Source: Micromonospora nigra (GTDB lineage: Bacteria > Actinomycetota > Actinomycetes > Mycobacteriales > Micromonosporaceae). From it: a stretch of DNA of 64,000 nt. The notes beneath the pieces were generated by a model. The model made no database searches. It was not told where the DNA came from and saw nothing but the letters and a program-made list of their open reading frames with translations. Positions 1 to 64,000 of this stretch are shown here, piece by piece. Numbering within the stretch: the stretch's first letter is position 1; each line of letters opens with the position of its first letter. A program made the position numbers and the translations under genes. Location: assembly GCF_900091585.1 (NCBI RefSeq), contig NZ_FMHT01000003.1, positions 1,845,501 through 1,909,500 of the forward strand, given 5' to 3'.

Positions 1-174
1 CTCCGGCGCGGCACCCGGGTACGGGGCCACGATGAAGGCGGCGGGGAACTCCAGCGAAGGCAGCAGTTGCTGCTTCAACGACGGTACGGCGTACACGCCG
101 AACGCCGTGGTCACCACCGCGATGAGGGCGACGAGCCCTCGGTTGGCGAGGCTGAATCTGGCGAGCAGCGACAT
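1..174 (-). CDS. RND-family efflux transporter permease, N-terminal fragment
   Basis: The 58 visible residues start MSLLARFSLANRG, followed by a hydrophobic helix (about residues 12-30) and a KQQLLPSLEFP segment. This is the usual N-terminus of AcrB/MMPL-like RND permeases: a cytoplasmic arm, TM1, then the first periplasmic-type loop. Such proteins export small molecules using the proton gradient. The gene runs off the left edge, so substrate and full length cannot be judged. It lies on the same strand as thrC, 191 nt downstream of it, with a tandem repeat between, and is probably a separate unit. The ATG start is the natural one for this family because it leaves a short basic arm before TM1. 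Confidence 0.75.
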   Translation of the reverse strand, partial: MSLLARFSLANRGLVALIAVVTTAFGVYAVPSLKQQLLPSLEFPAAFIVAPYPGAAPE

Positions 175-265
175 CGGGTTGGCTCACTCCTGGGGGAGGA
201 AGGGATGCGGGGCGATTGCAGTGTGCCCGACCCGCTCCGGTGGGCGACTGTCGGGGCAGCTCACC

Positions 266-368
266 CGGTCACCCACCAAGACCACGGTCAGGCCACGACG
301 ACCCCGGTCACCCGCGACGATCCCGGTCACCCACCACGATCCCGGTCAGGCCACGACGACCGCGGTCA
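266..368. repeat. Degenerate tandem repeat, about 19 bp unit, six copies
   Basis: The core CGGTCA recurs at 266, 285, 305, 324, 343 and 363, a spacing of 18-20 bp, within units resembling CACGACGACCCCGGTCACC. The last copy overlaps the thrC stop codon (TGA read on the minus strand, 366-368), so the repeat grew out of the gene's 3' end. No hairpin or regulator site is evident. Confidence 0.7.
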
Positions 369-1415
369 GGCCAGGTCGAGGGAGCGGGCGGCGGCCAGCG
401 GGTCGTTGGCGATGGTGATGGGGGCGGGCGCGGTGGAGATGGCCCATTCCGGGTCCTTCAGGCCGTGGCCGGTGACGGTGCAGACGATCCTGGAGCCCGC
501 CGGCACCCGCCCGGCGGCGGCCTGCTGGAGCAGACCCGCCACGCTGGCCGCGCTGCCCAGCTCGACGAAGACACCGACCTCGCGGGCCAGCAGCCGGTAC
601 GCGGCGAGGATCTCCCGGTCGGTGACCGCCGCGATCAGGCCGCCGGAGGCGTCCCGGGCGTCGATGGCCTTCGTCCAGCTCGCCGGGTTGCCGATCCGGA
701 TGGCGGTGGCGATGGTGGAGGGCTCGCGGACGACCTGGCCGGTCACGATGGGGGCGGCACCGGCGGCCTGGAAGCCGTACATCTTGGGGGCGCGGGTGGC
801 GTTGCCGTCGGCCAGTTCCTCCGAGTAGCCCATCCAGTAGGCCGACACGTTGCCGGCGTTGCCCACGGGCAGGCAGTGGATGTCCGGCGCGTCACCCAGA
901 GCCTCGACGATCTCGAACGCGGCCGTCTTCTGGCCGTGCAGCCGGTCGATGTTGACGGAGTTGACCAGCGCGACCGGGTAGTCCTGGGCGAGCTTGGCGG
1001 CCAGCGACAGGCAGTCGTCGAAGTTGCCGCTGACCTGGAGCAGCCTCGCGCCGTGCACCAGCGCCTGGGCCAGCTTGCCGAGCGCGATCTTGCCCTGGGG
1101 GACCAGCACCGCGCAGGTGAGCCCGGCACGGGCCGCGTACGCGGCGGCCGACGCGCTGGTGTTGCCGGTGGAGGCGCAGATGATGGCCTTGTTGCCGGAC
1201 TCGACCGCCTTGGAGACGGCGAGGGTCATGCCCCGGTCCTTGAACGAGCCGGTCGGGTTGGCCCCCTCCACCTTCAGGTGGACGTCACAGCCGAGCCTCG
1301 CGGAGAGCACCGGCGCGGGCAGCAGCGGAGTGTTGCCCTCGTGCAGGGTGACGACCGGGGTGGCCCCGGTGACGGGCAGTCGGTCCCGGTAGGTCTCGAT
1401 CAGGCCCCGCCACAT
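366..1415 (-). CDS. thrC: Threonine synthase
   Basis: Pyridoxal-phosphate enzyme of 349 aa that converts O-phosphohomoserine to threonine in the cytoplasm. The PLP-lysine region [10 protein letters not shown] lies near residue 55, the substrate/phosphate loop STGNTSAS follows, and a phosphate-binding GNAGN motif sits mid-protein. Length fits the actinobacterial short class. The ATG at 1415 is preceded by GAGGAGAG at good spacing; in-frame sequence further upstream is antisense noise over hom. It follows hom (218 nt gap) in the order argS-lysA-hom-thrC, the usual actinobacterial arrangement; thrB is not in the window. The gap has a possible -10 (TAAGGG) but no clear -35. Confidence 0.95.
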
Positions 1416-1633
1416 GTCGCTCTCCTCGCCTCTGTCGCCCCGGCGCTTCGGGGTCCCTTCCAGCCTGGACCAGCCCTTTCGACCGGTCGAGGGCGCACCC
1501 ACCCTTACCACCAGGCGAGACAGGGCCCGGCCGGTTCGCCCTGCCGGTTCGCCCGGCCGCGGCCCGGCGTCTCGCCGACGGAGGCGGACGCACCGCCCGC
1601 GCCGCGGCCCGCGACCCGTGGCGGGACGCCGCC

Positions 1634-2959
1634 CTAGGGGCCGCCCTCGACCCGCAGCACGCTCGCCACCGAGCGGACGATGTCCAGCCCGCGCAGCTCG
1701 CGCACGGTGGCGGCCAGCGCGGCGTCCGGCGCGACGTGGGTGACGATGACCAGGTCGGCGTCGTCGCCCCGGCCGGCCGCGCCACCGCCCGACGGGCCCT
1801 GCCGCACCGTGGCGATGGAGACGTCGTGCCGGGCGAACATCCCGGCCACCGCCTCCAGGACGCCCGGCCGGTCGGTCACGTCGAGGCTGATGTGGTAGCG
1901 GGTCAACGCCTCGCCCATCGGCCGCACGGGCAGGTCCGCGTACGCGGACTCGCTGGCCGAGCGCACCCCGGCGAGCCGGTTGCGGGACACCGCCACCACG
2001 TCGCCGAGCACGGCGCTGGCGGTGGGGGCGCCACCGGCCCCCCGCCCGTAGAACATGAGCTGGCCGGCGGCCTCGGCCTCGACGAAGACCGCGTTGAACG
2101 CGTCCCCGACGCTGGCCAGGGGGTGGGTGAGCGGGATCATCGCCGGGTGCACCCGCACGCTGACCGCCTCCCGGCCGGTCGCGTCGGCCCCCCGGGCAGC
2201 GATGCAGAGCAGCTTGATGGTGCAGCCCATGGCCTTGGCGCTGGCCACGTCGGCGGCGGTGACCTCGGTGATGCCCTCGCGGTGCACGTCGGCCGCGCCG
2301 ACCCGGGTGTGGAAGGCCAGCGAGGCGAGGATGGCGGCCTTGGCCGCCGCGTCGAAGCCCTCCACGTCGGCGGTCGGGTCGGCCTCCGCGTACCCCAGTT
2401 CGGTGGCCTCCTCCAGGGCCTCGGCGAAGCCGGCGCCGGTGGCGTGCATGGCGGAGAGGATGAAGTTGGTGGTGCCGTTGACGATGCCGGTGACCCGGGT
2501 CACCCGGTCGCCGTGCAGCGACTCCCGCAGCGGGCGCAGCAGCGGGATCGCCCCGGCCACCGACGCCTCGTAGTACAGGTCGCCGCCACCCTCGGCTGCC
2601 GCGTCGTGCAGCGCCGCGCCGTCCTCGGCGAGCAGCGCCTTGTTGGCGGTGACGACGCTCTTGCCGGCCCGCAGCGCCTCGACCAGCCACCCCCGCGCCG
2701 GTTCGATGCCGCCGACCACCTCGATCACCACGTCGACGTCGTCGCGCTTGATCAGGCCCAGCGCGTCGGTGGTGAACAGCGACGGGTCGACCGGCAGGTC
2801 ACCCCGGTCGCGGCCGAGCCGGCGCACGGCGATGCCGGCGATCTCCAGCGGGGCACCGATCCGGGCGGCGAGGTCGGCCGACTGGTCGTGCAGCAGCCGG
2901 ACCACCTCGGTGCCGACGGTGCCGCAGCCGAGCAGGGCCAGGCGCACAGGTCGTTTCAT
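1634..2959 (-). CDS. hom: Homoserine dehydrogenase
   Basis: Enzyme of 441 aa that reduces aspartate semialdehyde to homoserine with NAD(P)H, feeding threonine and methionine synthesis. The N-terminal Rossmann motif [11 protein letters not shown] is at residues 9-19, the catalytic-domain segment GIVNGTTNF is at about 165, and a C-terminal ACT domain ([15 protein letters not shown]) begins near residue 355, the usual site of feedback inhibition by threonine. The start ATG overlaps the lysA stop by 4 nt, so translation is coupled to lysA. Confidence 0.95.
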
Positions 2960-4341
2960 CCCACATCCAAGGCGAGCAGGTCGTCTTCGGTCTCCCGCCG
3001 GACGATCAGGCGGGCCTGGCCGTCCCGCACCGCGACCACCGGGGGCCGGGGGACGTGGTTGTAGTTGCTGGCCATGCTCCGGCAGTAGGCGCCGGTGCCG
3101 GGCACCGCGACAAGATCTCCGGGCTGCACGTCGGCGGGCAGGAATTCATCCTTCACCACGACGTCCCCAGACTCACAGTGCTTTCCCACCACGCGGGCGA
3201 GCATCGGCTCGGCGGCGCTCGCCCGGGAGGCCAGGGTCGCCGAGTACGACGCGTCGTAGAGCGCGGTACGGATGTTGTCGCTCATCCCGCCGTCCACGCT
3301 GACGTACGTGCGGATGCCGTCCACGTCCTTCACGGTGCCCACCTCGTAGAGGGTGAACACGGCGGGGCCGACGATGGCCCGGCCCGGCTCGATGGACAGG
3401 TGCGGCACCACCAGCTGCTCCGCCGCGCACTCCGCATCGACGATCTTGCGGAGCCGCTTGGCCAGGTCGGCCGGCGCGGCCGGGTCGTCCTGCGTCGTGT
3501 ACGCGATGCCGAAGCCGCCGCCCAGGTCCAGTTCGGGCAGCTCCACGCCCCGCGCGTCGCGGATCTGCGCCTGCAGGGCCAGCACCCGGCGGGCGGACAC
3601 CTCGAAGCCGCTGGTGTCGAAGATCTGCGAACCGATGTGCGAGTGCAGGCCGCGCAGCTCCAGCACGCCCTCGTCGAGGATCCTGAAGGCGGCGGCGGCC
3701 GCCGCCCCGCCGGCCAGGGAGAAGCCGAACTTCTGGTCCTCGTGGGCGGTGGCGATGAACTCGTGGGTGTGCGCCTCCACGCCGACGGTCACCCGGACCA
3801 GCACCCGGGGGCGCACCCCGCGCTCACGGGCCAGCGCCGTCAGCCGGTCGATCTCGTCGAACGAGTCGACGATGATCCGGCCCACCCCCGCGTCCACCGC
3901 CCGGGCCAGCTCGGCGACGGACTTGTTGTTGCCGTGGAAGCCGATCCGTTCCGGCGGCATCCCGGCCGACAGCGCGGTGACCAGTTCGCCGCCGGTGCAC
4001 ACGTCGAGGAACAGGCCCTCCTCGGCGATCGCCCGCACCACGGCGCGGCACAGGAACGCCTTGCCCGCGTAGTAGACGTCCTCGGTCGGGAAGGCGGCCC
4101 GGAAGTCGCGGCAGCGTGAGCGCAGGTCGTCCTCGTCGAGCACGTACACCGGGGTGCCGAACCGGTCGGCGATGTCGCGGACCGACAGGCCCGCGACGGC
4201 GAGCGCGCCGTCGGCCGCGCGCGTCACGTGGCGCGGCCACAGCGCCGGCACCAGGGCGTTGACGTCGACCGGGGTACGCAGCCAGGCCGGCCCCCGGTTG
4301 CCGATGTCGCCGTGCAGGGCCCCTGCCTCGTGCGCCCGCAT
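2956..4341 (-). CDS. lysA: Diaminopimelate decarboxylase
   Basis: PLP enzyme of 461 aa that decarboxylates meso-diaminopimelate to lysine, the last step of the pathway. It shows the fold-III PLP lysine in VYYAGKAFL near residue 90, the HIGSQI motif, the GGGFG phosphate-binding loop, and the C-terminal CESGD catalytic motif contributed across the dimer. The Shine-Dalgarno site before the ATG is weak. It lies 43 nt downstream of argS and overlaps hom by 4 nt, so argS-lysA-hom probably form one transcript. Confidence 0.95.
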   Translation of the reverse strand: MRAHEAGALHGDIGNRGPAWLRTPVDVNALVPALWPRHVTRAADGALAVAGLSVRDIADRFGTPVYVLDEDDLRSRCRDFRAAFPTEDVYYAGKAFLCRAVVRAIAEEGLFLDVCTGGELVTALSAGMPPERIGFHGNNKSVAELARAVDAGVGRIIVDSFDEIDRLTALARERGVRPRVLVRVTVGVEAHTHEFIATAHEDQKFGFSLAGGAAAAAAFRILDEGVLELRGLHSHIGSQIFDTSGFEVSARRVLALQAQIRDARGVELPELDLGGGFGIAYTTQDDPAAPADLAKRLRKIVDAECAAEQLVVPHLSIEPGRAIVGPAVFTLYEVGTVKDVDGIRTYVSVDGGMSDNIRTALYDASYSATLASRASAAEPMLARVVGKHCESGDVVVKDEFLPADVQPGDLVAVPGTGAYCRSMASNYNHVPRPPVVAVRDGQARLIVRRETEDDLLALDVG

Positions 4342-4384
4342 CAGCTGTCACCGTCCGCCGCGCGGCGGGCCGGCCGGGCCGCGC

Positions 4385-6049
4385 TCACATCCGCTCCGGA
4401 GCGGAGACACCGAGCAGGCGCAGGCCGTTGGCGATCACGGTGCGGGTGGCGTCGTTGAGCCACAGCCGAGCCCGGTGCAGGTCGGTGACCTCCTCGTCGC
4501 CGCGCGGCAGGATCCGGCAGTTGTCGTAGAACCGGTGGTACGCCCCGGCCAGGTCCTCCAGGTAGCGGGCCACCCGGTGCGGCTCGCGCAGCTCGGCGGC
4601 GGCGGCAACCACGTTGGGGAACTCGGCGAGCGCCTTGAGCAGCTCGTTCTCCTTGTCGTGGTCGAGCAGCTCCGGGCGGAACGCGTCCGCGTCCCCCCGG
4701 GTCAGTCCGACCTCGGCGGCGTTACGGCCGACGCTGGCGGTCCGCGCCGCCACGTACTGCACGTAGTAGACCGGGTTGTCGCGGGTCGCCCGGGTCCACA
4801 GCTCCACGTCGAGGTCGATCGGGGAGTCCGACGAGTAGCGGGCCAGCGCGTACCGGGCGGCGTCGACGCCGATCGCGTCGACCAGGTCCTCCAGCGTGAC
4901 CATTGTGCCGAGCCGCTTGCCCATCCGCACCGGCTTCCCGTCGCGGACCAGGTTGACCAGCTGACCGATGAGGATCTCCAGGTTGACCGCCGGGTCGTCG
5001 CCGAAGCACGCGGCCATCGCCTTCATCCGGCCGATGTAGCCGTGGTGGTCGGCGCCCAGCATGATCACGACCCGGTCGAAGCCGCGCTCGCGCTTGTCCA
5101 GGTAGTAGGCGCAGTCGGCGGCGAAGTACGTCCACTCGCCGTTGGACTTGCGCAGCACCCGGTCCTTGTCGTCACCGAAGTCGGTGGTGCGCAGCCAGGT
5201 GGCGCCGTCGGCCTCGACGATGTGACCCTGCTCGCGCAACCGGGTCAGCGCGTGTTCCAGTTCACCCCGGTCGTGCAGGTCCTTCTCGTTGAAGTAGGTG
5301 TCGAACTCCACCCCGAAGTCGCGCAGCGACGCCTTGATCTCGTCGAACATGAGGGCGACGCCCTCGACCCGGAACACCTCCTGCGCGGCGGCGTCGTCCA
5401 TGGTCGACACGTCGGGGCGCCGGGCGCGCACCTGCTCGGCGATCTCGGCGATGTACGCCCCGCCGTAGCCGTCCTCCGGCGCGGACTCGCCCCTGGCGGC
5501 GGCCAGCAGGGACCGGGCGAACCGGTCGATCTGGGAGCCGGCGTCGTTGAAGTAGTACTCGGTGCCGACCTCGGCCCCGGCGGCGCGCAGCAGCCGGCTC
5601 AGCGCGTCACCGACGGCCGCCCAGCGGACCCCGCCGATGTGCACGGGGCCGGTCGGGTTGGCGGAGACGAACTCCAGGTTGACCTTCAGCCCGGCGAGCC
5701 GGTCACCGCGCCCGTACGCGTCGCCGGCCTCGACGATCGACCGGGCGAGCTGCCCGGCGGCGGCGGCGTCGAGCCGGATGTTGAGGAAGCCCGGTCCGGC
5801 GATCTCCACCGACTTGACCCCCGGCGCGTTGCCGAGTTCCGCCGCCAGTGCGCTGGCCAGGTCGCGCGGCGGGACGCCCACCTTCTTGCTCAACTGGAGG
5901 GCGAGCGTCGACGCGTAGTCGCCGTGGTCGGGGTTGCGGGGTCGCTCGACCGCCGTACGCTCCGGCAGCGCGGCACGGTCGAGCCCGCGCTCGGTGAAGA
6001 CGGCGTGGGCTGCGGTGAGGACGACCTCGGCGAGTTCTGCGGGAGTCAC
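4385..6049 (-). CDS. argS: Arginyl-tRNA synthetase
   Basis: Class I aminoacyl-tRNA synthetase of 554 aa that charges tRNA-Arg. It has the N-terminal Arg-S domain, the HIGH signature as PVHIGG near residue 130, and the KMSKS equivalent [11 protein letters not shown]. The C-terminal helical DALR anticodon-binding domain ends the protein. The start is GTG at 6049. No Shine-Dalgarno is present, but a GATAAC -10-like box lies 8 nt upstream, suggesting a nearly leaderless message. It heads the lysA-hom operon and is divergent from the DUF3105 gene. Confidence 0.96.
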
Positions 6050-6147
6050 CGATCCATGTTATCGGGGGTAGACTCGGGCACTCGGCGGCGACCCTAGGTG
6101 TGGTAAGAGCCGCTACGCCCCCCGACCGACGAACCTGACGAGGACCG

Positions 6148-6957
6148 ATGAGCATCAGCACCCCGGGTGGCCCGGAGCGCCGCCCGACCGTGGTCAGCAC
6201 CGGCAAGAAGCCGGCGGCGGGCCGGCCGGCCGCGACCGGCAAGCCGGCCGGCGCCAAGGCCGGGGCGGGCAAGGCGACGGGCCCGCGTCCGGGCGCCGGC
6301 GGCAAGGGCCGCAAGCCGGTCACCCCGGTGAAGGTCAACCAGAGTCGCCCCTGGGGCCCGATCGCGCTCTTCGTGGCCGTGGGCCTGCTCGCCGTGTCGA
6401 TCGTCGGCTACGGCGCCTGGGCCACCTTCAAGGGCTCCCAGCCGTGGGAGGAGCGCGCGGCCGACATCGACGGCGTCGTGAACTACCGGGAACTGGACAG
6501 CGAGCTGGTCAAGGGCGCGAACCACCAGGCCGGCCCCATCAAGTACGAGATCCAGCCGCCGGTGGCGGGCCCGCACAACGGTTCGTGGCAGAACTGCATG
6601 GGCGACGTCTACGACGCCCCGATCGCCAACGAGCACGCGGTGCACAGCCTGGAGCACGGCGCGGTCTGGATCACCTACCGCCCCGACCTGCCGGCCGACC
6701 AGGTCGGCAAGCTGCGCGAGCGGGTCCAGGGCGTCGAGAAGACGATGCTCAGCCCGTACGAGGGGCAGGACAAGCCGATCTCCCTGCAGGCGTGGGGCTA
6801 CCAGCTCAAGGTCGACAACGCCGACGACGACCGGATCGACGAGTTCATCAAGACCCTGCGGATCAACGCCTCGATCGAGGGTCCGACGGCACTGTGCAAC
6901 CAGGGCATCACGGCCACCGGCACCACGCCGCGCGACGGCGCCGGGATGCAGGGCTGA
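6148..6957 (+). CDS. DUF3105 membrane-anchored protein
   Basis: Protein of 269 aa. Residues 1-65 are Lys/Ala/Gly/Pro-rich and cytoplasmic; one TM helix follows at about 70-92 (GPIALFVAVGLLAVSIVGYG); the rest is a DUF3105 domain outside the membrane with the family features HNGSWQNCMGDVYD and HSLEHGAVWITY. The conserved Cys/His pattern hints at metal or redox chemistry, but the function is not established. GAGGA precedes the ATG. Only 10 nt separate it from the DUF305 gene, and the DUF3105-DUF305 pairing is common in actinobacteria, so the two are probably co-transcribed. Confidence 0.88.
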   Translation: MSISTPGGPERRPTVVSTGKKPAAGRPAATGKPAGAKAGAGKATGPRPGAGGKGRKPVTPVKVNQSRPWGPIALFVAVGLLAVSIVGYGAWATFKGSQPWEERAADIDGVVNYRELDSELVKGANHQAGPIKYEIQPPVAGPHNGSWQNCMGDVYDAPIANEHAVHSLEHGAVWITYRPDLPADQVGKLRERVQGVEKTMLSPYEGQDKPISLQAWGYQLKVDNADDDRIDEFIKTLRINASIEGPTALCNQGITATGTTPRDGAGMQG

Positions 6958-6967
6958 GGAGGAGACG

Positions 6968-7630
6968 ATGAGCACCCCGACCATGATCGAGACCGGCCCG
7001 GCGCCCGACCGGGCCGTGCCGGCTCCGGCGCGGGCACGCCACTTCGGCACCGTGGCGCTGGCCCTCGCCGTCGTGGTCGGGCTGCTCCTCGGGTACGCCG
7101 GGGGCCTGCTCACGCCCCGACTGACCCAGCCCGGCGACGCCTCCGTCGAGGCGGGTTTCGCCCGGGACATGAGCACCCACCACGGGCAGGCGGTGGAGAT
7201 GGGGCTGATCGCCTTCCAGCGGGCGTCCGACCCGGAGGTGCGCAGCATGGGCGGCGACATCGCGCTGGGCCAGCAGGGCGAGCTGGGCGCGATGCAGACG
7301 TGGCTGCGCTCGTGGGGGCTGGATCCGACCGGTTCGCAGCCGCCGATGGCGTGGATGCCCGACGGCGCAGAATCGGTGCACGACGGGTTGATGCCGGGCA
7401 TGGCCACCCCGCAGGAGATGGCCGCCCTACGGGCCGCGCAGGGCACCGACGTCGACGTGCAGTTCCTCCGGCTGATGATCAATCACCACATCGGCGGCAT
7501 CCACATGATCGACGGCATCCTCGACGTCACCGACGAACCGGACGTGGTCCGGCTCGCCCAGACGATGAAGAACACCCAGCAGACCGACCTGACCAATCTC
7601 CGCAACGCGCTGGAGCGCCTCGGCGGCTGA
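6968..7630 (+). CDS. DUF305 membrane-anchored protein
   Basis: Protein of 220 aa with one N-terminal TM helix (about residues 30-50) and an extracytoplasmic ferritin-like four-helix DUF305 domain. The paired histidine/methionine motifs are visible: MSTHHGQAVEMG near residue 62 and MINHHIGGIHMID near residue 175. In this family they are thought to bind copper or other metals; that role is inferred. GGAGGAGACG precedes the ATG. It ends the two-gene operon with the DUF3105 protein; a strong terminator follows. Confidence 0.88.
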   Translation: MSTPTMIETGPAPDRAVPAPARARHFGTVALALAVVVGLLLGYAGGLLTPRLTQPGDASVEAGFARDMSTHHGQAVEMGLIAFQRASDPEVRSMGGDIALGQQGELGAMQTWLRSWGLDPTGSQPPMAWMPDGAESVHDGLMPGMATPQEMAALRAAQGTDVDVQFLRLMINHHIGGIHMIDGILDVTDEPDVVRLAQTMKNTQQTDLTNLRNALERLGG

Positions 7631-7655
7631 ACCAGCCTCGGGTCACCAGCCACCT

Positions 7656-7691
7656 CCGGGTCCGCGCCGGCACCGTCCGGCGCGGACCCGG
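7656..7691 (+). terminator. Intrinsic terminator of the DUF3105/DUF305 operon
   Basis: A perfect 15-bp GC-rich stem (7656-7670 with 7677-7691) closes a 6-nt loop, 25 nt after the DUF305 stop. There is no T-tract, which is normal for actinomycete terminators. Confidence 0.75.
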
Positions 7692-7694
7692 CTC

Positions 7695-7763
7695 ATGTCC
7701 GACCCGGCCTACACATCCGACCCGGTCTCACGTCCGACCCGCCCTTATGTCCGACTTGGGGCA
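7695..7763 (+). repeat. Four direct repeats (17-18 bp) running into the next start codon
   Basis: Units beginning at 7695, 7713, 7730 and 7747 share the core A(T/C)(G/A)TCCGACCCG. The last copy is slightly diverged and includes the ATG of the transposase-like gene. The regular spacing of nearly two helical turns makes them candidate binding sites for the DNA-binding protein encoded just downstream; that is inference. Confidence 0.6.
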
Positions 7764-8544
7764 ACTGCCACCTCCTGCCCTCTTGGGGCATTTGGAGACC
7801 TTTCTACGTAGATATCGTGACCAGTTGCGATTCGTACTCGTTGCGCAGGACGTGGGGGTTGCACTCAGAGACGCGCGGCGCTCGGTCACCAGCTGGTGCC
7901 GACGCCACACCATCGGCGGTGACGGGGCGGTGGCAGCCGTCCGTCGCGGACAGCGGCAGGGCGAGCCGGGAACGCTCAGTCGCGAACAGGAACTCGAACT
8001 GATCGACGCCCTGCGTGGCGTCTACCCCGACGCGTTCGGCCTGGACGAGGAGCTGTGGACTCGGCAGAGCCTGCACACGCTCATCCAGACCCGCTTCGCA
8101 CTGCCGCTGGACGCCGGCGCGGTCGGGGCGTACCTGCGGGCCTGGGGGCTCGGCCCCCGCGAACCCCGCGAGCGGGCCTGCGGGCTGTGCGTCGGCGCGG
8201 TGGAACGCTGGGTCCGCAGCGAGTACCCGACGATCACCCGCGCCGCCCAGGAGCACCTCGCGGAGGTCTACTGGATCGGGCGGATCCGGCTGCGCGGCAC
8301 CATGCCGGCCGCCGACGTGATCTCCGCGGTGTCGTTCCGTGGCCGGGTACGCTTCATGATCACCACACCCACCGTCGACCCGCCCCTGCCCCGCGACTTC
8401 GTGCTGCGGCTCAGCGGCGCGCAACAGCGCACCGTGCACCTGATCGTCGACGGCTCCTGGCCCCGCAACGAGTGGCCGCGCCGACTTCCCCGCCGGGTCG
8501 TCATGCATCCGCTGCCCAGTTGCGGCCGCGCGGCAGCCGCCTGA
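7747..8544 (+). CDS. Winged-HTH protein derived from an IS630-type transposase, catalytically dead
   Basis: Protein of 265 aa following the IS630 transposase plan. A first helix-turn-helix (about 35-65, SVTSWCRRHTIGGDGAV) is followed by a second winged helix (about 103-140, LWTRQSLHTL), then a diverged RNase-H-like domain from W155 with AVSFRGRVRFMI at 194-205 and LIVDGSWPRNE at 232-242. The aspartate-glutamate of the first strand (YFADE in active enzymes) is replaced by YWIG at 175-178, and the protein ends at MHPLPS where active enzymes continue to the ELNPxE glutamate. Only the central Asp235 remains. The reading frame is intact and no terminal inverted repeats are visible, suggesting a retained DNA-binding role. 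The first 150 bp are less GC-rich than the surroundings. Confidence 0.7.
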   Translation: MSDLGQLPPPALLGHLETFLRRYRDQLRFVLVAQDVGVALRDARRSVTSWCRRHTIGGDGAVAAVRRGQRQGEPGTLSREQELELIDALRGVYPDAFGLDEELWTRQSLHTLIQTRFALPLDAGAVGAYLRAWGLGPREPRERACGLCVGAVERWVRSEYPTITRAAQEHLAEVYWIGRIRLRGTMPAADVISAVSFRGRVRFMITTPTVDPPLPRDFVLRLSGAQQRTVHLIVDGSWPRNEWPRRLPRRVVMHPLPSCGRAAAA

Positions 8545-8627
8545 CTCACCGCCCGAGGGCGTCCGGCGCCACGGCATACCGATTCGGCGTACGCGGAGGA
8601 GGTTTGCTAGTCTTCTCCAGTCGCTGA

Positions 8628-8702
8628 GCCCCCGTAGCTCAGGGGATAGAGCACCGCCCTCCGGAGGCGGGGGCGCAGGTTCGAATCCTGCCGGGGGCAC
8701 CA
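8628..8702 (+). tRNA. tRNA-Arg (anticodon CCG)
   Basis: Full cloverleaf: acceptor stem GCCCCCG (8628-8634) pairs with CGGGGGC (8692-8698), discriminator A at 8699, and CCA encoded at 8700-8702. The D arm is TAGCTCAGGGGATAGAGCA, the anticodon loop CTCCGGA gives anticodon CCG for CGG codons, and the T arm is CAGGTTCGAATCCTG. CGG is a common arginine codon in such GC-rich genomes. Confidence 0.97.
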
Positions 8703-8714
8703 GAGATCGCCGGA

Positions 8715-8741
8715 AAGCCCGGGCCCGAAGGGCCAGGGCTT
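8715..8741 (+). terminator. Terminator after tRNA-Arg
   Basis: Inverted repeat AAGCCCGGGCCC - GAA - GGGCCAGGGCTT, with one small mismatch, 13 nt after the CCA end and followed by CTTCGT. It likely ends the tRNA transcript. Confidence 0.7.
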
Positions 8742-8781
8742 CTTCGTACCCGGCCACCGGGGCCGAACCAGCGAGCACCGG

Positions 8782-8850
8782 GCCCCGGAGCCGGCGAACC
8801 ACCAGCCCCGGAGCCGGCGAACCACCAGCCCCGGAGCCGGCGAACCACCA
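8782..8850. repeat. Three perfect 23-bp tandem repeats
   Basis: The unit beginning GCCCCGGAGCCGG is repeated exactly at 8782, 8805 and 8828. It occupies the otherwise empty gap (8742-8891) between tRNA-Arg and the convergent LigD-type gene. No coding or hairpin function is evident; perfect identity suggests recent slipped-strand expansion. Confidence 0.85.
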
Positions 8851-8891
8851 GGGCCGGACCGCGCACGCTCGGGCCGGGCGGCTACGCGTAC

Positions 8892-9845
8892 TCAGTCGGC
8901 GGCGCGGCGGGCGCGGGCCCGGCGCTTCCCCTCGTGCATGGCGGCCACCCGGGCGACCGGGATGGTGTGCCCCTCGGCCACCAGGTCGGCGGGCAGCCGC
9001 TGCGGTGGCGGCATCCCCTCGGCCCAGGGGTCACGGTCGGTCACCAGCGCGGGCGCGGTGCGGACGGTGAAGTCCGCCGGGGCGACCGACGGCAGGTCGT
9101 CCCAGGCGACCGGGAACGACACCGGCAGGCCCGGCCGCAACCGTGGGCTGTACGCCGCCACCACGGTCGCCCCACCGGCTCGGGTGGAGTCCACGAAGAC
9201 CTTCCCCTCCCGGTCCTTGCGGATGAACGCGGTGGTGGCCAGGGCCGGGTCCAGTCGTTCGGCGTGGGCCGCCAGGGCGCGGGTCGCGGCGGCCAGATCC
9301 TCCGGCGGCGAGCCCTCGTCGACGGGCACGAAGACGTGCAGCCCCTTCGCCCCGCTGGTCTTGACCGCGCCAGCCAGGCCGGCATCGCCCAGAGCCTGTC
9401 GGACCAGCAGCGCGGCGGCCACCGCCACCCCGAACGCGGCCCCCTCCGGCGGATCCAGGTCGAGGATCAGGTGGGTGGGGCGACGCGGGTCGTCGGCGGT
9501 CGCCAGCGCGGGGTGGTACTCCACGGCGCGTTGGTTGGCGAACCAGAGCAGGGTGCGCCGGTCGTCGCAGAGCGCGTAGGAGATCTCCCGGTGTGACGCC
9601 TCCGCCCACACCGCCGCCCGCCGCACCCAGTCCGGGGTGTACTTCGGCAGGTTCTTCTGCATGAACGGGGGCTGGCCGGGCCGGAACCGGATGACCGACA
9701 GCGGCCGGCCGCGCAGCACGGGCAGGATCCGGTCCCGCACCGCGTCGAGGTAGTCGACGAGGTCCCGCTTGCTGGCCCCGTCGTACAGCTCCTGGTCGAG
9801 GTTGGTCAGTGCCACCCCGTCCCGGTTCTCCCCCGCCCCGCTCAT
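8892..9845 (-). CDS. LigD-type polymerase domain protein (stand-alone NHEJ primase-polymerase)
   Basis: Protein of 317 aa corresponding to the polymerase domain of bacterial LigD, an archaeo-eukaryotic primase-fold enzyme that adds nucleotides at broken ends during non-homologous end joining. The family start LTNLDQELYDGASKRDL lies near residue 12, FMQKNLPKYTPDW follows, the metal-binding Asp pair is in LILDLDPPEG, and the third acidic residue is in VFVDSTR. There are no ligase or nuclease domains and no ku gene nearby, so partners must be encoded elsewhere. GGGAGG precedes the ATG at 9845; in-frame extension upstream lacks any family similarity. Confidence 0.9.
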   Translation of the reverse strand: MSGAGENRDGVALTNLDQELYDGASKRDLVDYLDAVRDRILPVLRGRPLSVIRFRPGQPPFMQKNLPKYTPDWVRRAAVWAEASHREISYALCDDRRTLLWFANQRAVEYHPALATADDPRRPTHLILDLDPPEGAAFGVAVAAALLVRQALGDAGLAGAVKTSGAKGLHVFVPVDEGSPPEDLAAATRALAAHAERLDPALATTAFIRKDREGKVFVDSTRAGGATVVAAYSPRLRPGLPVSFPVAWDDLPSVAPADFTVRTAPALVTDRDPWAEGMPPPQRLPADLVAEGHTIPVARVAAMHEGKRRARARRAAD

Positions 9846-9876
9846 CCGCCCACCCTCCCCGCCGACGCGCCGGCGG

Positions 9877-10662
9877 TCAACCGGACACGGCGGCTGATCC
9901 GCCCCCCGCCCGTACGTCGGCGAGCATCCGCTCCGTGGCGGCCCGGGCCACCGCGTGGAGGCCGGTGCCGAAGCTGACCCGCGCCGCCCCGAGCGCAGCC
10001 AGAGCGGCAGGCCCGGGACCACCCGGCCGGGCGAGGAGGTTCACCGGGGCGGCCACCTGGTCGACGAAGCGCCGGGCGGGGTCGGGGTCGGCCAGCAGGA
10101 TCGGGTAGACGCAGTCCGCCCCGGCGGCCAGGTAGCGGCGGGCCCGGTGGACCGCCTCGGTCAGTTCGTCCGCCGCGGTGGCGGGGGCGGACCGGAGGAA
10201 GACGTCGATCCGGGCGTTGAGCACCACCGGCACCCCGACGGCGTCGGCCGCCGCCCGCACGGACGCCACCAGGTCGGCCTGTGCCGCCACGTCGACCAGC
10301 GCGCCGGTACGCGGGTCGGAGTCCTCCAGGTTCAGCCCGACCGCCCCGGCCTCCAGCAGACGCCCGACCAGTTCGTCGGGGCGCAGCCCGTACCCCCGTT
10401 CCAGGTCGGCGGTGACGGGGACGGTGACCGCCCCGGCGATCCGGGCGACCGCCGCGAACATCTCGGCGGGCGGAGTGGCCTCCCCGTCGGCGTGGCCGAG
10501 TGACTCGGCGACGGCGGCGCTGCTGGTGGCGACGGCGGGGAAACCGGCCGCGGCGACGGCGCGGGCCGAGCCCGGGTCCCAGACGTTGGGCAGGACCAGC
10601 GGGTGCCCGGGTCGGTGCGCGGCGCGCAGCCGGGCCGCCTGCCCGGTCGGTGTCACGGTCAT
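9877..10662 (-). CDS. Isocitrate lyase / PEP mutase family enzyme
   Basis: TIM-barrel protein of 261 aa of the superfamily that cleaves or forms C-C or P-C bonds beside a carbonyl. Visible motifs are PNVWDPGSARAV, TADLERGYG (metal and substrate site) and GLNLEDSD. Members include methylisocitrate lyase and oxaloacetate decarboxylases; this member's substrate is not identifiable. The second ATG is preferred because GAGG lies 9 nt before it; another in-frame ATG at 10671 has no usable ribosome site. It is divergent from the TetR gene, and the twin TetR operators lie in the shared region. Confidence 0.8.
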   Translation of the reverse strand: MTVTPTGQAARLRAAHRPGHPLVLPNVWDPGSARAVAAAGFPAVATSSAAVAESLGHADGEATPPAEMFAAVARIAGAVTVPVTADLERGYGLRPDELVGRLLEAGAVGLNLEDSDPRTGALVDVAAQADLVASVRAAADAVGVPVVLNARIDVFLRSAPATAADELTEAVHRARRYLAAGADCVYPILLADPDPARRFVDQVAAPVNLLARPGGPGPAALAALGAARVSFGTGLHAVARAATERMLADVRAGGGSAAVSG

Positions 10663-10754
10663 GGTCACCATCCTCGGCCGGTTTCCGACCCCCCGCCGAG
10701 GGCCAATCCGGCACCGGTGGACATCCCGCTGTGGCGAATGCCACGGAAGGAGTC

Positions 10755-10787
10755 TGACCGATCGGTCAAGGTCTGACCGATCGGTCA
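10755..10787. promoter_or_regulatory. Twin TetR-type operators
   Basis: Two identical perfect 14-bp palindromes, TGACCGATCGGTCA, at 10755-10768 and 10774-10787 (centres 19 bp apart). The half-site TGACCG(A) is typical of TetR regulators. They lie 29 nt before the tetR start and 93 nt before the divergent PEP-mutase-like gene. Autorepression of tetR and its downstream MMPL exporter is expected; control of the divergent gene is possible. Confidence 0.9.
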
Positions 10788-10816
10788 GGCATGCTGAAGC
10801 GGGGGGTGACCGGCAG

Positions 10817-11362
10817 ATGGCACGGGTGGTACCGGAGACGCGTGACGAGATCCTGGCCGCAGCGGCACGGCGGTTCGCCGTGACCGGCTACCGGGGGACC
10901 TCGTTGCAGGACATCGCCCGCGAGGTGGGCTGCTCCAAGGCAGCGGTGCTCTACCACTTCGCCAACAAGGAGGCCATCCTCACCGAGCTGATGGCCCCGG
11001 CCATCGCCGTGCTGGCGGCACTCGACGAGCGCATCTCCCGGGAGACCGGCGGGGCCGCCCAGCGGGTCGCCGCCGAGGGCTTCGTCGACCTGGCGGTGCG
11101 TTTCCGGCGGGAGATCGCGCTGCTGCGCGGCGAGTTCCCCGAACTGCTGCGACAGCCCGCCTTCGCGCACATCCAGCGGATCGCGGAACGGTTGCAGGAC
11201 GCCCTGGCCGGGCACACCGACCGGCTGCCCGCCCGGGTCGCCGCGCTGGTGCTGCTGGCCGGCATCTCCGAAGCCTGTGCCGAGTTCGCCGACGTCGGCG
11301 ACACCGAACTGCGCGACGCGCTGCTCACGCTCGTACGACGGGCACTGGACACCCCCGACTGA
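10817..11362 (+). CDS. TetR family transcriptional regulator
   Basis: Regulator of 181 aa. Residues 8-55 form the TetR HTH (DEILAAAARRFAVTGYRGTSLQDIAREVGC, then YHFANKEAILTEL, given here in two pieces). The remaining helices form a ligand-binding and dimer domain of unknown ligand. The ATG at 10817 follows a weak purine-rich site; the region upstream holds the operators, so longer starts are unlikely. It lies 44 nt upstream of the MMPL transporter, which it probably represses. Confidence 0.93.
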   Translation: MARVVPETRDEILAAAARRFAVTGYRGTSLQDIAREVGCSKAAVLYHFANKEAILTELMAPAIAVLAALDERISRETGGAAQRVAAEGFVDLAVRFRREIALLRGEFPELLRQPAFAHIQRIAERLQDALAGHTDRLPARVAALVLLAGISEACAEFADVGDTELRDALLTLVRRALDTPD

Positions 11363-11406
11363 CCCGTCCCACCCAATCCACCCACGACCGAGGACAAGGA
11401 ACGTTC

Positions 11407-13656
11407 ATGGCGACCCTGCTCTACCGGCTCGGCCGGGGCTCGATGCGCCGGCGGCGACTCGTCGCCGTGCTCTGGCTCGTCGTACTCGTCGGGCTCGGCC
11501 TGGCGGCGGCGACGCTGCGCGGCCCGACGGCGAGCAACTTCACGATGCCCGGCACCGAGTCCCAGCGCGCCCTCGACCTGCTCGCCGAGCAGTTCCCGGC
11601 GGCCAGCGGCGCCACCGGCACGATCGCGGTCAAGGCACCGGCCGACGGCCAGCTCGGCACTCCCGAGGGGCAGGCGGTGGTCCAGGGGATCATCGCCGAA
11701 GCCGCCGCGCTGCCCGGCGTCGTCGGTGCCGTCGACCCGTTCCAGGTCGGCGCGATCTCCCCGAACGCCCGGTACGCGCTGGTCCAGGTGCAGTTCGCCG
11801 GAGGTGCCGACGAGCTGACCGACGAGCAGCGCGACGCGTACGAGGAGATCGGCGGCCAGGCCGAGTCCCAGGGCTGGCAGGTGGCTCCCGGCGGCGAGGT
11901 GCTCAACACCGAGCCGGAGGTCGGCTCCACCGAGGCGATCGGCGTCGCGGTGGCCCTCCTGGTGCTGGTGGTGACCTTCGGCTCACTGGTGGCTGCCGGG
12001 ATGACGATGCTCAACGCGCTGATCGGCGTCGGTGTCGGCATGGCCGGCCTGTTCACCCTGAGCAGCGTGGTCGAGTTGACCAGCACGGCCCCGATCCTGG
12101 CCCTGATGCTGGGCCTGGCGGTCGGCATCGACTACTCACTGTTCATCACCTCGCGCTACCGGCAGAACCTGCTCGAAGGGCTCCCCGCCGACGAGGCGGT
12201 CGGCCGCGCGGTCGGCACGGCCGGCTCCGCCGTCACGTTCGCCGGTGCGACGGTGGTGATCGCCCTCGCCGGTCTCGCTGTGGTGAACATCCCGTTCCTG
12301 ACCGTGATGGGTCTCGCCGCCGCCGGCACGGTGACCGTGGCCGTGCTCGTCGCCCTCACCCTCCAGCCGGCCCTGCTCGGCTTCGCCGGCCGGCGGGTGC
12401 TGTCCCGCAAGCGGCGCGACGCCGCGTTCGCGCCCGCCGCGCCCGCGCAGACCACGCAGACCGCGCCCGAGCAGGCCACGCCCGAGCAGGCCACGCCCGC
12501 GTCGGCCGACGCCGCCCCCGCCGAGGACCGGTCCGCCTTCGGTTTCCGCTGGGCGCGCCTGGTCACCCGGTTCCGGGTGCCGGTGATCCTCGTCGGATTG
12601 CTCGGTCTCGGGCTGCTGGCCCTGCCCGCCCCGGACATGCGCCTGGCGCTGCCGGACGCCGGCACCGCCCCGGTCGGCTCGCCGGCCCGCGAATCCCACG
12701 ACCTGATCACCGAGGGCTTCGGTCCGGGCTTCACCGGCCGACTGGCCGTGGTCGTGGCCGGCGACGACGCCCAGGCCACCGCCGCCGCCGTGCCGCAGGT
12801 GGCGGCCCTGGTGCAGGGCACCGAGAACGTCCTCGCGGTGGCTCCGCCACAGCTGAGCCCGGACGGCCGGACCGCGCTGCTCGGGGTGATCCCGAGGACC
12901 GGCCCGACGGAGCCGGCGACCGAGACCCTGGTCAACGACATCCGTGACTCGGTCGGCGGGATCCAGAACGCGGAGGTGCTGCTCACCGGCGTGACCGCGA
13001 TCGGCATCGACGTCTCCGAGAAGCTCTCCGACGCGTTGCCGGTCTACCTGCTGCTGGTGGTGGGCCTGTCCGTGCTGCTGCTGATGCTGGTGTTCCGGTC
13101 CCTGCTGGTGCCGGTCAAGGCCGCGCTGGGCTTCCTGCTCACCGTCGCCGCGACATTCGGCATCACGGTGGCCGTGTTCCAGGAGGGGACGCTGGCCGGC
13201 CTGGTCGGTCTGGACACCCCGGGTCCGCTGATCAGCTTCCTGCCCATCCTGCTGATCGGCATCCTGTTCGGCCTGGCCATGGACTACGAGGTCTTCCTGG
13301 TCTCCCGGATGCGGGAGGACTTCGTGCACGGCGACACCGCGCAGCAGGCCACCATCAACGGAATGGGGCACGGTGCCCGGGTGGTCACCGCCGCCGCGCT
13401 CATCATGATCTCGGTGTTCGGCGGCTTCGTCTTCCTCGACGACCCGGTGATCAAGTCGATGGGCTTCGCGCTCGCGATCGGCGTCGCCATCGACGCCTTC
13501 GTGGTCCGGATGACCATCGTGCCGGCGGTGATGTCGCTGCTCGGGGCGAAGGCGTGGTGGCTGCCGCGTTGGCTGGACCGGGCGCTGCCCAACGTCGACA
13601 TCGAGGGGGAGGGCCTGCGCAACCACCTCGGCGAGAAGACTCCCGCGAACGTCTGA
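11407..13656 (+). CDS. MMPL family transporter
   Basis: RND-superfamily exporter of 749 aa with two MMPL halves. TM1 lies at 16-36; five TM helices cluster at about 180-345, including GLAVGIDYSLFITSRYR, the proton-relay Asp-Tyr motif. A second extracytoplasmic loop runs from 410 to 540, and TMs 8-12 at about 545-720 contain GLAMDYEVFLVSRMRED. The cytoplasmic linker at 340-375 is Ala/Pro/Thr/Gln-rich with short repeats. Members move lipids, glycolipids or drugs out of the cell. AGGACAAGGA precedes the ATG. It shares a unit with the TetR regulator and ends at a strong bidirectional terminator. Confidence 0.92.
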   Translation: MATLLYRLGRGSMRRRRLVAVLWLVVLVGLGLAAATLRGPTASNFTMPGTESQRALDLLAEQFPAASGATGTIAVKAPADGQLGTPEGQAVVQGIIAEAAALPGVVGAVDPFQVGAISPNARYALVQVQFAGGADELTDEQRDAYEEIGGQAESQGWQVAPGGEVLNTEPEVGSTEAIGVAVALLVLVVTFGSLVAAGMTMLNALIGVGVGMAGLFTLSSVVELTSTAPILALMLGLAVGIDYSLFITSRYRQNLLEGLPADEAVGRAVGTAGSAVTFAGATVVIALAGLAVVNIPFLTVMGLAAAGTVTVAVLVALTLQPALLGFAGRRVLSRKRRDAAFAPAAPAQTTQTAPEQATPEQATPASADAAPAEDRSAFGFRWARLVTRFRVPVILVGLLGLGLLALPAPDMRLALPDAGTAPVGSPARESHDLITEGFGPGFTGRLAVVVAGDDAQATAAAVPQVAALVQGTENVLAVAPPQLSPDGRTALLGVIPRTGPTEPATETLVNDIRDSVGGIQNAEVLLTGVTAIGIDVSEKLSDALPVYLLLVVGLSVLLLMLVFRSLLVPVKAALGFLLTVAATFGITVAVFQEGTLAGLVGLDTPGPLISFLPILLIGILFGLAMDYEVFLVSRMREDFVHGDTAQQATINGMGHGARVVTAAALIMISVFGGFVFLDDPVIKSMGFALAIGVAIDAFVVRMTIVPAVMSLLGAKAWWLPRWLDRALPNVDIEGEGLRNHLGEKTPANV

Positions 13657-13664
13657 CCCGCCGA

Positions 13665-13710
13665 CCGGAGGCGGTCGCGGTGCCCGAGTGGGCACCGCGA
13701 CCGCCTCCGG
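13665..13710. terminator. Bidirectional terminator between convergent genes
   Basis: A perfect 21-bp stem (13665-13685 with 13690-13710) with a GAGT loop fills the gap between the MMPL stop and the convergent erythromycin-esterase stop. It serves both directions. Confidence 0.92.
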
Positions 13711-13715
13711 CGTTC

Positions 13716-14975
13716 TCAGGTGCCGGCCGGGTAGGTCTCCATCTCACCGGGCGTGGTGAGGGCGGGCAGCGGGTGCAGCGCCGTCGTCTCGTCGCACCAG
13801 ATGAACGCGTCGTACCGCTCCCCCAGCCGGGTCGGCATGTAGTTGCCCCAGGCTTCGAACGACGGGTCGTAGACCACCCCGATGGCCCGGTGGTCCAGTG
13901 CGTCGGTGACCCAGCCGGGCTGGTCGGCGGGGTCACCGAAGACGAGCACCGCCCGCTCCGGCATCAGTTCGTGCAGCCGGTGTTCCACCGACCCGGGGCG
14001 GGCCGGCGGCACCAGCATGGCCTCGGCCGGTGAGCCCCACCGGGGCACGGCGGTCACCGTTCCCCGCCAACAGCCGAAGCCGACCAGGACGACCGCGTCC
14101 GAGCCGTGCCGTTCCCGGGCCAACTGGCCGATGTTGACCATCCCGTCGGCCGCCATGTCGGTGGCCCGCGCATCCCCGACGTGGGTGTTGTGGGCCCACA
14201 CGATCCCCCGGGCGCCGGGGCCGTGGCGGCTCAGCAGCCGGTCCAGAGTGTCGGCCATGTGGGTGTCGCGGACATTCCACGACTCCGGGCCGCCGCCCAC
14301 CATCGTCCGGTAGTAGCGCTCCGCGCCGGCGATCACCTCCGCGTTCTGCCAGGCCGCGAAGGCGGCGGGCCCGTCGACGGCGGCGTGTTCCCGGGTCCGG
14401 GTCAGCAGGCGGATCACCTCCTCCTCGCAGCGGGCGGAGACGAACCGGCTGGCGGTGCCGTACTCCTCGACCCGCTTGCCGTACGGCTCGAAGCACCGGT
14501 ACGCGTCCTGGGCGGCCTCCAGCGACGCCGGGTCCTCCTCGCCGACGTAGTCGAAGATCGCCCGCATCGACTCCCACAGGCTGTAGACGTCCAGCCCGTG
14601 GAAGCCGGCCCGGTCCTGCTCGGGTCGTTCCAGGTTCCACGCCCGCAGCCAACGGCAGAAGCGGGCCACCTCGGCGTTGGCCCACATCCAGGTCGGCCAT
14701 CGCTCGAAGCGTTCCAGCGCGGTCTGCGGCTCGGCCGCACCGCCCGGGGCGGCGACGACCGACCGGTGCACCCGTTCGCAGTCGGGCCAGTCCCCCTCGA
14801 CGGCGACGAAGGAGAAGCCGCACTCGGCGATGAGCCGCCGGGTGAGCTGCTCGCGGATCCGGTAGTAGTCGTAGCTGCCGTGCGTCGACTCGCCGATCAT
14901 CACCAGTCGGGCGTCCCGGACACGCTCCAGCAACGGGTCGAGGTCGCTCGGTGCGCCGAGCCGCTGAACCAGCAT
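13716..14975 (-). CDS. Erythromycin esterase family protein
   Basis: Protein of 419 aa of the EreA/EreB superfamily, whose characterised members hydrolyse the macrolide lactone; many homologues have unknown substrates. The active-site landmarks are present: GESTHG near residue 26 with the general-base His, VAVEGDWPDC near 55 with the conserved Glu, and WAHNTHVGD mid-protein with the second His. Length matches the family. The ATG at 14975 is 5 nt downstream of a TAGCCG box, suggesting a leaderless message. It is divergent from DUF2795 and lies about 370 bp from the Erm methylase gene. Macrolide hydrolysis is inferred only. Confidence 0.82.
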   Translation of the reverse strand: MLVQRLGAPSDLDPLLERVRDARLVMIGESTHGSYDYYRIREQLTRRLIAECGFSFVAVEGDWPDCERVHRSVVAAPGGAAEPQTALERFERWPTWMWANAEVARFCRWLRAWNLERPEQDRAGFHGLDVYSLWESMRAIFDYVGEEDPASLEAAQDAYRCFEPYGKRVEEYGTASRFVSARCEEEVIRLLTRTREHAAVDGPAAFAAWQNAEVIAGAERYYRTMVGGGPESWNVRDTHMADTLDRLLSRHGPGARGIVWAHNTHVGDARATDMAADGMVNIGQLARERHGSDAVVLVGFGCWRGTVTAVPRWGSPAEAMLVPPARPGSVEHRLHELMPERAVLVFGDPADQPGWVTDALDHRAIGVVYDPSFEAWGNYMPTRLGERYDAFIWCDETTALHPLPALTTPGEMETYPAGT

Positions 14976-14980
14976 GGTCG

Positions 14981-15060
14981 CGGCTACCCGTCGCGACGAG
15001 GGGCAAACGGGTGGGCGCGGCGCACCCGAGCGGCATGCCGCCCCGCTGAGCGGGTAGCCG
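14981..15060. promoter_or_regulatory. Mirrored divergent leaderless promoters
   Basis: The 10-mer CGGGTAGCCG occurs at 15051-15060 on the plus strand and as its exact inverse at 14981-14990. Each contains a TAGCCG -10-like box 5-6 nt before a start codon (DUF2795 ATG at 15067; esterase-like ATG at 14975). The symmetry suggests co-regulated divergent transcription; the 60 nt between could hold activator sites but none is obvious. Confidence 0.6.
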
Positions 15061-15066
15061 GGCGGC

Positions 15067-15258
15067 ATGACCGTCACCGGGGCGCAGTTGCAGGAGTACC
15101 TGGCCGGGCTCGACTACCCGGTCTCCCGCGAGGACCTGGTCCGGTGGGGCCAGGAGAACGGGGCGAGCACGGAGGCGCTGGCGCTGCTGCGGTCGCTGCC
15201 GGCCGTGGAGTTCGGCTCCCCGGCCGAGCTGGGCGAGGCGCTGGACATGCTGGCCTGA
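15067..15258 (+). CDS. DUF2795 small protein
   Basis: A 63-aa helical protein spanning the whole DUF2795 domain: LQEYLAGLDYPVSREDLVRWG, given in part, followed by AELGEALDML. The family is widespread in actinobacteria; its function is unknown, though the fold resembles small nucleic-acid-binding modules. The TAGCCG box 6 nt before the ATG suggests leaderless translation. It is divergent from the erythromycin-esterase family gene and may share its promoter region. Confidence 0.85.
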   Translation: MTVTGAQLQEYLAGLDYPVSREDLVRWGQENGASTEALALLRSLPAVEFGSPAELGEALDMLA

Positions 15259-15347
15259 GCAGCGGTAGCCGGCCGGAGCAGCGGCAGCCCGCCGGGGGCC
15301 GGCGACCTGGCCCGACCAGCGGCCACCACGGCCGGCCCGGTCGCCGG

Positions 15348-16145
15348 TCATCGGGCGTGCAGCAGACGGAACAGCACCAGCCACTGCTCCGGCCAGACGT
15401 GCCCCACCGGGGTCGCCGGGTCGAGCCGGGCGGCCCGCAGCACCGCCGCGAGCCGGGCCCGCGGATGCCGGCGCCCCAGCGAGGCCGCGAGCGAGCCGCC
15501 GACCCCGCCGAACCCGAGCTCCACCATCCTCTGGTACGCGGGCAGCGTGGCCGCCGGCAGCAACGGCTCCGGCCTACGGGCGATCCGCAGGATCCCGGCG
15601 TCCACCCGGGGCACCGGCCGGAAGGCCGTACGCGGCACCCGTCCCGCCAGCCGCCAGGTGAACTCCGGCCACGTCGAGACCGTCAACCGGCTCCAGCGGC
15701 CCTGGTCGCCGGCCCGGCGGCGGGCGTACTCCAGTTGGGTGAGCAGGGTCGCGGCGCGCAGCTCCGGCGCGGTGAGGCACCAGCGCACCACGGCCGAGGT
15801 CAACGACCAGGGGATGTTGCCGACCACCTCGAACGGTTCCGGCGGGACGGGTGCGGCGAGGAAGTCGGCCTGCCGGTGGGTGACGTTCGGCAGGGCCGCG
15901 CAGACCCGGGCCAGCGTCGCGCCGGCGGCCGGGTCGACCTCGTACGCGACCAGGTGCCCACACCGCGCGGCGAGCGGCCGGGTGAGCTGGCCGCGACCGG
16001 CCCCCACCTCCAGCAGCAGGCCGTGGGGGTCGGGTCGGGCGGCGTCGACCAGCCGGCCGATGGCCGCCGGGTCGGCGAGGAAGTTCTGGGACAGTACGCG
16101 ACGGGACCGGTCGCGTTCGGTCGTGCGGGTACGGCGGGGCGCCAC
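15348..16145 (-). CDS. erm: Erm-type 23S rRNA (adenine-N6)-methyltransferase
   Basis: SAM-dependent rRNA dimethylase of 265 aa. It has the Erm/KsgA start RRVLSQNFLADP, SAM motif I LEVGAGRGQLT, the acidic residue in YEVDPAAG, and the catalytic motif NIPWSLTS. A basic N-terminus and short length favour Erm (A2058 methylation, macrolide-lincosamide-streptogramin B resistance) over the housekeeping RsmA. The GTG at 16145 is chosen because AGGA precedes it by 7 nt; a further GTG at 16181 lacks a ribosome site. That AGGA is part of a hairpin and a short leader ORF lies upstream, so expression is probably attenuated. The nearby esterase-like gene fits a macrolide-resistance context. Confidence 0.85.
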   Translation of the reverse strand: MAPRRTRTTERDRSRRVLSQNFLADPAAIGRLVDAARPDPHGLLLEVGAGRGQLTRPLAARCGHLVAYEVDPAAGATLARVCAALPNVTHRQADFLAAPVPPEPFEVVGNIPWSLTSAVVRWCLTAPELRAATLLTQLEYARRRAGDQGRWSRLTVSTWPEFTWRLAGRVPRTAFRPVPRVDAGILRIARRPEPLLPAATLPAYQRMVELGFGGVGGSLAASLGRRHPRARLAAVLRAARLDPATPVGHVWPEQWLVLFRLLHAR

Positions 16146-16153
16146 GGGTTCGT

Positions 16154-16188
16154 CCTGTCTGTCGCACTCGGCGACGGGCACGGACAGG
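16154..16188 (-). promoter_or_regulatory. Hairpin sequestering the erm ribosome-binding site
   Basis: In the erm mRNA, CCTGTC (16188-16183) can pair with GACAGG (16159-16154), and an inner stem GTCGC/GCGAC (16175-16171 with 16165-16161) stacks within. The GACAGG arm contains the AGG of the AGGA ribosome site 7 nt before the GTG, so the folded form should block translation. Drug-induced stalling upstream would be needed to favour another fold. The structure is read by eye; no folding energy was computed. Confidence 0.6.
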
Positions 16189-16324
16189 CCGCGTCGGGGC
16201 CTGCCCGGTCAACGGGGACTCGGACGGCCCTGGTGGTGGCGCGGAGCTGATCCTTGGCACCGCAGATGCGCACCCCGCGCGGTCGCAGTGGCGTGGGTGT
16301 CGCGATGTGGTGGTCGGCGGTGGA

Positions 16325-16438
16325 TCAGACGCGGGTCGCGCCGGCCAGGGCCGGGCGCCGGAAGCGGGGGCGGACCGTGAGCCACGGCCCGAGGACGACC
16401 GGCGCACCGGCCACCTCGATCAGAGCGTGCGCGAACAT
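16325..16438 (-). CDS. Candidate erm leader peptide (leaderless 37-aa ORF)
   Basis: A 37-residue ORF, beginning MFAHALIEVAGAPVV, whose ATG lies 7 nt after a TAGGGT -10 box, so the ribosome would load on the 5' end. Residues 23-28 are RPRFRR, containing two Arg-X-Arg motifs; the +x+ pattern is known to cause macrolide-dependent ribosome arrest in some erm leader peptides. The stop is 179 nt upstream of erm, and the erm ribosome site is sequestered by a hairpin. The distance is longer than in classical systems, so a second regulatory element may lie between. It could also be an unrelated small protein. Confidence 0.5.
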   Translation of the reverse strand: MFAHALIEVAGAPVVLGPWLTVRPRFRRPALAGATRV

Positions 16439-16445
16439 GCGCCCG

Positions 16446-16451
16446 ACCCTA
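16446..16451 (-). promoter_or_regulatory. Probable -10 box for the erm leader transcript
   Basis: TAGGGT read on the minus strand, 7 nt before the leader ATG, matching the TANNNT-N6-7-start pattern seen at several other genes here. No convincing -35 is visible. The stretch 16452-16597, up to the Gfo/Idh stop, shows no gene. Confidence 0.6.
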
Positions 16452-16597
16452 CCGACGTCGACGTGCCCACTCGACCCGTTTCGTACAAGCCCGCCCGCAC
16501 CGGCTCGGCGGGGCGGCACGCCCGCCGCGCCGCGCCTGCCCCCCGGCCCCGCCTGCCCACCGACCGCGGGTGCCCCTGGCCGCGCCTGCCGCCCCCG

Positions 16598-17500
16598 TCA
16601 GGCCGGAAGGTCGACGGTGCGGGCCTCGGCGCGGGCGGTCTCGGCGGCGGCGAGCACCGCGACCACCTCGCGCCCGAAGCGGACGTCGCAGTGGTGGTCA
16701 CGGGTGCCCGAAGCGACCTCCGCCAGCAACTGGTCGATCGCCACCCCGAACGCCTCGGCCGCGCTGCCCGCACCGGGCGGCACGGCCTCGACCCCGTTGT
16801 CGCCGTAGAAGACGAACTCGTGGGCCGCCGCCGCAGGCGGCGCGTCGAGGGTGAGTGACACGGTGCTCGTGGCACCGCCGTCGTGACCGAGCAGCAGGTG
16901 CACCAGCCCCCTCGGGCCGTCCGACGCCGCCACCCGGTTCACCCGGCCGAGCACCGGCAGGAGGATCGACAGGGCGTGCGGCCCGATGTCCCAGAGCGCG
17001 CCGTGCCGCCGACGCCAGAGCGAGCCCCCGTACGGGCTGCCGGGCTGGAAGATCGACCCGAACCGGACCGCGTGCGCGGTGTGCCACCCCCCGGCGGCTG
17101 CTGCCGAGGCGAGGAAGCCGGCGACATCCGGCTGGTAACGGGCGGTGAAGAAGACCACCGAGGCGACCCCGGCCCGCCCGGCCTCGGCGACCACCCGGTC
17201 GGCGTCGGCGACAGTCAGCGCCAGGGGCTTGTCCAGCAGCAGGTGACGGCCGGCGGACGCCGCCCGGGTGGCGATGCCGGCCTGCACGTCCGGCGGCAGG
17301 GCGACGGCCACCGCGTCACACGCCTCGATCAGGGCGTCGACGTCGTCGTACGCCGGGACGCCGTACCGCTGGGCGAGGGCGGTGGCCCTGCCGGGGTCGC
17401 GTCCCCAGACGCCGGCGAGCGTGGCCGCCGGGTGCGCGTCGAGCGCCGCGCCGTGCGTCTCCGCCGCCCAGTGTCCCGTGCCGAACAACCCGAACCGCAC
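16598..17500 (-). CDS. Gfo/Idh/MocA family oxidoreductase
   Basis: NAD(P)-dependent dehydrogenase of 300 aa acting on a sugar, inositol or similar polyol; the substrate is not identifiable. The N-terminal Rossmann motif is FGLFGTGHWAAETHG (residues 3-17), the family motif (E/D)KP appears as LLDKPLAL near residue 92, and the C-terminal alpha/beta domain begins near 120 with a DIGPHAL segment. The GTG start has an ideal AGGAGG six nt upstream. It is transcribed alone, toward erm. Confidence 0.9.
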   Translation of the reverse strand: MRFGLFGTGHWAAETHGAALDAHPAATLAGVWGRDPGRATALAQRYGVPAYDDVDALIEACDAVAVALPPDVQAGIATRAASAGRHLLLDKPLALTVADADRVVAEAGRAGVASVVFFTARYQPDVAGFLASAAAAGGWHTAHAVRFGSIFQPGSPYGGSLWRRRHGALWDIGPHALSILLPVLGRVNRVAASDGPRGLVHLLLGHDGGATSTVSLTLDAPPAAAAHEFVFYGDNGVEAVPPGAGSAAEAFGVAIDQLLAEVASGTRDHHCDVRFGREVVAVLAAAETARAEARTVDLPA

Positions 17501-17607
17501 GTTGTGCCTCCTCTGCCCTCGTGCCGGCGTGGGTCCATCCTGTCGGGTGTCGCGCCGGCCCCACCGCCCGGGGGCGGACCGGGTGGGTGGGGCTGCGGTG
17601 GGGCTTG

Positions 17608-17628
17608 TACTACGGGGGTTAGTAGAGT
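17608..17628 (+). promoter_or_regulatory. Leaderless promoter with overlapping BlaI-like palindrome
   Basis: TAGAGT at 17623-17628 is followed by six nt and GTG at 17635. Overlapping it is an inverted repeat, TACTAC-N5-TTAGTA (17608-17624), one base from the TACTAC-N5-GTAGTA pattern bound by BlaI/CopY-type repressors. No such regulator is encoded in the window. Repression by steric block of the -10 would be expected. Confidence 0.55.
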
Positions 17629-17634
17629 GGTGCG

Positions 17635-17667
17635 GTGACCGACATGCGCGCCGGGTGGAGCCGGTGA
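17635..17667 (+). CDS. Ten-residue leaderless upstream ORF coupled to the next gene
   Basis: GTG-initiated ORF encoding MTDMRAGWSR, whose TGA overlaps the GTG of the membrane-protein gene (GTGA at 17664-17667). Since the membrane-protein gene has no usable Shine-Dalgarno of its own, ribosomes finishing the peptide probably restart there. It may be only a loading device or a sensing peptide. Confidence 0.5.
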   Translation: MTDMRAGWSR

Positions 17668-18062
17668 CCAGCGCGGCGGCCGTGGGCGGCTCGCCGGTGG
17701 ACGGTCTGCTCGCGACCGCCTCGATCGTGCTGTCCCTGCTCGTCGCCGCCTGGGCGCTGGTGTCCACGCTGCGTCACCGCGCCCCGGACCGCGTCCAGCT
17801 GATCGGGCTGGCGGTGCTGGAGTTGGCGCTGCTCGCGTTGACCGTGCTGGCGCTCGTCGCCCTGGCCGGTGGTGACCGGCCGGGCGAGCCCGGTGCCTTC
17901 TTCGGCTACCTGGTGACGCTGCTGTGCCTGCCGCCGCTGGCCGCGGTGCTCGCCCGGATGGAACCGACCCGGTGGGGCTCGGCCATCGTCTGCGCGGTCT
18001 GCCTGGTGCTCCCCGTGGTGGTGGTCCGGCTCCAGCAGACCTGGGCGGTGCTCGGTGGCTGA
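17664..18062 (+). CDS. Four-TM integral membrane protein
   Basis: A 132-aa hydrophobic protein with about four TM helices (near residues 14-34, 45-70, 80-97 and 105-125). I do not recognise a named family beyond the small actinobacterial membrane proteins often paired with a second one. The GTG start overlaps the stop of the 10-aa upstream ORF, and the 3' end overlaps the next gene by 8 nt, so all three are translationally linked. A BlaI-like operator lies in the promoter. Confidence 0.72.
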   Translation: MTSAAAVGGSPVDGLLATASIVLSLLVAAWALVSTLRHRAPDRVQLIGLAVLELALLALTVLALVALAGGDRPGEPGAFFGYLVTLLCLPPLAAVLARMEPTRWGSAIVCAVCLVLPVVVVRLQQTWAVLGG

Positions 18063-18513
18063 CCGCACCGCCGGCCGACGCGGCGACGCCGCCCGGCCCG
18101 GCGCGCGGGCCGAAGCAGCGGTACGCACCAACGCCGGTCCGGGACGCCTGCTGATCGCCGTCTACCTGCTCTTCGCCATCGCCGCGACCAGCCGCGCCGG
18201 TCTGCAGATCGCGACGCGGTTCGACGAGGCGCCGGTGGCGTACCTGCTCTCGGCTCTCGCCGCCGTCGTCTACATCGTGGCCGCGGTGGGCCTGGCCCGG
18301 GCCGGGCACGCCGGCCGCCGGGTCGCGCTGGCCTGCTGTGCCGTGGAGCTGGTCGGTGTGCTGGGGGTGGGTGCGCTCAGCCTGGCCCACCCCGACCTGT
18401 TCCCCGACGAGACGGTCTGGTCGGGCTTCGGCAGCGGCTACGGCTACATCCCGCTGGTGCTGCCGGTGCTCGGCCTGGCCTGGCTCTGGCACACCCGCGA
18501 CACCCCGGCCTGA
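18055..18513 (+). CDS. Four-TM integral membrane protein, partner of the preceding gene
   Basis: A 152-aa protein with a polar Arg/Ala-rich N-terminus (1-30) and four TM helices (about 33-50, 60-80, 87-105 and 128-145). The loop HPDLFPDETVWSGFG between TM3 and TM4 is the most distinctive part. The function is unknown. The GTG start lies inside the end of the previous gene, so the two products are probably made in fixed ratio and may form one complex. Confidence 0.75.
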   Translation: MADRTAGRRGDAARPGARAEAAVRTNAGPGRLLIAVYLLFAIAATSRAGLQIATRFDEAPVAYLLSALAAVVYIVAAVGLARAGHAGRRVALACCAVELVGVLGVGALSLAHPDLFPDETVWSGFGSGYGYIPLVLPVLGLAWLWHTRDTPA

Positions 18514-18591
18514 GCGCCCGGCCCCGGCCGTGGACGGGCCCGCCGGAGCGGTCCGGCAGGCCCCCGGCGGTCCCCCACGGCGACCGGGCGG

Positions 18592-19350
18592 TCAGTCCTT
18601 CGGGCCGCCCGCGACGTAGACGACCTGCCCGGAGACGAAGGACGCGCCCTCGCTGACCAGGAAGGAGATGGTGTGCGCGACGTCCTCGGGGCGGCCGGGA
18701 CGACGGACCGGGATCTCGGCGGCGGCGTGCTTCTGCAACGCCTCGAAGTCGACCTTCATCCGGGCGGCGGTGGCGGCGGTCATGTCGGTGACGATGAAGC
18801 CGGGCGCGACCGCGTTCACGGTCACCCCGAACGGTCCCAGCTCGATGGCCAGGGTCTTGGTGAAACCCTGCAGACCGGCCTTGGCCGCCGAGTAGTTGGC
18901 CTGCCCCCGGTTGCCCAGCGCCGACGTGCTGGACAGGTTGACGATGCGGCCCCACTTCCGCTCGACCATGTGCTTCTGGGTGGCCTGGCTGAACAGGAAG
19001 GCACCCCGCAGGTGTACGCCCATGACCGTGTCCCAGTCGACCTCGGTCATCTTGAACAGCAGGTTGTCGCGGAGCACGCCGGCGTTGTTGACCAGCACGG
19101 TCGGCGCGCCCAGTTCGGCGGCGACCCTGTCCACGGCGGCCTCCACCTGGGCCCGGTCGGCGACGTCCGCGCCGACACCGACCGCCCGACCGCCGGTGGC
19201 GGCGATGGCGTCGACGGTGTCCTTGGTCGCCGACTCGTCGATGTCCACGACGGCGACGGCCATCCCGTCGGCGGCCAGGCGGCGGGCGGTGGCCGCCCCG
19301 ATCCCCCGCGCCGCTCCGGTGACGATGGCGACGCGCTGCTCCTCCGACAT
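18592..19350 (-). CDS. fabG: 3-oxoacyl-ACP reductase / SDR family oxidoreductase
   Basis: Short-chain dehydrogenase of 252 aa. Cofactor motif TGAARGIG (residues 11-18), NNAG near 87, and catalytic Ser-Tyr-Lys in SSTS...YSAAK, with the Asn of the tetrad in the preceding helix. VDIDE after strand 2 suggests NAD preference. The family includes FabG (beta-ketoacyl-ACP reductase) and acetoacetyl-CoA reductases; FabG is the nearest guess. GGGAGG lies 5 nt before the ATG, and a TAGGCT -10 box lies about 36 nt upstream. It is monocistronic. Confidence 0.88.
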   Translation of the reverse strand: MSEEQRVAIVTGAARGIGAATARRLAADGMAVAVVDIDESATKDTVDAIAATGGRAVGVGADVADRAQVEAAVDRVAAELGAPTVLVNNAGVLRDNLLFKMTEVDWDTVMGVHLRGAFLFSQATQKHMVERKWGRIVNLSSTSALGNRGQANYSAAKAGLQGFTKTLAIELGPFGVTVNAVAPGFIVTDMTAATAARMKVDFEALQKHAAAEIPVRRPGRPEDVAHTISFLVSEGASFVSGQVVYVAGGPKD

Positions 19351-19394
19351 GCCTACCTCCCGGTAACTTCGCTCGACGGCAGGAGCCTAACCCA

Positions 19395-19462
19395 CCACGG
19401 CGTCGCGCCGCCGGTGTCGATCCGGGCGCGGGACCGGATCGGCCGGCGGCGCGACGCCGTGG
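19395..19462 (-). terminator. Large nested hairpin terminator after the GH13 gene
   Basis: A perfect 20-bp outer stem (19395-19414 with 19443-19462) encloses a second inner stem (GATCCGG/CCGGATC). It lies 22 nt past the stop of the minus-strand glycosidase gene and separates it from fabG. Confidence 0.88.
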
Positions 19463-19484
19463 GGGTCGCCGTCCAGCGGACCGG

Positions 19485-21137
19485 TCAGGAGGACCAGGAG
19501 CGGCACAGACGGATCCAGCGGTAGCCGTAGCCGGCGACCTTGAGCCGGTCCAGCTTGCCCACCGGCTCGTAGCTGCGGTCGGTGAGCACGTCGATCGGCA
19601 GATCGGACTCGGGGGCCAGTGAACTGAGGTCCACCTCGGCGTCCTCGGTGCTCAGGTTGTGCAGGAAGACCATCGTGCCGGTGGCACCGTCCGCGCGGTG
19701 GGCCAGCACGCCCGGGGGCATCGGCTGGTCGATGTGCGTGGTGGAGCCCGAGCCGATCTCGGGAGCCTCCCGCAGCGTCCTGATCATCCGCTCGAACCAG
19801 GCGAGCAGGGAGTTGCGGTCGATGCGCTGCGCGGTGACGTTGACCTGCTCGTAGCTGAACTCACCCTTGTCGATGACCGGGCGGACCAGCTTCTCCGGCT
19901 CCGCCGTGGAGAAGCCGGCGTTCGGCTGGTACGACCACTGCATCGGGGTACGGATCGACTCCCGGCCGGGCAGTGACAGGTCGTCGCCCATGCCGATCTC
20001 CTCGCCGTAACGCAGCACCGGCGTGCCGCGCAGCGAGAACTGCAACGCGTACGCCAGCTCGATGCGCCGACGGTCGTTGCCGAGCATCGGGGCCAGCCTG
20101 CGCCGGATGCCCCGGTCGTAGATGCGCATGTTCTCGTCGGGGCCGAACTGCGCGTACACCTCGTTGCGCTGCTCGGTGGTGAGCCGGGACAGGTCGATCT
20201 CGTCGTGGTTGCGCAGGAAGGTCGCCCACTGGCCGCCCTCCGGCAGCGCCGGGGTGTCCCGCAGCGCCTCGATCACCGGCTCCGGGTCCTGCCGGGCCAG
20301 GGCGAGCATGAGCCGCCCGTTGAGCATGAAGTCGAACAGCATGTGCAGCCGGTTGGCCGAGCCCCCGGCGTCGCCGAAGAAGACCGGCAGTTCGTCGGGT
20401 TCGACGTTCGCCTCGGCCAGCAGGACCGCGTCGCCGCGCCGCCACTGCACGTGCTGACGCAGCTCGGTGAGGAACTCGAAGTCCTTCGGCGAGTCCGGGT
20501 TGCCCGGTTCGGTCTGCTCGATGATGAACGGCACCGCGTCCATCCGGAACCCGGCGACACCGAGCTGGAGCCAGAACGACATGATCTTCTTGATCTCGGC
20601 CCGGACCTCGGGGTTGGTCACGTTCAGGTCGGGCTGGAACCGGTAGAACCGGTGGTAGTACCACGCCTTGGCGGTGCGGTCGTAGGTCCAGGTCTCGTGC
20701 TGCTCGCCGGGGAACACCATGCCCTGGTGGCGGTCGTCCGGCTCGTGGTCGGACCAGACGTACCAGTCGCGGTAGGGCGAGTCCGGCGAGGAGCGGGCGG
20801 ACTGGAACCACGGGTGCTGGTCGGAGGTGTGGTTGACCACCAGGTCGATGATCACCCGGATACCCCGGAGCTGCGCCTGGTGCAGCAGCTCGGCGAAGTC
20901 GCCGAGGGAGCCGAAACGGGGGTCGATGTTGTAGTAGTCGGTCGCGTCGTACCCGTCGTCACGGTTGGGCGAGGGGTGGATGGGGTGCAGCCAGAGGCAG
21001 GTCACGCCCAGCCGTGCCAGGTAGTCCAGCCGGCCGATCAGCCCCCGGATGTCGCCGACGCCGTCGCCGTCGGAGTCCGCGTACGTGTCGATGTCGAGGC
21101 AGTAGACGACGGCCTCGGAGTACCACCTGTCAGACAT
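19485..21137 (-). CDS. GH13 alpha-glucosidase / trehalose-synthase-like enzyme
   Basis: TIM-barrel glycoside hydrolase of 550 aa. Conserved regions are visible in order: DGVGDIRGLIGRLDYL, DLVVNHTS (region I), GFRMDAVPF (region II, nucleophile Asp), LLAEANV (region III, acid/base Glu) and FLRNHDE (region IV, transition-state Asp). The sequence is closest in layout to trehalose synthase or maltogenic amylases but lacks a fused maltokinase. There is no signal peptide, so it acts in the cytoplasm on maltose/trehalose-type glucosides. The ATG at 21137 is the first family residue; GGAGA lies 12 nt upstream. A strong terminator follows. Confidence 0.88.
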   Translation of the reverse strand: MSDRWYSEAVVYCLDIDTYADSDGDGVGDIRGLIGRLDYLARLGVTCLWLHPIHPSPNRDDGYDATDYYNIDPRFGSLGDFAELLHQAQLRGIRVIIDLVVNHTSDQHPWFQSARSSPDSPYRDWYVWSDHEPDDRHQGMVFPGEQHETWTYDRTAKAWYYHRFYRFQPDLNVTNPEVRAEIKKIMSFWLQLGVAGFRMDAVPFIIEQTEPGNPDSPKDFEFLTELRQHVQWRRGDAVLLAEANVEPDELPVFFGDAGGSANRLHMLFDFMLNGRLMLALARQDPEPVIEALRDTPALPEGGQWATFLRNHDEIDLSRLTTEQRNEVYAQFGPDENMRIYDRGIRRRLAPMLGNDRRRIELAYALQFSLRGTPVLRYGEEIGMGDDLSLPGRESIRTPMQWSYQPNAGFSTAEPEKLVRPVIDKGEFSYEQVNVTAQRIDRNSLLAWFERMIRTLREAPEIGSGSTTHIDQPMPPGVLAHRADGATGTMVFLHNLSTEDAEVDLSSLAPESDLPIDVLTDRSYEPVGKLDRLKVAGYGYRWIRLCRSWSS

Positions 21138-21241
21138 GCTGGTCTTATGTCTCCGATCGCCACGGCCGGCAAACGCGCAGGGCGTGGACAGGGCGGTGCG
21201 GGGGTGTCCGGTCACACGTCTGGCGGGCTACGGTGCCGGGC

Positions 21242-21850
21242 ATGAACGTGGACGCGCCGGAAGACGACCGCACCGTGGACTGGGCGGAAGGCCACTGGTT
21301 GCACCAGCCCGTTCGCGCCGACCGCACCGACGAGGGGCAGTTGCTGGTCGAGCCGGCTGCCGGCTCGGACTTCTGGCGGCACACCAGCTACGGGTTCGTG
21401 CACGACGACGGTCCGGCGCTGCTGCGGGACATGCCCGAAGGCAGCGCGGTCGAGGTGAGCTTCGTGCTCGACTACCGGGCCCAGTTCGACCAGGCCGGGA
21501 TCCTGGTGCGGGTGGACGAGCACACCTGGGTCAAGGCCGGGGTCGAGGTCAGCGACGGCCAGCCCCAGCTCGGTGCGGTCGTCACCCGTGGATCGTCCGA
21601 CTGGTCGGTCGCGCCCGTGCCCGGGTGGAGCGGCCGGGAGGTCACCGTCCGGGCCAGCCGGGCCGGTGACGCCCTGACCGTACGGGCGCGGGTGGCCGGC
21701 GAGCCGTGGCGACTGGTCCGGCTCGCCCCGCTGGACCCCGACGCCCCGGCCCGGGGCGGCCCGTTCTGTTGCTCCCCGACCCGCGGCGGCCTGACCGTAC
21801 GCTTCACCGCCTGGCGCGAGACCCCGCCGGATCCCGCCCTCCACCCGTGA
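21242..21850 (+). CDS. DUF1349 concanavalin-like protein
   Basis: A 202-aa beta-sandwich protein of the DUF1349 family (regulation of enolase-like). Typical parts are GSDFWRHTSYGFVHDDG near residue 41, FDQAGILVRVDEHTWVKAGVE near 85, and GPFCCSPTRGGLTVRF at the end. The fold suggests carbohydrate binding, but the role is unknown. The ATG is preceded by TACGGT with a 7-nt spacer, a leaderless signal. It is divergent from the GH13 gene, so a shared link to sugar metabolism is possible. Confidence 0.82.
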   Translation: MNVDAPEDDRTVDWAEGHWLHQPVRADRTDEGQLLVEPAAGSDFWRHTSYGFVHDDGPALLRDMPEGSAVEVSFVLDYRAQFDQAGILVRVDEHTWVKAGVEVSDGQPQLGAVVTRGSSDWSVAPVPGWSGREVTVRASRAGDALTVRARVAGEPWRLVRLAPLDPDAPARGGPFCCSPTRGGLTVRFTAWRETPPDPALHP

Positions 21851-22013
21851 CTCACCCGCCCACCACGGACGTGCGGGATCACGGGTGGCCACCCTCCGCC
21901 GCCGCCCGGTACGAGGACGCAGGAAAGGTCCGGCACACGGGCAGGAACGGGTGTGGTGGGGGCAGGTCAGGGTAGGAGTGCACGACCCGCGACCACCACA
22001 CCGAAGGATCGTC

Positions 22014-22679
22014 ATGCCGCTCGCCCAGAACGTCGACCCCACCAGACTCGGCGGGCTGACCGGCTGGGTGGCGGGGGTGATCGACGCGGCCGGCGCGCTC
22101 GGCGTGGCGCTGCTGGTGGCCCTGGAGAGCATCGTCCCGCCGATCCCCAGCGAGATCGTCCTGGCGATGGCGGGTTACCTCGCCGGAGAGGGGCGCTTCC
22201 ACGTGGTGGTGGTGACCCTGGCCGCCACCGCCGGTTCCCTGCTCGGCGCGCTGTTCCTCTACTGGGTGGGCGCGGCGCTCGGGGAGGAGCGGCTCAAACG
22301 CTGGTTGGACCGGCTGCCGCTGGTCGACCGCGACGACCTGGAACGGGCCGACCGGTGGTTCGAACGGTACGGCCGGTGGGCGGTGTTCCTCGGCCGGATG
22401 GCACCGGTGGTCCGCAGCCTGGTCAGCGTGCCCGCCGGGGCGAACCGGATGCCGTTGGGCGAGTTCGTGGTGCTGACCACGCTGGGCAGCGGCATCTGGA
22501 ACGCGGTCCTGATCGGCCTCGGCTACGCGCTCGGTACACGCTGGGAGCAGGTGGACCGGTACAGCTCCTGGTTCGACTACGGCATCATCGCGATCTTCGT
22601 CGTCATGATCGTGTCCTGGGCGGTGAAGAAGATACGCCGCCGCTCCGCCGAGCGCGACCGGGCCACCGCGTCCCACTGA
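22014..22679 (+). CDS. DedA family membrane protein
   Basis: A 221-aa SNARE-associated/DedA protein with the family core ESIVPPIPSEIVLAMAGYL near residue 40, the amphipathic FERYGRWAVFLGRMAPVVRS segment near 122, and GSGIWNAVLIGLGYALG near 163. Members act in lipid flipping and membrane homeostasis. Five hydrophobic helices are visible, the last at 185-205. AAGGA precedes the ATG. The 3' end, with its stop codon, is the first copy of a 28-bp tandem repeat. Confidence 0.92.
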   Translation: MPLAQNVDPTRLGGLTGWVAGVIDAAGALGVALLVALESIVPPIPSEIVLAMAGYLAGEGRFHVVVVTLAATAGSLLGALFLYWVGAALGEERLKRWLDRLPLVDRDDLERADRWFERYGRWAVFLGRMAPVVRSLVSVPAGANRMPLGEFVVLTTLGSGIWNAVLIGLGYALGTRWEQVDRYSSWFDYGIIAIFVVMIVSWAVKKIRRRSAERDRATASH

Positions 22680-22738
22680 CCCCGACCGGGCCACCGCGTC
22701 CCACTGACCCCGACCGGGCCACCGCGTCCCCGCTGACC
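22655..22738. repeat. 28-bp tandem repeat copied from the dedA 3' end
   Basis: Copies begin at 22655, 22683 and 22711, unit CGACCGGGCCACCGCGTCCC plus CACTGACC. The first copy encodes the last residues and stop codon of DedA, the second is identical and the third has one change. The remainder of the gap, 22739-22852, shows nothing further. Confidence 0.9.
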
Positions 22739-22852
22739 CCGGGTCGTGGTGCCCGCAGCCGCCGCCCACCCGGCCACCACGGGCACCACGTCCGCCCTGC
22801 CGGGCACAGATCCCCTGACCGGGCACCGTGCCGCCGCCCGGGGCGTCAGGCG

Positions 22853-24256
22853 TCAGGGCAGGGTGTCGAGGTGGGGGGCCACCGTGCGGGCGAAGGCGTT
22901 GTTGTTGGTCACGTCCCAGTTGACCGACCAGGTCATCGCGCCCCGCAGGTTCGGGTAGGTGCGCGGCGGACGGAAGCTCCCGCAGTTGGTGCCACGGGTC
23001 AGGCAGTCGAGAGCGGCGTTGACCACGCTGGGCGCGACGACACCGCCGCCGGCCGCCCCGGGACCGGCCGGCAGGCCGAGCCCGACCTGGTCGGGACGCA
23101 GCCCCGCCTCCAGTTGGAGGCAGGCCAGCGCGACGATGAAGTTCACCGTCCCCTGGGCGTACGCGGCGTTCTGGTCGCAGCCCAGCATCGCACCGGAGTT
23201 GTAGAACTGGGTGTTGACCACCGTCAGGATGTCCTTGATGTCCAGCGCCAGCTTGAAGTAGCTGGTGGCCGGCGACTGCATGTCGATGGTCTGCGGCGCC
23301 ATCGCGATGATCAGTCGACTGCCCACCTTGGCGTGCAGCGAACGCAGCGCCTGTGCCATGTAGGTGGGGTTGAGCCCGTTCTCCAGGTCGATGTCGACGC
23401 CGTCGAAGCCGTAGCGCTGGATCAGGGCGTACACGCTGTCGCTGAACGCCACGGCGGAGGCGGCGTCGTTCACCGCCACCCGGCCGGTCTCGCCGCCGAC
23501 CGAGATGATGACCTTCTTGCCCCGGCTCTGCAGGGTGCGTACGTCGGCGGAGAAGTCCGCGTCGGTGTAACCGCCGAGCGCGGCGGACAGCCCGGGGTCG
23601 ACGGCGAAGTCGACCGCGCCGGGGGTGGCGGTGGCGTCGGCGAAGGCCACGGCGACCACGTCGTACTCGGCGGGCACGTCACGCAGCCGCAGCTCGACGG
23701 CCGGGTTGTCGAAGTTGTGCCAGTAGCCGGTGAGGATGCGCTTCGGCAGCCCGGTGACCGGCGGCGGGCTGGTCGGGGGCGGCGTCGTGGGGGGCGCGGT
23801 CGTGGGCGGCGCGGTGGTCGGGGGCACGGTGGTGGGCGGGGCGGTGGTCGGGGGCGGGCTGCCACCGCATGACGCGCCGTTGAGCTGGCAGCCGACCGGG
23901 CTGCCCGGCCCGGTGCCGAGGAAGCCGAAGGAGACCGAGGCACCCGGGGCGATGGTGCCGTTCCAGGAGCGGTTGGTGAAGGTGTGGCGCTGCCCGGACG
24001 AGCTCAGCAGCGCGTCCCAGTAGGTGCCGACGGCGGTTCCCGCCGGCAGGTCGAACGACAGCGTCCAGCCGGAGACGGTGGACGAGCCGCCGTTCGTGAT
24101 CGTGTACTTCCCCTCCCAACCCGACCCCCAGTCGGAGGTCTTGACGAACGTGGCGGTGGCTCCGGCGGCGAACGCGGGGGCCGCCACCCACACCGCCCCC
24201 AGCGCGGCGGCCACGGCCGCCACCACCGACAACACCAGAGAACGTGACCGTTTCAC
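22853..24256 (-). CDS. Secreted GH18 chitinase with CBM2
   Basis: A 467-aa exported chitinase. Residues 1-31 form a signal peptide (KRSRSLVL... ending APAFA). A family-2 carbohydrate-binding module covers about 32-137, a Pro/Thr linker of PPTT repeats 138-172, and a GH18 barrel from RILTGYWHNFDNP to the end. The catalytic DxxDxDxE motif is GFDGVDIDLEN. The GTG start is chosen because GGAGG lies 6 nt upstream and it yields a compact signal peptide; an ATG 13 codons earlier has none. It has its own promoter and is convergent with dedA. The next gene upstream is a secreted GH16 enzyme. Confidence 0.93.
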   Translation of the reverse strand: MKRSRSLVLSVVAAVAAALGAVWVAAPAFAAGATATFVKTSDWGSGWEGKYTITNGGSSTVSGWTLSFDLPAGTAVGTYWDALLSSSGQRHTFTNRSWNGTIAPGASVSFGFLGTGPGSPVGCQLNGASCGGSPPPTTAPPTTVPPTTAPPTTAPPTTPPPTSPPPVTGLPKRILTGYWHNFDNPAVELRLRDVPAEYDVVAVAFADATATPGAVDFAVDPGLSAALGGYTDADFSADVRTLQSRGKKVIISVGGETGRVAVNDAASAVAFSDSVYALIQRYGFDGVDIDLENGLNPTYMAQALRSLHAKVGSRLIIAMAPQTIDMQSPATSYFKLALDIKDILTVVNTQFYNSGAMLGCDQNAAYAQGTVNFIVALACLQLEAGLRPDQVGLGLPAGPGAAGGGVVAPSVVNAALDCLTRGTNCGSFRPPRTYPNLRGAMTWSVNWDVTNNNAFARTVAPHLDTLP

Positions 24257-24304
24257 GCGACCCTCCACCTGGACGACATCCATGGACTTCATCATCGACG
24301 CCTA

Positions 24305-24333
24305 TTATTAGGAGTGTTAACTGTTTCTGTCCA
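24305..24333 (-). promoter_or_regulatory. Chitinase promoter
   Basis: On the minus strand, TGGACA (24333-24328) and TAATAA (24310-24305) are separated by exactly 17 nt, a near-consensus vegetative promoter 48 nt before the GTG. It sits in an AT-rich pocket that includes CCTA-TTAT-TAGG, a possible regulator site, unusual in this GC-rich sequence. The rest of 24334-24459 shows no gene. Confidence 0.75.
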
Positions 24334-24459
24334 GGGGCGGACCGCCGGGTAACGGCGCGTGCCGCTCCGGAGAGCGGGCTCGGGCGGGCCGGGCGCGACC
24401 TCGGACGGGCCGACCCCGGAGGGCCGGCCCGTCACCGGCCACCCGTCACCGGGCAGCGG

Positions 24460-25869
24460 TCACCGACGGAACTGGAACCAGTTGACGTTGACGAAGTCGT
24501 TCGGCTGGCCGCTGGTGAAGGTCAGGTAGACGGTGCGCCGGCCGGTCACCGACGAGACGTTGCCGGGCACCGAGCGCCAGCTCTGCCAGCCGCCGGTGTT
24601 GGCGAGAGCGAAACTGCCGATCGGCGGGCTGGTCGGGCTGTCCACCCGCACCTCCACCAGGCCGCTGACGCCGGCACCCGCGCCCGAGGCGACCCGGGCC
24701 ACGAAGTCGCGCGGCCCGGACGAGCCGAACTCGACGTTGTCGAAGCGCACCCAGTCGCCGTTGCGCAGCGCGCCGATGTTCTGCCCACCCTCGGAGCAGG
24801 CCTCGACGATGACGCCGTTCTGGCCGTTGAACGACTCGGCCTGGATGGTCGCGTACGCGTCCCGCACCCCGCCCGGTGGCGGCGTGGTCGGCGGCGGGGT
24901 GCTGCCGCCGCCCCGGCTGTAGACGGCGACGTAGTCGACCAGCATCGACCGCCCCGGCACGGTCGCCGCGGTCGGCGTCGTGCCACCGGCCACGCCATTC
25001 GGGAAGGCTCCCCCCATCGCCACGTTGAGCAGCAGGAAGTAGCCGGCGTGGTTGGTCATCTGCGACCAGTACGGCTCGCCGACGCGGTCCTGGCGCACGG
25101 TGTGGTAGAGCTGCCCGTCGACGTACCAGCGCAGTTGCTGGGGGCTGACCGAGGCGTCCCACTCGAAGCGGTACGTGTGGAACGCCGACTGGCAGGTGGC
25201 GCCCGGGCAGGCCCGCGACCCGCCGATGCCGTTGAACTCGTCGCACGGCCCGCCGGGCGCGACGCCGCAGTGCAGCACCCCCCAGACCGTGTTGAGCCCG
25301 TTGACGTTCTCCATCACGTCGAACTCACCGATGCCCGGCCAGTTCTGGTAGTTGCCCCGGTACGGCGAGCCGAGCGCCCAGAACGCCGGCCAGTAGCCGG
25401 ACGCCGCCGCCCCGGTGACGTTCGGCATCTGGATGCGGCCCTCGATGGCGAGCACGCCGCCCGCCGGGGCCTTGAAGTTGCTGCGGACGGTCTCGATGCG
25501 GGCGGAGGTCCAGTTGCCGGCCCCGTCGCGCAGCGGGGTGATCCGCAGGTTTCCGCTGCCGTCGTGGCTGACGTTCGCGGTGCTGTTGGTGTAGGTCTGG
25601 ATCTCTCCGGTGCCCCAGTTGGGTGGGCCGCCGGGGTAGCTGGTGCCGGTGTCGATGATCCAGTTGGCGGCGGACGGCAGGGTACCGGCGGAGCCGGTGA
25701 AGTCGTCGCTCCACACCAGGCTCCAGCCCGGCGCGGGGGCGGGCACGGCGGCGTCGGCGGTCGCCCCGGCCCCGGCCAGGACCGCGGTGGTGGCGGTGAT
25801 CAGGGCGGCGGCCAGCGCCAACCGGCGTCGCACGGGCGGGGCGGCAGCAGCCGCCGGATCAGGTGTCAT
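24460..25869 (-). CDS. Secreted GH16 beta-glucanase with C-terminal CBM6-like module
   Basis: A 469-aa exported endo-beta-glucanase (likely beta-1,3 or 1,3-1,4). A signal peptide covers about residues 1-40 (ALITATTAVLAGAGATADA). The GH16 jellyroll follows with catalytic ExDxxE as GEFDVMENV near residue 165; a Thr/Pro linker (TPPPTTPPPGG) and a CBM6-like domain (AESFNGQNGVIVEAC ... NVNWFQFRR) complete it. GAGAGG lies 7 nt before the ATG. A perfect LacI-type operator is just upstream. Next to the chitinase it makes a fungal cell-wall-degrading pair. Confidence 0.92.
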   Translation of the reverse strand: MTPDPAAAAAPPVRRRLALAAALITATTAVLAGAGATADAAVPAPAPGWSLVWSDDFTGSAGTLPSAANWIIDTGTSYPGGPPNWGTGEIQTYTNSTANVSHDGSGNLRITPLRDGAGNWTSARIETVRSNFKAPAGGVLAIEGRIQMPNVTGAAASGYWPAFWALGSPYRGNYQNWPGIGEFDVMENVNGLNTVWGVLHCGVAPGGPCDEFNGIGGSRACPGATCQSAFHTYRFEWDASVSPQQLRWYVDGQLYHTVRQDRVGEPYWSQMTNHAGYFLLLNVAMGGAFPNGVAGGTTPTAATVPGRSMLVDYVAVYSRGGGSTPPPTTPPPGGVRDAYATIQAESFNGQNGVIVEACSEGGQNIGALRNGDWVRFDNVEFGSSGPRDFVARVASGAGAGVSGLVEVRVDSPTSPPIGSFALANTGGWQSWRSVPGNVSSVTGRRTVYLTFTSGQPNDFVNVNWFQFRR

Positions 25870-25897
25870 GGATGTGCCTCTCTGCGGGACGGTTGCG

Positions 25898-25911
25898 GGA
25901 GAGCGCTCTCC
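25898..25911. promoter_or_regulatory. LacI-family operator upstream of the GH16 gene
   Basis: A perfect 14-bp palindrome, GGAGAGCGCTCTCC, 29 nt before the start. It closely resembles the CebR-type site TGGGAGCGCTCCCA that controls glucan-utilisation genes in actinomycetes. Induction by oligosaccharides is expected. Confidence 0.85.
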
Positions 25912-25942
25912 GACGAGTTGTACGCGCATCCCCGGACAGTTG

Positions 25943-26314
25943 TCAACGTCGATCGACGGCCGCCGGCTGGTTCCGGCGCAGAACCACCTGTTCCAGCGCC
26001 GGCAGGCAGCCGGCCAACGGCGACGCGCCGTGGGCCCGGTACAGGTCGAGCAACTCCCGCTGGAGCCGGGGTGGGTCGTCCGCGTATCGCCGCCGCAGTT
26101 GTTCGACCTGTGGGGCGAGCGCCGCGCGACGCCGCTCCGCACGGACCTGCGCGACGGTCAGCGGGCTGGTCAGCAGGCGGACGGCGACGGTGAGGACGAC
26201 CACGGCGAGCGCGGCCGCCGCGCCACCGGCCGCCGGGGTGAGCAGGGTGGTGAGCCAGCCCAGAACGGTGCCGGCGGCACCGACCGCCTCGGGCAGGGCA
26301 GGGAGAGCGAGCAT
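25943..26314 (-). CDS. Truncated YidC/Oxa1-like membrane protein
   Basis: A 123-aa protein matching only the first part of YidC: hydrophobic segments at about 12-60, then VRLLTSPLTVAQVRAERRR and the cytoplasmic helical hairpin ending GASPLAGCLPALEQVV. A full insertase continues with three more TM helices, absent here. GAGGGG lies 6 nt before the ATG, so it is expressed as a gene, not a decayed piece. The helical-hairpin region binds ribosome and substrate in YidC. It precedes GH16 on the same strand and follows a small DUF6412-like gene. Confidence 0.75.
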   Translation of the reverse strand: MLALPALPEAVGAAGTVLGWLTTLLTPAAGGAAAALAVVVLTVAVRLLTSPLTVAQVRAERRRAALAPQVEQLRRRYADDPPRLQRELLDLYRAHGASPLAGCLPALEQVVLRRNQPAAVDRR

Positions 26315-26441
26315 GGTGAACCCCTCGGTTCGATTCCGGGAGCGGTCCGGCCGGCGCACGGCGGGCGGGACCGGGATGGCAGGCGGAATCGACCGCGCGT
26401 TACGCGGCCGAGGGGTACGGGCCCGGTGCGCGGGGACGGGG

Positions 26442-26678
26442 TCAGCCGGCGGCGTCCGGATCGACCTGTCGGGGCACCCGACGACGGCGGGACGTCGCGC
26501 GCAGGGCGACGGCCCGGCGGGCCGCCCGGGGTGCGCCGACCAGCCCGGTGTGAATGGCGAGCAGGGCGACGAGCAGCGCCAGCGCGGCACCTGCGAGCAG
26601 CTCGGTCGGGCGGTCGGCCAGCACGGTCAGCTGGGCGAGCGCGTACGCCCACGTCCCCAACACGATTCCCGGCGGCAC
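26442..26678 (-). CDS. Small two-TM protein, DUF6412-like
   Basis: A 78-aa protein with hydrophobic helices at about 5-22 and 27-50 and a basic tail ending VPRQVDPDAAG, the recurring C-terminus of DUF6412 proteins. The GTG start is 6 nt after TAGCCT (26690-26685 on the minus strand), a leaderless promoter. It lies 127 nt upstream of the YidC-like gene; this pairing recurs in Micromonospora relatives as far as I recall. Function unknown. Confidence 0.65.
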   Translation of the reverse strand: MPPGIVLGTWAYALAQLTVLADRPTELLAGAALALLVALLAIHTGLVGAPRAARRAVALRATSRRRRVPRQVDPDAAG

Positions 26679-26793
26679 GCGCCCAGGCTAGGACCCGCCG
26701 TCCAGTGACCAGTTCCGGGTTTTCCCAGTCGGCCACGGTGGGTAATTGCCGGCCGATCCGGCGCGGACGGCCCGCGACCGGCAGGAGCGGACG

Positions 26794-27927
26794 GTGAACC
26801 CGATGACCGGTCAGGTGGCCACGGCCCCAGCGACGACGGAACTGCTGACCGTGGGCGTCGAGGAGGAGTTCCTGCTCGTCGACCCGCACACCGGGGCGGC
26901 GGTGCCCGCCGTGGACCTGGTCATGGAACAGGTCCCGCCGGAGCTGCGCGGCCAGGTGGAGCGGGAGTTCCAGACCAGCCAGATCGAGATCGGCAGCCCG
27001 CCCGGGCTGGAACTGTCCTCGATCCGGCACTCCCTCGGCATGCTGCGCGCGGCGCTGGCCGACGCGGCCGAGCGGGCCGGCGTACGGCTGCTGGCCATCG
27101 GCACCGGGCCGGTCGACGGGCCGGTGCCGCCGGTGGTCGACAAGCCCCGCTTCGACCGGATGGTGGAGCGGTTCCGGCTGCTGGTGCCGGGTCCCGGCAA
27201 CAACGGCATGCACGTGCACGTCGGGGTGCCCGACCCGGACACCGGGGTGCAGGTGCTCAACCACGTGCGCCCCTGGATGCCGGTGCTGCACGCGGTGACC
27301 GCCAACTCGCCGTTCGCGGGCGGCACCGACACCGGGTACGCCAGCTGGCGCTCCGTCGAGTGGGAACGCTGGCCGTCGGTGGCGCCGACGCCCCACCTGG
27401 ATTCCCACGAGCACTACGAGCGGCTGATCCGCCAGCTCATCGCCAGCGGCGTGATGCTGGACGAGGGAATGCTCTACTGGTATGCCCGGCTGTCGGCGAA
27501 GTACCCGACGGTGGAGCTGCGCATCGGCGACGTGTGCCCTTCGGTGGACGACGCGGTGCTCGTGGCCGCCCTGGTCCGGGCGCTGGTGGCGACCGCGATG
27601 GAGGACATCGCCGCCGGACGGCCGGCCATCCGCGCCGACCACCACCTGCTGGTGGGCGCACACTGGCGGGCCGCCCACGACGGCCTGGAGGGCCAGGGCG
27701 TCGACCTGGCCACCGGCGAACTGCGCCCGGCGTGGGAACTCCTGGACGGGCTCGTGGAGCGGCTGCGCCCCGCGCTCGAACGGCACGGCGACCTCGACGA
27801 GGTGACCGCGCTGCTGGGTGGTCTGCGCCGGCACGGCACCGGGGCGGCGCGGCAGCGGGCCGTGCACGCCCGCACCGGCCGGCTGGTGGACGTGGTGGCG
27901 GAGGTGGCGCGACAGACCCGTGGCTGA
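26794..27927 (+). CDS. Carboxylate-amine ligase, YbdK family (glutamate-cysteine ligase type 2)
   Basis: A 377-aa GCS2-fold ATP-dependent ligase that joins an amine to a gamma-carboxylate; YbdK members have weak glutamate-cysteine ligase activity. Landmarks are TVGVEEEFLLVD (residues 18-29, metal and ATP acids), QTSQIEIGSPPG, GNNGMHVHVGVPD, and ELRIGDVCPS. The GTG at 26794 has AGGAG 6 nt upstream. It is followed, 17 nt later, by a CoA-disulfide-reductase-like flavoprotein, which suggests a shared thiol-redox role, although mycothiol is the main actinobacterial thiol. Confidence 0.88.
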   Translation: MNPMTGQVATAPATTELLTVGVEEEFLLVDPHTGAAVPAVDLVMEQVPPELRGQVEREFQTSQIEIGSPPGLELSSIRHSLGMLRAALADAAERAGVRLLAIGTGPVDGPVPPVVDKPRFDRMVERFRLLVPGPGNNGMHVHVGVPDPDTGVQVLNHVRPWMPVLHAVTANSPFAGGTDTGYASWRSVEWERWPSVAPTPHLDSHEHYERLIRQLIASGVMLDEGMLYWYARLSAKYPTVELRIGDVCPSVDDAVLVAALVRALVATAMEDIAAGRPAIRADHHLLVGAHWRAAHDGLEGQGVDLATGELRPAWELLDGLVERLRPALERHGDLDEVTALLGGLRRHGTGAARQRAVHARTGRLVDVVAEVARQTRG

Positions 27928-27944
27928 TCTCCGACAATGACAGG

Positions 27945-29333
27945 ATGGGGCTCGTGACTGAACGGCTGATCGTCATCGGCGGGGACGCCGCCGGCATGGC
28001 GACCGCATCCCAGGCGCGTCGCCGCCGGGGCCGGGACGACCTGGAGATCGTCGCGTTCGAGCGCGGCCACTTCACCTCGTACTCGGCGTGCGGCATCCCG
28101 TACTGGATCAGTGGGGTGGTGCCCGACCGCGACCTGCTGATCGCCCGGTCGCCGCAGGTCCACCGGGAGTCCTACGACATCGACGTACGGCTGCGGCACG
28201 AGGTCGTCGGCATCGACCTGGACCGCCGCGAGGTGCTCGCGCGGGACCTCGACGGCGGCGGCGAGGTCCGCGAACGGTTCGACACCCTGATGTACGCCAC
28301 CGGCGCGGTGCCGGTGGAGCCGCACTGGGCCCGCACCGACGCCGCCGGGGTGTTCGGGGTGCAGACCCTCGACGACGGTTCGGCGCTGCGCGAATGGCTG
28401 GAAGCAGAACCCGCGCCGCGCCGGGCGGTGGTCATCGGCGGCGGCTACATCGGCGTGGAGATGGCCGAGGCGCTGGTGTTGCGCGGCCTGGAGGTCACGC
28501 TCGTCGAGCAGTCCGAGCAGCCCATGTCGAGCGTGGACCCGGACATGGCGCAACTGGTCGCCGAAGCCATGCGGGGGTTGGGCATCACGGTGCGCACCGG
28601 CGTGACCGTGACCGGCCTGACGGAGACCGACGGTCGGGTGTCCGCCGTGGTCACCCCCGAGGGATCGCTGCCGGCCGACGTCGTGGTCCTGGGGCTGGGG
28701 GTACGCCCCAACACCGCGCTCGCCGAGGCGGCCGGGCTGCCGCTCGGGCCGACCGGCGGGATCCGGGTCGACCGACGGATGCGGGTGGTCGGCATTCCCG
28801 GCGTCTGGGCGGCCGGGGACTGCGTGGAGACCCTGCACCGGGTCAGTGGGCAGCCGGTGAACATCCCGCTGGGCACCCACGCCAACAAGCAGGGCCGGGT
28901 CGCGGGGATCAACATCGGCGGCGGGTACGCCACCTTCGCGGGCGTGATCGGCACCGCCGTGACGAAGGTCTGCGACCTGGAGGTGGGCCGCACCGGCCTG
29001 CGGGAGCGGGACGCGGCGGCGGCCGGCTTCGAGTTCGTCTCCGTGATCACCGAGTCGACGAACCGGGCCGGTTACTACCCGGGTGCGCGCACGATGTCGG
29101 TGAAGCTGATCGCCGAAAGGTTCAGCGGCCGGCTGCTCGGCGCGCAGATCGTGGGCTTCTCCGAGGCGGCGAAGCGGATCGACACCCTGGCCGTGGCGCT
29201 GTGGAACGGCATGACGGTGGAGGACATGACGGCTCTCGACCTCGGCTACGCCCCGCCGTACTCCCCGGTCTGGGATCCGGTGCTGATCGCCGCCCGCAAG
29301 GCGGTGGACGCCCTCGCGGAAACCAGCCGCTGA
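27945..29333 (+). CDS. FAD-dependent CoA-disulfide reductase-like oxidoreductase
   Basis: A 462-aa flavoprotein of the pyridine-nucleotide disulfide reductase family. FAD motif VIGGDAAGMATA (residues 8-19), the single redox cysteine in YSACGIPYW near residue 45 (the CoADR/NADH oxidase pattern), NAD motif VIGGGYIGVEMAEA, and the FAD-binding GVWAAGDCVE. A C-terminal dimerisation domain closes it. It would reduce CoA disulfide or a persulfide. The ATG follows GACAAT with a 6-nt spacer, suggesting leaderless initiation despite the short gap to the ligase gene. Confidence 0.88.
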   Translation: MGLVTERLIVIGGDAAGMATASQARRRRGRDDLEIVAFERGHFTSYSACGIPYWISGVVPDRDLLIARSPQVHRESYDIDVRLRHEVVGIDLDRREVLARDLDGGGEVRERFDTLMYATGAVPVEPHWARTDAAGVFGVQTLDDGSALREWLEAEPAPRRAVVIGGGYIGVEMAEALVLRGLEVTLVEQSEQPMSSVDPDMAQLVAEAMRGLGITVRTGVTVTGLTETDGRVSAVVTPEGSLPADVVVLGLGVRPNTALAEAAGLPLGPTGGIRVDRRMRVVGIPGVWAAGDCVETLHRVSGQPVNIPLGTHANKQGRVAGINIGGGYATFAGVIGTAVTKVCDLEVGRTGLRERDAAAAGFEFVSVITESTNRAGYYPGARTMSVKLIAERFSGRLLGAQIVGFSEAAKRIDTLAVALWNGMTVEDMTALDLGYAPPYSPVWDPVLIAARKAVDALAETSR

Positions 29334-29377
29334 GGCACGGCCACCGACGCCCCGCGGGCCCGTCGGAGAATGGCCGG

Positions 29378-30253
29378 ATGAACACCGGTCCGCAGATCCC
29401 GGACAGCCTCTCCTGGGTGCGGAACAGCCCCGAGGGGCAGGCGTGGCTGGCGGAGCTGCCGCAGCGGCTGGCCGACTGTGCGGATCAGTGGTCGCTGCGG
29501 CTGGGCCCACCATTCGGGTACGCCTTCGCGTCCCTCGCGGTGCCCGCCGAGCTGCCCGACGGCACCCGGGCGGTGCTGAAGGTGCAGTACCCGGACGCGG
29601 ACAGCGTGCACGAGGCCACCGCGCTGGCTCGCTGGGCCGGCGACGGCGCGGTGCGGCTGCTCGCCCACGACGCACCACGCCGGGCCCTGCTCGTGGAGCG
29701 GTGCGCCCCCGGCACACCCCTGCATGCCGTACCACCCGACGAGGCCCTCGGGGTGGTGGTCGGCCTGCTCCCCCGGCTGTGGGTGCCGGCCGGCCCGCCG
29801 TTCACGCCGCTGGCCGAGGAGGCCGCCGGCTGGCGGGAGCGGCTGCCGCGCAAGTGGGAACGGGCCGGCCGCCCGTACGAGCGTCGGCTGCTCGACACCG
29901 CGCTCGGCGTCCTCGCCGAGCTGCCCGGTGACCAGGGTGAACAGGTGCTGGTCAACCAGGACCTGCACGCCGGCAACGTGCTGCGGGCCGGCCGCGAGCC
30001 GTGGCTGCTCATCGACCCGAAGCCCCTGACCGGCGAGCGGGAGTTCGGGGTGGTGCCGATCGTGCGCGGCGGCGAACTGGGTCACTCACCGGCGGCGGTG
30101 CGGCATCGGCTGGACCGGGTCAGCGCCGAGCTGGGGCTGGACCGTGAGCGGGTGCGCGGCTGGGCGATCGCGCAGACCCTCGCCTGGAGCATCGACGCCG
30201 ACACGGTCTTCTGGAACAACGTGGAGGCGGCCCGCTGGCTGCTCGACGCCTGA
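29378..30253 (+). CDS. APH(6)/hydroxyurea-kinase-type antibiotic phosphotransferase
   Basis: A 291-aa kinase-fold protein resembling streptomycin 6-phosphotransferases and hydroxyurea phosphotransferases. It has the ATP-binding lysine in RAVLKVQYP, the hinge region LLVERCAPGTPL, the catalytic loop NQDLHAGNVL and the metal site LLIDPKPL. Such enzymes inactivate aminoglycosides in producers, but many homologues have no known substrate. The ATG follows GAGAAT with 6 nt between, a leaderless-like arrangement. It lies 44 nt after the flavoprotein and is convergent with nei. Confidence 0.82.
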   Translation: MNTGPQIPDSLSWVRNSPEGQAWLAELPQRLADCADQWSLRLGPPFGYAFASLAVPAELPDGTRAVLKVQYPDADSVHEATALARWAGDGAVRLLAHDAPRRALLVERCAPGTPLHAVPPDEALGVVVGLLPRLWVPAGPPFTPLAEEAAGWRERLPRKWERAGRPYERRLLDTALGVLAELPGDQGEQVLVNQDLHAGNVLRAGREPWLLIDPKPLTGEREFGVVPIVRGGELGHSPAAVRHRLDRVSAELGLDRERVRGWAIAQTLAWSIDADTVFWNNVEAARWLLDA

Positions 30254-30257
30254 GCGA

Positions 30258-30338
30258 CGCCGGGCCGGGAGGGCGGCCGGCCGGGCCGGGAGGGCGGCCG
30301 GCCGGGCCGGGAGGGCGGCCGGCCGGGCCGGGAGGGGC
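30258..30338. repeat. 21-bp tandem repeat, about 3.8 copies
   Basis: Copies of a unit beginning GCCGGGCCGGGAGGGCGGCC start at 30258, 30279 and 30300, with a partial at 30321. It fills most of the gap between the kinase stop and the convergent nei stop. Adjacent GGGCCC/GGGCGGGC stretches could act as a terminator, but no clean hairpin is seen. Confidence 0.88.
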
Positions 30339-30371
30339 CCGCCCGACTGTGGGCCGGGCGGGCGGGGCGGG

Positions 30372-31181
30372 TCAGGTCGGCTGGCAGGTGGGGCACCAGT
30401 AGAGGTTGCGGCCGACCAGTTCGCCCCGGCCGACCTGCGTCCCGCAGACGTGGCAGGGCTGACCGGGGCGGCGGTAGACGTACACCTCACCGCCGTGCCG
30501 GTCGACGCGCGCCGCGCGGCCCATCGCCTCGGGCAGGTGGACCGGGCGGACGGTGTCGATCCGGCCGCTGGTCACAGCGAGCCGCATCAACCCGACCAGG
30601 TCCGCCCAGAGCGCGTCCCAGCCGGTGCGGGTCAGGGCCCGGCCCGGCAGAGTCGGGGGCAGCCCGGCCCGGAACAGCGCCTCCGTCACGAAGATCAACC
30701 CGGTGCCGGCGACCACCGACTGGTCGAGCAGCAACGCCGCCAGCGGGGTGGAGCGGCGGGAGATCAGGGCGTACGCCCGCTCGGGGTCGGCGTCGGCGCG
30801 CAGCGGATCCGGGCCCAGCCGGGCACGCAGCGCCGCCACCTCGGCGGGGGTGAGCAGCTCGCAGGCGGTGGGCCCGCGCAGGTCCAGCCAGTGCCGGTCG
30901 CTGGCCAGCCGCAGCCGCACCTGCCCCACGGGCTCCGGCGGCTCCCCGTCGCCGTCGGTGAACCTGCCGTACAGGCCCAGGTGCACGTGCAGGGTCCGCT
31001 CGTCGGCGTAGTGGTGCAGCAGATGCTTGCCGTACGCCTCGGTGCCGTCGAGCACCGTACCGCTGATCAGGGCGGCTCCCTCGGCGAAGCGGCCCTGAGG
31101 GCTGGCGGCGTGCACCTTGTCCCCGGCGAACAGCTCGGCGTGCCGGGCCGCCAGGCGATGGATCGTGTGTCCCTCTGGCAC
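30372..31181 (-). CDS. nei: Endonuclease VIII-like DNA glycosylase (Nei/Fpg family)
   Basis: A 269-aa bifunctional glycosylase/AP lyase that removes oxidised bases. The true start must be the GTG at 31181, because it gives M-P-E-G-H with catalytic Pro2 and Glu3; the TTG three codons earlier would bury the nucleophile. The helix-two-turn-helix region follows LLLDQSVVAGTGLIFVTEAL, and a C-terminal zinc finger is CHVCG...CPTC. A TACGCT box lies 8 nt upstream with no Shine-Dalgarno, so it may be leaderless. It is downstream of the XRE/DUF397 genes. Confidence 0.93.
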   Translation of the reverse strand: MPEGHTIHRLAARHAELFAGDKVHAASPQGRFAEGAALISGTVLDGTEAYGKHLLHHYADERTLHVHLGLYGRFTDGDGEPPEPVGQVRLRLASDRHWLDLRGPTACELLTPAEVAALRARLGPDPLRADADPERAYALISRRSTPLAALLLDQSVVAGTGLIFVTEALFRAGLPPTLPGRALTRTGWDALWADLVGLMRLAVTSGRIDTVRPVHLPEAMGRAARVDRHGGEVYVYRRPGQPCHVCGTQVGRGELVGRNLYWCPTCQPT

Positions 31182-31224
31182 GAGTGCCAAGCGTACTCAG
31201 CGGGCAGGGCGAACTCCGTCGCGG

Positions 31225-31416
31225 TCAGCGCAGCCCGCGCCGCGTGTGGTGCACGAAGGCCGACCAGGCGGCAGGGTCGAACGCGAGCACCGGCCCCGCC
31301 GAGTCCTTGCTGTCTCTTACGCCCACGACGCCGGGCAGGTTGTCGGCCACCTCGACGCAGCTGCCAGACGATCCGGAGCGGGTGCTCTTGCGCCACACTG
31401 CGCCAGGTACGTCCAC
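31225..31416 (-). CDS. DUF397 protein
   Basis: A 63-aa protein covering the DUF397 domain: WRKSTRSGSSGSCVEVAD, RDSKD and FDPAAWSAFV. In actinomycetes these small proteins sit beside XRE regulators and modulate their activity, as for BldB/WhiJ-type systems. GTG start with GGAAGAGG upstream. It follows the XRE gene by 13 nt, so the two are co-transcribed. Confidence 0.93.
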   Translation of the reverse strand: MDVPGAVWRKSTRSGSSGSCVEVADNLPGVVGVRDSKDSAGPVLAFDPAAWSAFVHHTRRGLR

Positions 31417-31429
31417 GCCACACCTCTTC

Positions 31430-32305
31430 CTACGCGGCCAATTCCTGAGCGATCCTACGCAGGTTGTCCCGTGTTGCCGTAGGCGAAAGCGCCACAGAGC
31501 AGAGCTGTTCGAAGGCGGTCGCGTAAGCCGCCACCTCCGCCGGCCGTTCCAGGTACAGCGCGCCGGTCAGCGTGTCGATGTAGACCAGACGATCCTCGAC
31601 GGAGTCCGGGTACGGCGCGGGCAGCGGCGGGAAATCCAGGATCGTGAAGCTGCCGTCGAAGCCGGTACCCGCGCCGAACGGCAGCAGTTGGATCTGCACC
31701 CGGTTGCGCTCGGACTCCTGGAGCAGCCGCCTGATCTGTGCCCGCAGCACCTCTGCGCCACCTACCGCTCGACGCACGGCCCCCTCGTCGAGGATCACCC
31801 GGAGCGCCGGCTGCTCCTCGCCGCCGAGGATGGTCTGCCGATCCATCCGCAGAGCTACCTGTCGCTCGATCTCATCGTCCCGCATGGGCACGGGCGCGCC
31901 CCGGAAGACCGCTCGCGCGTAGTCCTCGGTCTGGAGCAGGCCGTGCACCATCTGGCACTCGTAGATGCGCAGCACGGACGCCTCCGACTCCATGCCGACG
32001 TAGGTCGCGAACCAGGTTGGAAGAACATCGCTGTACTGCTGCCACCAGCCACGTTGTTTCGCCTGACGCGCGACCTCGATCACAGCTTCCGCCTCGTCGC
32101 CGGTCATGCCGTAGAGCGCGAGCAGGGCACGGACGTCGTTGGGGTGAGGCCGCACCTCGGCTATCTCGATCCTGCTCAGCCAACTGACGTCGTGATCTAC
32201 CCGCCTCGCCGCCTCCGAGGAGGACAGGCCGCTCTGTTCGCGGAGTTTGCGCAGCGTCAGGGCCAGCCGACGACGCTTCACGGTCGGGCTGTTACGTCTG
32301 GTCAC
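31430..32305 (-). CDS. XRE-family regulator with Scr1/DUF5753 domain
   Basis: A 291-aa DNA-binding regulator. A Cro/C1-type HTH covers about residues 10-65 (LTLRKLREQSGLSSSEAARRV), followed by the DUF5753 domain (MVHGLLQTEDYARAVF, then VILDEGAVRRAVGG). It works with the downstream DUF397 protein in a widespread actinobacterial morphological or secondary-metabolite switch. The GTG at 32305 lies 6 nt after GACAAT, a leaderless start; the in-frame sequence upstream is not conserved-looking. The divergent small genes probably belong to the same module. Confidence 0.9.
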   Translation of the reverse strand: MTRRNSPTVKRRRLALTLRKLREQSGLSSSEAARRVDHDVSWLSRIEIAEVRPHPNDVRALLALYGMTGDEAEAVIEVARQAKQRGWWQQYSDVLPTWFATYVGMESEASVLRIYECQMVHGLLQTEDYARAVFRGAPVPMRDDEIERQVALRMDRQTILGGEEQPALRVILDEGAVRRAVGGAEVLRAQIRRLLQESERNRVQIQLLPFGAGTGFDGSFTILDFPPLPAPYPDSVEDRLVYIDTLTGALYLERPAEVAAYATAFEQLCSVALSPTATRDNLRRIAQELAA

Positions 32306-32311
32306 GAGCGC

Positions 32312-32420
32312 ATTGTCCGAGCCCGAAGCATGAAGTTCAATCGCAACACGCCGATCACCTAACCGCGATCCGCACATTGCGGATTAACGCTTTGAGTGAA
32401 ACGGTGACTGCATGCAGTCA
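32312..32420. promoter_or_regulatory. Divergent promoter region with two palindromes
   Basis: GACAAT (32317-32312, minus) is the -10 of the XRE gene. ATCCGC-N5-GCGGAT occupies 32368-32384 and a perfect 16-bp palindrome, TGACTGCATGCAGTCA, 32405-32420. The second lies 22 nt before the start of the divergent small gene, near TTGAGT (32392-32397), a possible -35. Both palindromes are candidate operators for the XRE regulator. Confidence 0.7.
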
Positions 32421-32442
32421 TCTGGTTGCCCCTGGAGGTTCG

Positions 32443-32616
32443 ATGGCGAAGGTTGCCTATGAGCACTACGTCCTGGCCACCGCGCTGACTTTGGCTCGCC
32501 GGCACCGGCCGGTCTGGAGTTGGGCGCGCTGGCGCAGGGTGTGCCGCTGCGGCGCGGAGCTGCCCTGCCGCGCCCGTCACCGAATCCCGATCAACCGTGG
32601 GCACTGGCCGGCGTGA
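32443..32616 (+). CDS. Small basic Cys-containing protein of unknown function
   Basis: A 57-aa protein beginning MAKVAYEHYVLATALTLARR and ending with RVCRCGAELPCRARHRIPI. The C-x-C and later Cys suggest metal binding or a structural zinc knuckle, though a full finger is not clear. GGAGG lies 4 nt before the ATG. The stop overlaps the start of the next gene (GTGA). It is divergent from the XRE/DUF397 pair. I do not recognise a named family. Confidence 0.65.
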   Translation: MAKVAYEHYVLATALTLARRHRPVWSWARWRRVCRCGAELPCRARHRIPINRGHWPA

Positions 32617-32966
32617 GCACCTTCAAGCCGGGAGACGTGCTGCTGATCGGCGAGGCGTGCTCGGTCCAGTTCGCCGGCGACCGCGCGCTGCGCCTGCGGC
32701 TGGTCAGTGTGGACTCCTACCCGACGTACGACGGGTGGGTCTGGCTGGCCGGCTACGTGCTGAACGACAAGGACCTGGCCACCGACAAGCGCGAGGTGTT
32801 CGTGCAGCGGTCCGGCGTACGGGTGCTGCACGCGGCCCCCGCACCCGGCAGACCGATCCGGCCGGCTGCCGCCCCGAGCGTCCGCCACGTCCGCCGACCC
32901 GCCGGAGGGCCGGTCACCCCGCAGCGCCGCGCGACCTCTGGCCGGCGTACGACTGATCACGGGTGA
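32613..32966 (+). CDS. Hypothetical protein coupled to the preceding small gene
   Basis: A 117-aa protein starting VSTFKPGDVLLIGEACSVQF. The first 80 residues look like a compact beta-rich domain (LRLRLVSVDSYPTYDGWVWL, YVLNDKDLATDKREVFVQ); the tail from about 85 is Arg/Pro-rich and disordered. The GTG lies within the previous stop (GTGA). Position beside an XRE/DUF397 module suggests regulation by it. No named family recognised. Confidence 0.65.
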   Translation: MSTFKPGDVLLIGEACSVQFAGDRALRLRLVSVDSYPTYDGWVWLAGYVLNDKDLATDKREVFVQRSGVRVLHAAPAPGRPIRPAAAPSVRHVRRPAGGPVTPQRRATSGRRTTDHG

Positions 32967-33166
32967 CGCGGTGGGCCTCCCCCATCCTGCGCGCCGTGTC
33001 GCGAGGTGCGGCGTGTGGCGGTGTCCCGGGCGTCGGGTGCCGCGAGGTACGGCCCGTTCGAGTGCCCGGGGTGTCGCGCAGCTCGCGCGGGGGTAACCCC
33101 ACAGGTGTACCCCTGCGCGGGTGCCACCGCTCCACCGGCCGCCGCGCATCGATCTGGAGGTGTGAC

Positions 33167-33874
33167 GTGAAGATTCCTTTGCTGTCCCGGCGGACGGAGC
33201 CGGCGACGAACGACGACCACCACGACGACCGGAGCCCGACCGGGAACGCCGACCGGCCGACGGTGACCGACCGGCCCGACGCGCAGACGACGTACCGCAG
33301 CGGCGCGGACGACAACACGCCGGCCGCCGAGCACCGGGCCGCCGAGCGGGCCGCCGTGGCCCGGGCCGCCACCAACCGACCCGTCGACGACGACACCCGG
33401 CGCGACGACCTGCCCGCCACCGAGCGGGACGGCCGCGCGGACCAAGCCACCACGACCACCCTCACCGACCACGACCGGACGGTCCACCACGACCGGACGG
33501 CCGACCATGACGGTGACGGGGTACCTGACCGACCCGTGGTCGCCGGCCCCAAGCCCCGCGCCAGCCTGCTGGCCACCCTCGGCCTGATCGTCGGTGTCGT
33601 GGGTGTGCTCTTCGTGCTCACCGGCACCCTCGCCGGCTACGGCATCGCCATCGGCGCGGTCGGCGCGGTCCTCGCGGTGGTGGGCCTGCTCGCGACCCGC
33701 CGCCGGCACGTCGCCGGCAAGACCGACGCGCTGCTCGGCATCGCCGCCGGGCTCGGAGCCGTCGTGCTCGGCGTGCTCGCCATGACCGGCCAGTTCGACT
33801 GGCCCAGCACCGACGGCGACTGGGTGGCCCGGCTCCGTGAGTGGCTCGACTCACAGTTTGTCGATCGGCTGTAG
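33167..33874 (+). CDS. Membrane protein with disordered charged N-terminus
   Basis: A 235-aa protein. Residues 1-125 are low-complexity Asp/Arg/Thr/His-rich, ending in a DHDGDGVPD segment like a thrombospondin type-3 calcium loop. Two or three TM helices follow (about 134-158, 160-180, 192-212), and a short DWP...REWLDSQF tail. No named family is recognised. GGAGG lies 6 nt before the GTG. It is monocistronic, with a terminator 100 nt after its stop. The 200-nt gap before it holds no gene. Confidence 0.72.
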   Translation: MKIPLLSRRTEPATNDDHHDDRSPTGNADRPTVTDRPDAQTTYRSGADDNTPAAEHRAAERAAVARAATNRPVDDDTRRDDLPATERDGRADQATTTTLTDHDRTVHHDRTADHDGDGVPDRPVVAGPKPRASLLATLGLIVGVVGVLFVLTGTLAGYGIAIGAVGAVLAVVGLLATRRRHVAGKTDALLGIAAGLGAVVLGVLAMTGQFDWPSTDGDWVARLREWLDSQFVDRL

Positions 33875-33974
33875 CGGGCACTGTCCGGCTCGCCGGTGGT
33901 GCACCGGCGAAACGGCCGGTGCGGAACCGGCCAGCCCGACCAGTCTGGTGGTTCACCAGCCGGGCACCACACCT

Positions 33975-34003
33975 TTCAGGGGCGGCGGTTCGCCGCCCCT
34001 GAA
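33975..34003 (+). terminator. Intrinsic terminator
   Basis: A perfect 13-bp stem (33975-33987 with 33991-34003), loop GTT, downstream of the membrane-protein gene. Confidence 0.88.
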
Positions 34004-34025
34004 GTGTGTCCGCGGTCGCTCCGCC

Positions 34026-34110
34026 GACGAGGGCCGGGCGCGGTGCGGGCCGGACCCGACGAGGGTTGGGCGCGCTGCGGGCCCGACGCGGCGAGTGCCG
34101 GGCGCGGCTG
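34026..34110. repeat. 32-bp degenerate tandem repeat in a 430-bp gene-free gap
   Basis: Units starting near 34026, 34058 and 34088 share GACGAGGGCCGGGCGCGGTG with changes. The gap 33875-34303 also holds the terminator at 33975 and a direct repeat of ACGCAACGAA at 34143 and 34174 (31 bp apart), which could be a regulator site for the arginine operon. No ORF with codon bias is seen. Confidence 0.6.
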
Positions 34111-34303
34111 GACGGCGCGCTGGCGGCTCCACCGGCCCGCGTACGCAACGAAGCTTCGCTGGGATGTGCGCAGACGCAACGAACAGGCGTCAGGCGCAAG
34201 GGTCTGCGGTGGAAAGTGCCGGCAGGGGCCGCATACGGTTGAGCAACGGCGCCAGCCCGTGGGCCGACGTGGCCGGGCGCGCGAAGACCCTGGGAGCAGG
34301 ACA

Positions 34304-35121
34304 ATGACGATGGACGCCACCAGCCAGCGCTTTCTGATGTGCCGGCCGACGTACTTCGCCGTCGACTACGCGATCAACCCGTGGATGGACCCGACGGCGC
34401 CGGTCGACGCCGACCTCGCCATCCGGCAGTGGGAGCGGCTGCGCCAGATCTACCGGGAGCTGGGTCACACCGTCGAGGAGATCCCTCCGGTGCCGGGCCT
34501 GCCCGACATGGTCTTCGCCGCCAACGGCGGCACCGTCATCGACGGCCGGGCGATGGCAGTGCAGTTCCGCGACCCGCAGCGCGCCGACGAGGCGCCCGCC
34601 TTCCGGGCCTGGTTCGAGGCCGCCGGCTTCGAGATGCACGACCCGAAGCACGTCAACGAGGGCGAGGGCGACGTCCTGCTGGCCGGCGACCACCTGCTGG
34701 CCGGCACCGGTTTCCGCACCGCGCACGCCTCGCACGCCCAGCTCCAGGAGGTCTTCGGGTATCCCGTCGTCACCATGCAACTGGTCGACGCCCGGTTCTA
34801 CCACCTCGACACCGCGCTGACCGTCCTCGACGAGCACACGGTGGCGTACCTTCCCGAGGCCTTCTCCCCCGGCAGCCAGGCGGTGCTACGCCGGCTCTTC
34901 CCCGACGCGATCCACGCCACCATGGCCGACGCCGAGGTGCTGGGCCTCAACGCGGTCAGCGACGGCCGGCACGTGGTGCTGCCGGCGCAGGCCACCGACC
35001 TGGCCGCGAAGCTGCGCGACCGGGGCTACGAAACCATCGGTGTCGACCTGTCCGAGCTGCGTAAGGCCGGCGGCGGACCGAAGTGCTGCACATTGCGACT
35101 CCGTCAGGGAAAGGCGAGCAA

Positions 35122-35125
<4 letters not shown>
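34304..35125 (+). CDS. Guanidino-group-modifying hydrolase: probable arginine dihydrolase (annotatable as dimethylargininase)
   Basis: A 273-aa GME-superfamily enzyme. The catalytic set is visible: acidic EGEGD at 119-123, His167 in FYHLDTA, and Cys261 in GGGPKCCTL. At the position of the arginine deiminase FTRD motif it reads FAAN with Asn74; Asn there is, to my knowledge, the signature of ArgZ/AgrE arginine dihydrolases, which make ornithine, ammonia and CO2 directly. Standard homology would call it dimethylarginine dimethylaminohydrolase, which makes citrulline. The next gene, rocD, overlaps by 4 nt and uses ornithine, which favours dihydrolase. GGAGCAGG precedes the ATG. Confidence 0.75.
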
Positions 35126-36336
<1,211 letters not shown>

Positions 36337-36358
36337 CCTGCAAACCCCACTCCCCCCG

Positions 36359-36393
36359 CCCCGCCCGCCCCGTTGGAGGCGCGGCGGGCGGGG
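36359..36393. terminator. Bidirectional terminator, rocD / FHA gene
   Basis: An 11-bp perfect stem (36359-36369 with 36383-36393) between the convergent rocD and FHA-protein stops. Confidence 0.75.
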
Positions 36394-36416
36394 GTCGGGG
36401 CCGCGAAGCCGGGTGA

Positions 36417-37565
36417 TCAGTGGGGTAGGCGCATGGCCATCGTGGGGGCCTCGGCCATGACGGAGGTCGGGGTGTACGAGGCGCCGGAGGGCAGCTCGTC
36501 CGGACGGCCGACCTGCACCCCGGGGTAGAGCTCCACCATGTCGCCCTCGCCGAGCACCCGGGACTGCTGCGGGGCCAGCGGGATCCGGTCCGCCTCGGCC
36601 ATCGAGCCGCCCGGCCGGATGCCGGAGCCGTTGGTGCTGACATCGGTCACGATCACCTCGCCCACCCGCAGCTCGAACCGGACGTGGCTGCGGCTGATCC
36701 AGCGTCGGGCCTCGTCGTTGAGCCACTGGCCGAGGGTGATCCCGCCGCTGCCGTCGGGTGCCCGGCCGACCACCACCGGCTGCTCCTCGGTGAGGACGAA
36801 GCGGCGGCGGACCAGCCCGCCGACCCGGACCGCGAGGACCTCGCTGCGCGGCCGTGGCCCGCCGTCGCCGAGCCGGGTGCCGTGCCGGGGGCAGGTGGGC
36901 TGTCCGCCACGCAGCGCGGGAGGTGGCTGACCCGCCGGGGCGCGGTCCACCCGGGCCAGGTCGGCGAAGGCACCGCCGCCTCCGCCGCCGCCGAACAACG
37001 CGCAGCCCGGCTCGGGGCACCGCCACTGGCGGGCCAGCAGTTGCGTGCCGGCCGCCGAACGCTGCCCGGCCACCGGGGTGTGCCCGCCGCCGACGTGGGC
37101 GATGAAGACCGGGCCGCCGGCACCGGGCACCGGGGCGACCACCCGGCCCGGCTGCTCGACCAGCCACGGGTACCGCCCGCGCAGGCCGTCGAAGCGGACC
37201 CGGCTGAGCACGGGAAGGCCGAGCAGGTCGGCCACCTCCAGCATCCGGTCGCCGGGGTTGTCGAGCACCTCGACCAGGCCGTCGTCGGCCCAGCGCCGGA
37301 CCACCATGCGTTCGTTGGAGGTCAGGTCGGCGTCCGAGAGCAGGCCGCGGTGCACCACGGCGTAGACGGCGACGCTGTCCTCCTCCAGGTGGCGGGCCAG
37401 CGCGTCGATGACCATGCCGAGGCGCAGCAGGCTGGCCGGTCGGCCACCGTCGATGTCCTGGTAGCGGATCACCTCGGCCAGGTCGAGCACCGCGCGGGCC
37501 AGCGACGGATCGGTGCAGACCCGGCCCTCGATGGCGTCCAGCACCTTGCTGATCTCGAACCTCAT
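36417..37565 (-). CDS. FHA domain protein
   Basis: A 382-aa protein. Residues 1-130 are a helical domain without a family I recognise; a Gly/Pro-rich middle with C-x4-C and CPRHG (possible zinc sites) follows; and residues about 265-360 form a forkhead-associated domain that binds phosphothreonine, with PVVVGRAPDG, ISRSHVRFEL and VTDVSTNGSGI. FHA proteins are partners of Ser/Thr kinases; one kinase lies about 6.5 kb away. GGGAGG lies 4 nt before the ATG. It overlaps the pterin dehydratase gene by 4 nt. Confidence 0.87.
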   Translation of the reverse strand: MRFEISKVLDAIEGRVCTDPSLARAVLDLAEVIRYQDIDGGRPASLLRLGMVIDALARHLEEDSVAVYAVVHRGLLSDADLTSNERMVVRRWADDGLVEVLDNPGDRMLEVADLLGLPVLSRVRFDGLRGRYPWLVEQPGRVVAPVPGAGGPVFIAHVGGGHTPVAGQRSAAGTQLLARQWRCPEPGCALFGGGGGGGAFADLARVDRAPAGQPPPALRGGQPTCPRHGTRLGDGGPRPRSEVLAVRVGGLVRRRFVLTEEQPVVVGRAPDGSGGITLGQWLNDEARRWISRSHVRFELRVGEVIVTDVSTNGSGIRPGGSMAEADRIPLAPQQSRVLGEGDMVELYPGVQVGRPDELPSGASYTPTSVMAEAPTMAMRLPH

Positions 37566-37855
37566 GCCGCCTCCCCCACGATGCCGTCGATGCGCCGAGC
37601 AAGTTCGATGTCACGTCGGGTGACTCCGCCAGCCGAATGGGTGACGCAGCGGAACGTCAGCGTCCGCCAGCGGATGTCGATGTCGGGATGGTGGTCCAGT
37701 TCCTCGGCCGCCGCGGCGACCCGGTCGACCACCGCGACAGCCGCGGGGAAGCTGACCAGTTCCACGGTACGGGTGATCCCGGTCGGGTCACCCGACCAGC
37801 CCGTCAGGGCACCCAGCTCGTCTCGCACCGCGTCCGCGGTGAGCACGTTCGCCAT
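37562..37855 (-). CDS. 4a-hydroxytetrahydrobiopterin dehydratase (PCD)
   Basis: A 97-aa pterin carbinolamine dehydratase. It contains the family catalytic region ELDHHPDIDIRWRTLTFRC with two adjacent histidines and the later His in VTHSAGG. It recycles oxidised pterin cofactors, or in bacteria may serve as a transcription cofactor. The ATG is 6 nt after TAGGGT, a textbook leaderless promoter. The downstream FHA gene overlaps it by 4 nt, so the two are co-translated. Confidence 0.92.
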   Translation of the reverse strand: MANVLTADAVRDELGALTGWSGDPTGITRTVELVSFPAAVAVVDRVAAAAEELDHHPDIDIRWRTLTFRCVTHSAGGVTRRDIELARRIDGIVGEAA

Positions 37856-37861
37856 GGCCAG

Positions 37862-37867
37862 ACCCTA
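37862..37867 (-). promoter_or_regulatory. -10 box for the leaderless PCD-FHA operon
   Basis: TAGGGT on the minus strand, exactly 6 nt before the ATG. No strong -35. Confidence 0.75.
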
Positions 37868-37901
37868 CCGGGGGCCGCCACCGCACTGTCCGAGACCGGC
37901 A

Positions 37902-37920
37902 CCTCCGGGCTGCCCGGAGG
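37902..37920 (-). terminator. Hairpin after the SCO7613-type gene
   Basis: An 8-bp perfect stem (37902-37909 with 37913-37920, loop CTG) downstream of the minus-strand giant membrane protein and before the PCD promoter. Confidence 0.5.
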
Positions 37921-37983
37921 CGCTGCCCCCGGGCTGCCCGACAGCCGTGCCGCCGAGGGGTTGCACCGGCCCGTCCCGCCCCG

Positions 37984-40900
37984 TCAGCTCATCCGGCCCA
38001 CCGCCGTGCGCAGGCGGTCCAGGTCCCGTCGCCGCCGTTCGTACGTGGCGGCGAGCCCGATCAGCGCCAGGCCACCCACCCCCAGGTAGATCCACCGGGG
38101 CAGCAGGTCCCAGCTGCGCACCAGCTCGTGCAGGGCGAGCACCGCCAGGGTGGTCCCACCCAGCACCACAGGTGCCTGCCAGCGCCGCGACGCCCCGACC
38201 AGGGTGGTGGCCAGTGCGGCACCGCCGAGCAGCAGCCGCCGCCACGGCTGCGGCTCCGGTCCCACCAGCACCGCGGCCAGGCTGGGCAGCAGCACCGCGG
38301 CCAGCCCGGGGCCGAGCGCGAGCCAGCTGGTGAGACCGGGACGGGTACGCAGGGCCGCCGCGCCCGCGCACAGGGCGAGCACCGCCGCCGGCAGCGTGTA
38401 CGCCTCCAGCAGCACCACCCCTCCCGAGGCCAGCAGGAGCCAGGCACTCAGCAGCTCACTGCCGCCGGCGATCCCCGCGAAGACCCAGCGCCTGCCGGCA
38501 GGCTCGGCCCGGCGCAGCACCCGCAGGGCCAGGATCACGCCCCAGATTCCGCAGACCGCCGCGGCATGACGGGGCGTGCCCACCGTGAGCAGCAGCGCCA
38601 CCAGGGCGACCGCCTGCGCGGCGACGTCCAGCACGGCTGCCCGGGCCGCTACGCGACCGGCTGGCGGGGATCCGGCAGCGGCCAGCGACGCTTCGGCCGG
38701 GCGGTGGGTGAGCGCGGCGACGACCAGCGTCGCCGCGGCCACGCCGAGCACGGTGAACGCCGCCGTGCGCAGCGGCAGGTCGGCGGCCAACGGGGCGAGC
38801 ACGGCGAGAACGGTCGCGGCGACCACCGCCACCAGGCGACCGATCAGGCGTACCGCGACCAACCGGGCGGCCATGCCGACCACGACCGCCGCCACGACCA
38901 GCAGGCCCAGGCCGGCCAGGGTGGTGGCCCGGGTGGCGAGCAGGGTGAACATCCCCGCGGCGACCAGCTTGAGCCCGACCGCCAGGCCGACACCGACCAG
39001 CGGGGTACCCACCGGGCGCAGGGCCAACGCCAGCAGCAGCCCCACGCCGGCGAGCAACGCCACCGCGGGTACCAGCGGCCAGGGCGCGGCGGCGGCGACG
39101 AGCAGCACCTGCATCGCGCCGGCCGCGAACGGCAGGGCGGCGCTCAGCATCCGCGACCACCCGGCCTCCGGTCGGACGGTCGACGCCGCCGCCACCGCCA
39201 ACACCATTAGTGCCAGTCCCACCGGCAGGGCACCGGGCACCGGCTCGTCGGCCGGGACGCCGGACCACGGGGCGGGCGGGTCACCGTAGGGGGCGACCAG
39301 CGCCGTGAACAGCGCCGGAACGGCGGCGATCGCCGACACCACGAGTAGCCCGACACCTGCCACCGACAGGACGGCCGGCGGACGGGACCGCACGGCCGCC
39401 ACGGCGACCAGCAGTGCGGCCAGCGCCGCGTACAGGGTCACCGGCTCGTCGCCCACACCGGTCAGGGGAGCCAGTCCGGCCGGCACGACGGCGGCGGCCA
39501 GGCCGACCGAGGCGTACCCGGTCAGTTCGGGCCGCCGACGGCGGATCACGTGCGTCGCGACCGGCAGCGCGGCAGCGGCGACCAGCGCGGCCCGCGCCTG
39601 CCACCAACCGGGCCCACCGGCGTCGAACAGTGCGAGGGCGGCCCCGGCCGGCACCGCGACCATCGCCGCGCCGACCGCGCAGCCGGCGACCCGGCGCTGC
39701 GCCGGCGTCCCGCGTCGGATCGCCGCGCCGATGCCGACGACCAGCAGCACCGCCAGGCCCGCGCCGACGCCCACCGGATCGGCCAGCCCCACCAGCAGGG
39801 CGTGACCGAGCAGCATCGCGCCGGCCACCGCCGGGGTCAGCACCATCGCGGCCCGCGCCCACGGGCGGGCCAACGCGACGGCCACCAGCGCAGCCCCCGC
39901 GACCAGGTTCACCGCCACCACGGCGGGCCACGGCGCGGCCCACGCCACGGGTACGGCGAGGGCCGTGGCCGCCACGCCGACCGCCGCGAGCGGGGGCCGG
40001 GCGGCGCGCGGCAGCAGCCCGGCGACCGCCGCCACGGCCAGCGCCACCGCCACCGGCAACTGCCAACCCCAGGGCAGCGCGGGACCGCCCGCCGCGCCCT
40101 GCCACGGAGGCAGCGACCGGGCGACGGCGGCACCGGCGAGGATCGCCGCCATCAGCACCGTCACCGCGACCATGCCGGCCGACACCACCAGCGCCCCCGC
40201 GCGCGGGCCGGTGCGCCAGCCGGTCGGTAGCCACCGCACCGCCCCGGCCAGCGTCACGGCGACCAGCGCCGCCACGACCAGCAGCACCGACGTGCGCAGC
40301 TCCGCCACCGGGCGAAGAACGGCACCGGCAAGCACCGGCACGAGCAGCCCGGCGGCGATGCCCCGGAACACCCGCTGCCCGCTGACCAGCGCACCGCCGA
40401 GCAGCACCACCGCGACCAGCAACAGCGGCGCGCCGGCCAGCACCGGCAGTCCGGCAGCCCGCCCCAGCGCCAGTGGCACCAGGGCGGTGGCCAGGGCGAG
40501 GAGCAGCGCCGCGGCGTACGCGATCCAGCCCACCACGCGACCGGCCACGAGCAGCGGCGGATCGGCCCGGGTCGCCGCGGCCCCCTCGCCCGCGGCGACC
40601 CCCGACCCGACGCCGACACCCGACCCGACGCCGTCCCCCGGCCCTCCCCCGGCCATCGACCGGTCCGCGCCGGGCACCGGACCCCCGAGCGGGGCTCCGG
40701 CCCGTCGACCGCCCAGCGCGACCAGCACCCCCAGGTCGAGCAGGGCGACCCCGACCAGGGCCAGTGTCCAACCCGACGGCCCGGGGCCGAACTCGGCCGC
40801 CAGCAGGGGAAGCACCGGCTGCGCCACGAGCAGCGCCGCGAACCACGGCACCGCGAGCCGGCTCAGCCGGGCGTACCCGACGGCGACGGCCGTGGCGACC

Positions 40901-41682
40901 GCCGCCACCAGGGCCGCATAGCGGGAGCCGGGCCAACCGGCCACTCCGCCCAGGTCGACCGACCATGCGGCGTACCCGTCGAGCAACACCAGCAGCAGGC
41001 CCACCGCGGCGAACGTCTCGGCGGTGCCGCGCAGTGCGCGCCGCGCCGCGACCAGCGGCACGGCCAGCGCGAGGCCCGTGAACGCGGCGAGGATCAGCGC
41101 CCGACCGGCCACCCCCACGGCCGCCCAGGCCACTGCGGTGAACACCACGGCGGCAGTGCCCAGCAGCAGCCCACCGAGCACGAAGAGCAGATTCTGCACC
41201 GTCCGGGTGGAGGTCTCCGCGCCACCCGGACGAGCCGGCGACGTGGGTGCCGCCACCGGAGGGGCCGCTGCGGGACCAGCCTGGGCCGGCGCGGCCACCG
41301 GCCACGCGGGCAGCCCAGGCGACCCGGACGACGCGGGGCCGACCACCGGACGCGCGGCCGGCACGGGCGGCACCACCGGACGGGCCACCGGCACGGGCGG
41401 CACCACCGGACGCGCGGCCGGCACGGGCGGCACGGGGAACTCGGCGCGGACCGCGGCGGCCAGGTCCGCCCGCCGGCGGCGGGTCGTCGACAGCCGGTCG
41501 ACCAGCTCCCGGTACGCCAGCCGCGCCCGTTCCACCTCACCGCCGAGCGCCACGATCTGCCGGTCGAGTCGGATCACCTCGGCCGCGCGCGGGTGCGGTG
41601 GCCGCCGACAGCCGGAGCAGCCGGAACCGAGGTCGGCCGGCGCACCGCAGGCGGGGCAGGGATAACGGGTGTTCTCCTCCAC
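37984..41682 (-). CDS. SCO7613-type giant multi-spanning membrane protein
   Basis: A 1232-aa protein. The N-terminus is a zinc-ribbon-like CPACG...GCSGC (residues 9-26), followed by a coiled-coil stretch (about 32-80) and a Pro/Val/Ala linker of repeated PVPAARPVV blocks (80-120). From residue 150 to 1210 come more than thirty hydrophobic helices, Ala/Val/Leu-rich, matching the SCO7613 C-terminal domain described in actinobacteria. No catalytic motif is seen; the function is unknown. The GTG start has GAGG 8 nt upstream. It is monocistronic. Confidence 0.8.
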   Translation of the reverse strand: MEENTRYPCPACGAPADLGSGCSGCRRPPHPRAAEVIRLDRQIVALGGEVERARLAYRELVDRLSTTRRRRADLAAAVRAEFPVPPVPAARPVVPPVPVARPVVPPVPAARPVVGPASSGSPGLPAWPVAAPAQAGPAAAPPVAAPTSPARPGGAETSTRTVQNLLFVLGGLLLGTAAVVFTAVAWAAVGVAGRALILAAFTGLALAVPLVAARRALRGTAETFAAVGLLLVLLDGYAAWSVDLGGVAGWPGSRYAALVAAVATAVAVGYARLSRLAVPWFAALLVAQPVLPLLAAEFGPGPSGWTLALVGVALLDLGVLVALGGRRAGAPLGGPVPGADRSMAGGGPGDGVGSGVGVGSGVAAGEGAAATRADPPLLVAGRVVGWIAYAAALLLALATALVPLALGRAAGLPVLAGAPLLLVAVVLLGGALVSGQRVFRGIAAGLLVPVLAGAVLRPVAELRTSVLLVVAALVAVTLAGAVRWLPTGWRTGPRAGALVVSAGMVAVTVLMAAILAGAAVARSLPPWQGAAGGPALPWGWQLPVAVALAVAAVAGLLPRAARPPLAAVGVAATALAVPVAWAAPWPAVVAVNLVAGAALVAVALARPWARAAMVLTPAVAGAMLLGHALLVGLADPVGVGAGLAVLLVVGIGAAIRRGTPAQRRVAGCAVGAAMVAVPAGAALALFDAGGPGWWQARAALVAAAALPVATHVIRRRRPELTGYASVGLAAAVVPAGLAPLTGVGDEPVTLYAALAALLVAVAAVRSRPPAVLSVAGVGLLVVSAIAAVPALFTALVAPYGDPPAPWSGVPADEPVPGALPVGLALMVLAVAAASTVRPEAGWSRMLSAALPFAAGAMQVLLVAAAAPWPLVPAVALLAGVGLLLALALRPVGTPLVGVGLAVGLKLVAAGMFTLLATRATTLAGLGLLVVAAVVVGMAARLVAVRLIGRLVAVVAATVLAVLAPLAADLPLRTAAFTVLGVAAATLVVAALTHRPAEASLAAAGSPPAGRVAARAAVLDVAAQAVALVALLLTVGTPRHAAAVCGIWGVILALRVLRRAEPAGRRWVFAGIAGGSELLSAWLLLASGGVVLLEAYTLPAAVLALCAGAAALRTRPGLTSWLALGPGLAAVLLPSLAAVLVGPEPQPWRRLLLGGAALATTLVGASRRWQAPVVLGGTTLAVLALHELVRSWDLLPRWIYLGVGGLALIGLAATYERRRRDLDRLRTAVGRMS

Positions 41683-41743
41683 CCGCCCATCCTCGGCGGG
41701 GGCCGTGACGGCGAACCAGAGTGCCCGTACCTAGGTGTACCGC

Positions 41744-42064
41744 CTAGGGACGGGTGTGGTCGAACACCCAGGCGGCGTAGCCCGGGTCGCCACAGTCCAC
41801 CCGGGACACCAGGATCTCGGGCGTCTCGTACGGGTGGCTGACCCGGATCTGGTCCACCAGCACCGCGACCCGGTCCGGCGCGGTCTTGAACTGCACCGAC
41901 CACTCGGTGCTGGTCTCCACCCCGGAGCGCCACCAGTAGGTGCTGTCCACCTGACCACCCACCTGGGCGCAGGCGGCGAGTCGCCCGGCCACGGCGGCCG
42001 CCGCGAGCAGGTCGGCGACCGACCGGGCGTCCACCACCGTCGTCACCACGCTGATCTGGTCCAC
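41744..42064 (-). CDS. cutA: CutA-like divalent-ion tolerance protein
   Basis: A 106-aa trimeric ferredoxin-fold protein. Family marks are VVTTVVDARSVADLL, AACAQVGGQVDSTYWW, and SHPYETPEI with the conserved His-Pro-Tyr-Glu-Thr. It is linked to copper tolerance in E. coli, though the role is debated. The GTG follows TAGGGT by 6 nt, and this -10 box includes the stop codon of the upstream acyltransferase gene, so cutA has its own leaderless promoter. Confidence 0.93.
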   Translation of the reverse strand: MDQISVVTTVVDARSVADLLAAAAVAGRLAACAQVGGQVDSTYWWRSGVETSTEWSVQFKTAPDRVAVLVDQIRVSHPYETPEILVSRVDCGDPGYAAWVFDHTRP

Positions 42065-42070
42065 GAGCGC

Positions 42071-42076
42071 ACCCTA
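42071..42076 (-). promoter_or_regulatory. -10 box of cutA overlapping the acyltransferase stop codon
   Basis: TAGGGT on the minus strand (42076-42071); its TAG is the stop of the upstream gene. A spacer of 6 nt leads to the cutA GTG. Confidence 0.72.
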
Positions 42077-43090
42077 CGCGCCGCCGTCCCGGTTGGCCGC
42101 GATCCACGCGTCCATCCGCGCCCACCAGTCGAACAGCCAGTCGATGCGTTCCTGCCGCCCGGCGGGAACCTCCTCGGGCGGCACCGACCAGAACCGCATC
42201 ACGATGCGCTTGTCCATGGGCAGTTCCCGCCACACGTCGGCTGCGGTGAGCAGCCGGTCCAGGCCGGTGTGCGCCACGAAGACCACGCCGGCGTCGGGGG
42301 CGGCCTCCAGCGCCGCCAGCAGGCCACCCGGCTGCGGGGCGAGCACGTGCCGCATCCGCTCCGCGCGCAACGCCATCAGGTCGTGGCCCAGTTCCCGCAG
42401 CCGTTCGATGGCCCGGAGCCGGCGCCTCGGGGTGAAGTTGCCCCCCTCCGGGAAGATCACGAAGGCGTCGTCGTCGTCCAACCCGGTGGCCAGGTGCCCG
42501 ATCTGCTCGCTGACCGACCCCCGGCCCTTCGGCCCGGGTGCCAGGAACCTGTTGGGCAGCCGGTTGAGCAGCACGTCGATCGCCGGATCCCACTGCAGGC
42601 TGTCCTTCAGCACGATGCGCGGCTCCCGGTTGAACCAGTTCACCAGCGCGTGGATCAGGATGAACGAGTCGCCGGGGCCGGCGTGTCGGCACAGCACCAG
42701 CTCGGGCCGGCCGGGCAGGGCCGTGTCCGGGTCGGCACCGGCCACCTCGATGGTCAACCGCAGCGTCCACCGGGCCTGCCAGAACAGTGCCCGCAGGAAC
42801 CAGCCGGCGAGCCGGTAGTGAGCCCGTTGGAAGGCCGGTGAGCGGGTCCGCCAGCCGAAGCCGGAGCCGACCCAGAGGGCGAAGAGGGCCAGCAGTGCGG
42901 CGGCGTCCCAGACCAGGTAGACGCAGACGATCCAGAGCAGCCGCAGCGGGCGCAACCGGCCCGCCACGAACGGCGACACGGCCAGCGCGAGCAGGGCCCA
43001 GACGGGCACGGTGGTGAGCACCGTGCCGGCGAGCAGCACCACGCCGGGGCCGAGCAGCAGCCGACGGGCCCACCGGGGCGGCAGTGGCAT
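42074..43090 (-). CDS. PlsC-like phospholipid/glycerol acyltransferase
   Basis: A 338-aa membrane acyltransferase. TM segments lie at about 8-40 and 45-70; the catalytic HX4D motif is CRHAGPGDSF near residue 137, and the acyl-acceptor motif FPEGGNFTP is near 215. Such enzymes acylate lysophosphatidate or related lipids. The start overlaps the patatin stop by one base (TGATG), coupling a putative phospholipase to a re-acylating enzyme, which suggests lipid remodelling. Confidence 0.85.
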   Translation of the reverse strand: MPLPPRWARRLLLGPGVVLLAGTVLTTVPVWALLALAVSPFVAGRLRPLRLLWIVCVYLVWDAAALLALFALWVGSGFGWRTRSPAFQRAHYRLAGWFLRALFWQARWTLRLTIEVAGADPDTALPGRPELVLCRHAGPGDSFILIHALVNWFNREPRIVLKDSLQWDPAIDVLLNRLPNRFLAPGPKGRGSVSEQIGHLATGLDDDDAFVIFPEGGNFTPRRRLRAIERLRELGHDLMALRAERMRHVLAPQPGGLLAALEAAPDAGVVFVAHTGLDRLLTAADVWRELPMDKRIVMRFWSVPPEEVPAGRQERIDWLFDWWARMDAWIAANRDGGA

Positions 43091-43923
43091 CAGTGCTCCA
43101 GGTGGGTCGCCAGGTAGTGCCGGGACGCGGTGTAGGCGCGGCTGATCCGCCGCCCCACGGCCGCCATGTCCCGGTACGCCCACGGCGTGTCGTCCCGCGG
43201 CTCCAACCCGCCGGTGGGCAGCACGTGCACCTCCACTCCCTCGGGCAGGGCCGCCAGTTCCCGCGCGAACCGGTGCCGCCGGGCGATCTCGAACGCCACC
43301 TGGGCGATCTCCCACGGCCGGCGGGGCGGGGTCAGCGCCCGTTCGATCCGCCCCACCTGGAGCACGAAGATCCGGGTCGCCCCGGCGACGACGGCCTCCC
43401 CGATCGGGATCGAGTTGACGATGCCGCCGTCGACGTAGTGCTGGTCGCCGATGCGGGCCGGCGGCAGCAGCCCCGGCACCGAGGCGGAGGCGAGCACGGC
43501 CGGCACCAGCGGCCCCCGGTCGAACCAGTGTTCGGCGGCCCTTTCGATGTTGGCCGCACAGCAGCGGAACGGCACCTTCAGGTCGGCGAAGGTGGTGTCC
43601 GCACCGAGTTCGGCCTCCAGCAGCTTGCGCAACGGACGGGGCGAGTGCAGATGGGTCCGGGCGGCGAAGCGCCGAAGCTGCCGGGCGACGGAGTCGCCGT
43701 ACACCTCGCTGGCCTCGGGCGACGCCCAGAGCCGAACCAACCGGTCGGTGACCGCCTCGGTCGGATCCGCCGCGACGAGCGCGCCGTTGACCGCGCCGAT
43801 GGACGTGCCGAGCACCATGTCGGGCCGGATGCCGGCGCGGAACAGCGCCCGCAGCATGCCCACCTCGACCGCGCCGAGGACTCCGCCGCCCCCGAGCACG
43901 AACGCCACCGGTCCCGTAACCAT
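43090..43923 (-). CDS. Patatin-like phospholipase
   Basis: A 277-aa lipid acyl hydrolase. It has the oxyanion loop VLGGGGVLGAVEVG (residues 9-22), nucleophile Ser41 in GTSIG, and the dyad Asp in VDGGIVNSIP. The second of two in-frame ATGs is preferred (AGGA 8 nt upstream); the first at 43932 would add three residues. It is coupled to the acyltransferase and divergent from the kinase gene. Confidence 0.9.
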   Translation of the reverse strand: MVTGPVAFVLGGGGVLGAVEVGMLRALFRAGIRPDMVLGTSIGAVNGALVAADPTEAVTDRLVRLWASPEASEVYGDSVARQLRRFAARTHLHSPRPLRKLLEAELGADTTFADLKVPFRCCAANIERAAEHWFDRGPLVPAVLASASVPGLLPPARIGDQHYVDGGIVNSIPIGEAVVAGATRIFVLQVGRIERALTPPRRPWEIAQVAFEIARRHRFARELAALPEGVEVHVLPTGGLEPRDDTPWAYRDMAAVGRRISRAYTASRHYLATHLEH

Positions 43924-44068
43924 GCCGTTCATCCTGGCACGAGCGGGCAGCCGCGCTCGGGGAGCGGGCGACCAGCACGGGACGGTCCACGATGGCGCCG
44001 GAAGGCGTTGACACCGGCGAAACATTCGCGCAACCTGATACCGCTCCCACCCCGAGGCAGGTGCGTTC

Positions 44069-45721
44069 GTGAAGCCAGCACTGCAGCCCGGCCGCTTGCT
44101 GGCCCGCAGGTACCGGCTGATCGACCAGATCGGCGCAGGTGGCATGTCGGTGATCTGGCGGGCTCGCGACGAGGTGCTCGACCGGGTCGTCGCCCTGAAG
44201 GTGCTCGCCCCGTCACTCGCCGCCGACGCCCGCTTCCGGGACATGGTCCGCGAGGAGGCCCGGGCGGCCGCGCAGCTCGTCCACCCGCACGTGACGTCGG
44301 TGCACGACTACGGCGAGGCGATGGCCCCGGACGGCTCCATCACCTCGTTCGTGGTGATGGAGCTGCTCAGCGGCGAGGAGTTGGAGTTCCGGCTCACCGA
44401 GGGGCCGCTGCCCTGGCCGGAGGCGGTGCGCATCGGCGCGGAGGTGGCCGACGCGCTGGCCGCCGCGCACCGGCTGGGCATCGTGCACCGCGACATCACC
44501 CCGGCGAACGTGATGATGACCGACGTGGGCGCGAAGGTGCTCGACTTCGGCATCGCCGCCCGCATCGGCACGCCCGACGACGACGAGGACGGCGGCACCT
44601 TCGGCACTCCCGCCTACGTCGCGCCGGAACGGCTGGACGGTGCGCCCGCCCAGCCGCACACCGACGTCTACTCGCTCGGGGTGCTGCTGTTCGAGGCGCT
44701 GACCGGCCGGGTGCCGTACCCGGCCGACACCTGGGAACAACTCAGCACCGCGCTGGCCACCGGAACGCCGCCGTCGCTGGCGGACCTGCCGGACCTGCCG
44801 CCCGGAGTGGCCCGGGTCTGCCTGCGCTGTCTGTCCCGCGATCCCGCGCAGCGGCCCACCGCCCGGCAGGTGGCCACCGTGCTGCGCGACCAGATGCTGC
44901 CGGCCGACCCGCAGGCCGCCACCATGCTGTCCCCCACCGTGACCCTGCCGGCGGTGGAGTCCGCCCCGGCCCAGACCGTGTCCCGGCTCGCCGGGGAACG
45001 GAACCAGCCCGTCGCGGGCCAGGCCGCACCGGCCCCGGCCGGGGAACGGGCTCAGCCCATCGGCAACCCGGGTCAGCTGGCCGACGGGCGGAGTCGGGCC
45101 GCCGGGGAAGCGGGCCGGCCCGCCGGGGTCGCCCTCGCGGCACCGGCCGACGACGCGCCGCCCGGTTACGCCGGCCCGCAGGTCGACCCGCCACCGCGAC
45201 GGCGCTCCCGGATCCCGGTCCTGCTGGTGCCGGTGGTCCTGGCGCTGGGGCTGGCGCTGGCCATTCCCGCGCTGTGGCCCGACGACCCGAGCCCGCCGGT
45301 CACGCTGCCCACGGAGGCACCGGTCGAGTCACCCTCTCCCGTCGAACGGTCCGCCGAACCCGACCCGCCCACGGCGTCCGCCGTCGCGCCGCCGTCGCGT
45401 CCGCCCGCGCCGCCGTCGTCGCCGTCACCGACTCCCAGCCCGGCGACCGGCGACACCCTCATCGAGGCGGCCAACCGGATCGACGGGCTGATCGAGGCCG
45501 GCCTCGACGACGGCGGCATCCGTCCCGACGTGGGCCAGGACCTGCGCAACGAGCTGCGCAACCTGACCGGCGCGGCTGCCCGCGGCGAGGACGCGCTCGG
45601 CCCGGCGGTGGCCCGACTGCGCGAGAAGGTCGCCATCCGCCGTGCTGAGGGCTCGCTGAGCGCGGAGTACGCCCGCCAACTCGACGCCGCGATCACCGCG
45701 CTCGGTGCCGCGCGGGCCTGA
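44069..45721 (+). CDS. Transmembrane Ser/Thr protein kinase
   Basis: A 550-aa PknB-type kinase. The kinase domain spans about 14-275: glycine loop IGAGGMSVIW, Lys44 in VALKVL, catalytic loop HRDITPANV (Asp142, Asn147), DFG at 159-161 and activation segment GTFGTPAYVAPE. A disordered Pro/Ala region follows; one TM helix lies near 385-403 (VLLVPVVLALGLALAIP), then a Pro/Ser linker and a helical extracytoplasmic domain (about 455-550). The usual HRDxK lysine is Thr144, a variation worth noting. GTG start with AGG 7 nt upstream. It is divergent from the patatin gene. Confidence 0.9.
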   Translation: MKPALQPGRLLARRYRLIDQIGAGGMSVIWRARDEVLDRVVALKVLAPSLAADARFRDMVREEARAAAQLVHPHVTSVHDYGEAMAPDGSITSFVVMELLSGEELEFRLTEGPLPWPEAVRIGAEVADALAAAHRLGIVHRDITPANVMMTDVGAKVLDFGIAARIGTPDDDEDGGTFGTPAYVAPERLDGAPAQPHTDVYSLGVLLFEALTGRVPYPADTWEQLSTALATGTPPSLADLPDLPPGVARVCLRCLSRDPAQRPTARQVATVLRDQMLPADPQAATMLSPTVTLPAVESAPAQTVSRLAGERNQPVAGQAAPAPAGERAQPIGNPGQLADGRSRAAGEAGRPAGVALAAPADDAPPGYAGPQVDPPPRRRSRIPVLLVPVVLALGLALAIPALWPDDPSPPVTLPTEAPVESPSPVERSAEPDPPTASAVAPPSRPPAPPSSPSPTPSPATGDTLIEAANRIDGLIEAGLDDGGIRPDVGQDLRNELRNLTGAAARGEDALGPAVARLREKVAIRRAEGSLSAEYARQLDAAITALGAARA

Positions 45722-45806
45722 ACCGTGCGAGCCTGAACCGCGCCGGTCCGAGCGGACCTGAGCTGCGGGGGCCTGAGCCGTGCCGGCCGGAGCCGCGCGG
45801 AGTCCC

Positions 45807-46913
45807 TCAGCGGGCCGCGACCCGGGGCGGCTCGCGCACCGGTACGGGTGGCACGGCGGCGCCGACGAACCGGCGGTACACCGCCTCGTAGCCGAGCGCC
45901 ATGCGCTGCGTGGAGAAGTTCTCCACGACGTGCGCCACGCAGTCCGCCGGGTCGATCCGGGACGCGGCGCGCAGCGCGGCGGGCAGTTCGTCGTCGCGTT
46001 CGCAGACCAGGCCCGTCACACCGGGCCGGACCAGCTCGGGCACCGAGCCCCGGTGCAGCGCCACCACCGGCGTGCCGGTCGCCATCGCCTCCAGGATGAC
46101 CATGCCGAACGGCTCCTCCCACTGGATCGGCATGATCAGGCAGCGCGCCTCGACGAGCAGCCGCAGGGCGGCGGTCCGGTCGGCGTCCATCACCACCGTC
46201 ACGTCCTCGCCCAACATCGGCCGGACCACCTCGTGGAAGTAGCTCCGCTCGGCCGGCTCGTTGCACTTGCCGGCGAGCACCAGCGGCAGCCCCGCCTCCC
46301 GACAGGCCCGGATCGCGAGGTCGGGGCCCTTGTCGGGGCTGAACCTGGCCAGCCAGAGCACCGGGCCGGGACCGGGCGCGTACTTGCGGGGGATGCCCTG
46401 CACGTCCATCGCGTTGTGTACGGTGCCGACCCACGGCAGCCCCGGGTTGAGGCGGCGCTGGGCGTGTGAGATCGCCACCAGGCCGACTCCGTGGTCGGTG
46501 TCGCCGAGCACCGTGCCGTACTCACCGACGGGGTTGCCGTGCACGGTGGCGACGGTCGGCACCGCCCGCCTGCCGGCGACCAGCGGCCCGATGGTGGTGT
46601 GGTCGTGGATCACGTCGAAGTCGGCCGGGTCGACGAGGTCGTTGACCCGGGCCAGGTGGGCCAGTTCGGGCAGCGACTCGCCCAGGCGGTGGTACTGCAA
46701 CTGCGGCCCGGTCGAGACGAAGCCGGCGGCGGTGCCGTGGTGCTCGCCGGCCCCGAACAGGGTCACCGCGTGGCCGCGCGCCACCAACGCGTCGACCAGC
46801 CCCGCCACCACGTTCTCCAGACCGCCGTACCCCGGTGGAGGCACCGACAGCCACGGCGGCACCACCATCGCGATGCGCAGCGGCCGCTCGGCCGGAAGGT
46901 GGTTGTCGGCCAC
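45807..46913 (-). CDS. GT4-family glycosyltransferase
   Basis: A 368-aa GT-B enzyme. The N-terminal domain starts IAMVVPPWLSVPPPGYGGLE, with the glycine loop; FDVIHDHTT holds the conserved HDH; and the C-terminal nucleotide-sugar domain shows WLARFSPDKGPDLAI and the EX7E motif in EEPFGMVILEA. Acceptor and sugar are unknown. The GTG at 46913 has GGGAGG 4 nt upstream. It stands alone, convergent with the kinase. The gap 45722-45806 repeats GCCTGAACCG twice, copying the kinase stop. Confidence 0.88.
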   Translation of the reverse strand: MADNHLPAERPLRIAMVVPPWLSVPPPGYGGLENVVAGLVDALVARGHAVTLFGAGEHHGTAAGFVSTGPQLQYHRLGESLPELAHLARVNDLVDPADFDVIHDHTTIGPLVAGRRAVPTVATVHGNPVGEYGTVLGDTDHGVGLVAISHAQRRLNPGLPWVGTVHNAMDVQGIPRKYAPGPGPVLWLARFSPDKGPDLAIRACREAGLPLVLAGKCNEPAERSYFHEVVRPMLGEDVTVVMDADRTAALRLLVEARCLIMPIQWEEPFGMVILEAMATGTPVVALHRGSVPELVRPGVTGLVCERDDELPAALRAASRIDPADCVAHVVENFSTQRMALGYEAVYRRFVGAAVPPVPVREPPRVAAR

Positions 46914-47013
46914 GAGTCCTCCCCGTCGGTCTGCGGTGGCACGGGCGCCCCGGCGGAGCGGTCGGTGGGGGTTTCCCACTGCCGGTGGCACCAAACGACG
47001 TCGCCCCGCCGGG

Positions 47014-47691
47014 TCAACCGCCGACCAGCAGGCGGTCCCGCACCGCCCGGACGCCCCCGGTCGACCAGGCGATCCGCTCCGCCTGGTCGCGTTCCCACCC
47101 GGAGCGGACCACCCCGCCCAGCACGACCGCACCCCCGTCGTGCACCTCGACCGTCACCCGCTCGGTGCCGATGCCCCGCAGCAGGGCCCGCTGGACGTCC
47201 CGACGGATCCGGTCGTTGTCCGATGGGGTGTCGGGCCTGACCTCGACCAGGTTTGTCACCCCGCGTACGCCGCGCAGCCGGCGCAGCTCCGCCTCGGCGG
47301 TGCGCCGCTGCCAGCCGAACTCGACCTCGCCGCGCAGCATCACCCAGCCGGCCGACACGGTCACGTCGAGCCGTTCGGCGGGCACGAAGCTGTCCCAGTC
47401 CAGCGCGCGGACGGCCGCGATGGCCAGGTCGCCGTCGGTCACCTCCACCGGGCCGGGCGGGCGTACCTCGATCTGGTCGGCGACCGCCCGCACCCCGCGT
47501 ACCCGGTGGGCGCAGCGCTGCGCCGCCCACCTCCGGGCCGCGCCGTCCACCTGCCCGGTGAGGGTGACCACACCGTCGGACACGCTCACCCCGATGCCGG
47601 TGGCGTGCACCTCGGCCGCCCAGGACAGTTCGGCGAGCACGTCACGTTGGATCAGGTCGTCACTGCGGACGGCGGCCGCGGTGGCGGTCAT
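47014..47691 (-). CDS. Triple BON-domain protein
   Basis: A 225-aa soluble protein made of three BON domains, each with the GVVTLTGQV, GWVMLRGEV or AVVLGGVV strand and a following R(V)RGVxxV helix. BON domains bind phospholipids or occur in osmotic-shock proteins. The N-terminus is not a signal peptide, so it is cytoplasmic. GGGAGGGG precedes the ATG. It lies downstream of the htrA terminator as a separate unit. Confidence 0.88.
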   Translation of the reverse strand: MTATAAAVRSDDLIQRDVLAELSWAAEVHATGIGVSVSDGVVTLTGQVDGAARRWAAQRCAHRVRGVRAVADQIEVRPPGPVEVTDGDLAIAAVRALDWDSFVPAERLDVTVSAGWVMLRGEVEFGWQRRTAEAELRRLRGVRGVTNLVEVRPDTPSDNDRIRRDVQRALLRGIGTERVTVEVHDGGAVVLGGVVRSGWERDQAERIAWSTGGVRAVRDRLLVGG

Positions 47692-47789
47692 GGCAACCCC
47701 TCCCGTACGTCTCGGCTGGTCCCACGCTGCCTCGTGGCGGGGTGGGCCGGGCTCACCCGGACCGGGTGAACCGGTCCCGACACGCCAAA

Positions 47790-47834
47790 CGGGCGGCGGG
47801 TGACGCGACCGCTGGTCGCGTCACCCGCCGCCCG
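47790..47834 (-). terminator. htrA terminator
   Basis: A perfect 21-bp stem (47790-47810 with 47814-47834), loop GCT, 27 nt past the minus-strand htrA stop. Confidence 0.92.
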
Positions 47835-47861
47835 AGGAGGGAGCTGGTTGCCCGGTACCGC

Positions 47862-49574
47862 CTAGGACGCCTCGGCGAGCGTCACGACGACGCTGGCCTC
47901 GGCGCCGTTGCGCTGGTAGGTCACCTCGACCCGGTCGCCGACCTTGCCGGCCTGCACGGCGCCGACGAGATCGGTGGAGTCGTTGATCACCTTGTCGCCG
48001 AAGCGGATGATGACGTCGCCGCGCTGGAGCCCGGCGCGTTCGGCGGCGCTGCCGGGGCTGACGGCGGCGACCAGCGCGCCACCGCCCGGGGCAGCGTTCA
48101 CGCTGACACCGAGGGACGGGTGGCTGACCTTCTCGCCCCGCTGGAGCTTGCCGGCCACGTCCTTGGCCTTGTTGCTCGGGATCGCGAAGCCCACACCGAT
48201 GTTGCCGCTGCTCTGCCCGGAGGTGGCGATGGCCGTGTTGATGCCGATCACCTCGCCCCGGGTGTTGACCAGCGCACCCCCGGAGTTGCCCGGGTTGATG
48301 GGCGCGTCGGTCTGGAGCAGGCCGGAGATCGAACTGGCGCCCCGGCCCGGCTCCTGCTGGCTGCCCGCGGAGATGGTGCGGTCACGGGCGCTGAGGATGC
48401 CGGCGGTGACGGAGCCCTGTAGGCCCAGCGGGCTGCCGAGGGCGAGCACCTGGTCGCCGACCTGCATGGCGTCACTGTCGCCGAAGGTGGCCGCCTTCAG
48501 GTCGCGTACGCCGCCGGCCTTGAGTACGGCCAGGTCGGTCTTCGGGTCGGTACCGACGATCTCCGCCTGGGCGATGGTGCCGTTGGCGAAGATCACCCGG
48601 ACGTTGTCGGCCGAGGCGACCACGTGGTTGTTGGTCAGCACGAAGCCGTCGGCGCTGAGGATCACGCCGGAGCCCTCGCCGCTGTCGGTGGCGATCGACA
48701 CCACGCTGTCCTGTACGGCGGCGGCGATCTTCGGCAGATCCGCGCCGTTGATCACGGGTGCCGCGGAGTAGGTGCGGGTCACTCCGCCGTCGCTGTCCAG
48801 GGCGTGCACCAGCGCGCCGCCGGCCACGCCGGAGCCGAGCATCAGGGCGAAGACCGCCACACCGGCGCCGGCGAACTTGGCGATCCGGCCCGGCCGGGGG
48901 CCCGACTGCGGCGCCGGGGCCCACGGTGCCGCCGGCTGGCCCGGGTAGCCCGCGCCGGGGTAGCCGGGCTGCGCGGACGGATAGCCCGACTGGGCCGTGG
49001 CCGGATAGCCCGACTGGGACGAGCCCGGGTAACCCGACTGGGCCGGGGCCGGATAGCCCGACTGGGCCCCGGGGTAGCCACTCTGGGAAGTGGAGGGATA
49101 GCCCGACTGGGCGGCGGACGGGTAGCCGGGCTGGTTCGCGGCGTGGTAGCCGAGCTGCGGCGCGGCCGGATAGCCGGGCTGGGACGAGCCCGGGTTGCCC
49201 GTTCCCGGCCCGGGACGGCCGGGCTGCGGGCCGGCCCAGGGGCCCTGCTGACCAGGGTGGAACGGTGCGCCGGGCTGGCGGGCGGCCGGATACGGGCCGG
49301 CCTGCGGCTGCCCGGCCTGCGGGTACGGCGGGGCCGACGGCGTGGCAGAACCGCCGTCACGGGCGGCCTCGGCAGCGGCGTGGCCGCCGTCGGAGGCGGA
49401 AGCGGAGTCGGACGGGCTGCCGGGGCGGGACTCCGGCGCACCGGCGACGCGGAGCGCCTCGGTCGGTTCGGCGGGGTCGGACTGCGCACGCTCGGCGCCA
49501 GGCAGCTCGGGGGATGCCGGGTCGGCGTCGGAGGGGGCCGGCCGCCGTTGCGGGTCGGACTCGTACTCGGTCAT
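47862..49574 (-). CDS. HtrA/DegP-like membrane-anchored serine protease
   Basis: A 570-aa S1C protease. The cytoplasmic N-terminus (1-225) is disordered with many repeats of SGYP(x)nQ. A TM helix lies at about 230-255 (FAGAGVAVFALMLGSGVAGG); then a trypsin-like domain has the triad His in LTNNHVV, Asp in PKTDLAVLK and Ser in NPGNSGGAL; a single PDZ domain (GVSVNAAPGGGALV onward) completes it. It degrades or refolds damaged envelope proteins. It lies 62 nt downstream of the sensor-kinase gene with its own promoter and a direct repeat matching one before the response-regulator gene, an arrangement like mprAB-pepD of mycobacteria. Confidence 0.92.
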   Translation of the reverse strand: MTEYESDPQRRPAPSDADPASPELPGAERAQSDPAEPTEALRVAGAPESRPGSPSDSASASDGGHAAAEAARDGGSATPSAPPYPQAGQPQAGPYPAARQPGAPFHPGQQGPWAGPQPGRPGPGTGNPGSSQPGYPAAPQLGYHAANQPGYPSAAQSGYPSTSQSGYPGAQSGYPAPAQSGYPGSSQSGYPATAQSGYPSAQPGYPGAGYPGQPAAPWAPAPQSGPRPGRIAKFAGAGVAVFALMLGSGVAGGALVHALDSDGGVTRTYSAAPVINGADLPKIAAAVQDSVVSIATDSGEGSGVILSADGFVLTNNHVVASADNVRVIFANGTIAQAEIVGTDPKTDLAVLKAGGVRDLKAATFGDSDAMQVGDQVLALGSPLGLQGSVTAGILSARDRTISAGSQQEPGRGASSISGLLQTDAPINPGNSGGALVNTRGEVIGINTAIATSGQSSGNIGVGFAIPSNKAKDVAGKLQRGEKVSHPSLGVSVNAAPGGGALVAAVSPGSAAERAGLQRGDVIIRFGDKVINDSTDLVGAVQAGKVGDRVEVTYQRNGAEASVVVTLAEAS

Positions 49575-49593
49575 GTCACCACTGTGCCCGGTG

Positions 49594-49634
49594 ACACTAG
49601 GACGAGGCTGGGCCGGGGCTGAACGTTAGCTGAA
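49594..49634 (-). promoter_or_regulatory. htrA promoter with OmpR-type direct repeat
   Basis: On the plus strand GCTGAACGTTAGCTGAAAG at 49618-49636 contains GCTGAA twice, 11 bp apart. A -10 box TAGTGT (49599-49594, minus) lies 18 nt downstream of the repeat in the direction of transcription, so the repeat covers the -35 region, as expected for an activating OmpR-family regulator. Confidence 0.65.
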
Positions 49635-49636
49635 AG

Positions 49637-51211
49637 TCACCCGCCCTCACCGTCCGCGTTCGGGGCCAGCGGGAGCCGGACCCGGAAGGTCGCTCCCCCA
49701 CCCGCCGTCTCCGCCACCTCGACGGTGCCCTCGTGGGCGGCGACCAGAGCGGCGACGATCGCCAGCCCCAGCCCTGTCCCGGTGGTGCCGCCGGCCCGCC
49801 GGGTCCGTGCCGCGTCCGCCCGGTAGAACCGCTCGAACACCCGCTCCGCCTGCTCGGGGGTGAGACCCGGGCCGGTGTCGGCCACCTCCACCACGGCCAC
49901 GTCCTCCACCACGGTGACGTCGCCGGGTTCGGCACGCAACCGCAGCGTCACCGTCGCCTCGGCCGGGGTGTGCCGCAGTGCGTTGGTCATCAGGTTGCCG
50001 ATCACCTGGCGCAGCCGCGCGTCGTCGCCCCGCACCACCAGCGGCCCGGAGTGGGGGGCGATCTCCAGGTCGATGCGCCGGTCGGGCGCCACGGCGCGGG
50101 CGGCCTCCACGGCGTCCGCCGCCAGCACGGGCAACTCCACCGGGGCCAGGGACAGCGGTCGCTCCCGGTCCAGCCGGGCCAGCAGCAGCAGGTCCTCCAC
50201 CAGCAGCCCCATCCGGGACGCCTCGTCCTCGATGCGGCGCAGCAGGTCGGCGGTTTGCTCGGGTGCGCGGGCGGCACCCTGCCGGTACAGCTCCGCGAAG
50301 CCCCGGATGGTGGTCAGCGGCGTACGCAGCTCGTGTGAGGCGTCCGCCACGAACTGCCGCATCCGCTCCTCCGAGCGGCGTGCCCGCGCCTCGGAGGCCA
50401 GCGCCGACCCGGCGGCGTCGCGGGCGGCGGCCTCGGCGGCACGGGCGGCGATCTCCGAGGCCGCCCGTGCGGTGAAGGCCACCTCGATCTGGGTCAGCAT
50501 CGCGTTCAGTGCCCGCGACAGCCGGCCCAGCTCCGAGGTGGGGCAGGGATCCCCCTCCTCCGGGTCGGGCACCCGCTGGCTCAGGTCGCCGCCGGCGATG
50601 GCGGCGGCCGTGCGTTCGATCTCCACCAGCGGTTTCAGGCTGGTCCGTACGATCGCCGCGCCGATCGAGGCGAGCAGCACCAGGACCGCCCCGCCGACCA
50701 GCACGTCGATCCAGACCAGCCGGGTGACCGCCCGGTCGACGTCGGTGAGGTGCTGGCCGATGGCCGCCCACTGGCCGTTGGGCAGCTGCGTGTAGAGCAT
50801 CCGCCACCGCACCTCGCTGCCCCTCGCCCGCTGCGGGACGGGCTCCCCGGCCCGCTCCTCGAAGCCCGCCGCGTTCGCCGGGATCAGCGGCAGGTCCCGT
50901 TCGTCGAACTGGCGCACGTCGTACTTCTCGGGATACACCTTCCCGCTGCTGCGGTCGGTCACCACCACCAGGTAGTCGGTGGGGAAGCCGATCGGGCCCT
51001 CCTGGCCGGCCAGCAGCGCGAGTTCGACGTTGCGGGCCGCGCCGCGCAGTTCGGCGTCGACCTGGTCGATGAGGTAGCTGCGGAGGAAGAACGTGGTCAG
51101 CGATGCGATCACCAGCAGCGCCGCCGCGACCAGGGTCAGGACCGCCGCGACCAGCTTGACGCGCAGCGGAATGCCGCGCAGCCGGAGCTTGCCCTGCTGG
51201 TACGCGTTCAC
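49637..51211 (-). CDS. Two-component sensor histidine kinase
   Basis: A 524-aa sensor. TM1 at about 20-42, an extracytoplasmic loop of about 130 aa, TM2 at about 172-195, HAMP domain at 196-250, a helical Ala/Arg-rich insert, HisKA with the phosphorylated His in FVADASHELRTPL, and an ATPase domain with N box IGNLMTNALRHT, G1 VADTGPGL and G2 GTGLGLAIV. The GTG start overlaps the response-regulator stop (GTGA). With HtrA downstream, it probably senses envelope stress, as MprB does. Confidence 0.93.
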   Translation of the reverse strand: MNAYQQGKLRLRGIPLRVKLVAAVLTLVAAALLVIASLTTFFLRSYLIDQVDAELRGAARNVELALLAGQEGPIGFPTDYLVVVTDRSSGKVYPEKYDVRQFDERDLPLIPANAAGFEERAGEPVPQRARGSEVRWRMLYTQLPNGQWAAIGQHLTDVDRAVTRLVWIDVLVGGAVLVLLASIGAAIVRTSLKPLVEIERTAAAIAGGDLSQRVPDPEEGDPCPTSELGRLSRALNAMLTQIEVAFTARAASEIAARAAEAAARDAAGSALASEARARRSEERMRQFVADASHELRTPLTTIRGFAELYRQGAARAPEQTADLLRRIEDEASRMGLLVEDLLLLARLDRERPLSLAPVELPVLAADAVEAARAVAPDRRIDLEIAPHSGPLVVRGDDARLRQVIGNLMTNALRHTPAEATVTLRLRAEPGDVTVVEDVAVVEVADTGPGLTPEQAERVFERFYRADAARTRRAGGTTGTGLGLAIVAALVAAHEGTVEVAETAGGGATFRVRLPLAPNADGEGG

Positions 51212-51909
51212 GCCGCCGGCTTGCGCAGCACGTACCCGACCCCCCGCAGGGTGTGGATCAGGCGGGGCTGGGTGGTGTCGACCTTGCGCCGCAGGTACGA
51301 GATGTACGACTCGACGATGTTGTCGTCGCCACGGAAGTCGTAGTTCCACACGTGGTCGAGGATCTGTGCCTTGGACAGCACCCGGTTGGCGTTGAGCATC
51401 AGGTAGCGCAGCAACTTGAACTCGGTGGGCGAGAGCTGGACCCGCTGCCCGGCGCGGTAGACCTCGTGGGTCTCCTCGTCGAGTTCCAGGTCGGCGAAGG
51501 TGAGCCGGGCCGGGGCCTGCTCGCCGGTGCTGGTGCGGCGCAGCACGGCGCGGATCCGCGCGGTCAGTTCCTCCAGGCTGAACGGCTTGGTGACGTAGTC
51601 GTCGCCGCCCAGGGTGAGGCCGCGGATCTTGTCGTCGGTGGCGTCGCGGGCGGTCAGGAAGACCACCGGGGTACGCGTGCCACCCTCGCGCAGCATCCGG
51701 ATCACCTCGAAGCCGTCGAGGTCGGGCAGCATCACGTCGAGGACCACGAGGTCGGGCCGGTGGTCCTTGGCGGCGTGCAGCGCGGCGCTGCCGCTGGTCG
51801 CGGTCGCCACGTCGAAGCCCGCGAAACGCAGGCTGGCGGAGAGCAGTTCGAGGATGTTGGGATCGTCCTCGACGACGAGCAGTCGCGCCTCGGTCTGGGT
51901 AGCGGCCAT
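51208..51909 (-). CDS. OmpR-family response regulator
   Basis: A 233-aa regulator. The receiver domain has the acidic VVEDDPN, phospho-acceptor Asp in VVLDVMLPDLDG and Lys in VTKPFSLEEL; the winged-helix DNA-binding domain has SPTEFKLLRYLMLN and YISYLRRKVD. The third of three clustered ATGs (51921, 51918, 51909) is chosen because GATGAT, a -10-like box, lies 7 nt upstream, implying a leaderless message. It is coupled to the sensor kinase. A direct repeat like the one before htrA lies just upstream, so autoregulation is likely. Confidence 0.9.
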   Translation of the reverse strand: MAATQTEARLLVVEDDPNILELLSASLRFAGFDVATATSGSAALHAAKDHRPDLVVLDVMLPDLDGFEVIRMLREGGTRTPVVFLTARDATDDKIRGLTLGGDDYVTKPFSLEELTARIRAVLRRTSTGEQAPARLTFADLELDEETHEVYRAGQRVQLSPTEFKLLRYLMLNANRVLSKAQILDHVWNYDFRGDDNIVESYISYLRRKVDTTQPRLIHTLRGVGYVLRKPAA

Positions 51910-51916
51910 GCCGCCC

Positions 51917-51962
51917 ATCATCCGCGCTCACGCTGCACCCGCGCTGGACGGAGGCTGGAAAG
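51917..51962 (-). promoter_or_regulatory. Response-regulator promoter with OmpR-type direct repeat
   Basis: On the plus strand GCTGGACGGAGGCTGGAAAG at 51943-51962 has GCTGGA twice, 11 bp apart, nearly identical to the htrA element. The -10-like GATGAT (51922-51917, minus) lies 20 nt downstream, the same geometry as at htrA. Confidence 0.62.
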
Positions 51963-51977
51963 AACCTGTGAGCGTGT

Positions 51978-52985
51978 TCAGGCGGCCAGGTCGAGTTCCC
52001 CGGCGGGCTCCACGGCGGCGGGCTCCACGGCGGCGGGCGGGCCGGCGGACACCCGTCGCGGCGCCGCGGACGGGCGGCCCGCCGACGACGGCACGAGGCG
52101 TACCGCCGACTCGGCGGCCCTGGCCAGCGCCCGCCGGTCGGTGCCGGCGGCCGGGTGCAGCACCCCGGCGACCGTCACCGACACCACCAGCCCCGGCGCG
52201 GCCAGCACCCGGCGTACCGACCGCCACAGCGTCTCTTCGCCGAGGAACGCGGTCGCGGTGCTCGGGGCACCGGTCCCGGCGCATCCGTAGCTGATCCGCA
52301 GCGGCACCACCGGGGTGCCCGCGTCAACGGCCGCCTGGAACAGCGCCGGCCGGAAACCCCGGGCCGGTCGGCATCCGGCGGACACGCCGCACCACGTGGT
52401 GCCCTCGGGAAACACCGCGACCGTGTGCCCGGTCCGCAGCGCGGCCCGCACCCGGCCCACGGCCTCCGGCAGGTCCCGGGGGCGGGAGCGGTCGACGAAC
52501 AGGGTGCCGCCCACCCGGGCGAGCAGTCCGAGCAGCGGCCAGCCCCGCACCTCTCCCTTGGCCACCATCCGGGCGGGCGCGACCGCGAGCAGCGCCGGCA
52601 CGTCCAGCCAGGAGACGTGGTTGGCGACCACCAGAGCCCGGCGGCGGGGCAGCCGGCCCCGCACGACCAGCCGCACCCCGAACGCCCGGACGGTGGCCCG
52701 CGCCCAGCTTCGCAGCGCGGTTCGGCGCTCCCGTACGGGCAGCACCGGGAGCACCGCCGCCATGCCGACACCGAGCAGCAGCATTCCGAGCACGGCGAGC
52801 AGCCGCGCCGCCTGCCGCGCCGCCGAGACCGCCGGCACGGCACCGTCGACGGGCAGGCAGGCCGGGTAGCAGCCGGAGGCCGGGAGCCAGAGGTCGGGTG
52901 CGCCGACGCTCACCGTGTCGGATGCGCCGACGCTCACCGTGTCGAATGCGCCGACGCTCACCGTGTCGAATGCGCCGACGCTCAC
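51978..52985 (-). CDS. PlsC-like acyltransferase, OlsA-type candidate
   Basis: A 335-aa membrane acyltransferase. The first 35 residues are an octapeptide repeat, VSVGAFDT, from the 24-bp DNA repeat; a TM region lies at about 60-80; HX4D is NHVSWLDVP near residue 120, and FPEGTTWCG follows near 195. The tail is Ala/Pro/Glu-rich. GTG at 52985 overlaps the GNAT stop (GTGA) with GAGG upstream; three further in-frame GTGs, one per repeat, could also serve. Next to an OlsB-like N-acyltransferase, it is a candidate lyso-ornithine-lipid O-acyltransferase. Confidence 0.8.
   Translation of the reverse strand: MSVGAFDTVSVGAFDTVSVGASDTVSVGAPDLWLPASGCYPACLPVDGAVPAVSAARQAARLLAVLGMLLLGVGMAAVLPVLPVRERRTALRSWARATVRAFGVRLVVRGRLPRRRALVVANHVSWLDVPALLAVAPARMVAKGEVRGWPLLGLLARVGGTLFVDRSRPRDLPEAVGRVRAALRTGHTVAVFPEGTTWCGVSAGCRPARGFRPALFQAAVDAGTPVVPLRISYGCAGTGAPSTATAFLGEETLWRSVRRVLAAPGLVVSVTVAGVLHPAAGTDRRALARAAESAVRLVPSSAGRPSAAPRRVSAGPPAAVEPAAVEPAGELDLAA
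52899..52985. repeat. 24-bp tandem repeat multiplying a start codon
   Basis: Units of TGCGCCGACGCTCACCGTGT plus CGGA or CGAA begin at 52899, 52923 and 52947, with a partial at 52971. Read on the minus strand each carries GTGAGC, the coupled start signal of the acyltransferase; the copy at 52985 also carries the stop of the preceding gene. The length (24 bp) keeps the frame. Confidence 0.9.
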
Positions 52986-53749
52986 CGCTGCACCTCGCCG
53001 AGGAAGTGGCGCAGGTGGCGGGGGTGCATCCGGTCCAGGGAGAACAGCACGTAGAAGTCCGCCACCCCGAAGTCGGGGTCGTACGCCGGCTCGCCGGCGA
53101 TCCACGCACCCAACCGGAGGTAGCCGCGCAGCAGCGGCGGAACCGCCGCGCGGACGGCCGGGTCGGGGAGAGCCGGCGCGCCGGGTTCGGCGAACCAGGG
53201 GCGCAGCGGTCGTACCCGCAGCCGCGGCGGCGCGAGGTGCCGGTCCTGCGCGCGGGCCCACACCTCGGCGGCGGCCTGCCCACCGTCGGCGACCGGCACG
53301 GACGCGCAGCCCCCCAGCCAGCGCATCCCGCGCAGGTGCAGGTAGCGGCTGATCCCGGCCCACATCAGGTTGATCACCGCGCCGGTGCGGTGGTCCGGGT
53401 GGACGCAGGACCGGCCCGCCTCGACCAGGTCGTCGCGCAGCGGGTCGAGGGCCCGCAGGTCGAACTCGGTCTCCGCGTACCGCCGGGTGGTCCGGCCGGG
53501 CGGGAGCAGGCGGTAGGTGCCCACCACCTCGCCGGTGTCCTCCCGCCGCACGAGCAGGTGGTCGCAGGCGGGGTCGAGGTCGTCGGCGTCCAGGCCGGCC
53601 GGGTGGGGGCGCAGGGCAGCGCCGAGTTCGGTGCCGAACACCCGGTGACGCAGCCGCTGGGCGGCGGCGACCTGGGCCGGGTCGTCAGCGATTGACAGAA
53701 TGTATCCGCTGGTCGTCAGGGCTGCGCCAGCGAGGGGCGAAACGGCCAT
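52982..53749 (-). CDS. OlsB-like GNAT N-acyltransferase
   Basis: A 255-aa protein of the Acetyltransf_5/OlsB group, which N-acylates ornithine or another amino acid with 3-hydroxyacyl-ACP. Visible signature: AAAQRLRHRVFGTELGA, then DPACDHLLV, VVGTYRLLP and EAGRSCVHPDHR. It is coupled (GTGA) to an OlsA-like acyltransferase, the arrangement of ornithine-lipid genes olsB-olsA. The acyl acceptor is not proven. The ATG has TACACA 6 nt upstream and little Shine-Dalgarno, suggesting leaderless translation. Confidence 0.82.
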   Translation of the reverse strand: MAVSPLAGAALTTSGYILSIADDPAQVAAAQRLRHRVFGTELGAALRPHPAGLDADDLDPACDHLLVRREDTGEVVGTYRLLPPGRTTRRYAETEFDLRALDPLRDDLVEAGRSCVHPDHRTGAVINLMWAGISRYLHLRGMRWLGGCASVPVADGGQAAAEVWARAQDRHLAPPRLRVRPLRPWFAEPGAPALPDPAVRAAVPPLLRGYLRLGAWIAGEPAYDPDFGVADFYVLFSLDRMHPRHLRHFLGEVQR

Positions 53750-53908
53750 GCCACCTGTGTAGGGGCCCGGGGTTGCCGGCCACGGTGGTGAGGGGTGTCG
53801 ATCGGGTGAACGCCGGCCGGCGGCCGGTGGGCGGCGTCGACCGGCCGGTGTGCGAGGCTGCCGGGGCGACTGGCGACGCGGCCGGGGCAGCCAGTACCGG
53901 GAGGGCTG

Positions 53909-54598
53909 ATGATCATCGAGTCCCGCTTCAACGGGCCGCCCGGCTCCGGCAACGGCGGGTGGAGTGCCGGGATCTTCGCCGGGGCGTACGGCGGCAGCGG
54001 CCCGGTCGAGGTGACGTTGCGCCGCCCGCCGCCGCTGGACACGCCGCTGACCCTCGTCGACGGGGAGGTCCGCGATCCCGACGGGGAACTCGTCGCGCAG
54101 GTCGGCCCGGCGGAGCCGGTCGAGGCGGTGGTGCCGCCGGTGGACCCGGCGACCGCGCGGGAGGCCGCCGCGGCGTACCCCGGACTGGTGGACCACCCGT
54201 TCCCCGGCTGCTACGTCTGCGGGCCGGACCGCGACGACGGCCTGCGGATCTTCCCGGGCCGGCTGCCGGACGGCCGGACGGCGGCGCCCTTCCGGGCACC
54301 CGCGCAGGTCGACGTGGCGACGGTGTGGGCGGCGTTGGACTGCCCCGGCGGCTGGGCGGTGATCGGGGCGGGCCGGCCCTACCTGCTGGGCCGGCTCGCG
54401 GCCGTGGTGCGGGGTCTGCCGCAGCCGGGCGAGGAGTGCGTGGTCACCGGCGCAGCCGTCGCCACCGAGGGGCGCCGGGCGCTGGTGCATTCCAGCCTAT
54501 ACGGTCATAGCGGTGCCCTGCTCGGCGTGGCGCGGGCCACCTGGGTCGCGGTGCCGGCGCCACGGGTCGTCCCTGCGGAGGACCGGCCTCCTGCCTGA
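53909..54598 (+). CDS. Hotdog-fold thioesterase-like protein
   Basis: A 229-aa protein resembling acyl-CoA thioesterase-like hotdog proteins: FNGPPGSGNGGWSAG near residue 7, the HPFPGCYVCGPDRDDGLR motif near 96, and VWAALDCPGGWAV near 135. The substrate is unknown. GGGAGG precedes the ATG. It lies 103 nt upstream of the ABC transporter operon and is divergent from the OlsB-like gene. Confidence 0.75.
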   Translation: MIIESRFNGPPGSGNGGWSAGIFAGAYGGSGPVEVTLRRPPPLDTPLTLVDGEVRDPDGELVAQVGPAEPVEAVVPPVDPATAREAAAAYPGLVDHPFPGCYVCGPDRDDGLRIFPGRLPDGRTAAPFRAPAQVDVATVWAALDCPGGWAVIGAGRPYLLGRLAAVVRGLPQPGEECVVTGAAVATEGRRALVHSSLYGHSGALLGVARATWVAVPAPRVVPAEDRPPA

Positions 54599-54701
54599 GG
54601 TGGAGAGGGAACTACGGACCGCGCCCGATGGTCTGGTTGCGTTGACCAGGCAGGCTGTCCAACGGCGCACCCCGACGCCGCACCCTGGGAGAAGGAGAAC
54701 G

Positions 54702-55637
54702 ATGACTGACGGGCAGCGAAGCCCCACCGTTGACGGACAGATCGTGGTGTCCGGTCTGACGAAGCAGTACCGCAACCTCAGGGCGGTCGACAACCTGTCC
54801 TTCACCGTCGAGCCGGGACGGGTGACCGGCTTCCTCGGCCCGAACGGTGCGGGTAAGACGACCACCCTGCGCATGCTGCTGAACCTGGTCACCCCGACCG
54901 CCGGCACGGCGACCGTCGGGGGACACCGGTACGCCGACCTGACGGACCCGCTGCGGCACGTCGGCGCGGTGCTGGAGGCGTCCAGCGCGCACAAGGGCCG
55001 CACCGGCATCAACCACCTGCGGGTGATCTGCGCGGCGGCGGGCCTGCCGAAGCAGCGCGCCGCCGAGGCGCTGGAGATGGTGGGTCTGGCCCCGGCGGCG
55101 AAGCGCCGGTTCAAGGGCTACTCGCTGGGCATGAAGCAGCGGCTCGGCATCGCCGCCGCGATGCTCGGCGACCCGCGGGTGCTGATCCTCGACGAACCGG
55201 CCAACGGGCTGGACCCGGAGGGCATCCGGTGGATGCGCGGGTTCCTCAAGAGCCTGGCCAGCCAGGGGCGGACCGTGCTCGTCTCCAGCCACCTGCTGTC
55301 GGAGATGCAGCTGCTCGCCGACGACGTGGTGATCATCGCGGCGGGTCGGCTGGTCCGTCAGGGCCCGGTCGACCGGGTGATCGGCTCGATGGCCCAGGGC
55401 GCCCGGGTACGGGTCCGCACCCCGAACGCCGAGGCCCTGACCACGGCGTTGGCGACGGAGTCCGCGACCGTCGAGGCGGACCCGACCGGCCCGCTGCTGA
55501 TCTCCGGGGTGGACGCGCCGACCGTGGGCCGGGTCGCCCTGGCCGCTGGCGTGGAACTCCACGAACTGACCACCGAACGACCCGACCTCGAACGGGTGTT
55601 CCTGGAACTGACGGCCGGGAAGGCGGGCATCCGATGA
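54702..55637 (+). CDS. ABC transporter ATP-binding protein
   Basis: A 311-aa ATPase. Walker A GPNGAGKTT near residue 48, Q-loop region, ABC signature YSLGMKQR near 142, Walker B VLILDEP, and the H-loop SSHLL. The C-terminal 90 residues form the regulatory domain of the DrrA/CcmA-type exporters. GGAG precedes the ATG. It is coupled to a single permease gene (ATGA overlap). The exported substrate is unknown. Confidence 0.93.
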   Translation: MTDGQRSPTVDGQIVVSGLTKQYRNLRAVDNLSFTVEPGRVTGFLGPNGAGKTTTLRMLLNLVTPTAGTATVGGHRYADLTDPLRHVGAVLEASSAHKGRTGINHLRVICAAAGLPKQRAAEALEMVGLAPAAKRRFKGYSLGMKQRLGIAAAMLGDPRVLILDEPANGLDPEGIRWMRGFLKSLASQGRTVLVSSHLLSEMQLLADDVVIIAAGRLVRQGPVDRVIGSMAQGARVRVRTPNAEALTTALATESATVEADPTGPLLISGVDAPTVGRVALAAGVELHELTTERPDLERVFLELTAGKAGIR

Positions 55638-56458
55638 ACCTGGTCCGATCCGAACTGCTGAAGATCCGCACCACCAGCACCTGGTGGATCTTCGGGCTGA
55701 TCGCCCTGCCGCTGTGGGGCATCGCTCTGCTGTTCAACTGGTTGCAGACCGACGCGCTGGCCGGCGACAGCTTCGGCGAGGTGCCGGCCGACCAGGCCGA
55801 CGCGGTCGAGGCGCTGTCCAGCCCGGCGGCGCTGGCGGCGAACCTCTACACCAACGGTCAACTCTTCGGCCTGATGATCGTGATGCTGCTCGGTGTGGTC
55901 GTGGTGACCAGCGAGTTCTTCCACCAGACGGTGACCACGACCTTCCTGACCACCCCGCACCGCACCGCGGTGATGCTGGCGAAGCTCGTCGCGGCGGCCT
56001 GCCTGGGCGTGCTGTTCTGGCTGTTCACGACGGCGCTCAACCTGGTCGCCGGCACGGCGGTACTGAACGCCACCGGCGTCGGCTCCCAGCTGGGAGCGAG
56101 CGAGGCGTGGGAGGCGATCGCGCTCAACGGCCTCGCCTACCTGCTGTGGGCGATCCTGGGCGTCGGCCTGGGTGTGCTGATCCGCAGCCAGATCGGTGCC
56201 ACGGTGACCGGCATCCTGCTCTACCTGGGCGGCACCATCGGCGCGGCCACCGTCATCGCGCTCCTGGCCTCGCGCTACGGCGAGTGGATCAACGATCTCC
56301 AGCTGCTGGTGCCCTCGCTGGCGTCGAGCCTGATGGTCGCCGGGACCGACATCCCCGGCAATCCGCCCCGGTGGGCGGGCGCGGCGGTGCTGATCGGGTA
56401 CGCCGTGGTGGCCGGCGCGATCGGCGCGCTGACGATGCGGCGACGCGACATCTCCTGA
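55634..56458 (+). CDS. ABC transporter permease
   Basis: A 274-aa permease with six TM helices (about 18-36, 78-98, 115-138, 160-182, 190-212, 240-262), of the ABC-2 family. The N-terminus NLVRSELLKIRTTSTWW is the usual cytoplasmic amphipathic segment. The ATG overlaps the ATPase stop. It presumably dimerises with the preceding ATPase as an exporter. A terminator follows. Confidence 0.9.
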   Translation: MNLVRSELLKIRTTSTWWIFGLIALPLWGIALLFNWLQTDALAGDSFGEVPADQADAVEALSSPAALAANLYTNGQLFGLMIVMLLGVVVVTSEFFHQTVTTTFLTTPHRTAVMLAKLVAAACLGVLFWLFTTALNLVAGTAVLNATGVGSQLGASEAWEAIALNGLAYLLWAILGVGLGVLIRSQIGATVTGILLYLGGTIGAATVIALLASRYGEWINDLQLLVPSLASSLMVAGTDIPGNPPRWAGAAVLIGYAVVAGAIGALTMRRRDIS

Positions 56459-56476
56459 CCAGGGGCCGCACGTACG

Positions 56477-56510
56477 GGTGGGGGCGACGCCGTCGGGCGT
56501 CGCCCCCACC
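56477..56510 (+). terminator. ABC operon terminator
   Basis: A perfect 15-bp stem (56477-56491 with 56496-56510), loop GTCG, 18 nt after the permease stop. The following 56511-56755 is the kgd upstream region; TAGCCT near 56673 is a possible -10, and no gene is seen. Confidence 0.9.
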
Positions 56511-56755
56511 GTCGTCTCGCGCGACCGTCGCCCACCTCGCGGTCCGCGACCGTCGTCGCCTAGCAGGAATCGTACGAACACGCAGCGCTTGCGGAACTTC
56601 TGGCATCTTCTGTGAATCCGGCCACGCGACGGAGGCGGAAATGCCGGGGACTTTCGCACGGCGTAGCCTGGGACCGTCTTCCGTGTGCCCACCGTCCCGG
56701 GCTGTGGAAGCCACCGCGTGACAGCCAACCCGCGTGAAAGAGGCGATTAGCGGCC

Positions 56756-59700
56756 GTGTCGACCCAGCAGACTTCGCAGGAGAACCCACTGGCGGGTTTC
56801 GGCCCGAACGAGTGGATCGTCGAGGAGATGTACCAGCGCTACCTCGCCGACCCCACCAGCGTCGACCCGGCCTGGCACGACTTCTTCGCCGACTACCGGC
56901 CGGGAGCCGGCTCGGCCTCCGCCAAGACCGGGCCGACCCCGGCCAGGACCGACGACGCCGCCACGTCGGCTCCCGGGGCCGCCGAGCCCACGAAGGCCGC
57001 CGGGCCCACGAAGGAAGCCGGGCCGTCCAAGGAAGCCGAGGCCACGAAGGCCGCGGCACCCACGAAGGCCGCCACACCCACCAAGGCCGCCGAGCGCGGG
57101 CCCGAGCCGAAGCCGGCGCAGCCGGCCGCGAAGACGGAGGCCCCGGCGAAGCCCGCCGCGCCCGCCAAGCCCGCCGGCACGAAGGCCGCGCCCGCCAGGT
57201 CCACCGGCAAGGCCTCCCCGGCGAAGACCGCCCCCTCCGCCACCGGCCCGGAGACCACGCCGCTGCGCGGCATCGCCGCGAAGATCGTCCAGAACATGGA
57301 CGCCTCGCTGGCCGTGCCCACCGCGACGAGCGTGCGGGCCGTCCCGGCGAAGCTGCTGGTCGACAACCGCATCGTGATCAACAATCACCTCGCCCGGGGC
57401 CGGGGCGGCAAGGTCAGCTTCACCCACCTGATCGGGTACGCGATGGTGCGGGCGCTCGTCGCCCACCCGGAGATGAACAACTCCTTCGCCGAGGTCGACG
57501 GCAAGCCGGCCGTGGTCCGCCCGGAGCACGTCAACCTGGGCATCGCGATCGACCTGACCAAGCCCGACGGCAGCCGCAACCTGGTGGTCCCCTCCATCAA
57601 GGCGTGCGAGCAGATGGACTTCCGGCAGTTCTGGCAGGCGTACGAGGACGTCGTCCGGCGGGCTCGGCGCAACGAGCTGACCATGGACGACTACTCGGGC
57701 ACCACGATCTCCCTGACCAACCCGGGCGGCATCGGCACGGTCCACTCGATGCCGCGACTCATGCAGGGGCAGAGCGCGATCATCGGCGTGGGCGCGATGG
57801 AGTACCCGGCGCCCTACCAGGGCATGAGCGAGGCCACCCTGGCCGAGCTGGCGGTCAGCAAGGTCATCACGCTGACCAGCACGTACGACCACCGGATCAT
57901 CCAGGGCGCGCAGTCCGGCGAGTTCCTCAAGGTCATGCACGAGCTGCTGCTCGGTGAGCACGGCTTCTACGACCAGCTCTTCACCTCGCTGCGCATCCCG
58001 TACGAGCCGGTGCGCTGGATGCGCGACGTGGCGGTCGACAGCGAGGGCCAGATCAACAAGACGGCCCGGGTGCACGAACTGATCCACGCCTACCGGGTCC
58101 GGGGCCACCTGATGGCCGACACCGACCCGCTGGAGTTCAAGATCCGCAAGCACCCCGACCTGGACGTACTCCAGCACGGGTTGACGCTGTGGGACCTGGA
58201 CCGCCAGTTCCCGGTGAACGGCTTCGCCGGCAGGCAGCGGATGAAGCTGCGCGACATCCTCGGTGTGCTGCGCGACTCGTACTGCCGCCGGGTCGGCATC
58301 GAGTACATGCACATCCAGGACCCGGAGGAGCGGCGCTGGATCCAGGAGCGGGTCGAGCGCAGGTACGAGAAGCCGGCGGCCGACGAGCAGAAGCACGTGC
58401 TCAACCGGCTCAACGCCGCCGAGGCGTTCGAGACCTTCCTGCAGACCAAGTACGTCGGGCAGAAGCGCTTCTCGCTGGAGGGCGGCGAGTCGTTGATCCC
58501 GCTGCTCGGCGAGGTGCTGGAGGCGTCCGCCGAGGGTGGGCTGGACGAGGTCGTCATCGGCATGGCCCACCGGGGCCGGCTCAACGTGCTGGCCAACATC
58601 GTCGGCAAGCCGTACGAGAAGATCTTCTCGGAGTTCGAGGGCCACCTGGACCCGCGCTCCACCCAGGGTTCCGGCGACGTGAAGTACCACCTGGGCCAGA
58701 ACGGCAAGTTCACCGCGCCGGACGGCGAACACGCGGTCAAGGTGTCGGTGGTGGCCAACCCGTCCCACCTGGAGGCCGTGGACCCGGTGCTGGAGGGCAT
58801 CGTCCGCGCCAAGCAGGACCGCATCGACCTCAAGCTGGAGGGCTACACCGTGCTGCCGCTGGCGGTGCACGGCGACGCCGCCTTCGCCGGCCAGGGTGTG
58901 GTCGCCGAGACGCTGAACCTGTCCCAGCTGCGCGGCTACCGCACCGGCGGCACCGTGCACGTGGTGGTCAACAACCAGGTCGGCTTCACCACCGCCCCGG
59001 AGTACAGCCGGTCCAGCCTCTACAGCACCGACGTGGCCCGGATGATCCAGGCGCCGATCTTCCACGTCAACGGCGACGACCCCGAGGCCGTGGTCCGGGT
59101 CGCCCGGCTGGCCTTCGAGTACCGGCAGGCGTTCAACAAGGACGTCGTGATCGACCTGGTCTGCTACCGGCGGCGTGGGCACAACGAGGGCGACGACCCG
59201 TCGATGTCCAACCCGCAGATGTACAAGATCATCGACTCGAAGCGCTCGGTCCGCAAGCTCTACACCGAGGAACTGATCGGGCGGGGCGACATCACCGTGG
59301 AGGACGCGGAGGAGCTGCTGCGCGACTACCAGTCGCAGCTGGAGCGGGTCTTCAAGGCCACCCGGGACGCGGCCACCACGCCGCGTCAGCTCAGCCGGCC
59401 GGCCCGACAGGACGAGCCGGAGCCCGAGGTGGAGACCGCCACCGACGCCTCGGTGGTCCGGGCGGTCGGCGAGGCCCACGTCAACCTGCCGGAGGGTTTC
59501 ACCCCGCACAAGCGGATCCAGCAGTTGCTCGACCGGCGCGCGAAGATGGCCGTCGAGGGCAACATCGACTGGGGCTTCGGCGAGATCATCGCCTTCGGGG
59601 CCCTGCTGCACGACGGGGTGACGGTCCGTCTCGCCGGGCAGGACTCGCGCCGGGGCACCTTCGTGCAGCGGCACGCCTCGGTGGTGGACGCGCAGACCGG

Positions 59701-60598
59701 CGACGACTACCTGCCGCTGGCGTCACTGACCGCCGACGGCGAGCGTTCCCGGTTCTTCGTCCACGACTCCCTGCTGTCGGAGTACGCGGCGATGGGTTTC
59801 GAGTACGGCTACTCGGTGGAGAACCCCAACGCGCTGGTCTGCTGGGAGGCGCAGTTCGGCGACTTCGTCAACGGCGCCCAGTCGGTCATCGACGAGTTCA
59901 TCTCCTCCGGCGAGGTGAAGTGGAGCCAGCGCTCCGCGGTCACCCTGCTGCTGCCGCACGGTCACGAGGGTCAGGGCCCCGACCACACCTCCGGCCGCCC
60001 GGAGCGGTTCCTCCAGCTCTGCGCGGAAGACAACATGCGGGTGGCCATCCCCACCACCCCGGCGAACTACTTCCACCTGCTGCGCCGCCAGGCCCTGTCG
60101 CCGAAGCGCAAGCCGCTGGTGGTGTTCACGCCGAAGTCGCTGCTGCGCCACAAGCTCTGCGTGTCGCAGGTGGAGGACTTCACCACGGGCACCTTCGCGC
60201 CGGTGCTGGGTGACCAGGCCGCCCCGGCGTCCGAGCAGGTCAAGCGGGTGCTGCTCTGCTCCGGCAAGGTCTACTACGACCTGTTCCAGGCCCGCGAGGA
60301 GCGCGGCGTCACCGACACCGCGATCATCCGGCTGGAGCAGCTCTACCCGCTGCCGGTGGAGGAGATCCGGGCGGCGCTGGCGGCGTACCCGAACGCGGAG
60401 GACTTCGCCTGGGTGCAGGAGGAGCCGGCCAACCAGGGTGCCTGGTCGTTCGTGGCACTCAACCTGCTGGAACACCTGGCCGACGTGCGGCTGCGGCGCA
60501 TCTCGCGACCGGCCGCCGCCGCCCCGGCGGTGGGCTCGGCGAAGATGCACGAGGTGGAGCAGGCGGCCCTGATCGAGGCGGCCCTCCCCCGCCCGTGA
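56756..60598 (+). CDS. kgd: Multifunctional 2-oxoglutarate decarboxylase / dehydrogenase E1-E2 (Kgd/OdhA)
   Basis: A 1280-aa fused enzyme. The N-terminal 45 residues ([15 protein letters not shown]) precede an Ala/Lys/Pro linker with AGPTKEA-like repeats. The succinyltransferase-like E2 domain (about 160-390) has the catalytic [11 protein letters not shown] but no lipoyl domain. The E1 part (about 400-1280) has the thiamine-binding [19 protein letters not shown] and the C-terminal [15 protein letters not shown]. It feeds the TCA cycle, with lipoate supplied by another E2; OdhI/GarA-type FHA proteins inhibit it in relatives. The GTG start is weakly supported by GAGG 12 nt upstream. Confidence 0.95.
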
Positions 60599-60624
60599 CA
60601 CCGACGAACGCACACCGGACACCA

Positions 60625-60652
60625 GGCGGGGCGTCGTGAACGACGCCCCGCC
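60625..60652 (+). terminator. kgd terminator
   Basis: A perfect 12-bp stem (60625-60636 with 60641-60652), loop TGAA. Confidence 0.88.
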
Positions 60653-60696
60653 CCACCTGTCCGGGGCCGATCGCGCCAACGGACCGCCGGCGCGGT

Positions 60697-60762
60697 CGGC
60701 AGGTCAGCGCGTCGACAGGGCCGGCTGGCCGGCAGGTCAGCGCGGTCAACAGGGCCGGCTGA
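60697..60762. repeat. 33-bp tandem duplication before the DUF6104 gene
   Basis: Two near-identical copies beginning CGGCAGGTCAGCGC at 60697 and 60730. It lies in the untranslated region upstream of the DUF6104 gene, between the kgd terminator and the ribosome site. Confidence 0.8.
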
Positions 60763-60784
60763 CCGGACGAGACGAGGAGCATCG

Positions 60785-60964
60785 ATGTATTTCACCGACC
60801 GGGGGATCGAGGAGCTGGTCGAGCGGCGCGGCGAGGAGTCCGTCAGCGTCGAGTGGCTGGGCGAGCGGCTGCGCGACTTCGTCGACCTCAACCCCGAGTT
60901 CGAAACCCCCATCGAGCGGTTCGCGACGTGGCTCGCCCGGCTCGACGACCCCGACGACGACTGA
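60785..60964 (+). CDS. DUF6104 small acidic protein
   Basis: A 59-aa protein, MYFTDRGIEELVERRG to the acidic end LDDPDDD, matching the DUF6104 family found across actinomycetes. Function unknown; helical and cytoplasmic. GAGGAG lies before the ATG. It sits between kgd and pta. Confidence 0.88.
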   Translation: MYFTDRGIEELVERRGEESVSVEWLGERLRDFVDLNPEFETPIERFATWLARLDDPDDD

Positions 60965-61068
60965 CCGTGGCAATCGACCCGCACGGACCGGCCCGGCCCG
61001 GCCGCGAGAAGGTGGGAACAGGATCCGTCCGCGTCCGAGTGACCCACGCCGACCGAACCACGATCTTG

Positions 61069-61074
61069 TAGCGT
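61069..61074 (+). promoter_or_regulatory. Leaderless -10 box of pta-ackA
   Basis: TAGCGT, followed by 6 nt and the GTG of pta. No clear -35. Confidence 0.7.
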
Positions 61075-61080
61075 GAGGGC

Positions 61081-63198
61081 GTGGCCCGAAGCGTGTACCT
61101 GACCAGCGTGGGATCGGGCGGGGGCAAGTCGACCATTGCCCTCGGCCTCGCCGAGCTGCTGTCCCGGCAGGTCGAACGGATCGGCGTGTTCCGCCCGCTG
61201 GTCGCGGGCAGGCGGCCGGATCCGATCCTCGCCCTGCTCGCCGACCGCTACCGGGTCGAGCTGCCCGTCGACGAACTGTCCGGCACCACCTACGCCGAGG
61301 CCACCGCCATGGTCGCCGACGGCCGGCGGGAGGAACTGATCTCCCGAATCGTGGAACGCTACCGCGAGGTGGAGCGGCGCTGCCCGGCTGTCGTCGTGGT
61401 GGGCAGCGACTTCGCCGACGGCGGCGACGGTGCGGGGCCCCGCGAGCTGGCCTTCAACGCCCGGCTGGCCACCGAGTTCGGCAGCGTCGTGGTGCCCGTC
61501 GTGGACGGCTTCGGGCAGCGGCCCGAGGCGATCACAGCCGCCGCGCGGGGGGCGTACCACGACCTGGAGGATCTCGGGGCCACCGTGCTGGCGGTCGTCG
61601 CCAACCGGGTGTCCGGCGGGATGACGCTGCCGGAGCTGCCCGTGCCCACGTACGCCATCCCGGAGGTGCCGACCGTGTCGGCGCCGACGGTGGCCGAGGT
61701 GGCGGCGGCGCTCGGTGCCACCATGCTCGCCGGGGACGACACAGCGCTCGGCCGGGACGTGCTCGACTACGTGGTCGGCGCGGCCCACGTGCCCATCCTG
61801 CTCGACCACCTGACCGACGGTGCCCTGGTCATCACCCCCGGAGACCGGGCCGACCTGCTGGTCGCCGCGGGCGCCGCGCACGTCGCCGGGCAGGTGTCGC
61901 TGGCCGGGCTGGTCCTCACCCTCGGCGAGCCGCCCGACCCCCGGGCGATGCGCCTGGTGGAACGCCTCAACACCGGGCTGGCGGTGCTGTCAGTGCCCAG
62001 CGACAGCTACGACACGGTGGCGGCGTCCAGCCGGATCGAGGGCCGACCCAGCGCCACCAACCCGCGCAAGGTCGAGGCGGCGCTCGGTGCCTTCGAGGCG
62101 AACGTGGACACCGCGGAACTGGCCAGCCGGCTGCGGGTCAGCCGCTCGGCGCGGGTCACCCCGCTGATGTTCGAGTACGACCTGATCGACCGCGCCCGCG
62201 CCCAGCGTCGGCACCTGGTGCTTCCCGAGGGCACCGAGGAGCGGATCCTGCGCGCGGCCGAGATCCTGCTGCGCCGGGGCGTGGCCGACCTGACCCTGCT
62301 CGGCCGGCCCGACGACGTGGCCCGGCGCACCCGGGAACTGGGCGTGGACATCGGCGCGGCCCGGGTGGTCGACCCGGCGACCAGCGAGTGGCGCGACGGG
62401 TTCGCCGAGGCGTACGCGAAGCTGCGCGCCCACCGTGGCGTCACCGCCGAACTGGCGCACGACATCGTGGCCCAGCCGAACTACTTCGGCACGATGATGG
62501 TGCAGGCCGGCCGCGCCGACGGGATGGTCTCCGGAGCCACCCACACCACCGCCGCCACCATCCGACCCGCGTTCGAGATCATCCGCACGGTGCCGGGGCT
62601 CTCGGTGGCCTCCAGCGTGTTCTTCATGCTGCTCGCCGACCGGGTGCTGGTCTACGGCGACTGCGCGGTCAACCCCGACCCGGACGCCGCCCAGCTCGCC
62701 GACATCGCGACCTCCTCGGCCGACACCGCCGCCCGGTTCGGCATCGAGACACGGGTGGCGATGCTGTCGTACTCGACCGGCAGTTCGGGGGCGGGGGCCG
62801 ACGTGGAGAAGGTGGCGGCGGCAACCGCGCTGGTTCGCGAGCGCCGGCCCGACCTGCTGGTGGAGGGCCCGATCCAGTACGACGCGGCGATCGACCCGGC
62901 GGTGGCGGCGACGAAGCTGCCGGGCAGCCCCGTGGCGGGACGGGCGACGGTGTTCATCTTCCCCGACCTGAACACCGGCAACAACACCTACAAGGCGGTG
63001 CAGCGCTCCGCCGGGGCGGTGGCCGTCGGCCCGGTCATGCAGGGCCTGCGCCGCCCCGTCAACGACCTCTCCCGGGGAGCCACCGTGCCCGACATCGTCA
63101 ACACCGTGGCGATCACCGCCATCCAGGCCGCCGGCCAACCGGCGACATCCACCGACATCCAGGCCGCCGGCCAGCCGGCGCGGGGGGTGGTGGAGTGA
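61081..63198 (+). CDS. pta: Phosphate acetyltransferase
   Basis: A 705-aa enzyme converting acetyl-CoA and phosphate to acetyl phosphate. The N-terminal BioD/CobB-like P-loop domain has GSGGGKSTIALG (residues 11-22); a DRTGG domain covers about 215-330; the catalytic PTA domain from about 380 has LVLPEGTEERILRA, VSGATHTTAATIRP and FPDLNTGNNTYKAV. The long form is typical for actinobacteria. GTG start, leaderless. Its C-terminus repeats IQAAGQPA through a 36-bp duplication. It overlaps ackA by 4 nt. Confidence 0.95.
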   Translation: MARSVYLTSVGSGGGKSTIALGLAELLSRQVERIGVFRPLVAGRRPDPILALLADRYRVELPVDELSGTTYAEATAMVADGRREELISRIVERYREVERRCPAVVVVGSDFADGGDGAGPRELAFNARLATEFGSVVVPVVDGFGQRPEAITAAARGAYHDLEDLGATVLAVVANRVSGGMTLPELPVPTYAIPEVPTVSAPTVAEVAAALGATMLAGDDTALGRDVLDYVVGAAHVPILLDHLTDGALVITPGDRADLLVAAGAAHVAGQVSLAGLVLTLGEPPDPRAMRLVERLNTGLAVLSVPSDSYDTVAASSRIEGRPSATNPRKVEAALGAFEANVDTAELASRLRVSRSARVTPLMFEYDLIDRARAQRRHLVLPEGTEERILRAAEILLRRGVADLTLLGRPDDVARRTRELGVDIGAARVVDPATSEWRDGFAEAYAKLRAHRGVTAELAHDIVAQPNYFGTMMVQAGRADGMVSGATHTTAATIRPAFEIIRTVPGLSVASSVFFMLLADRVLVYGDCAVNPDPDAAQLADIATSSADTAARFGIETRVAMLSYSTGSSGAGADVEKVAAATALVRERRPDLLVEGPIQYDAAIDPAVAATKLPGSPVAGRATVFIFPDLNTGNNTYKAVQRSAGAVAVGPVMQGLRRPVNDLSRGATVPDIVNTVAITAIQAAGQPATSTDIQAAGQPARGVVE
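63121..63180 (+). repeat. 36-bp in-frame duplication at the pta 3' end
   Basis: ATCCAGGCCGCCGGCCAACC at 63121 recurs at 63157 with one change, giving two IQAAGQPA peptides beyond the conserved PTA core. Confidence 0.85.
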
Positions 63199-64000
63199 GC
63201 CGGGTGCTGGTGCTCAACTGCGGATCGTCGTCGGTCAAGTGGCGGCTCTACGACGACGACCGGATCGTCGACCGGGGCACCGTCGAGCGGGTCGGAGAGC
63301 CCGGCGGCGGGCCGGCGGACCACGAGACGGCGGTACGGCGGATCATCGACGGGCTGGATCTGGGCGGCCTCGTCGCCGTGGGGCACCGGGTGGTGCACGG
63401 CGGTCAGCGGTTCACCGCGCCGGTGCTGGTCGACGACGCGGTGCTGGCCGCCATCGGCGACCTGGTGCCGTTGGCGCCGCTGCACAATCCGGCGAACCTG
63501 GCCGGCATCGCGGTGGCCCGCCAGGCGCTGCCCGACGTGCCGCAGGTCGCGGTGTTCGACACCGCGTTCCACCACACCCTGCCCGAGGCCGCGGCGACCT
63601 ACGCGATCGACCGGGACACCGCCCAGCGCTACGGCATCCGGCGGTACGGCTTCCACGGCACCTCCCACGCGTACGTCTCGCGGCGCACCGCCGAGCTGCT
63701 CGGCCGGCCGTACGGGCAGGTGAACACCATCACCCTGCACCTGGGCAACGGCGCCAGCGCCTGCGCGGTGGCCGGGGGGCGCAGCGTGGCCACCTCGATG
63801 GGCATGTCCCCGCTGGAGGGGCTGGTGATGGGCACCCGCAGCGGCGACCTGGATCCGACGATCGTGTTCCACCTGCGCCGCGAAGGCGGGCTCGGCGTCG
63901 ACGAGATCGACGACCTGCTCAACCACCGCAGTGGCCTGTTCGGGCTGAGCGGCGACAACGACATGCGTGAGGTGCTGGCCCGGCGGGCGGCCGGGGACGG
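63195..64000 (+). CDS. ackA: Acetate kinase, truncated by the window edge
   Basis: The first 268 residues of acetate kinase, which interconverts acetyl phosphate and acetate with ATP. Motifs are VLVLNCGSSSVKW at the start, GHRVVHGG, FDTAFH with the catalytic Asp, GFHGTSHAYV and HLGNGASACAV. The GTG overlaps the pta stop (GTGA), so the two are coupled. The frame is open to the right edge, and the remaining third of the protein lies outside. Confidence 0.95.
   Translation, partial: MSRVLVLNCGSSSVKWRLYDDDRIVDRGTVERVGEPGGGPADHETAVRRIIDGLDLGGLVAVGHRVVHGGQRFTAPVLVDDAVLAAIGDLVPLAPLHNPANLAGIAVARQALPDVPQVAVFDTAFHHTLPEAAATYAIDRDTAQRYGIRRYGFHGTSHAYVSRRTAELLGRPYGQVNTITLHLGNGASACAVAGGRSVATSMGMSPLEGLVMGTRSGDLDPTIVFHLRREGGLGVDEIDDLLNHRSGLFGLSGDNDMREVLARRAAGD

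Follow-up and report, generated by a model that had tools for sequence, protein, structure and literature searches.

A predicted two-tier control region with a WhiB7-type promoter and a leaderless leader ORF upstream of a chromosomal erm gene in Micromonospora

The erm locus and its surroundings

The window analysed here, a stretch of 64,000 nucleotides from Micromonospora nigra (contig NZ_FMHT01000003.1), carries an erm gene on its minus strand (Table 1). Its product scores 345.6 bits against the NCBIfam model NF000337 (cut-off 320) and 148.7 bits against PF00398. The genes on either side, one for a PF05139 esterase-family protein and one for a Gfo/Idh protein, keep a conserved order: erm is flanked by a PF05139 gene in 35 of 54 loci and by a Gfo/Idh gene in 34 of 54, and all of these loci belong to Micromonospora, Verrucosispora, Salinispora or Micromonosporaceae KJ-029. 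This conserved synteny suggests that the site of erm resembles a core chromosomal place rather than a macrolide cluster. The esterase, which the initial annotation had taken to strengthen the macrolide context, adds little to it, since the protein matches PF05139 at 406.2 bits and the EreB model at only 25.2 bits, far under the cut-off of 750.

Two further observations concern the neighbourhood and the genome. A small ORF on the opposite strand between erm and the esterase gene (MTVTGAQLQEYLAGLDYPVSRED..., at about 15069-15263 (+), read by eye) encodes what we take to be a DUF2795-like protein, and another Erm/KsgA-type match in the same genome (G000:C3:3883460-3884185, locus L002), 37% identical, is presumably the housekeeping 16S enzyme. 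A search for Rfam matches gave none in 14000-18000 up to an E-value of 1.

Table 1. Features of the erm locus and its upstream region, in window coordinates.
Feature	Position	Strand	Basis or remark
PF05139 esterase-family gene, flanking erm	13716-14975	-	
erm, 23S rRNA (adenine-2058) methyltransferase, ErmE/H/O/R type, GTG start	15348..16145	-	NF000337, PF00398
erm ribosome site AGGA	16156-16153	-	ahead of GTG 16145
Hairpin 3:4, CCTGTC (16188-16183) with GACAGG (16159-16154)	16188-16154	-	can pair in 33/33 sequences; hides erm ribosome site
Inner hairpin D, GTCGC/GCGAC	16175-16161	-	99.5% paired, one two-sided change
Hairpin 2:3 (open state), GGGCAGGCC with GGCCTGTCC	16206-16182	-	98.9% of cells paired, 33 sequences
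Hairpin 1:2 (closed state)	16230-16197	-	97.5% of cells paired, 33 sequences
Segment 1a, CCAGGGCCG	16233-16225	-	partner of segment 0
Segment 0, CGGCCCTGG	16353-16345	-	inside ORF just past R-x-R; begins at P+16 of predicted stalled ribosome; perfect complement of segment 1a
RFR, second R-x-R motif of leader	16366-16358	-	
Arg-Pro-Arg, codons 23-25, predicted macrolide stall	16372-16364	-	P site Pro24 = 16369-16367
Leader ORF, 37 codons, predicted leaderless, with RPRFRR	16438-16325	-	ATG at 16438; sequence MFAHALIEVAGAPVVLGPWLTVRPRFRRPALAGATRV
-10 box TAGGGT (TANNNT)	16451-16446	-	7 nt 5' of leader ATG; read directly
-35-like element GTCGAG	16470..16475	-	18 nt 5' of -10; column counts over 50 loci
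A/T-rich element AAA, WhiB7-type promoter	16479..16481	-	column counts over 50 loci and published motif
Gfo/Idh gene, flanking erm	16598-17494	-	

A WhiB7-type promoter adjoins a predicted leaderless ORF

Direct reading bears out what had first been described upstream of erm: a TAGGGT box 7 nt ahead of a 37-aa ORF that encodes RPRFRR, with 179 nt between the stop codon of this ORF and erm. The leader as a whole begins 293 nt upstream of the gene. Attenuators of the ErmC type have a classical leadered uORF with its own Shine-Dalgarno sequence; here a -10 box stands instead, 7 nt before the ATG. It is this difference, a -10 box as opposed to a Shine-Dalgarno sequence, that distinguishes leaderless from leadered genes according to PMC4633059.

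The promoter has the layout of a WhiB7 promoter, with an A/T-rich element 3 nt before the -35 element and a TANNNT -10 box, although the -35 element of the window reads GTCGAG and not TTG. Counted in columns relative to the -10 box over 50 loci, A occurs at -30 in 46 and at -29 in 48, while T occurs at -23 in 40 and G at -21 in 39. An AT-rich sequence 3 bp upstream of -35 is also described for the WhiB7 sites of M. abscessus, whose erm41 gene is placed in the direct WhiB7 regulon (both in portions of PMC10727445). A search for classical sigma-70 promoter-like sites found none in 16100-16620. The genome itself encodes a small WhiB protein with an RGRP hook (G000:C3:1962325-1962474, locus L083), which may be WhiB7 and may be active at the erm promoter. 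Within L083, no ORF of at least 8 codons behind a TANNNT box (TANNNT-6..8-RTG) was seen upstream of the whiB7-like gene.

The leader ORF is shared by most actinobacterial erm loci compared

Loci for comparison came from two sources. One scan of genome contigs gave 73 loci. In addition, 394 genomes of the class were searched at E 1e-40; 42 of them had an erm match, and 30 loci, including the window, were retrieved from these. The resulting set of 93 loci consists of 63 of the 73, the window and the 29 remaining loci of the class search. Nine of the ten loci outside this set are distant matches (L066-L069 and L071-L075; 28-34% identity) that were used as controls; the tenth, L076, a match of 22 residues, was unused. 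We refer to Micromonospora, two Verrucosispora (L015, L041) and Micromonosporaceae KJ-029 (L004) as the genus set; Salinispora (L037) is included as well in the folding tests and in alignment A1.

A scan of 51 loci and the window, with L019, L022 and L056 omitted, found an ATG-initiated ORF of at least 15 codons, 6/7 nt behind a TANNNT box and at most 500 nt upstream of erm, in 47 of the 52, compared with a mean of 0.21 loci and a maximum of 2 in dinucleotide shuffles. The macrolide stall motif R/K-x-R/K (+x+) was present in 44 of these 47 ORFs, and a leader ORF was also found in 24 of the 29 loci from the class search (window excluded). We then applied a uniform rule (TANNNT, 6-8 nt, ATG or GTG, at least 10 codons, +x+, within 600 nt), which was passed by 83 of the 93 actinobacterial erm loci (shuffles: mean 1.65, maximum 7); with three consecutive A/T near -30, before the -35 element, added to the rule, 77 of 93 passed (shuffles: mean 0.24, maximum 2). 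The architecture is shared beyond Micromonospora, and the pattern extends to Amycolatopsis (MGAAFAAYAVTRLRNA) and Catenulispora (MCCNALFIRIRL). Among the nine distant controls, two had a +x+ ORF behind a TANNNT box and none had the A/T-rich element as well. Two of these controls, L071 and L074, are actinobacterial MAGs that have no leader ORF by this rule; counting them in brings the total to 83 of 95.

We give hardly any credence to the idea that the leader ORF arose by chance in G+C-rich DNA and that its Arg-rich peptide has no role. Residue shuffling leaves +x+ in 53% of the leader peptides, so R-x-R alone proves little, but an ORF behind a -10 box is kept across many genera, against the shuffle means of 0.21 and 1.65 loci in the two scans.

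The ten loci that fail the uniform rule are L016, L030, L040, L022, L056, L085, L094, L096, L107 and L113. The first three have the ORF with RPW in place of RPR, and the upstream sequence of L022 is cut short. The erm gene of Micromonospora thermarum (L056) shows neither leader ORF nor attenuator in the 1200 nt upstream, which reflects either a loss or an assembly or reading-frame problem. At the Catenulispora and Amycolatopsis erm genes (L057-L065), the candidate leaderless ORFs are only 12-16 codons long and end at most 2 codons from R-I-R or R-L-R.

The arginine codons of the leader are under purifying selection

Thirty-five genus-set leaders, chosen by an Arg-motif filter, were aligned; an unfiltered scan added no genus-set leader beyond them. 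Arg23, Arg27 and Arg28 are present in 35/35 and Arg25 in 33/35, the last encoded by four synonymous codons. The ratio pN/pS is 0.21 over codons 23-28 and 0.34 over codons 22-29, compared with 0.82 across the entire ORF; the two shifted frames give 0.98-1.13. The last ten codons have a pN/pS of 1.60, with the synonymous sites more conserved, which pointed to a constraint on the RNA. Codon 25, the A-site Arg of RPR (16366-16364 in the window), is CGA in 16 of the 35 leaders, a codon that is rare in five neighbouring genes (5 of 166 Arg codons); the window itself uses CGC at this position.

The erm leader can form two mutually exclusive sets of pairings

The hairpin at 16154-16188 that the initial annotation had placed over the erm ribosome site, with GACAGG as the arm that contains its AGG, is indeed there, and proved to belong to a larger alternative structure that also includes hairpins 1:2 and 2:3. 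The GACAGG arm overlaps the AGGA of the ribosome site. The pairings exclude one another: 1:2 together with 3:4 hides the ribosome site (16159-16153), while 0:1 together with 2:3 exposes it. The partners of the 0:1 helix, segments 0 and 1a, lie 111 nt apart in the window.

Both sets are conserved in alignment A1, whose 33 rows omit L025, L027 and L028 (rearranged segments 2/3) and the loci outside Micromonospora, Verrucosispora, KJ-029 and Salinispora; erm starts with ATG or GTG in all 33. Over these sequences, 98.2% of cells are paired in the open set (0:1, 2:3, D) and 98.6% in the closed set (1:2, 3:4, D), compared with 28.9-46.4% when both sets are slid by 1-3 columns. Two of the nine pairs of the 0:1 helix are broken in 5 of the 33 sequences. 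Since nearly every paired column is fixed, A1 shows hardly any covariation: the one two-sided change lies in D. Of the three rearranged loci, L025 and L028 change segments 2 and 3 jointly (GGACCGC with GCGGTCC), which keeps 2:3 and weakens 3:4, and L027 keeps neither 2:3 nor 3:4 well.

Hairpins of this kind could also act in transcriptional attenuation, with 2:3 (or 3:4) as a terminator and a stalled ribosome switching the RNA to 1:2 as the antiterminator, in the manner of whiB7/wblC and several ABC-F genes. Terminators under uORF control are reported for actinobacterial whiB7 and for lmrC, vgaA, msrD and others. We nevertheless regard this explanation as unlikely: 16100-16620 contains no terminator-like site (stem plus T run) by a search that is blind to Rho terminators and to those free of a T run, and it is the erm ribosome site itself that is hidden, by a helix that can form in 33/33 sequences.

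A segment near the predicted leading edge covaries with the erm leader

We set the P site at the codon of x in the first R-x-R and scored, for 12-nt windows at set offsets from it, the best contiguous helix with the downstream leader, comparing each native leader with those of all other loci. Whole-leader duplex energies were discarded as a covariation test because long G+C-rich duplexes dominated them (17 loci; 145 of 20000 permutations as low); the best contiguous helix was used instead and gave 43 of 50000 permutations as low as native for the same number of loci. When 40 loci were compared over the 24-nt stretch from P+13, none of 100000 permutations was as low as native. The signal was confined to a narrow range of offsets: windows starting at P+12, P+15 and P+18 gave z-scores of -5.6, -5.2 and -3.9 (0/5000 each), while the strongest of 17 other starts between -24 and +33 were P+3 (z -2.5, 38/5000) and P+33 (z -2.1, 96/5000). 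It was also present among 26 dissimilar loci with leader peptides less than 50% alike, where the window P+15..26 gave z -4.9 (0/5000), nine other windows had |z| below 2, and the 24-nt stretch gave 0/20000. Against letter-shuffled segments, 5 of 17 loci reached 0.05 individually, so that the strength of the signal sits in the set and not in single loci.

The best helix starts between P+13 and P+19 in 30 of the 40 loci, with arms separated by 23 to 266 nt, and later, at P+22 to P+30, in the other ten (L037, L045, L055, L088, L091, L099, L105, L106, L111 and L112). It is built from different letters in different loci, for example GGCCCCGGCGA with TCGCCGGGGCC in L042, GCCCTGACCGG with CCGGTCAGGGC in L103, GCCGGACCGGT with GCCGGTCCGGC in L092 and GCCCTGGAC with GTCCAGGGC in L070. 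On these comparisons, the complementarity between segment 0 and the leader is species-specific, with the segment placed near the leading edge that a ribosome stalled on R-x-R would have. In the short leaders of Amycolatopsis and Catenulispora, the stop codon lies at P+9 or P+12 and the candidate segment (start P+13 to P+18) falls at the edge of the stop codon or past it, the latter in Catenulispora with its sensor ORF of only 12 codons. Should these candidates hold, the pairing would be anchored to the stall codon and not to the end of the ORF.

These results bear on whether the WhiB7-type promoter alone could regulate erm, leaving the leader ORF and the hairpins as by-products or as effects on mRNA stability. 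The promoter element is strong and erm41 of M. abscessus is listed in the direct WhiB7 regulon (PMC10727445), but the R-x-R codons are under purifying selection and 0:1 pairs in a species-specific way at an almost constant distance from the stall codon. Both observations argue for a role coupled to the ribosome, and we consider regulation by the promoter alone very unlikely.

Folding models favour opening of the ribosome site by a stalled ribosome

The leading edge of a ribosome usually lies at +16. ErmDL stalls at codon 7, the middle of its R-L-R (as given in part of PMC8298421), and a similar placement on RPR puts Pro24 (nt 70-72) in the P site and the +16 edge at nt 86, the first base of segment 0. 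With a ribosome placed there, the minimum-energy fold of the window contains 0:1, 2:3 and D and leaves GACAGG unpaired, with the ACG at its end in a three-pair hairpin. With the ribosome at the stop codon, modelled by folding from 9 nt past it, 1:2 forms and GACAGGA is mostly paired; the site is held by segment 3 through GGAC (16155-16152) and GTCC (16185-16182), a register shifted from that of hairpin 3:4. The naked leader closes in this way too, and its whole-leader fold shows no excess stability (z -0.77). The modelled cost of opening the ribosome site in the window is 2.1 kcal/mol for the stall on RPR, 5.9 for the stop state, 4.3 for the naked leader and 4.7 for a stall on RFR.

Extending the whole-leader model to other loci, and counting only changes above 0.5 kcal/mol, the site was cheaper to open in the stall state than in the stop state for 21 of the 36 genus-set loci and more costly for 4; the corresponding figures beyond the genus set, where some ribosome sites are uncertain, were 8 and 2 of 12. 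Loci L039, L046, L047 and L050, in which the patterns used identified no ribosome site, were left out of this model. A second test, in which segment 1a was kept unpaired within a short core, omitted L045, L050 and L055. At the same threshold, this block lowered the opening cost in 31 of 36 genus-set loci and raised it in none, and outside the genus set it helped in 8 of 13 and hurt in 2. With 40 nt of extra upstream sequence, the cost rose in 2 of 36 (L007, L035). The mean change was -2.27 kcal/mol for the 1a block versus -0.57 for other 9-nt blocks, of which a median of 16% open the site more than 1a does.

The structure model rests on single-sequence folds and pair counts, against which the RNAalifold result has to be weighed: on the aligned core, RNAalifold gave 1:2 when the sequence was free, but with 1a blocked segment 3 stayed on the ribosome site and 2:3 did not form. 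The mutually exclusive pairings, one of which hides the ribosome site, are in silico structures, and the consensus fold lacks the switch between them. Taken together, the models support a polarity in which a stall opens the site, fairly well in the genus set and moderately elsewhere.

The opposite polarity would have the stalled ribosome cover segment 0 and prevent its pairing with 1a, so that the drug closes the site or the leader senses a loss of its own translation. A stall on RFR, with Phe26 in the P site, does reach nt 92, covers most of segment 0 and predicts the closed form, as reflected in its opening cost of 4.7 as against 2.1 kcal/mol for RPR. We rate this arrangement as distinctly unlikely, however: the covarying segment starts near the leading edge for the first R-x-R, a number of relatives carry a single R-x-R only, and a drug that represses erm makes little sense.

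Proposed mechanism

We consider it probable that the region switches a chromosomal erm gene in response to drug at two tiers, through a WhiB7-type promoter and a leaderless attenuator, where stalling, the leaderless start and induction are what we infer from sequence and folding models. Transcription from the promoter would start at the A of the leader ATG and lead to leaderless translation of the leader ORF. Following the known R/K-x-R/K rule, a macrolide-bound ribosome would stall as R-P-R enters the catalytic centre, with its edge at the start of segment 0. This segment, left free, could then capture segment 1a, a pairing for which covariation among genera argues, probably while transcription is still under way. 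With 1a occupied, 1:2 would be blocked and segment 2 would pair with 3, freeing the ribosome site of segment 3 and allowing erm to be translated, a step consistent with the folding results and with the conservation of both states. When drug is absent, the ribosome would instead pass segment 0 and reach the stop codon, 1:2 and 3:4 would form and erm would be off; segment 0 may be kept from 1a under these conditions by passing ribosomes, by a local stem with codons 13-14, or by 1:2 forming first. The presence of +x+ alone does not fix which macrolides act here, because erythromycin stalls ErmDL fairly well without +x+ even though telithromycin strictly requires it (both from part of PMC8298421).

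Comparison across genomes largely supports the initial reading of this locus as a macrolide-sensing attenuator of a leaderless variety. The ORF, its R-x-R block, the -10 spacing and the ribosome-site helix (33/33) are conserved in relatives, and the conservation check proposed with that reading thus came out in its favour. That reading had missed the WhiB7-type promoter element, the 1:2/2:3 alternatives and the long-range pairing that bridges the roughly 110 nt between the predicted stall site and the erm hairpins.

Implications for macrolide resistance in actinobacteria

Whether one ancestral control system for erm runs through much of the actinobacteria is a matter on which we are evenly divided. 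Such a system would combine a WhiB7-type promoter, a leaderless R-x-R sensor ORF and a leading-edge segment that is presented, not masked, with a relay over about 20 to 270 nt to the erm ribosome site; this range derives from the 30 of 40 loci with an early helix start, and the relay covaries among genera. A single shared system runs against the view in PMC11264731, parts of which describe an ORF finder search of about 250 bp upstream, uORFs in part of the erm family, and independent origins of uORFs and palindromes with no common pattern. The leader of the window starts 293 nt upstream of erm and lies outside that range.

Our observations suggest that many actinobacteria gate their chromosomal macrolide resistance through a common type of sensor and not through independent sensors, and that a single gene may carry two layers of drug sensing, WhiB7 and a ribosome stalled on a leaderless ORF. 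The offset between stall codon and segment is nearly fixed, and this provides a simple, testable rule for finding more drug-sensing leaders, which ORF searches of about 250 bp such as that described in PMC11264731 could miss, and the erm leader may serve as a naturally occurring model in which to study how drugs stall ribosomes on leaderless mRNA.

Comparison with known systems

A full-text search of open-licence papers brought up none that, judged by title, opening of the abstract or passages, describes a leaderless WhiB7-type erm leader in Micromonospora or a stall-anchored 0:1 pairing. Part of the leader design may be known already for Streptomyces, where ermSV and ermSF have inducible leaders: the leader peptides of L048, L100 and L103 (...GLGRG...RxRRxPGALTGPG...) resemble the ErmSV leader, and ermSV is reportedly induced by 16-membered macrolides, to judge from the title of a 1997 paper by Kamimiya and Weisblum.

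Two other parallels lie in actinobacteria. Like the whiB7/wblC uORF attenuator outlined in part of PMC10727445, the erm leader is actinobacterial, is linked to ribosome-targeting drugs and appears to rely on uORF stalling, but that attenuator works through a terminator, for which 16100-16620 offers no candidate. It also resembles the leaderless small ORFs of mycobacteria, in which a -10 box lies beside an ATG or GTG at the transcript start and which are robustly translated according to portions of PMC4633059; the word erm occurs 0 times in the main text of that paper.

With attenuators of the ErmC, ErmB and ErmD type, the element shares a short uORF, a macrolide stall motif and alternative hairpins by which the erm ribosome site is either masked or released (parts of PMC13410324 and PMC11264731; R-L-R of ErmDL in part of PMC8298421). 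Unlike these, it has a -10 box of a WhiB7-type promoter at the place of the Shine-Dalgarno sequence, and its erm hairpins lie about 110 nt past the predicted stall site, reached by way of an additional 0:1 pairing from the leading edge of the ribosome. We predict that the element works as a leaderless, WhiB7-type form of the Erm translational attenuator.
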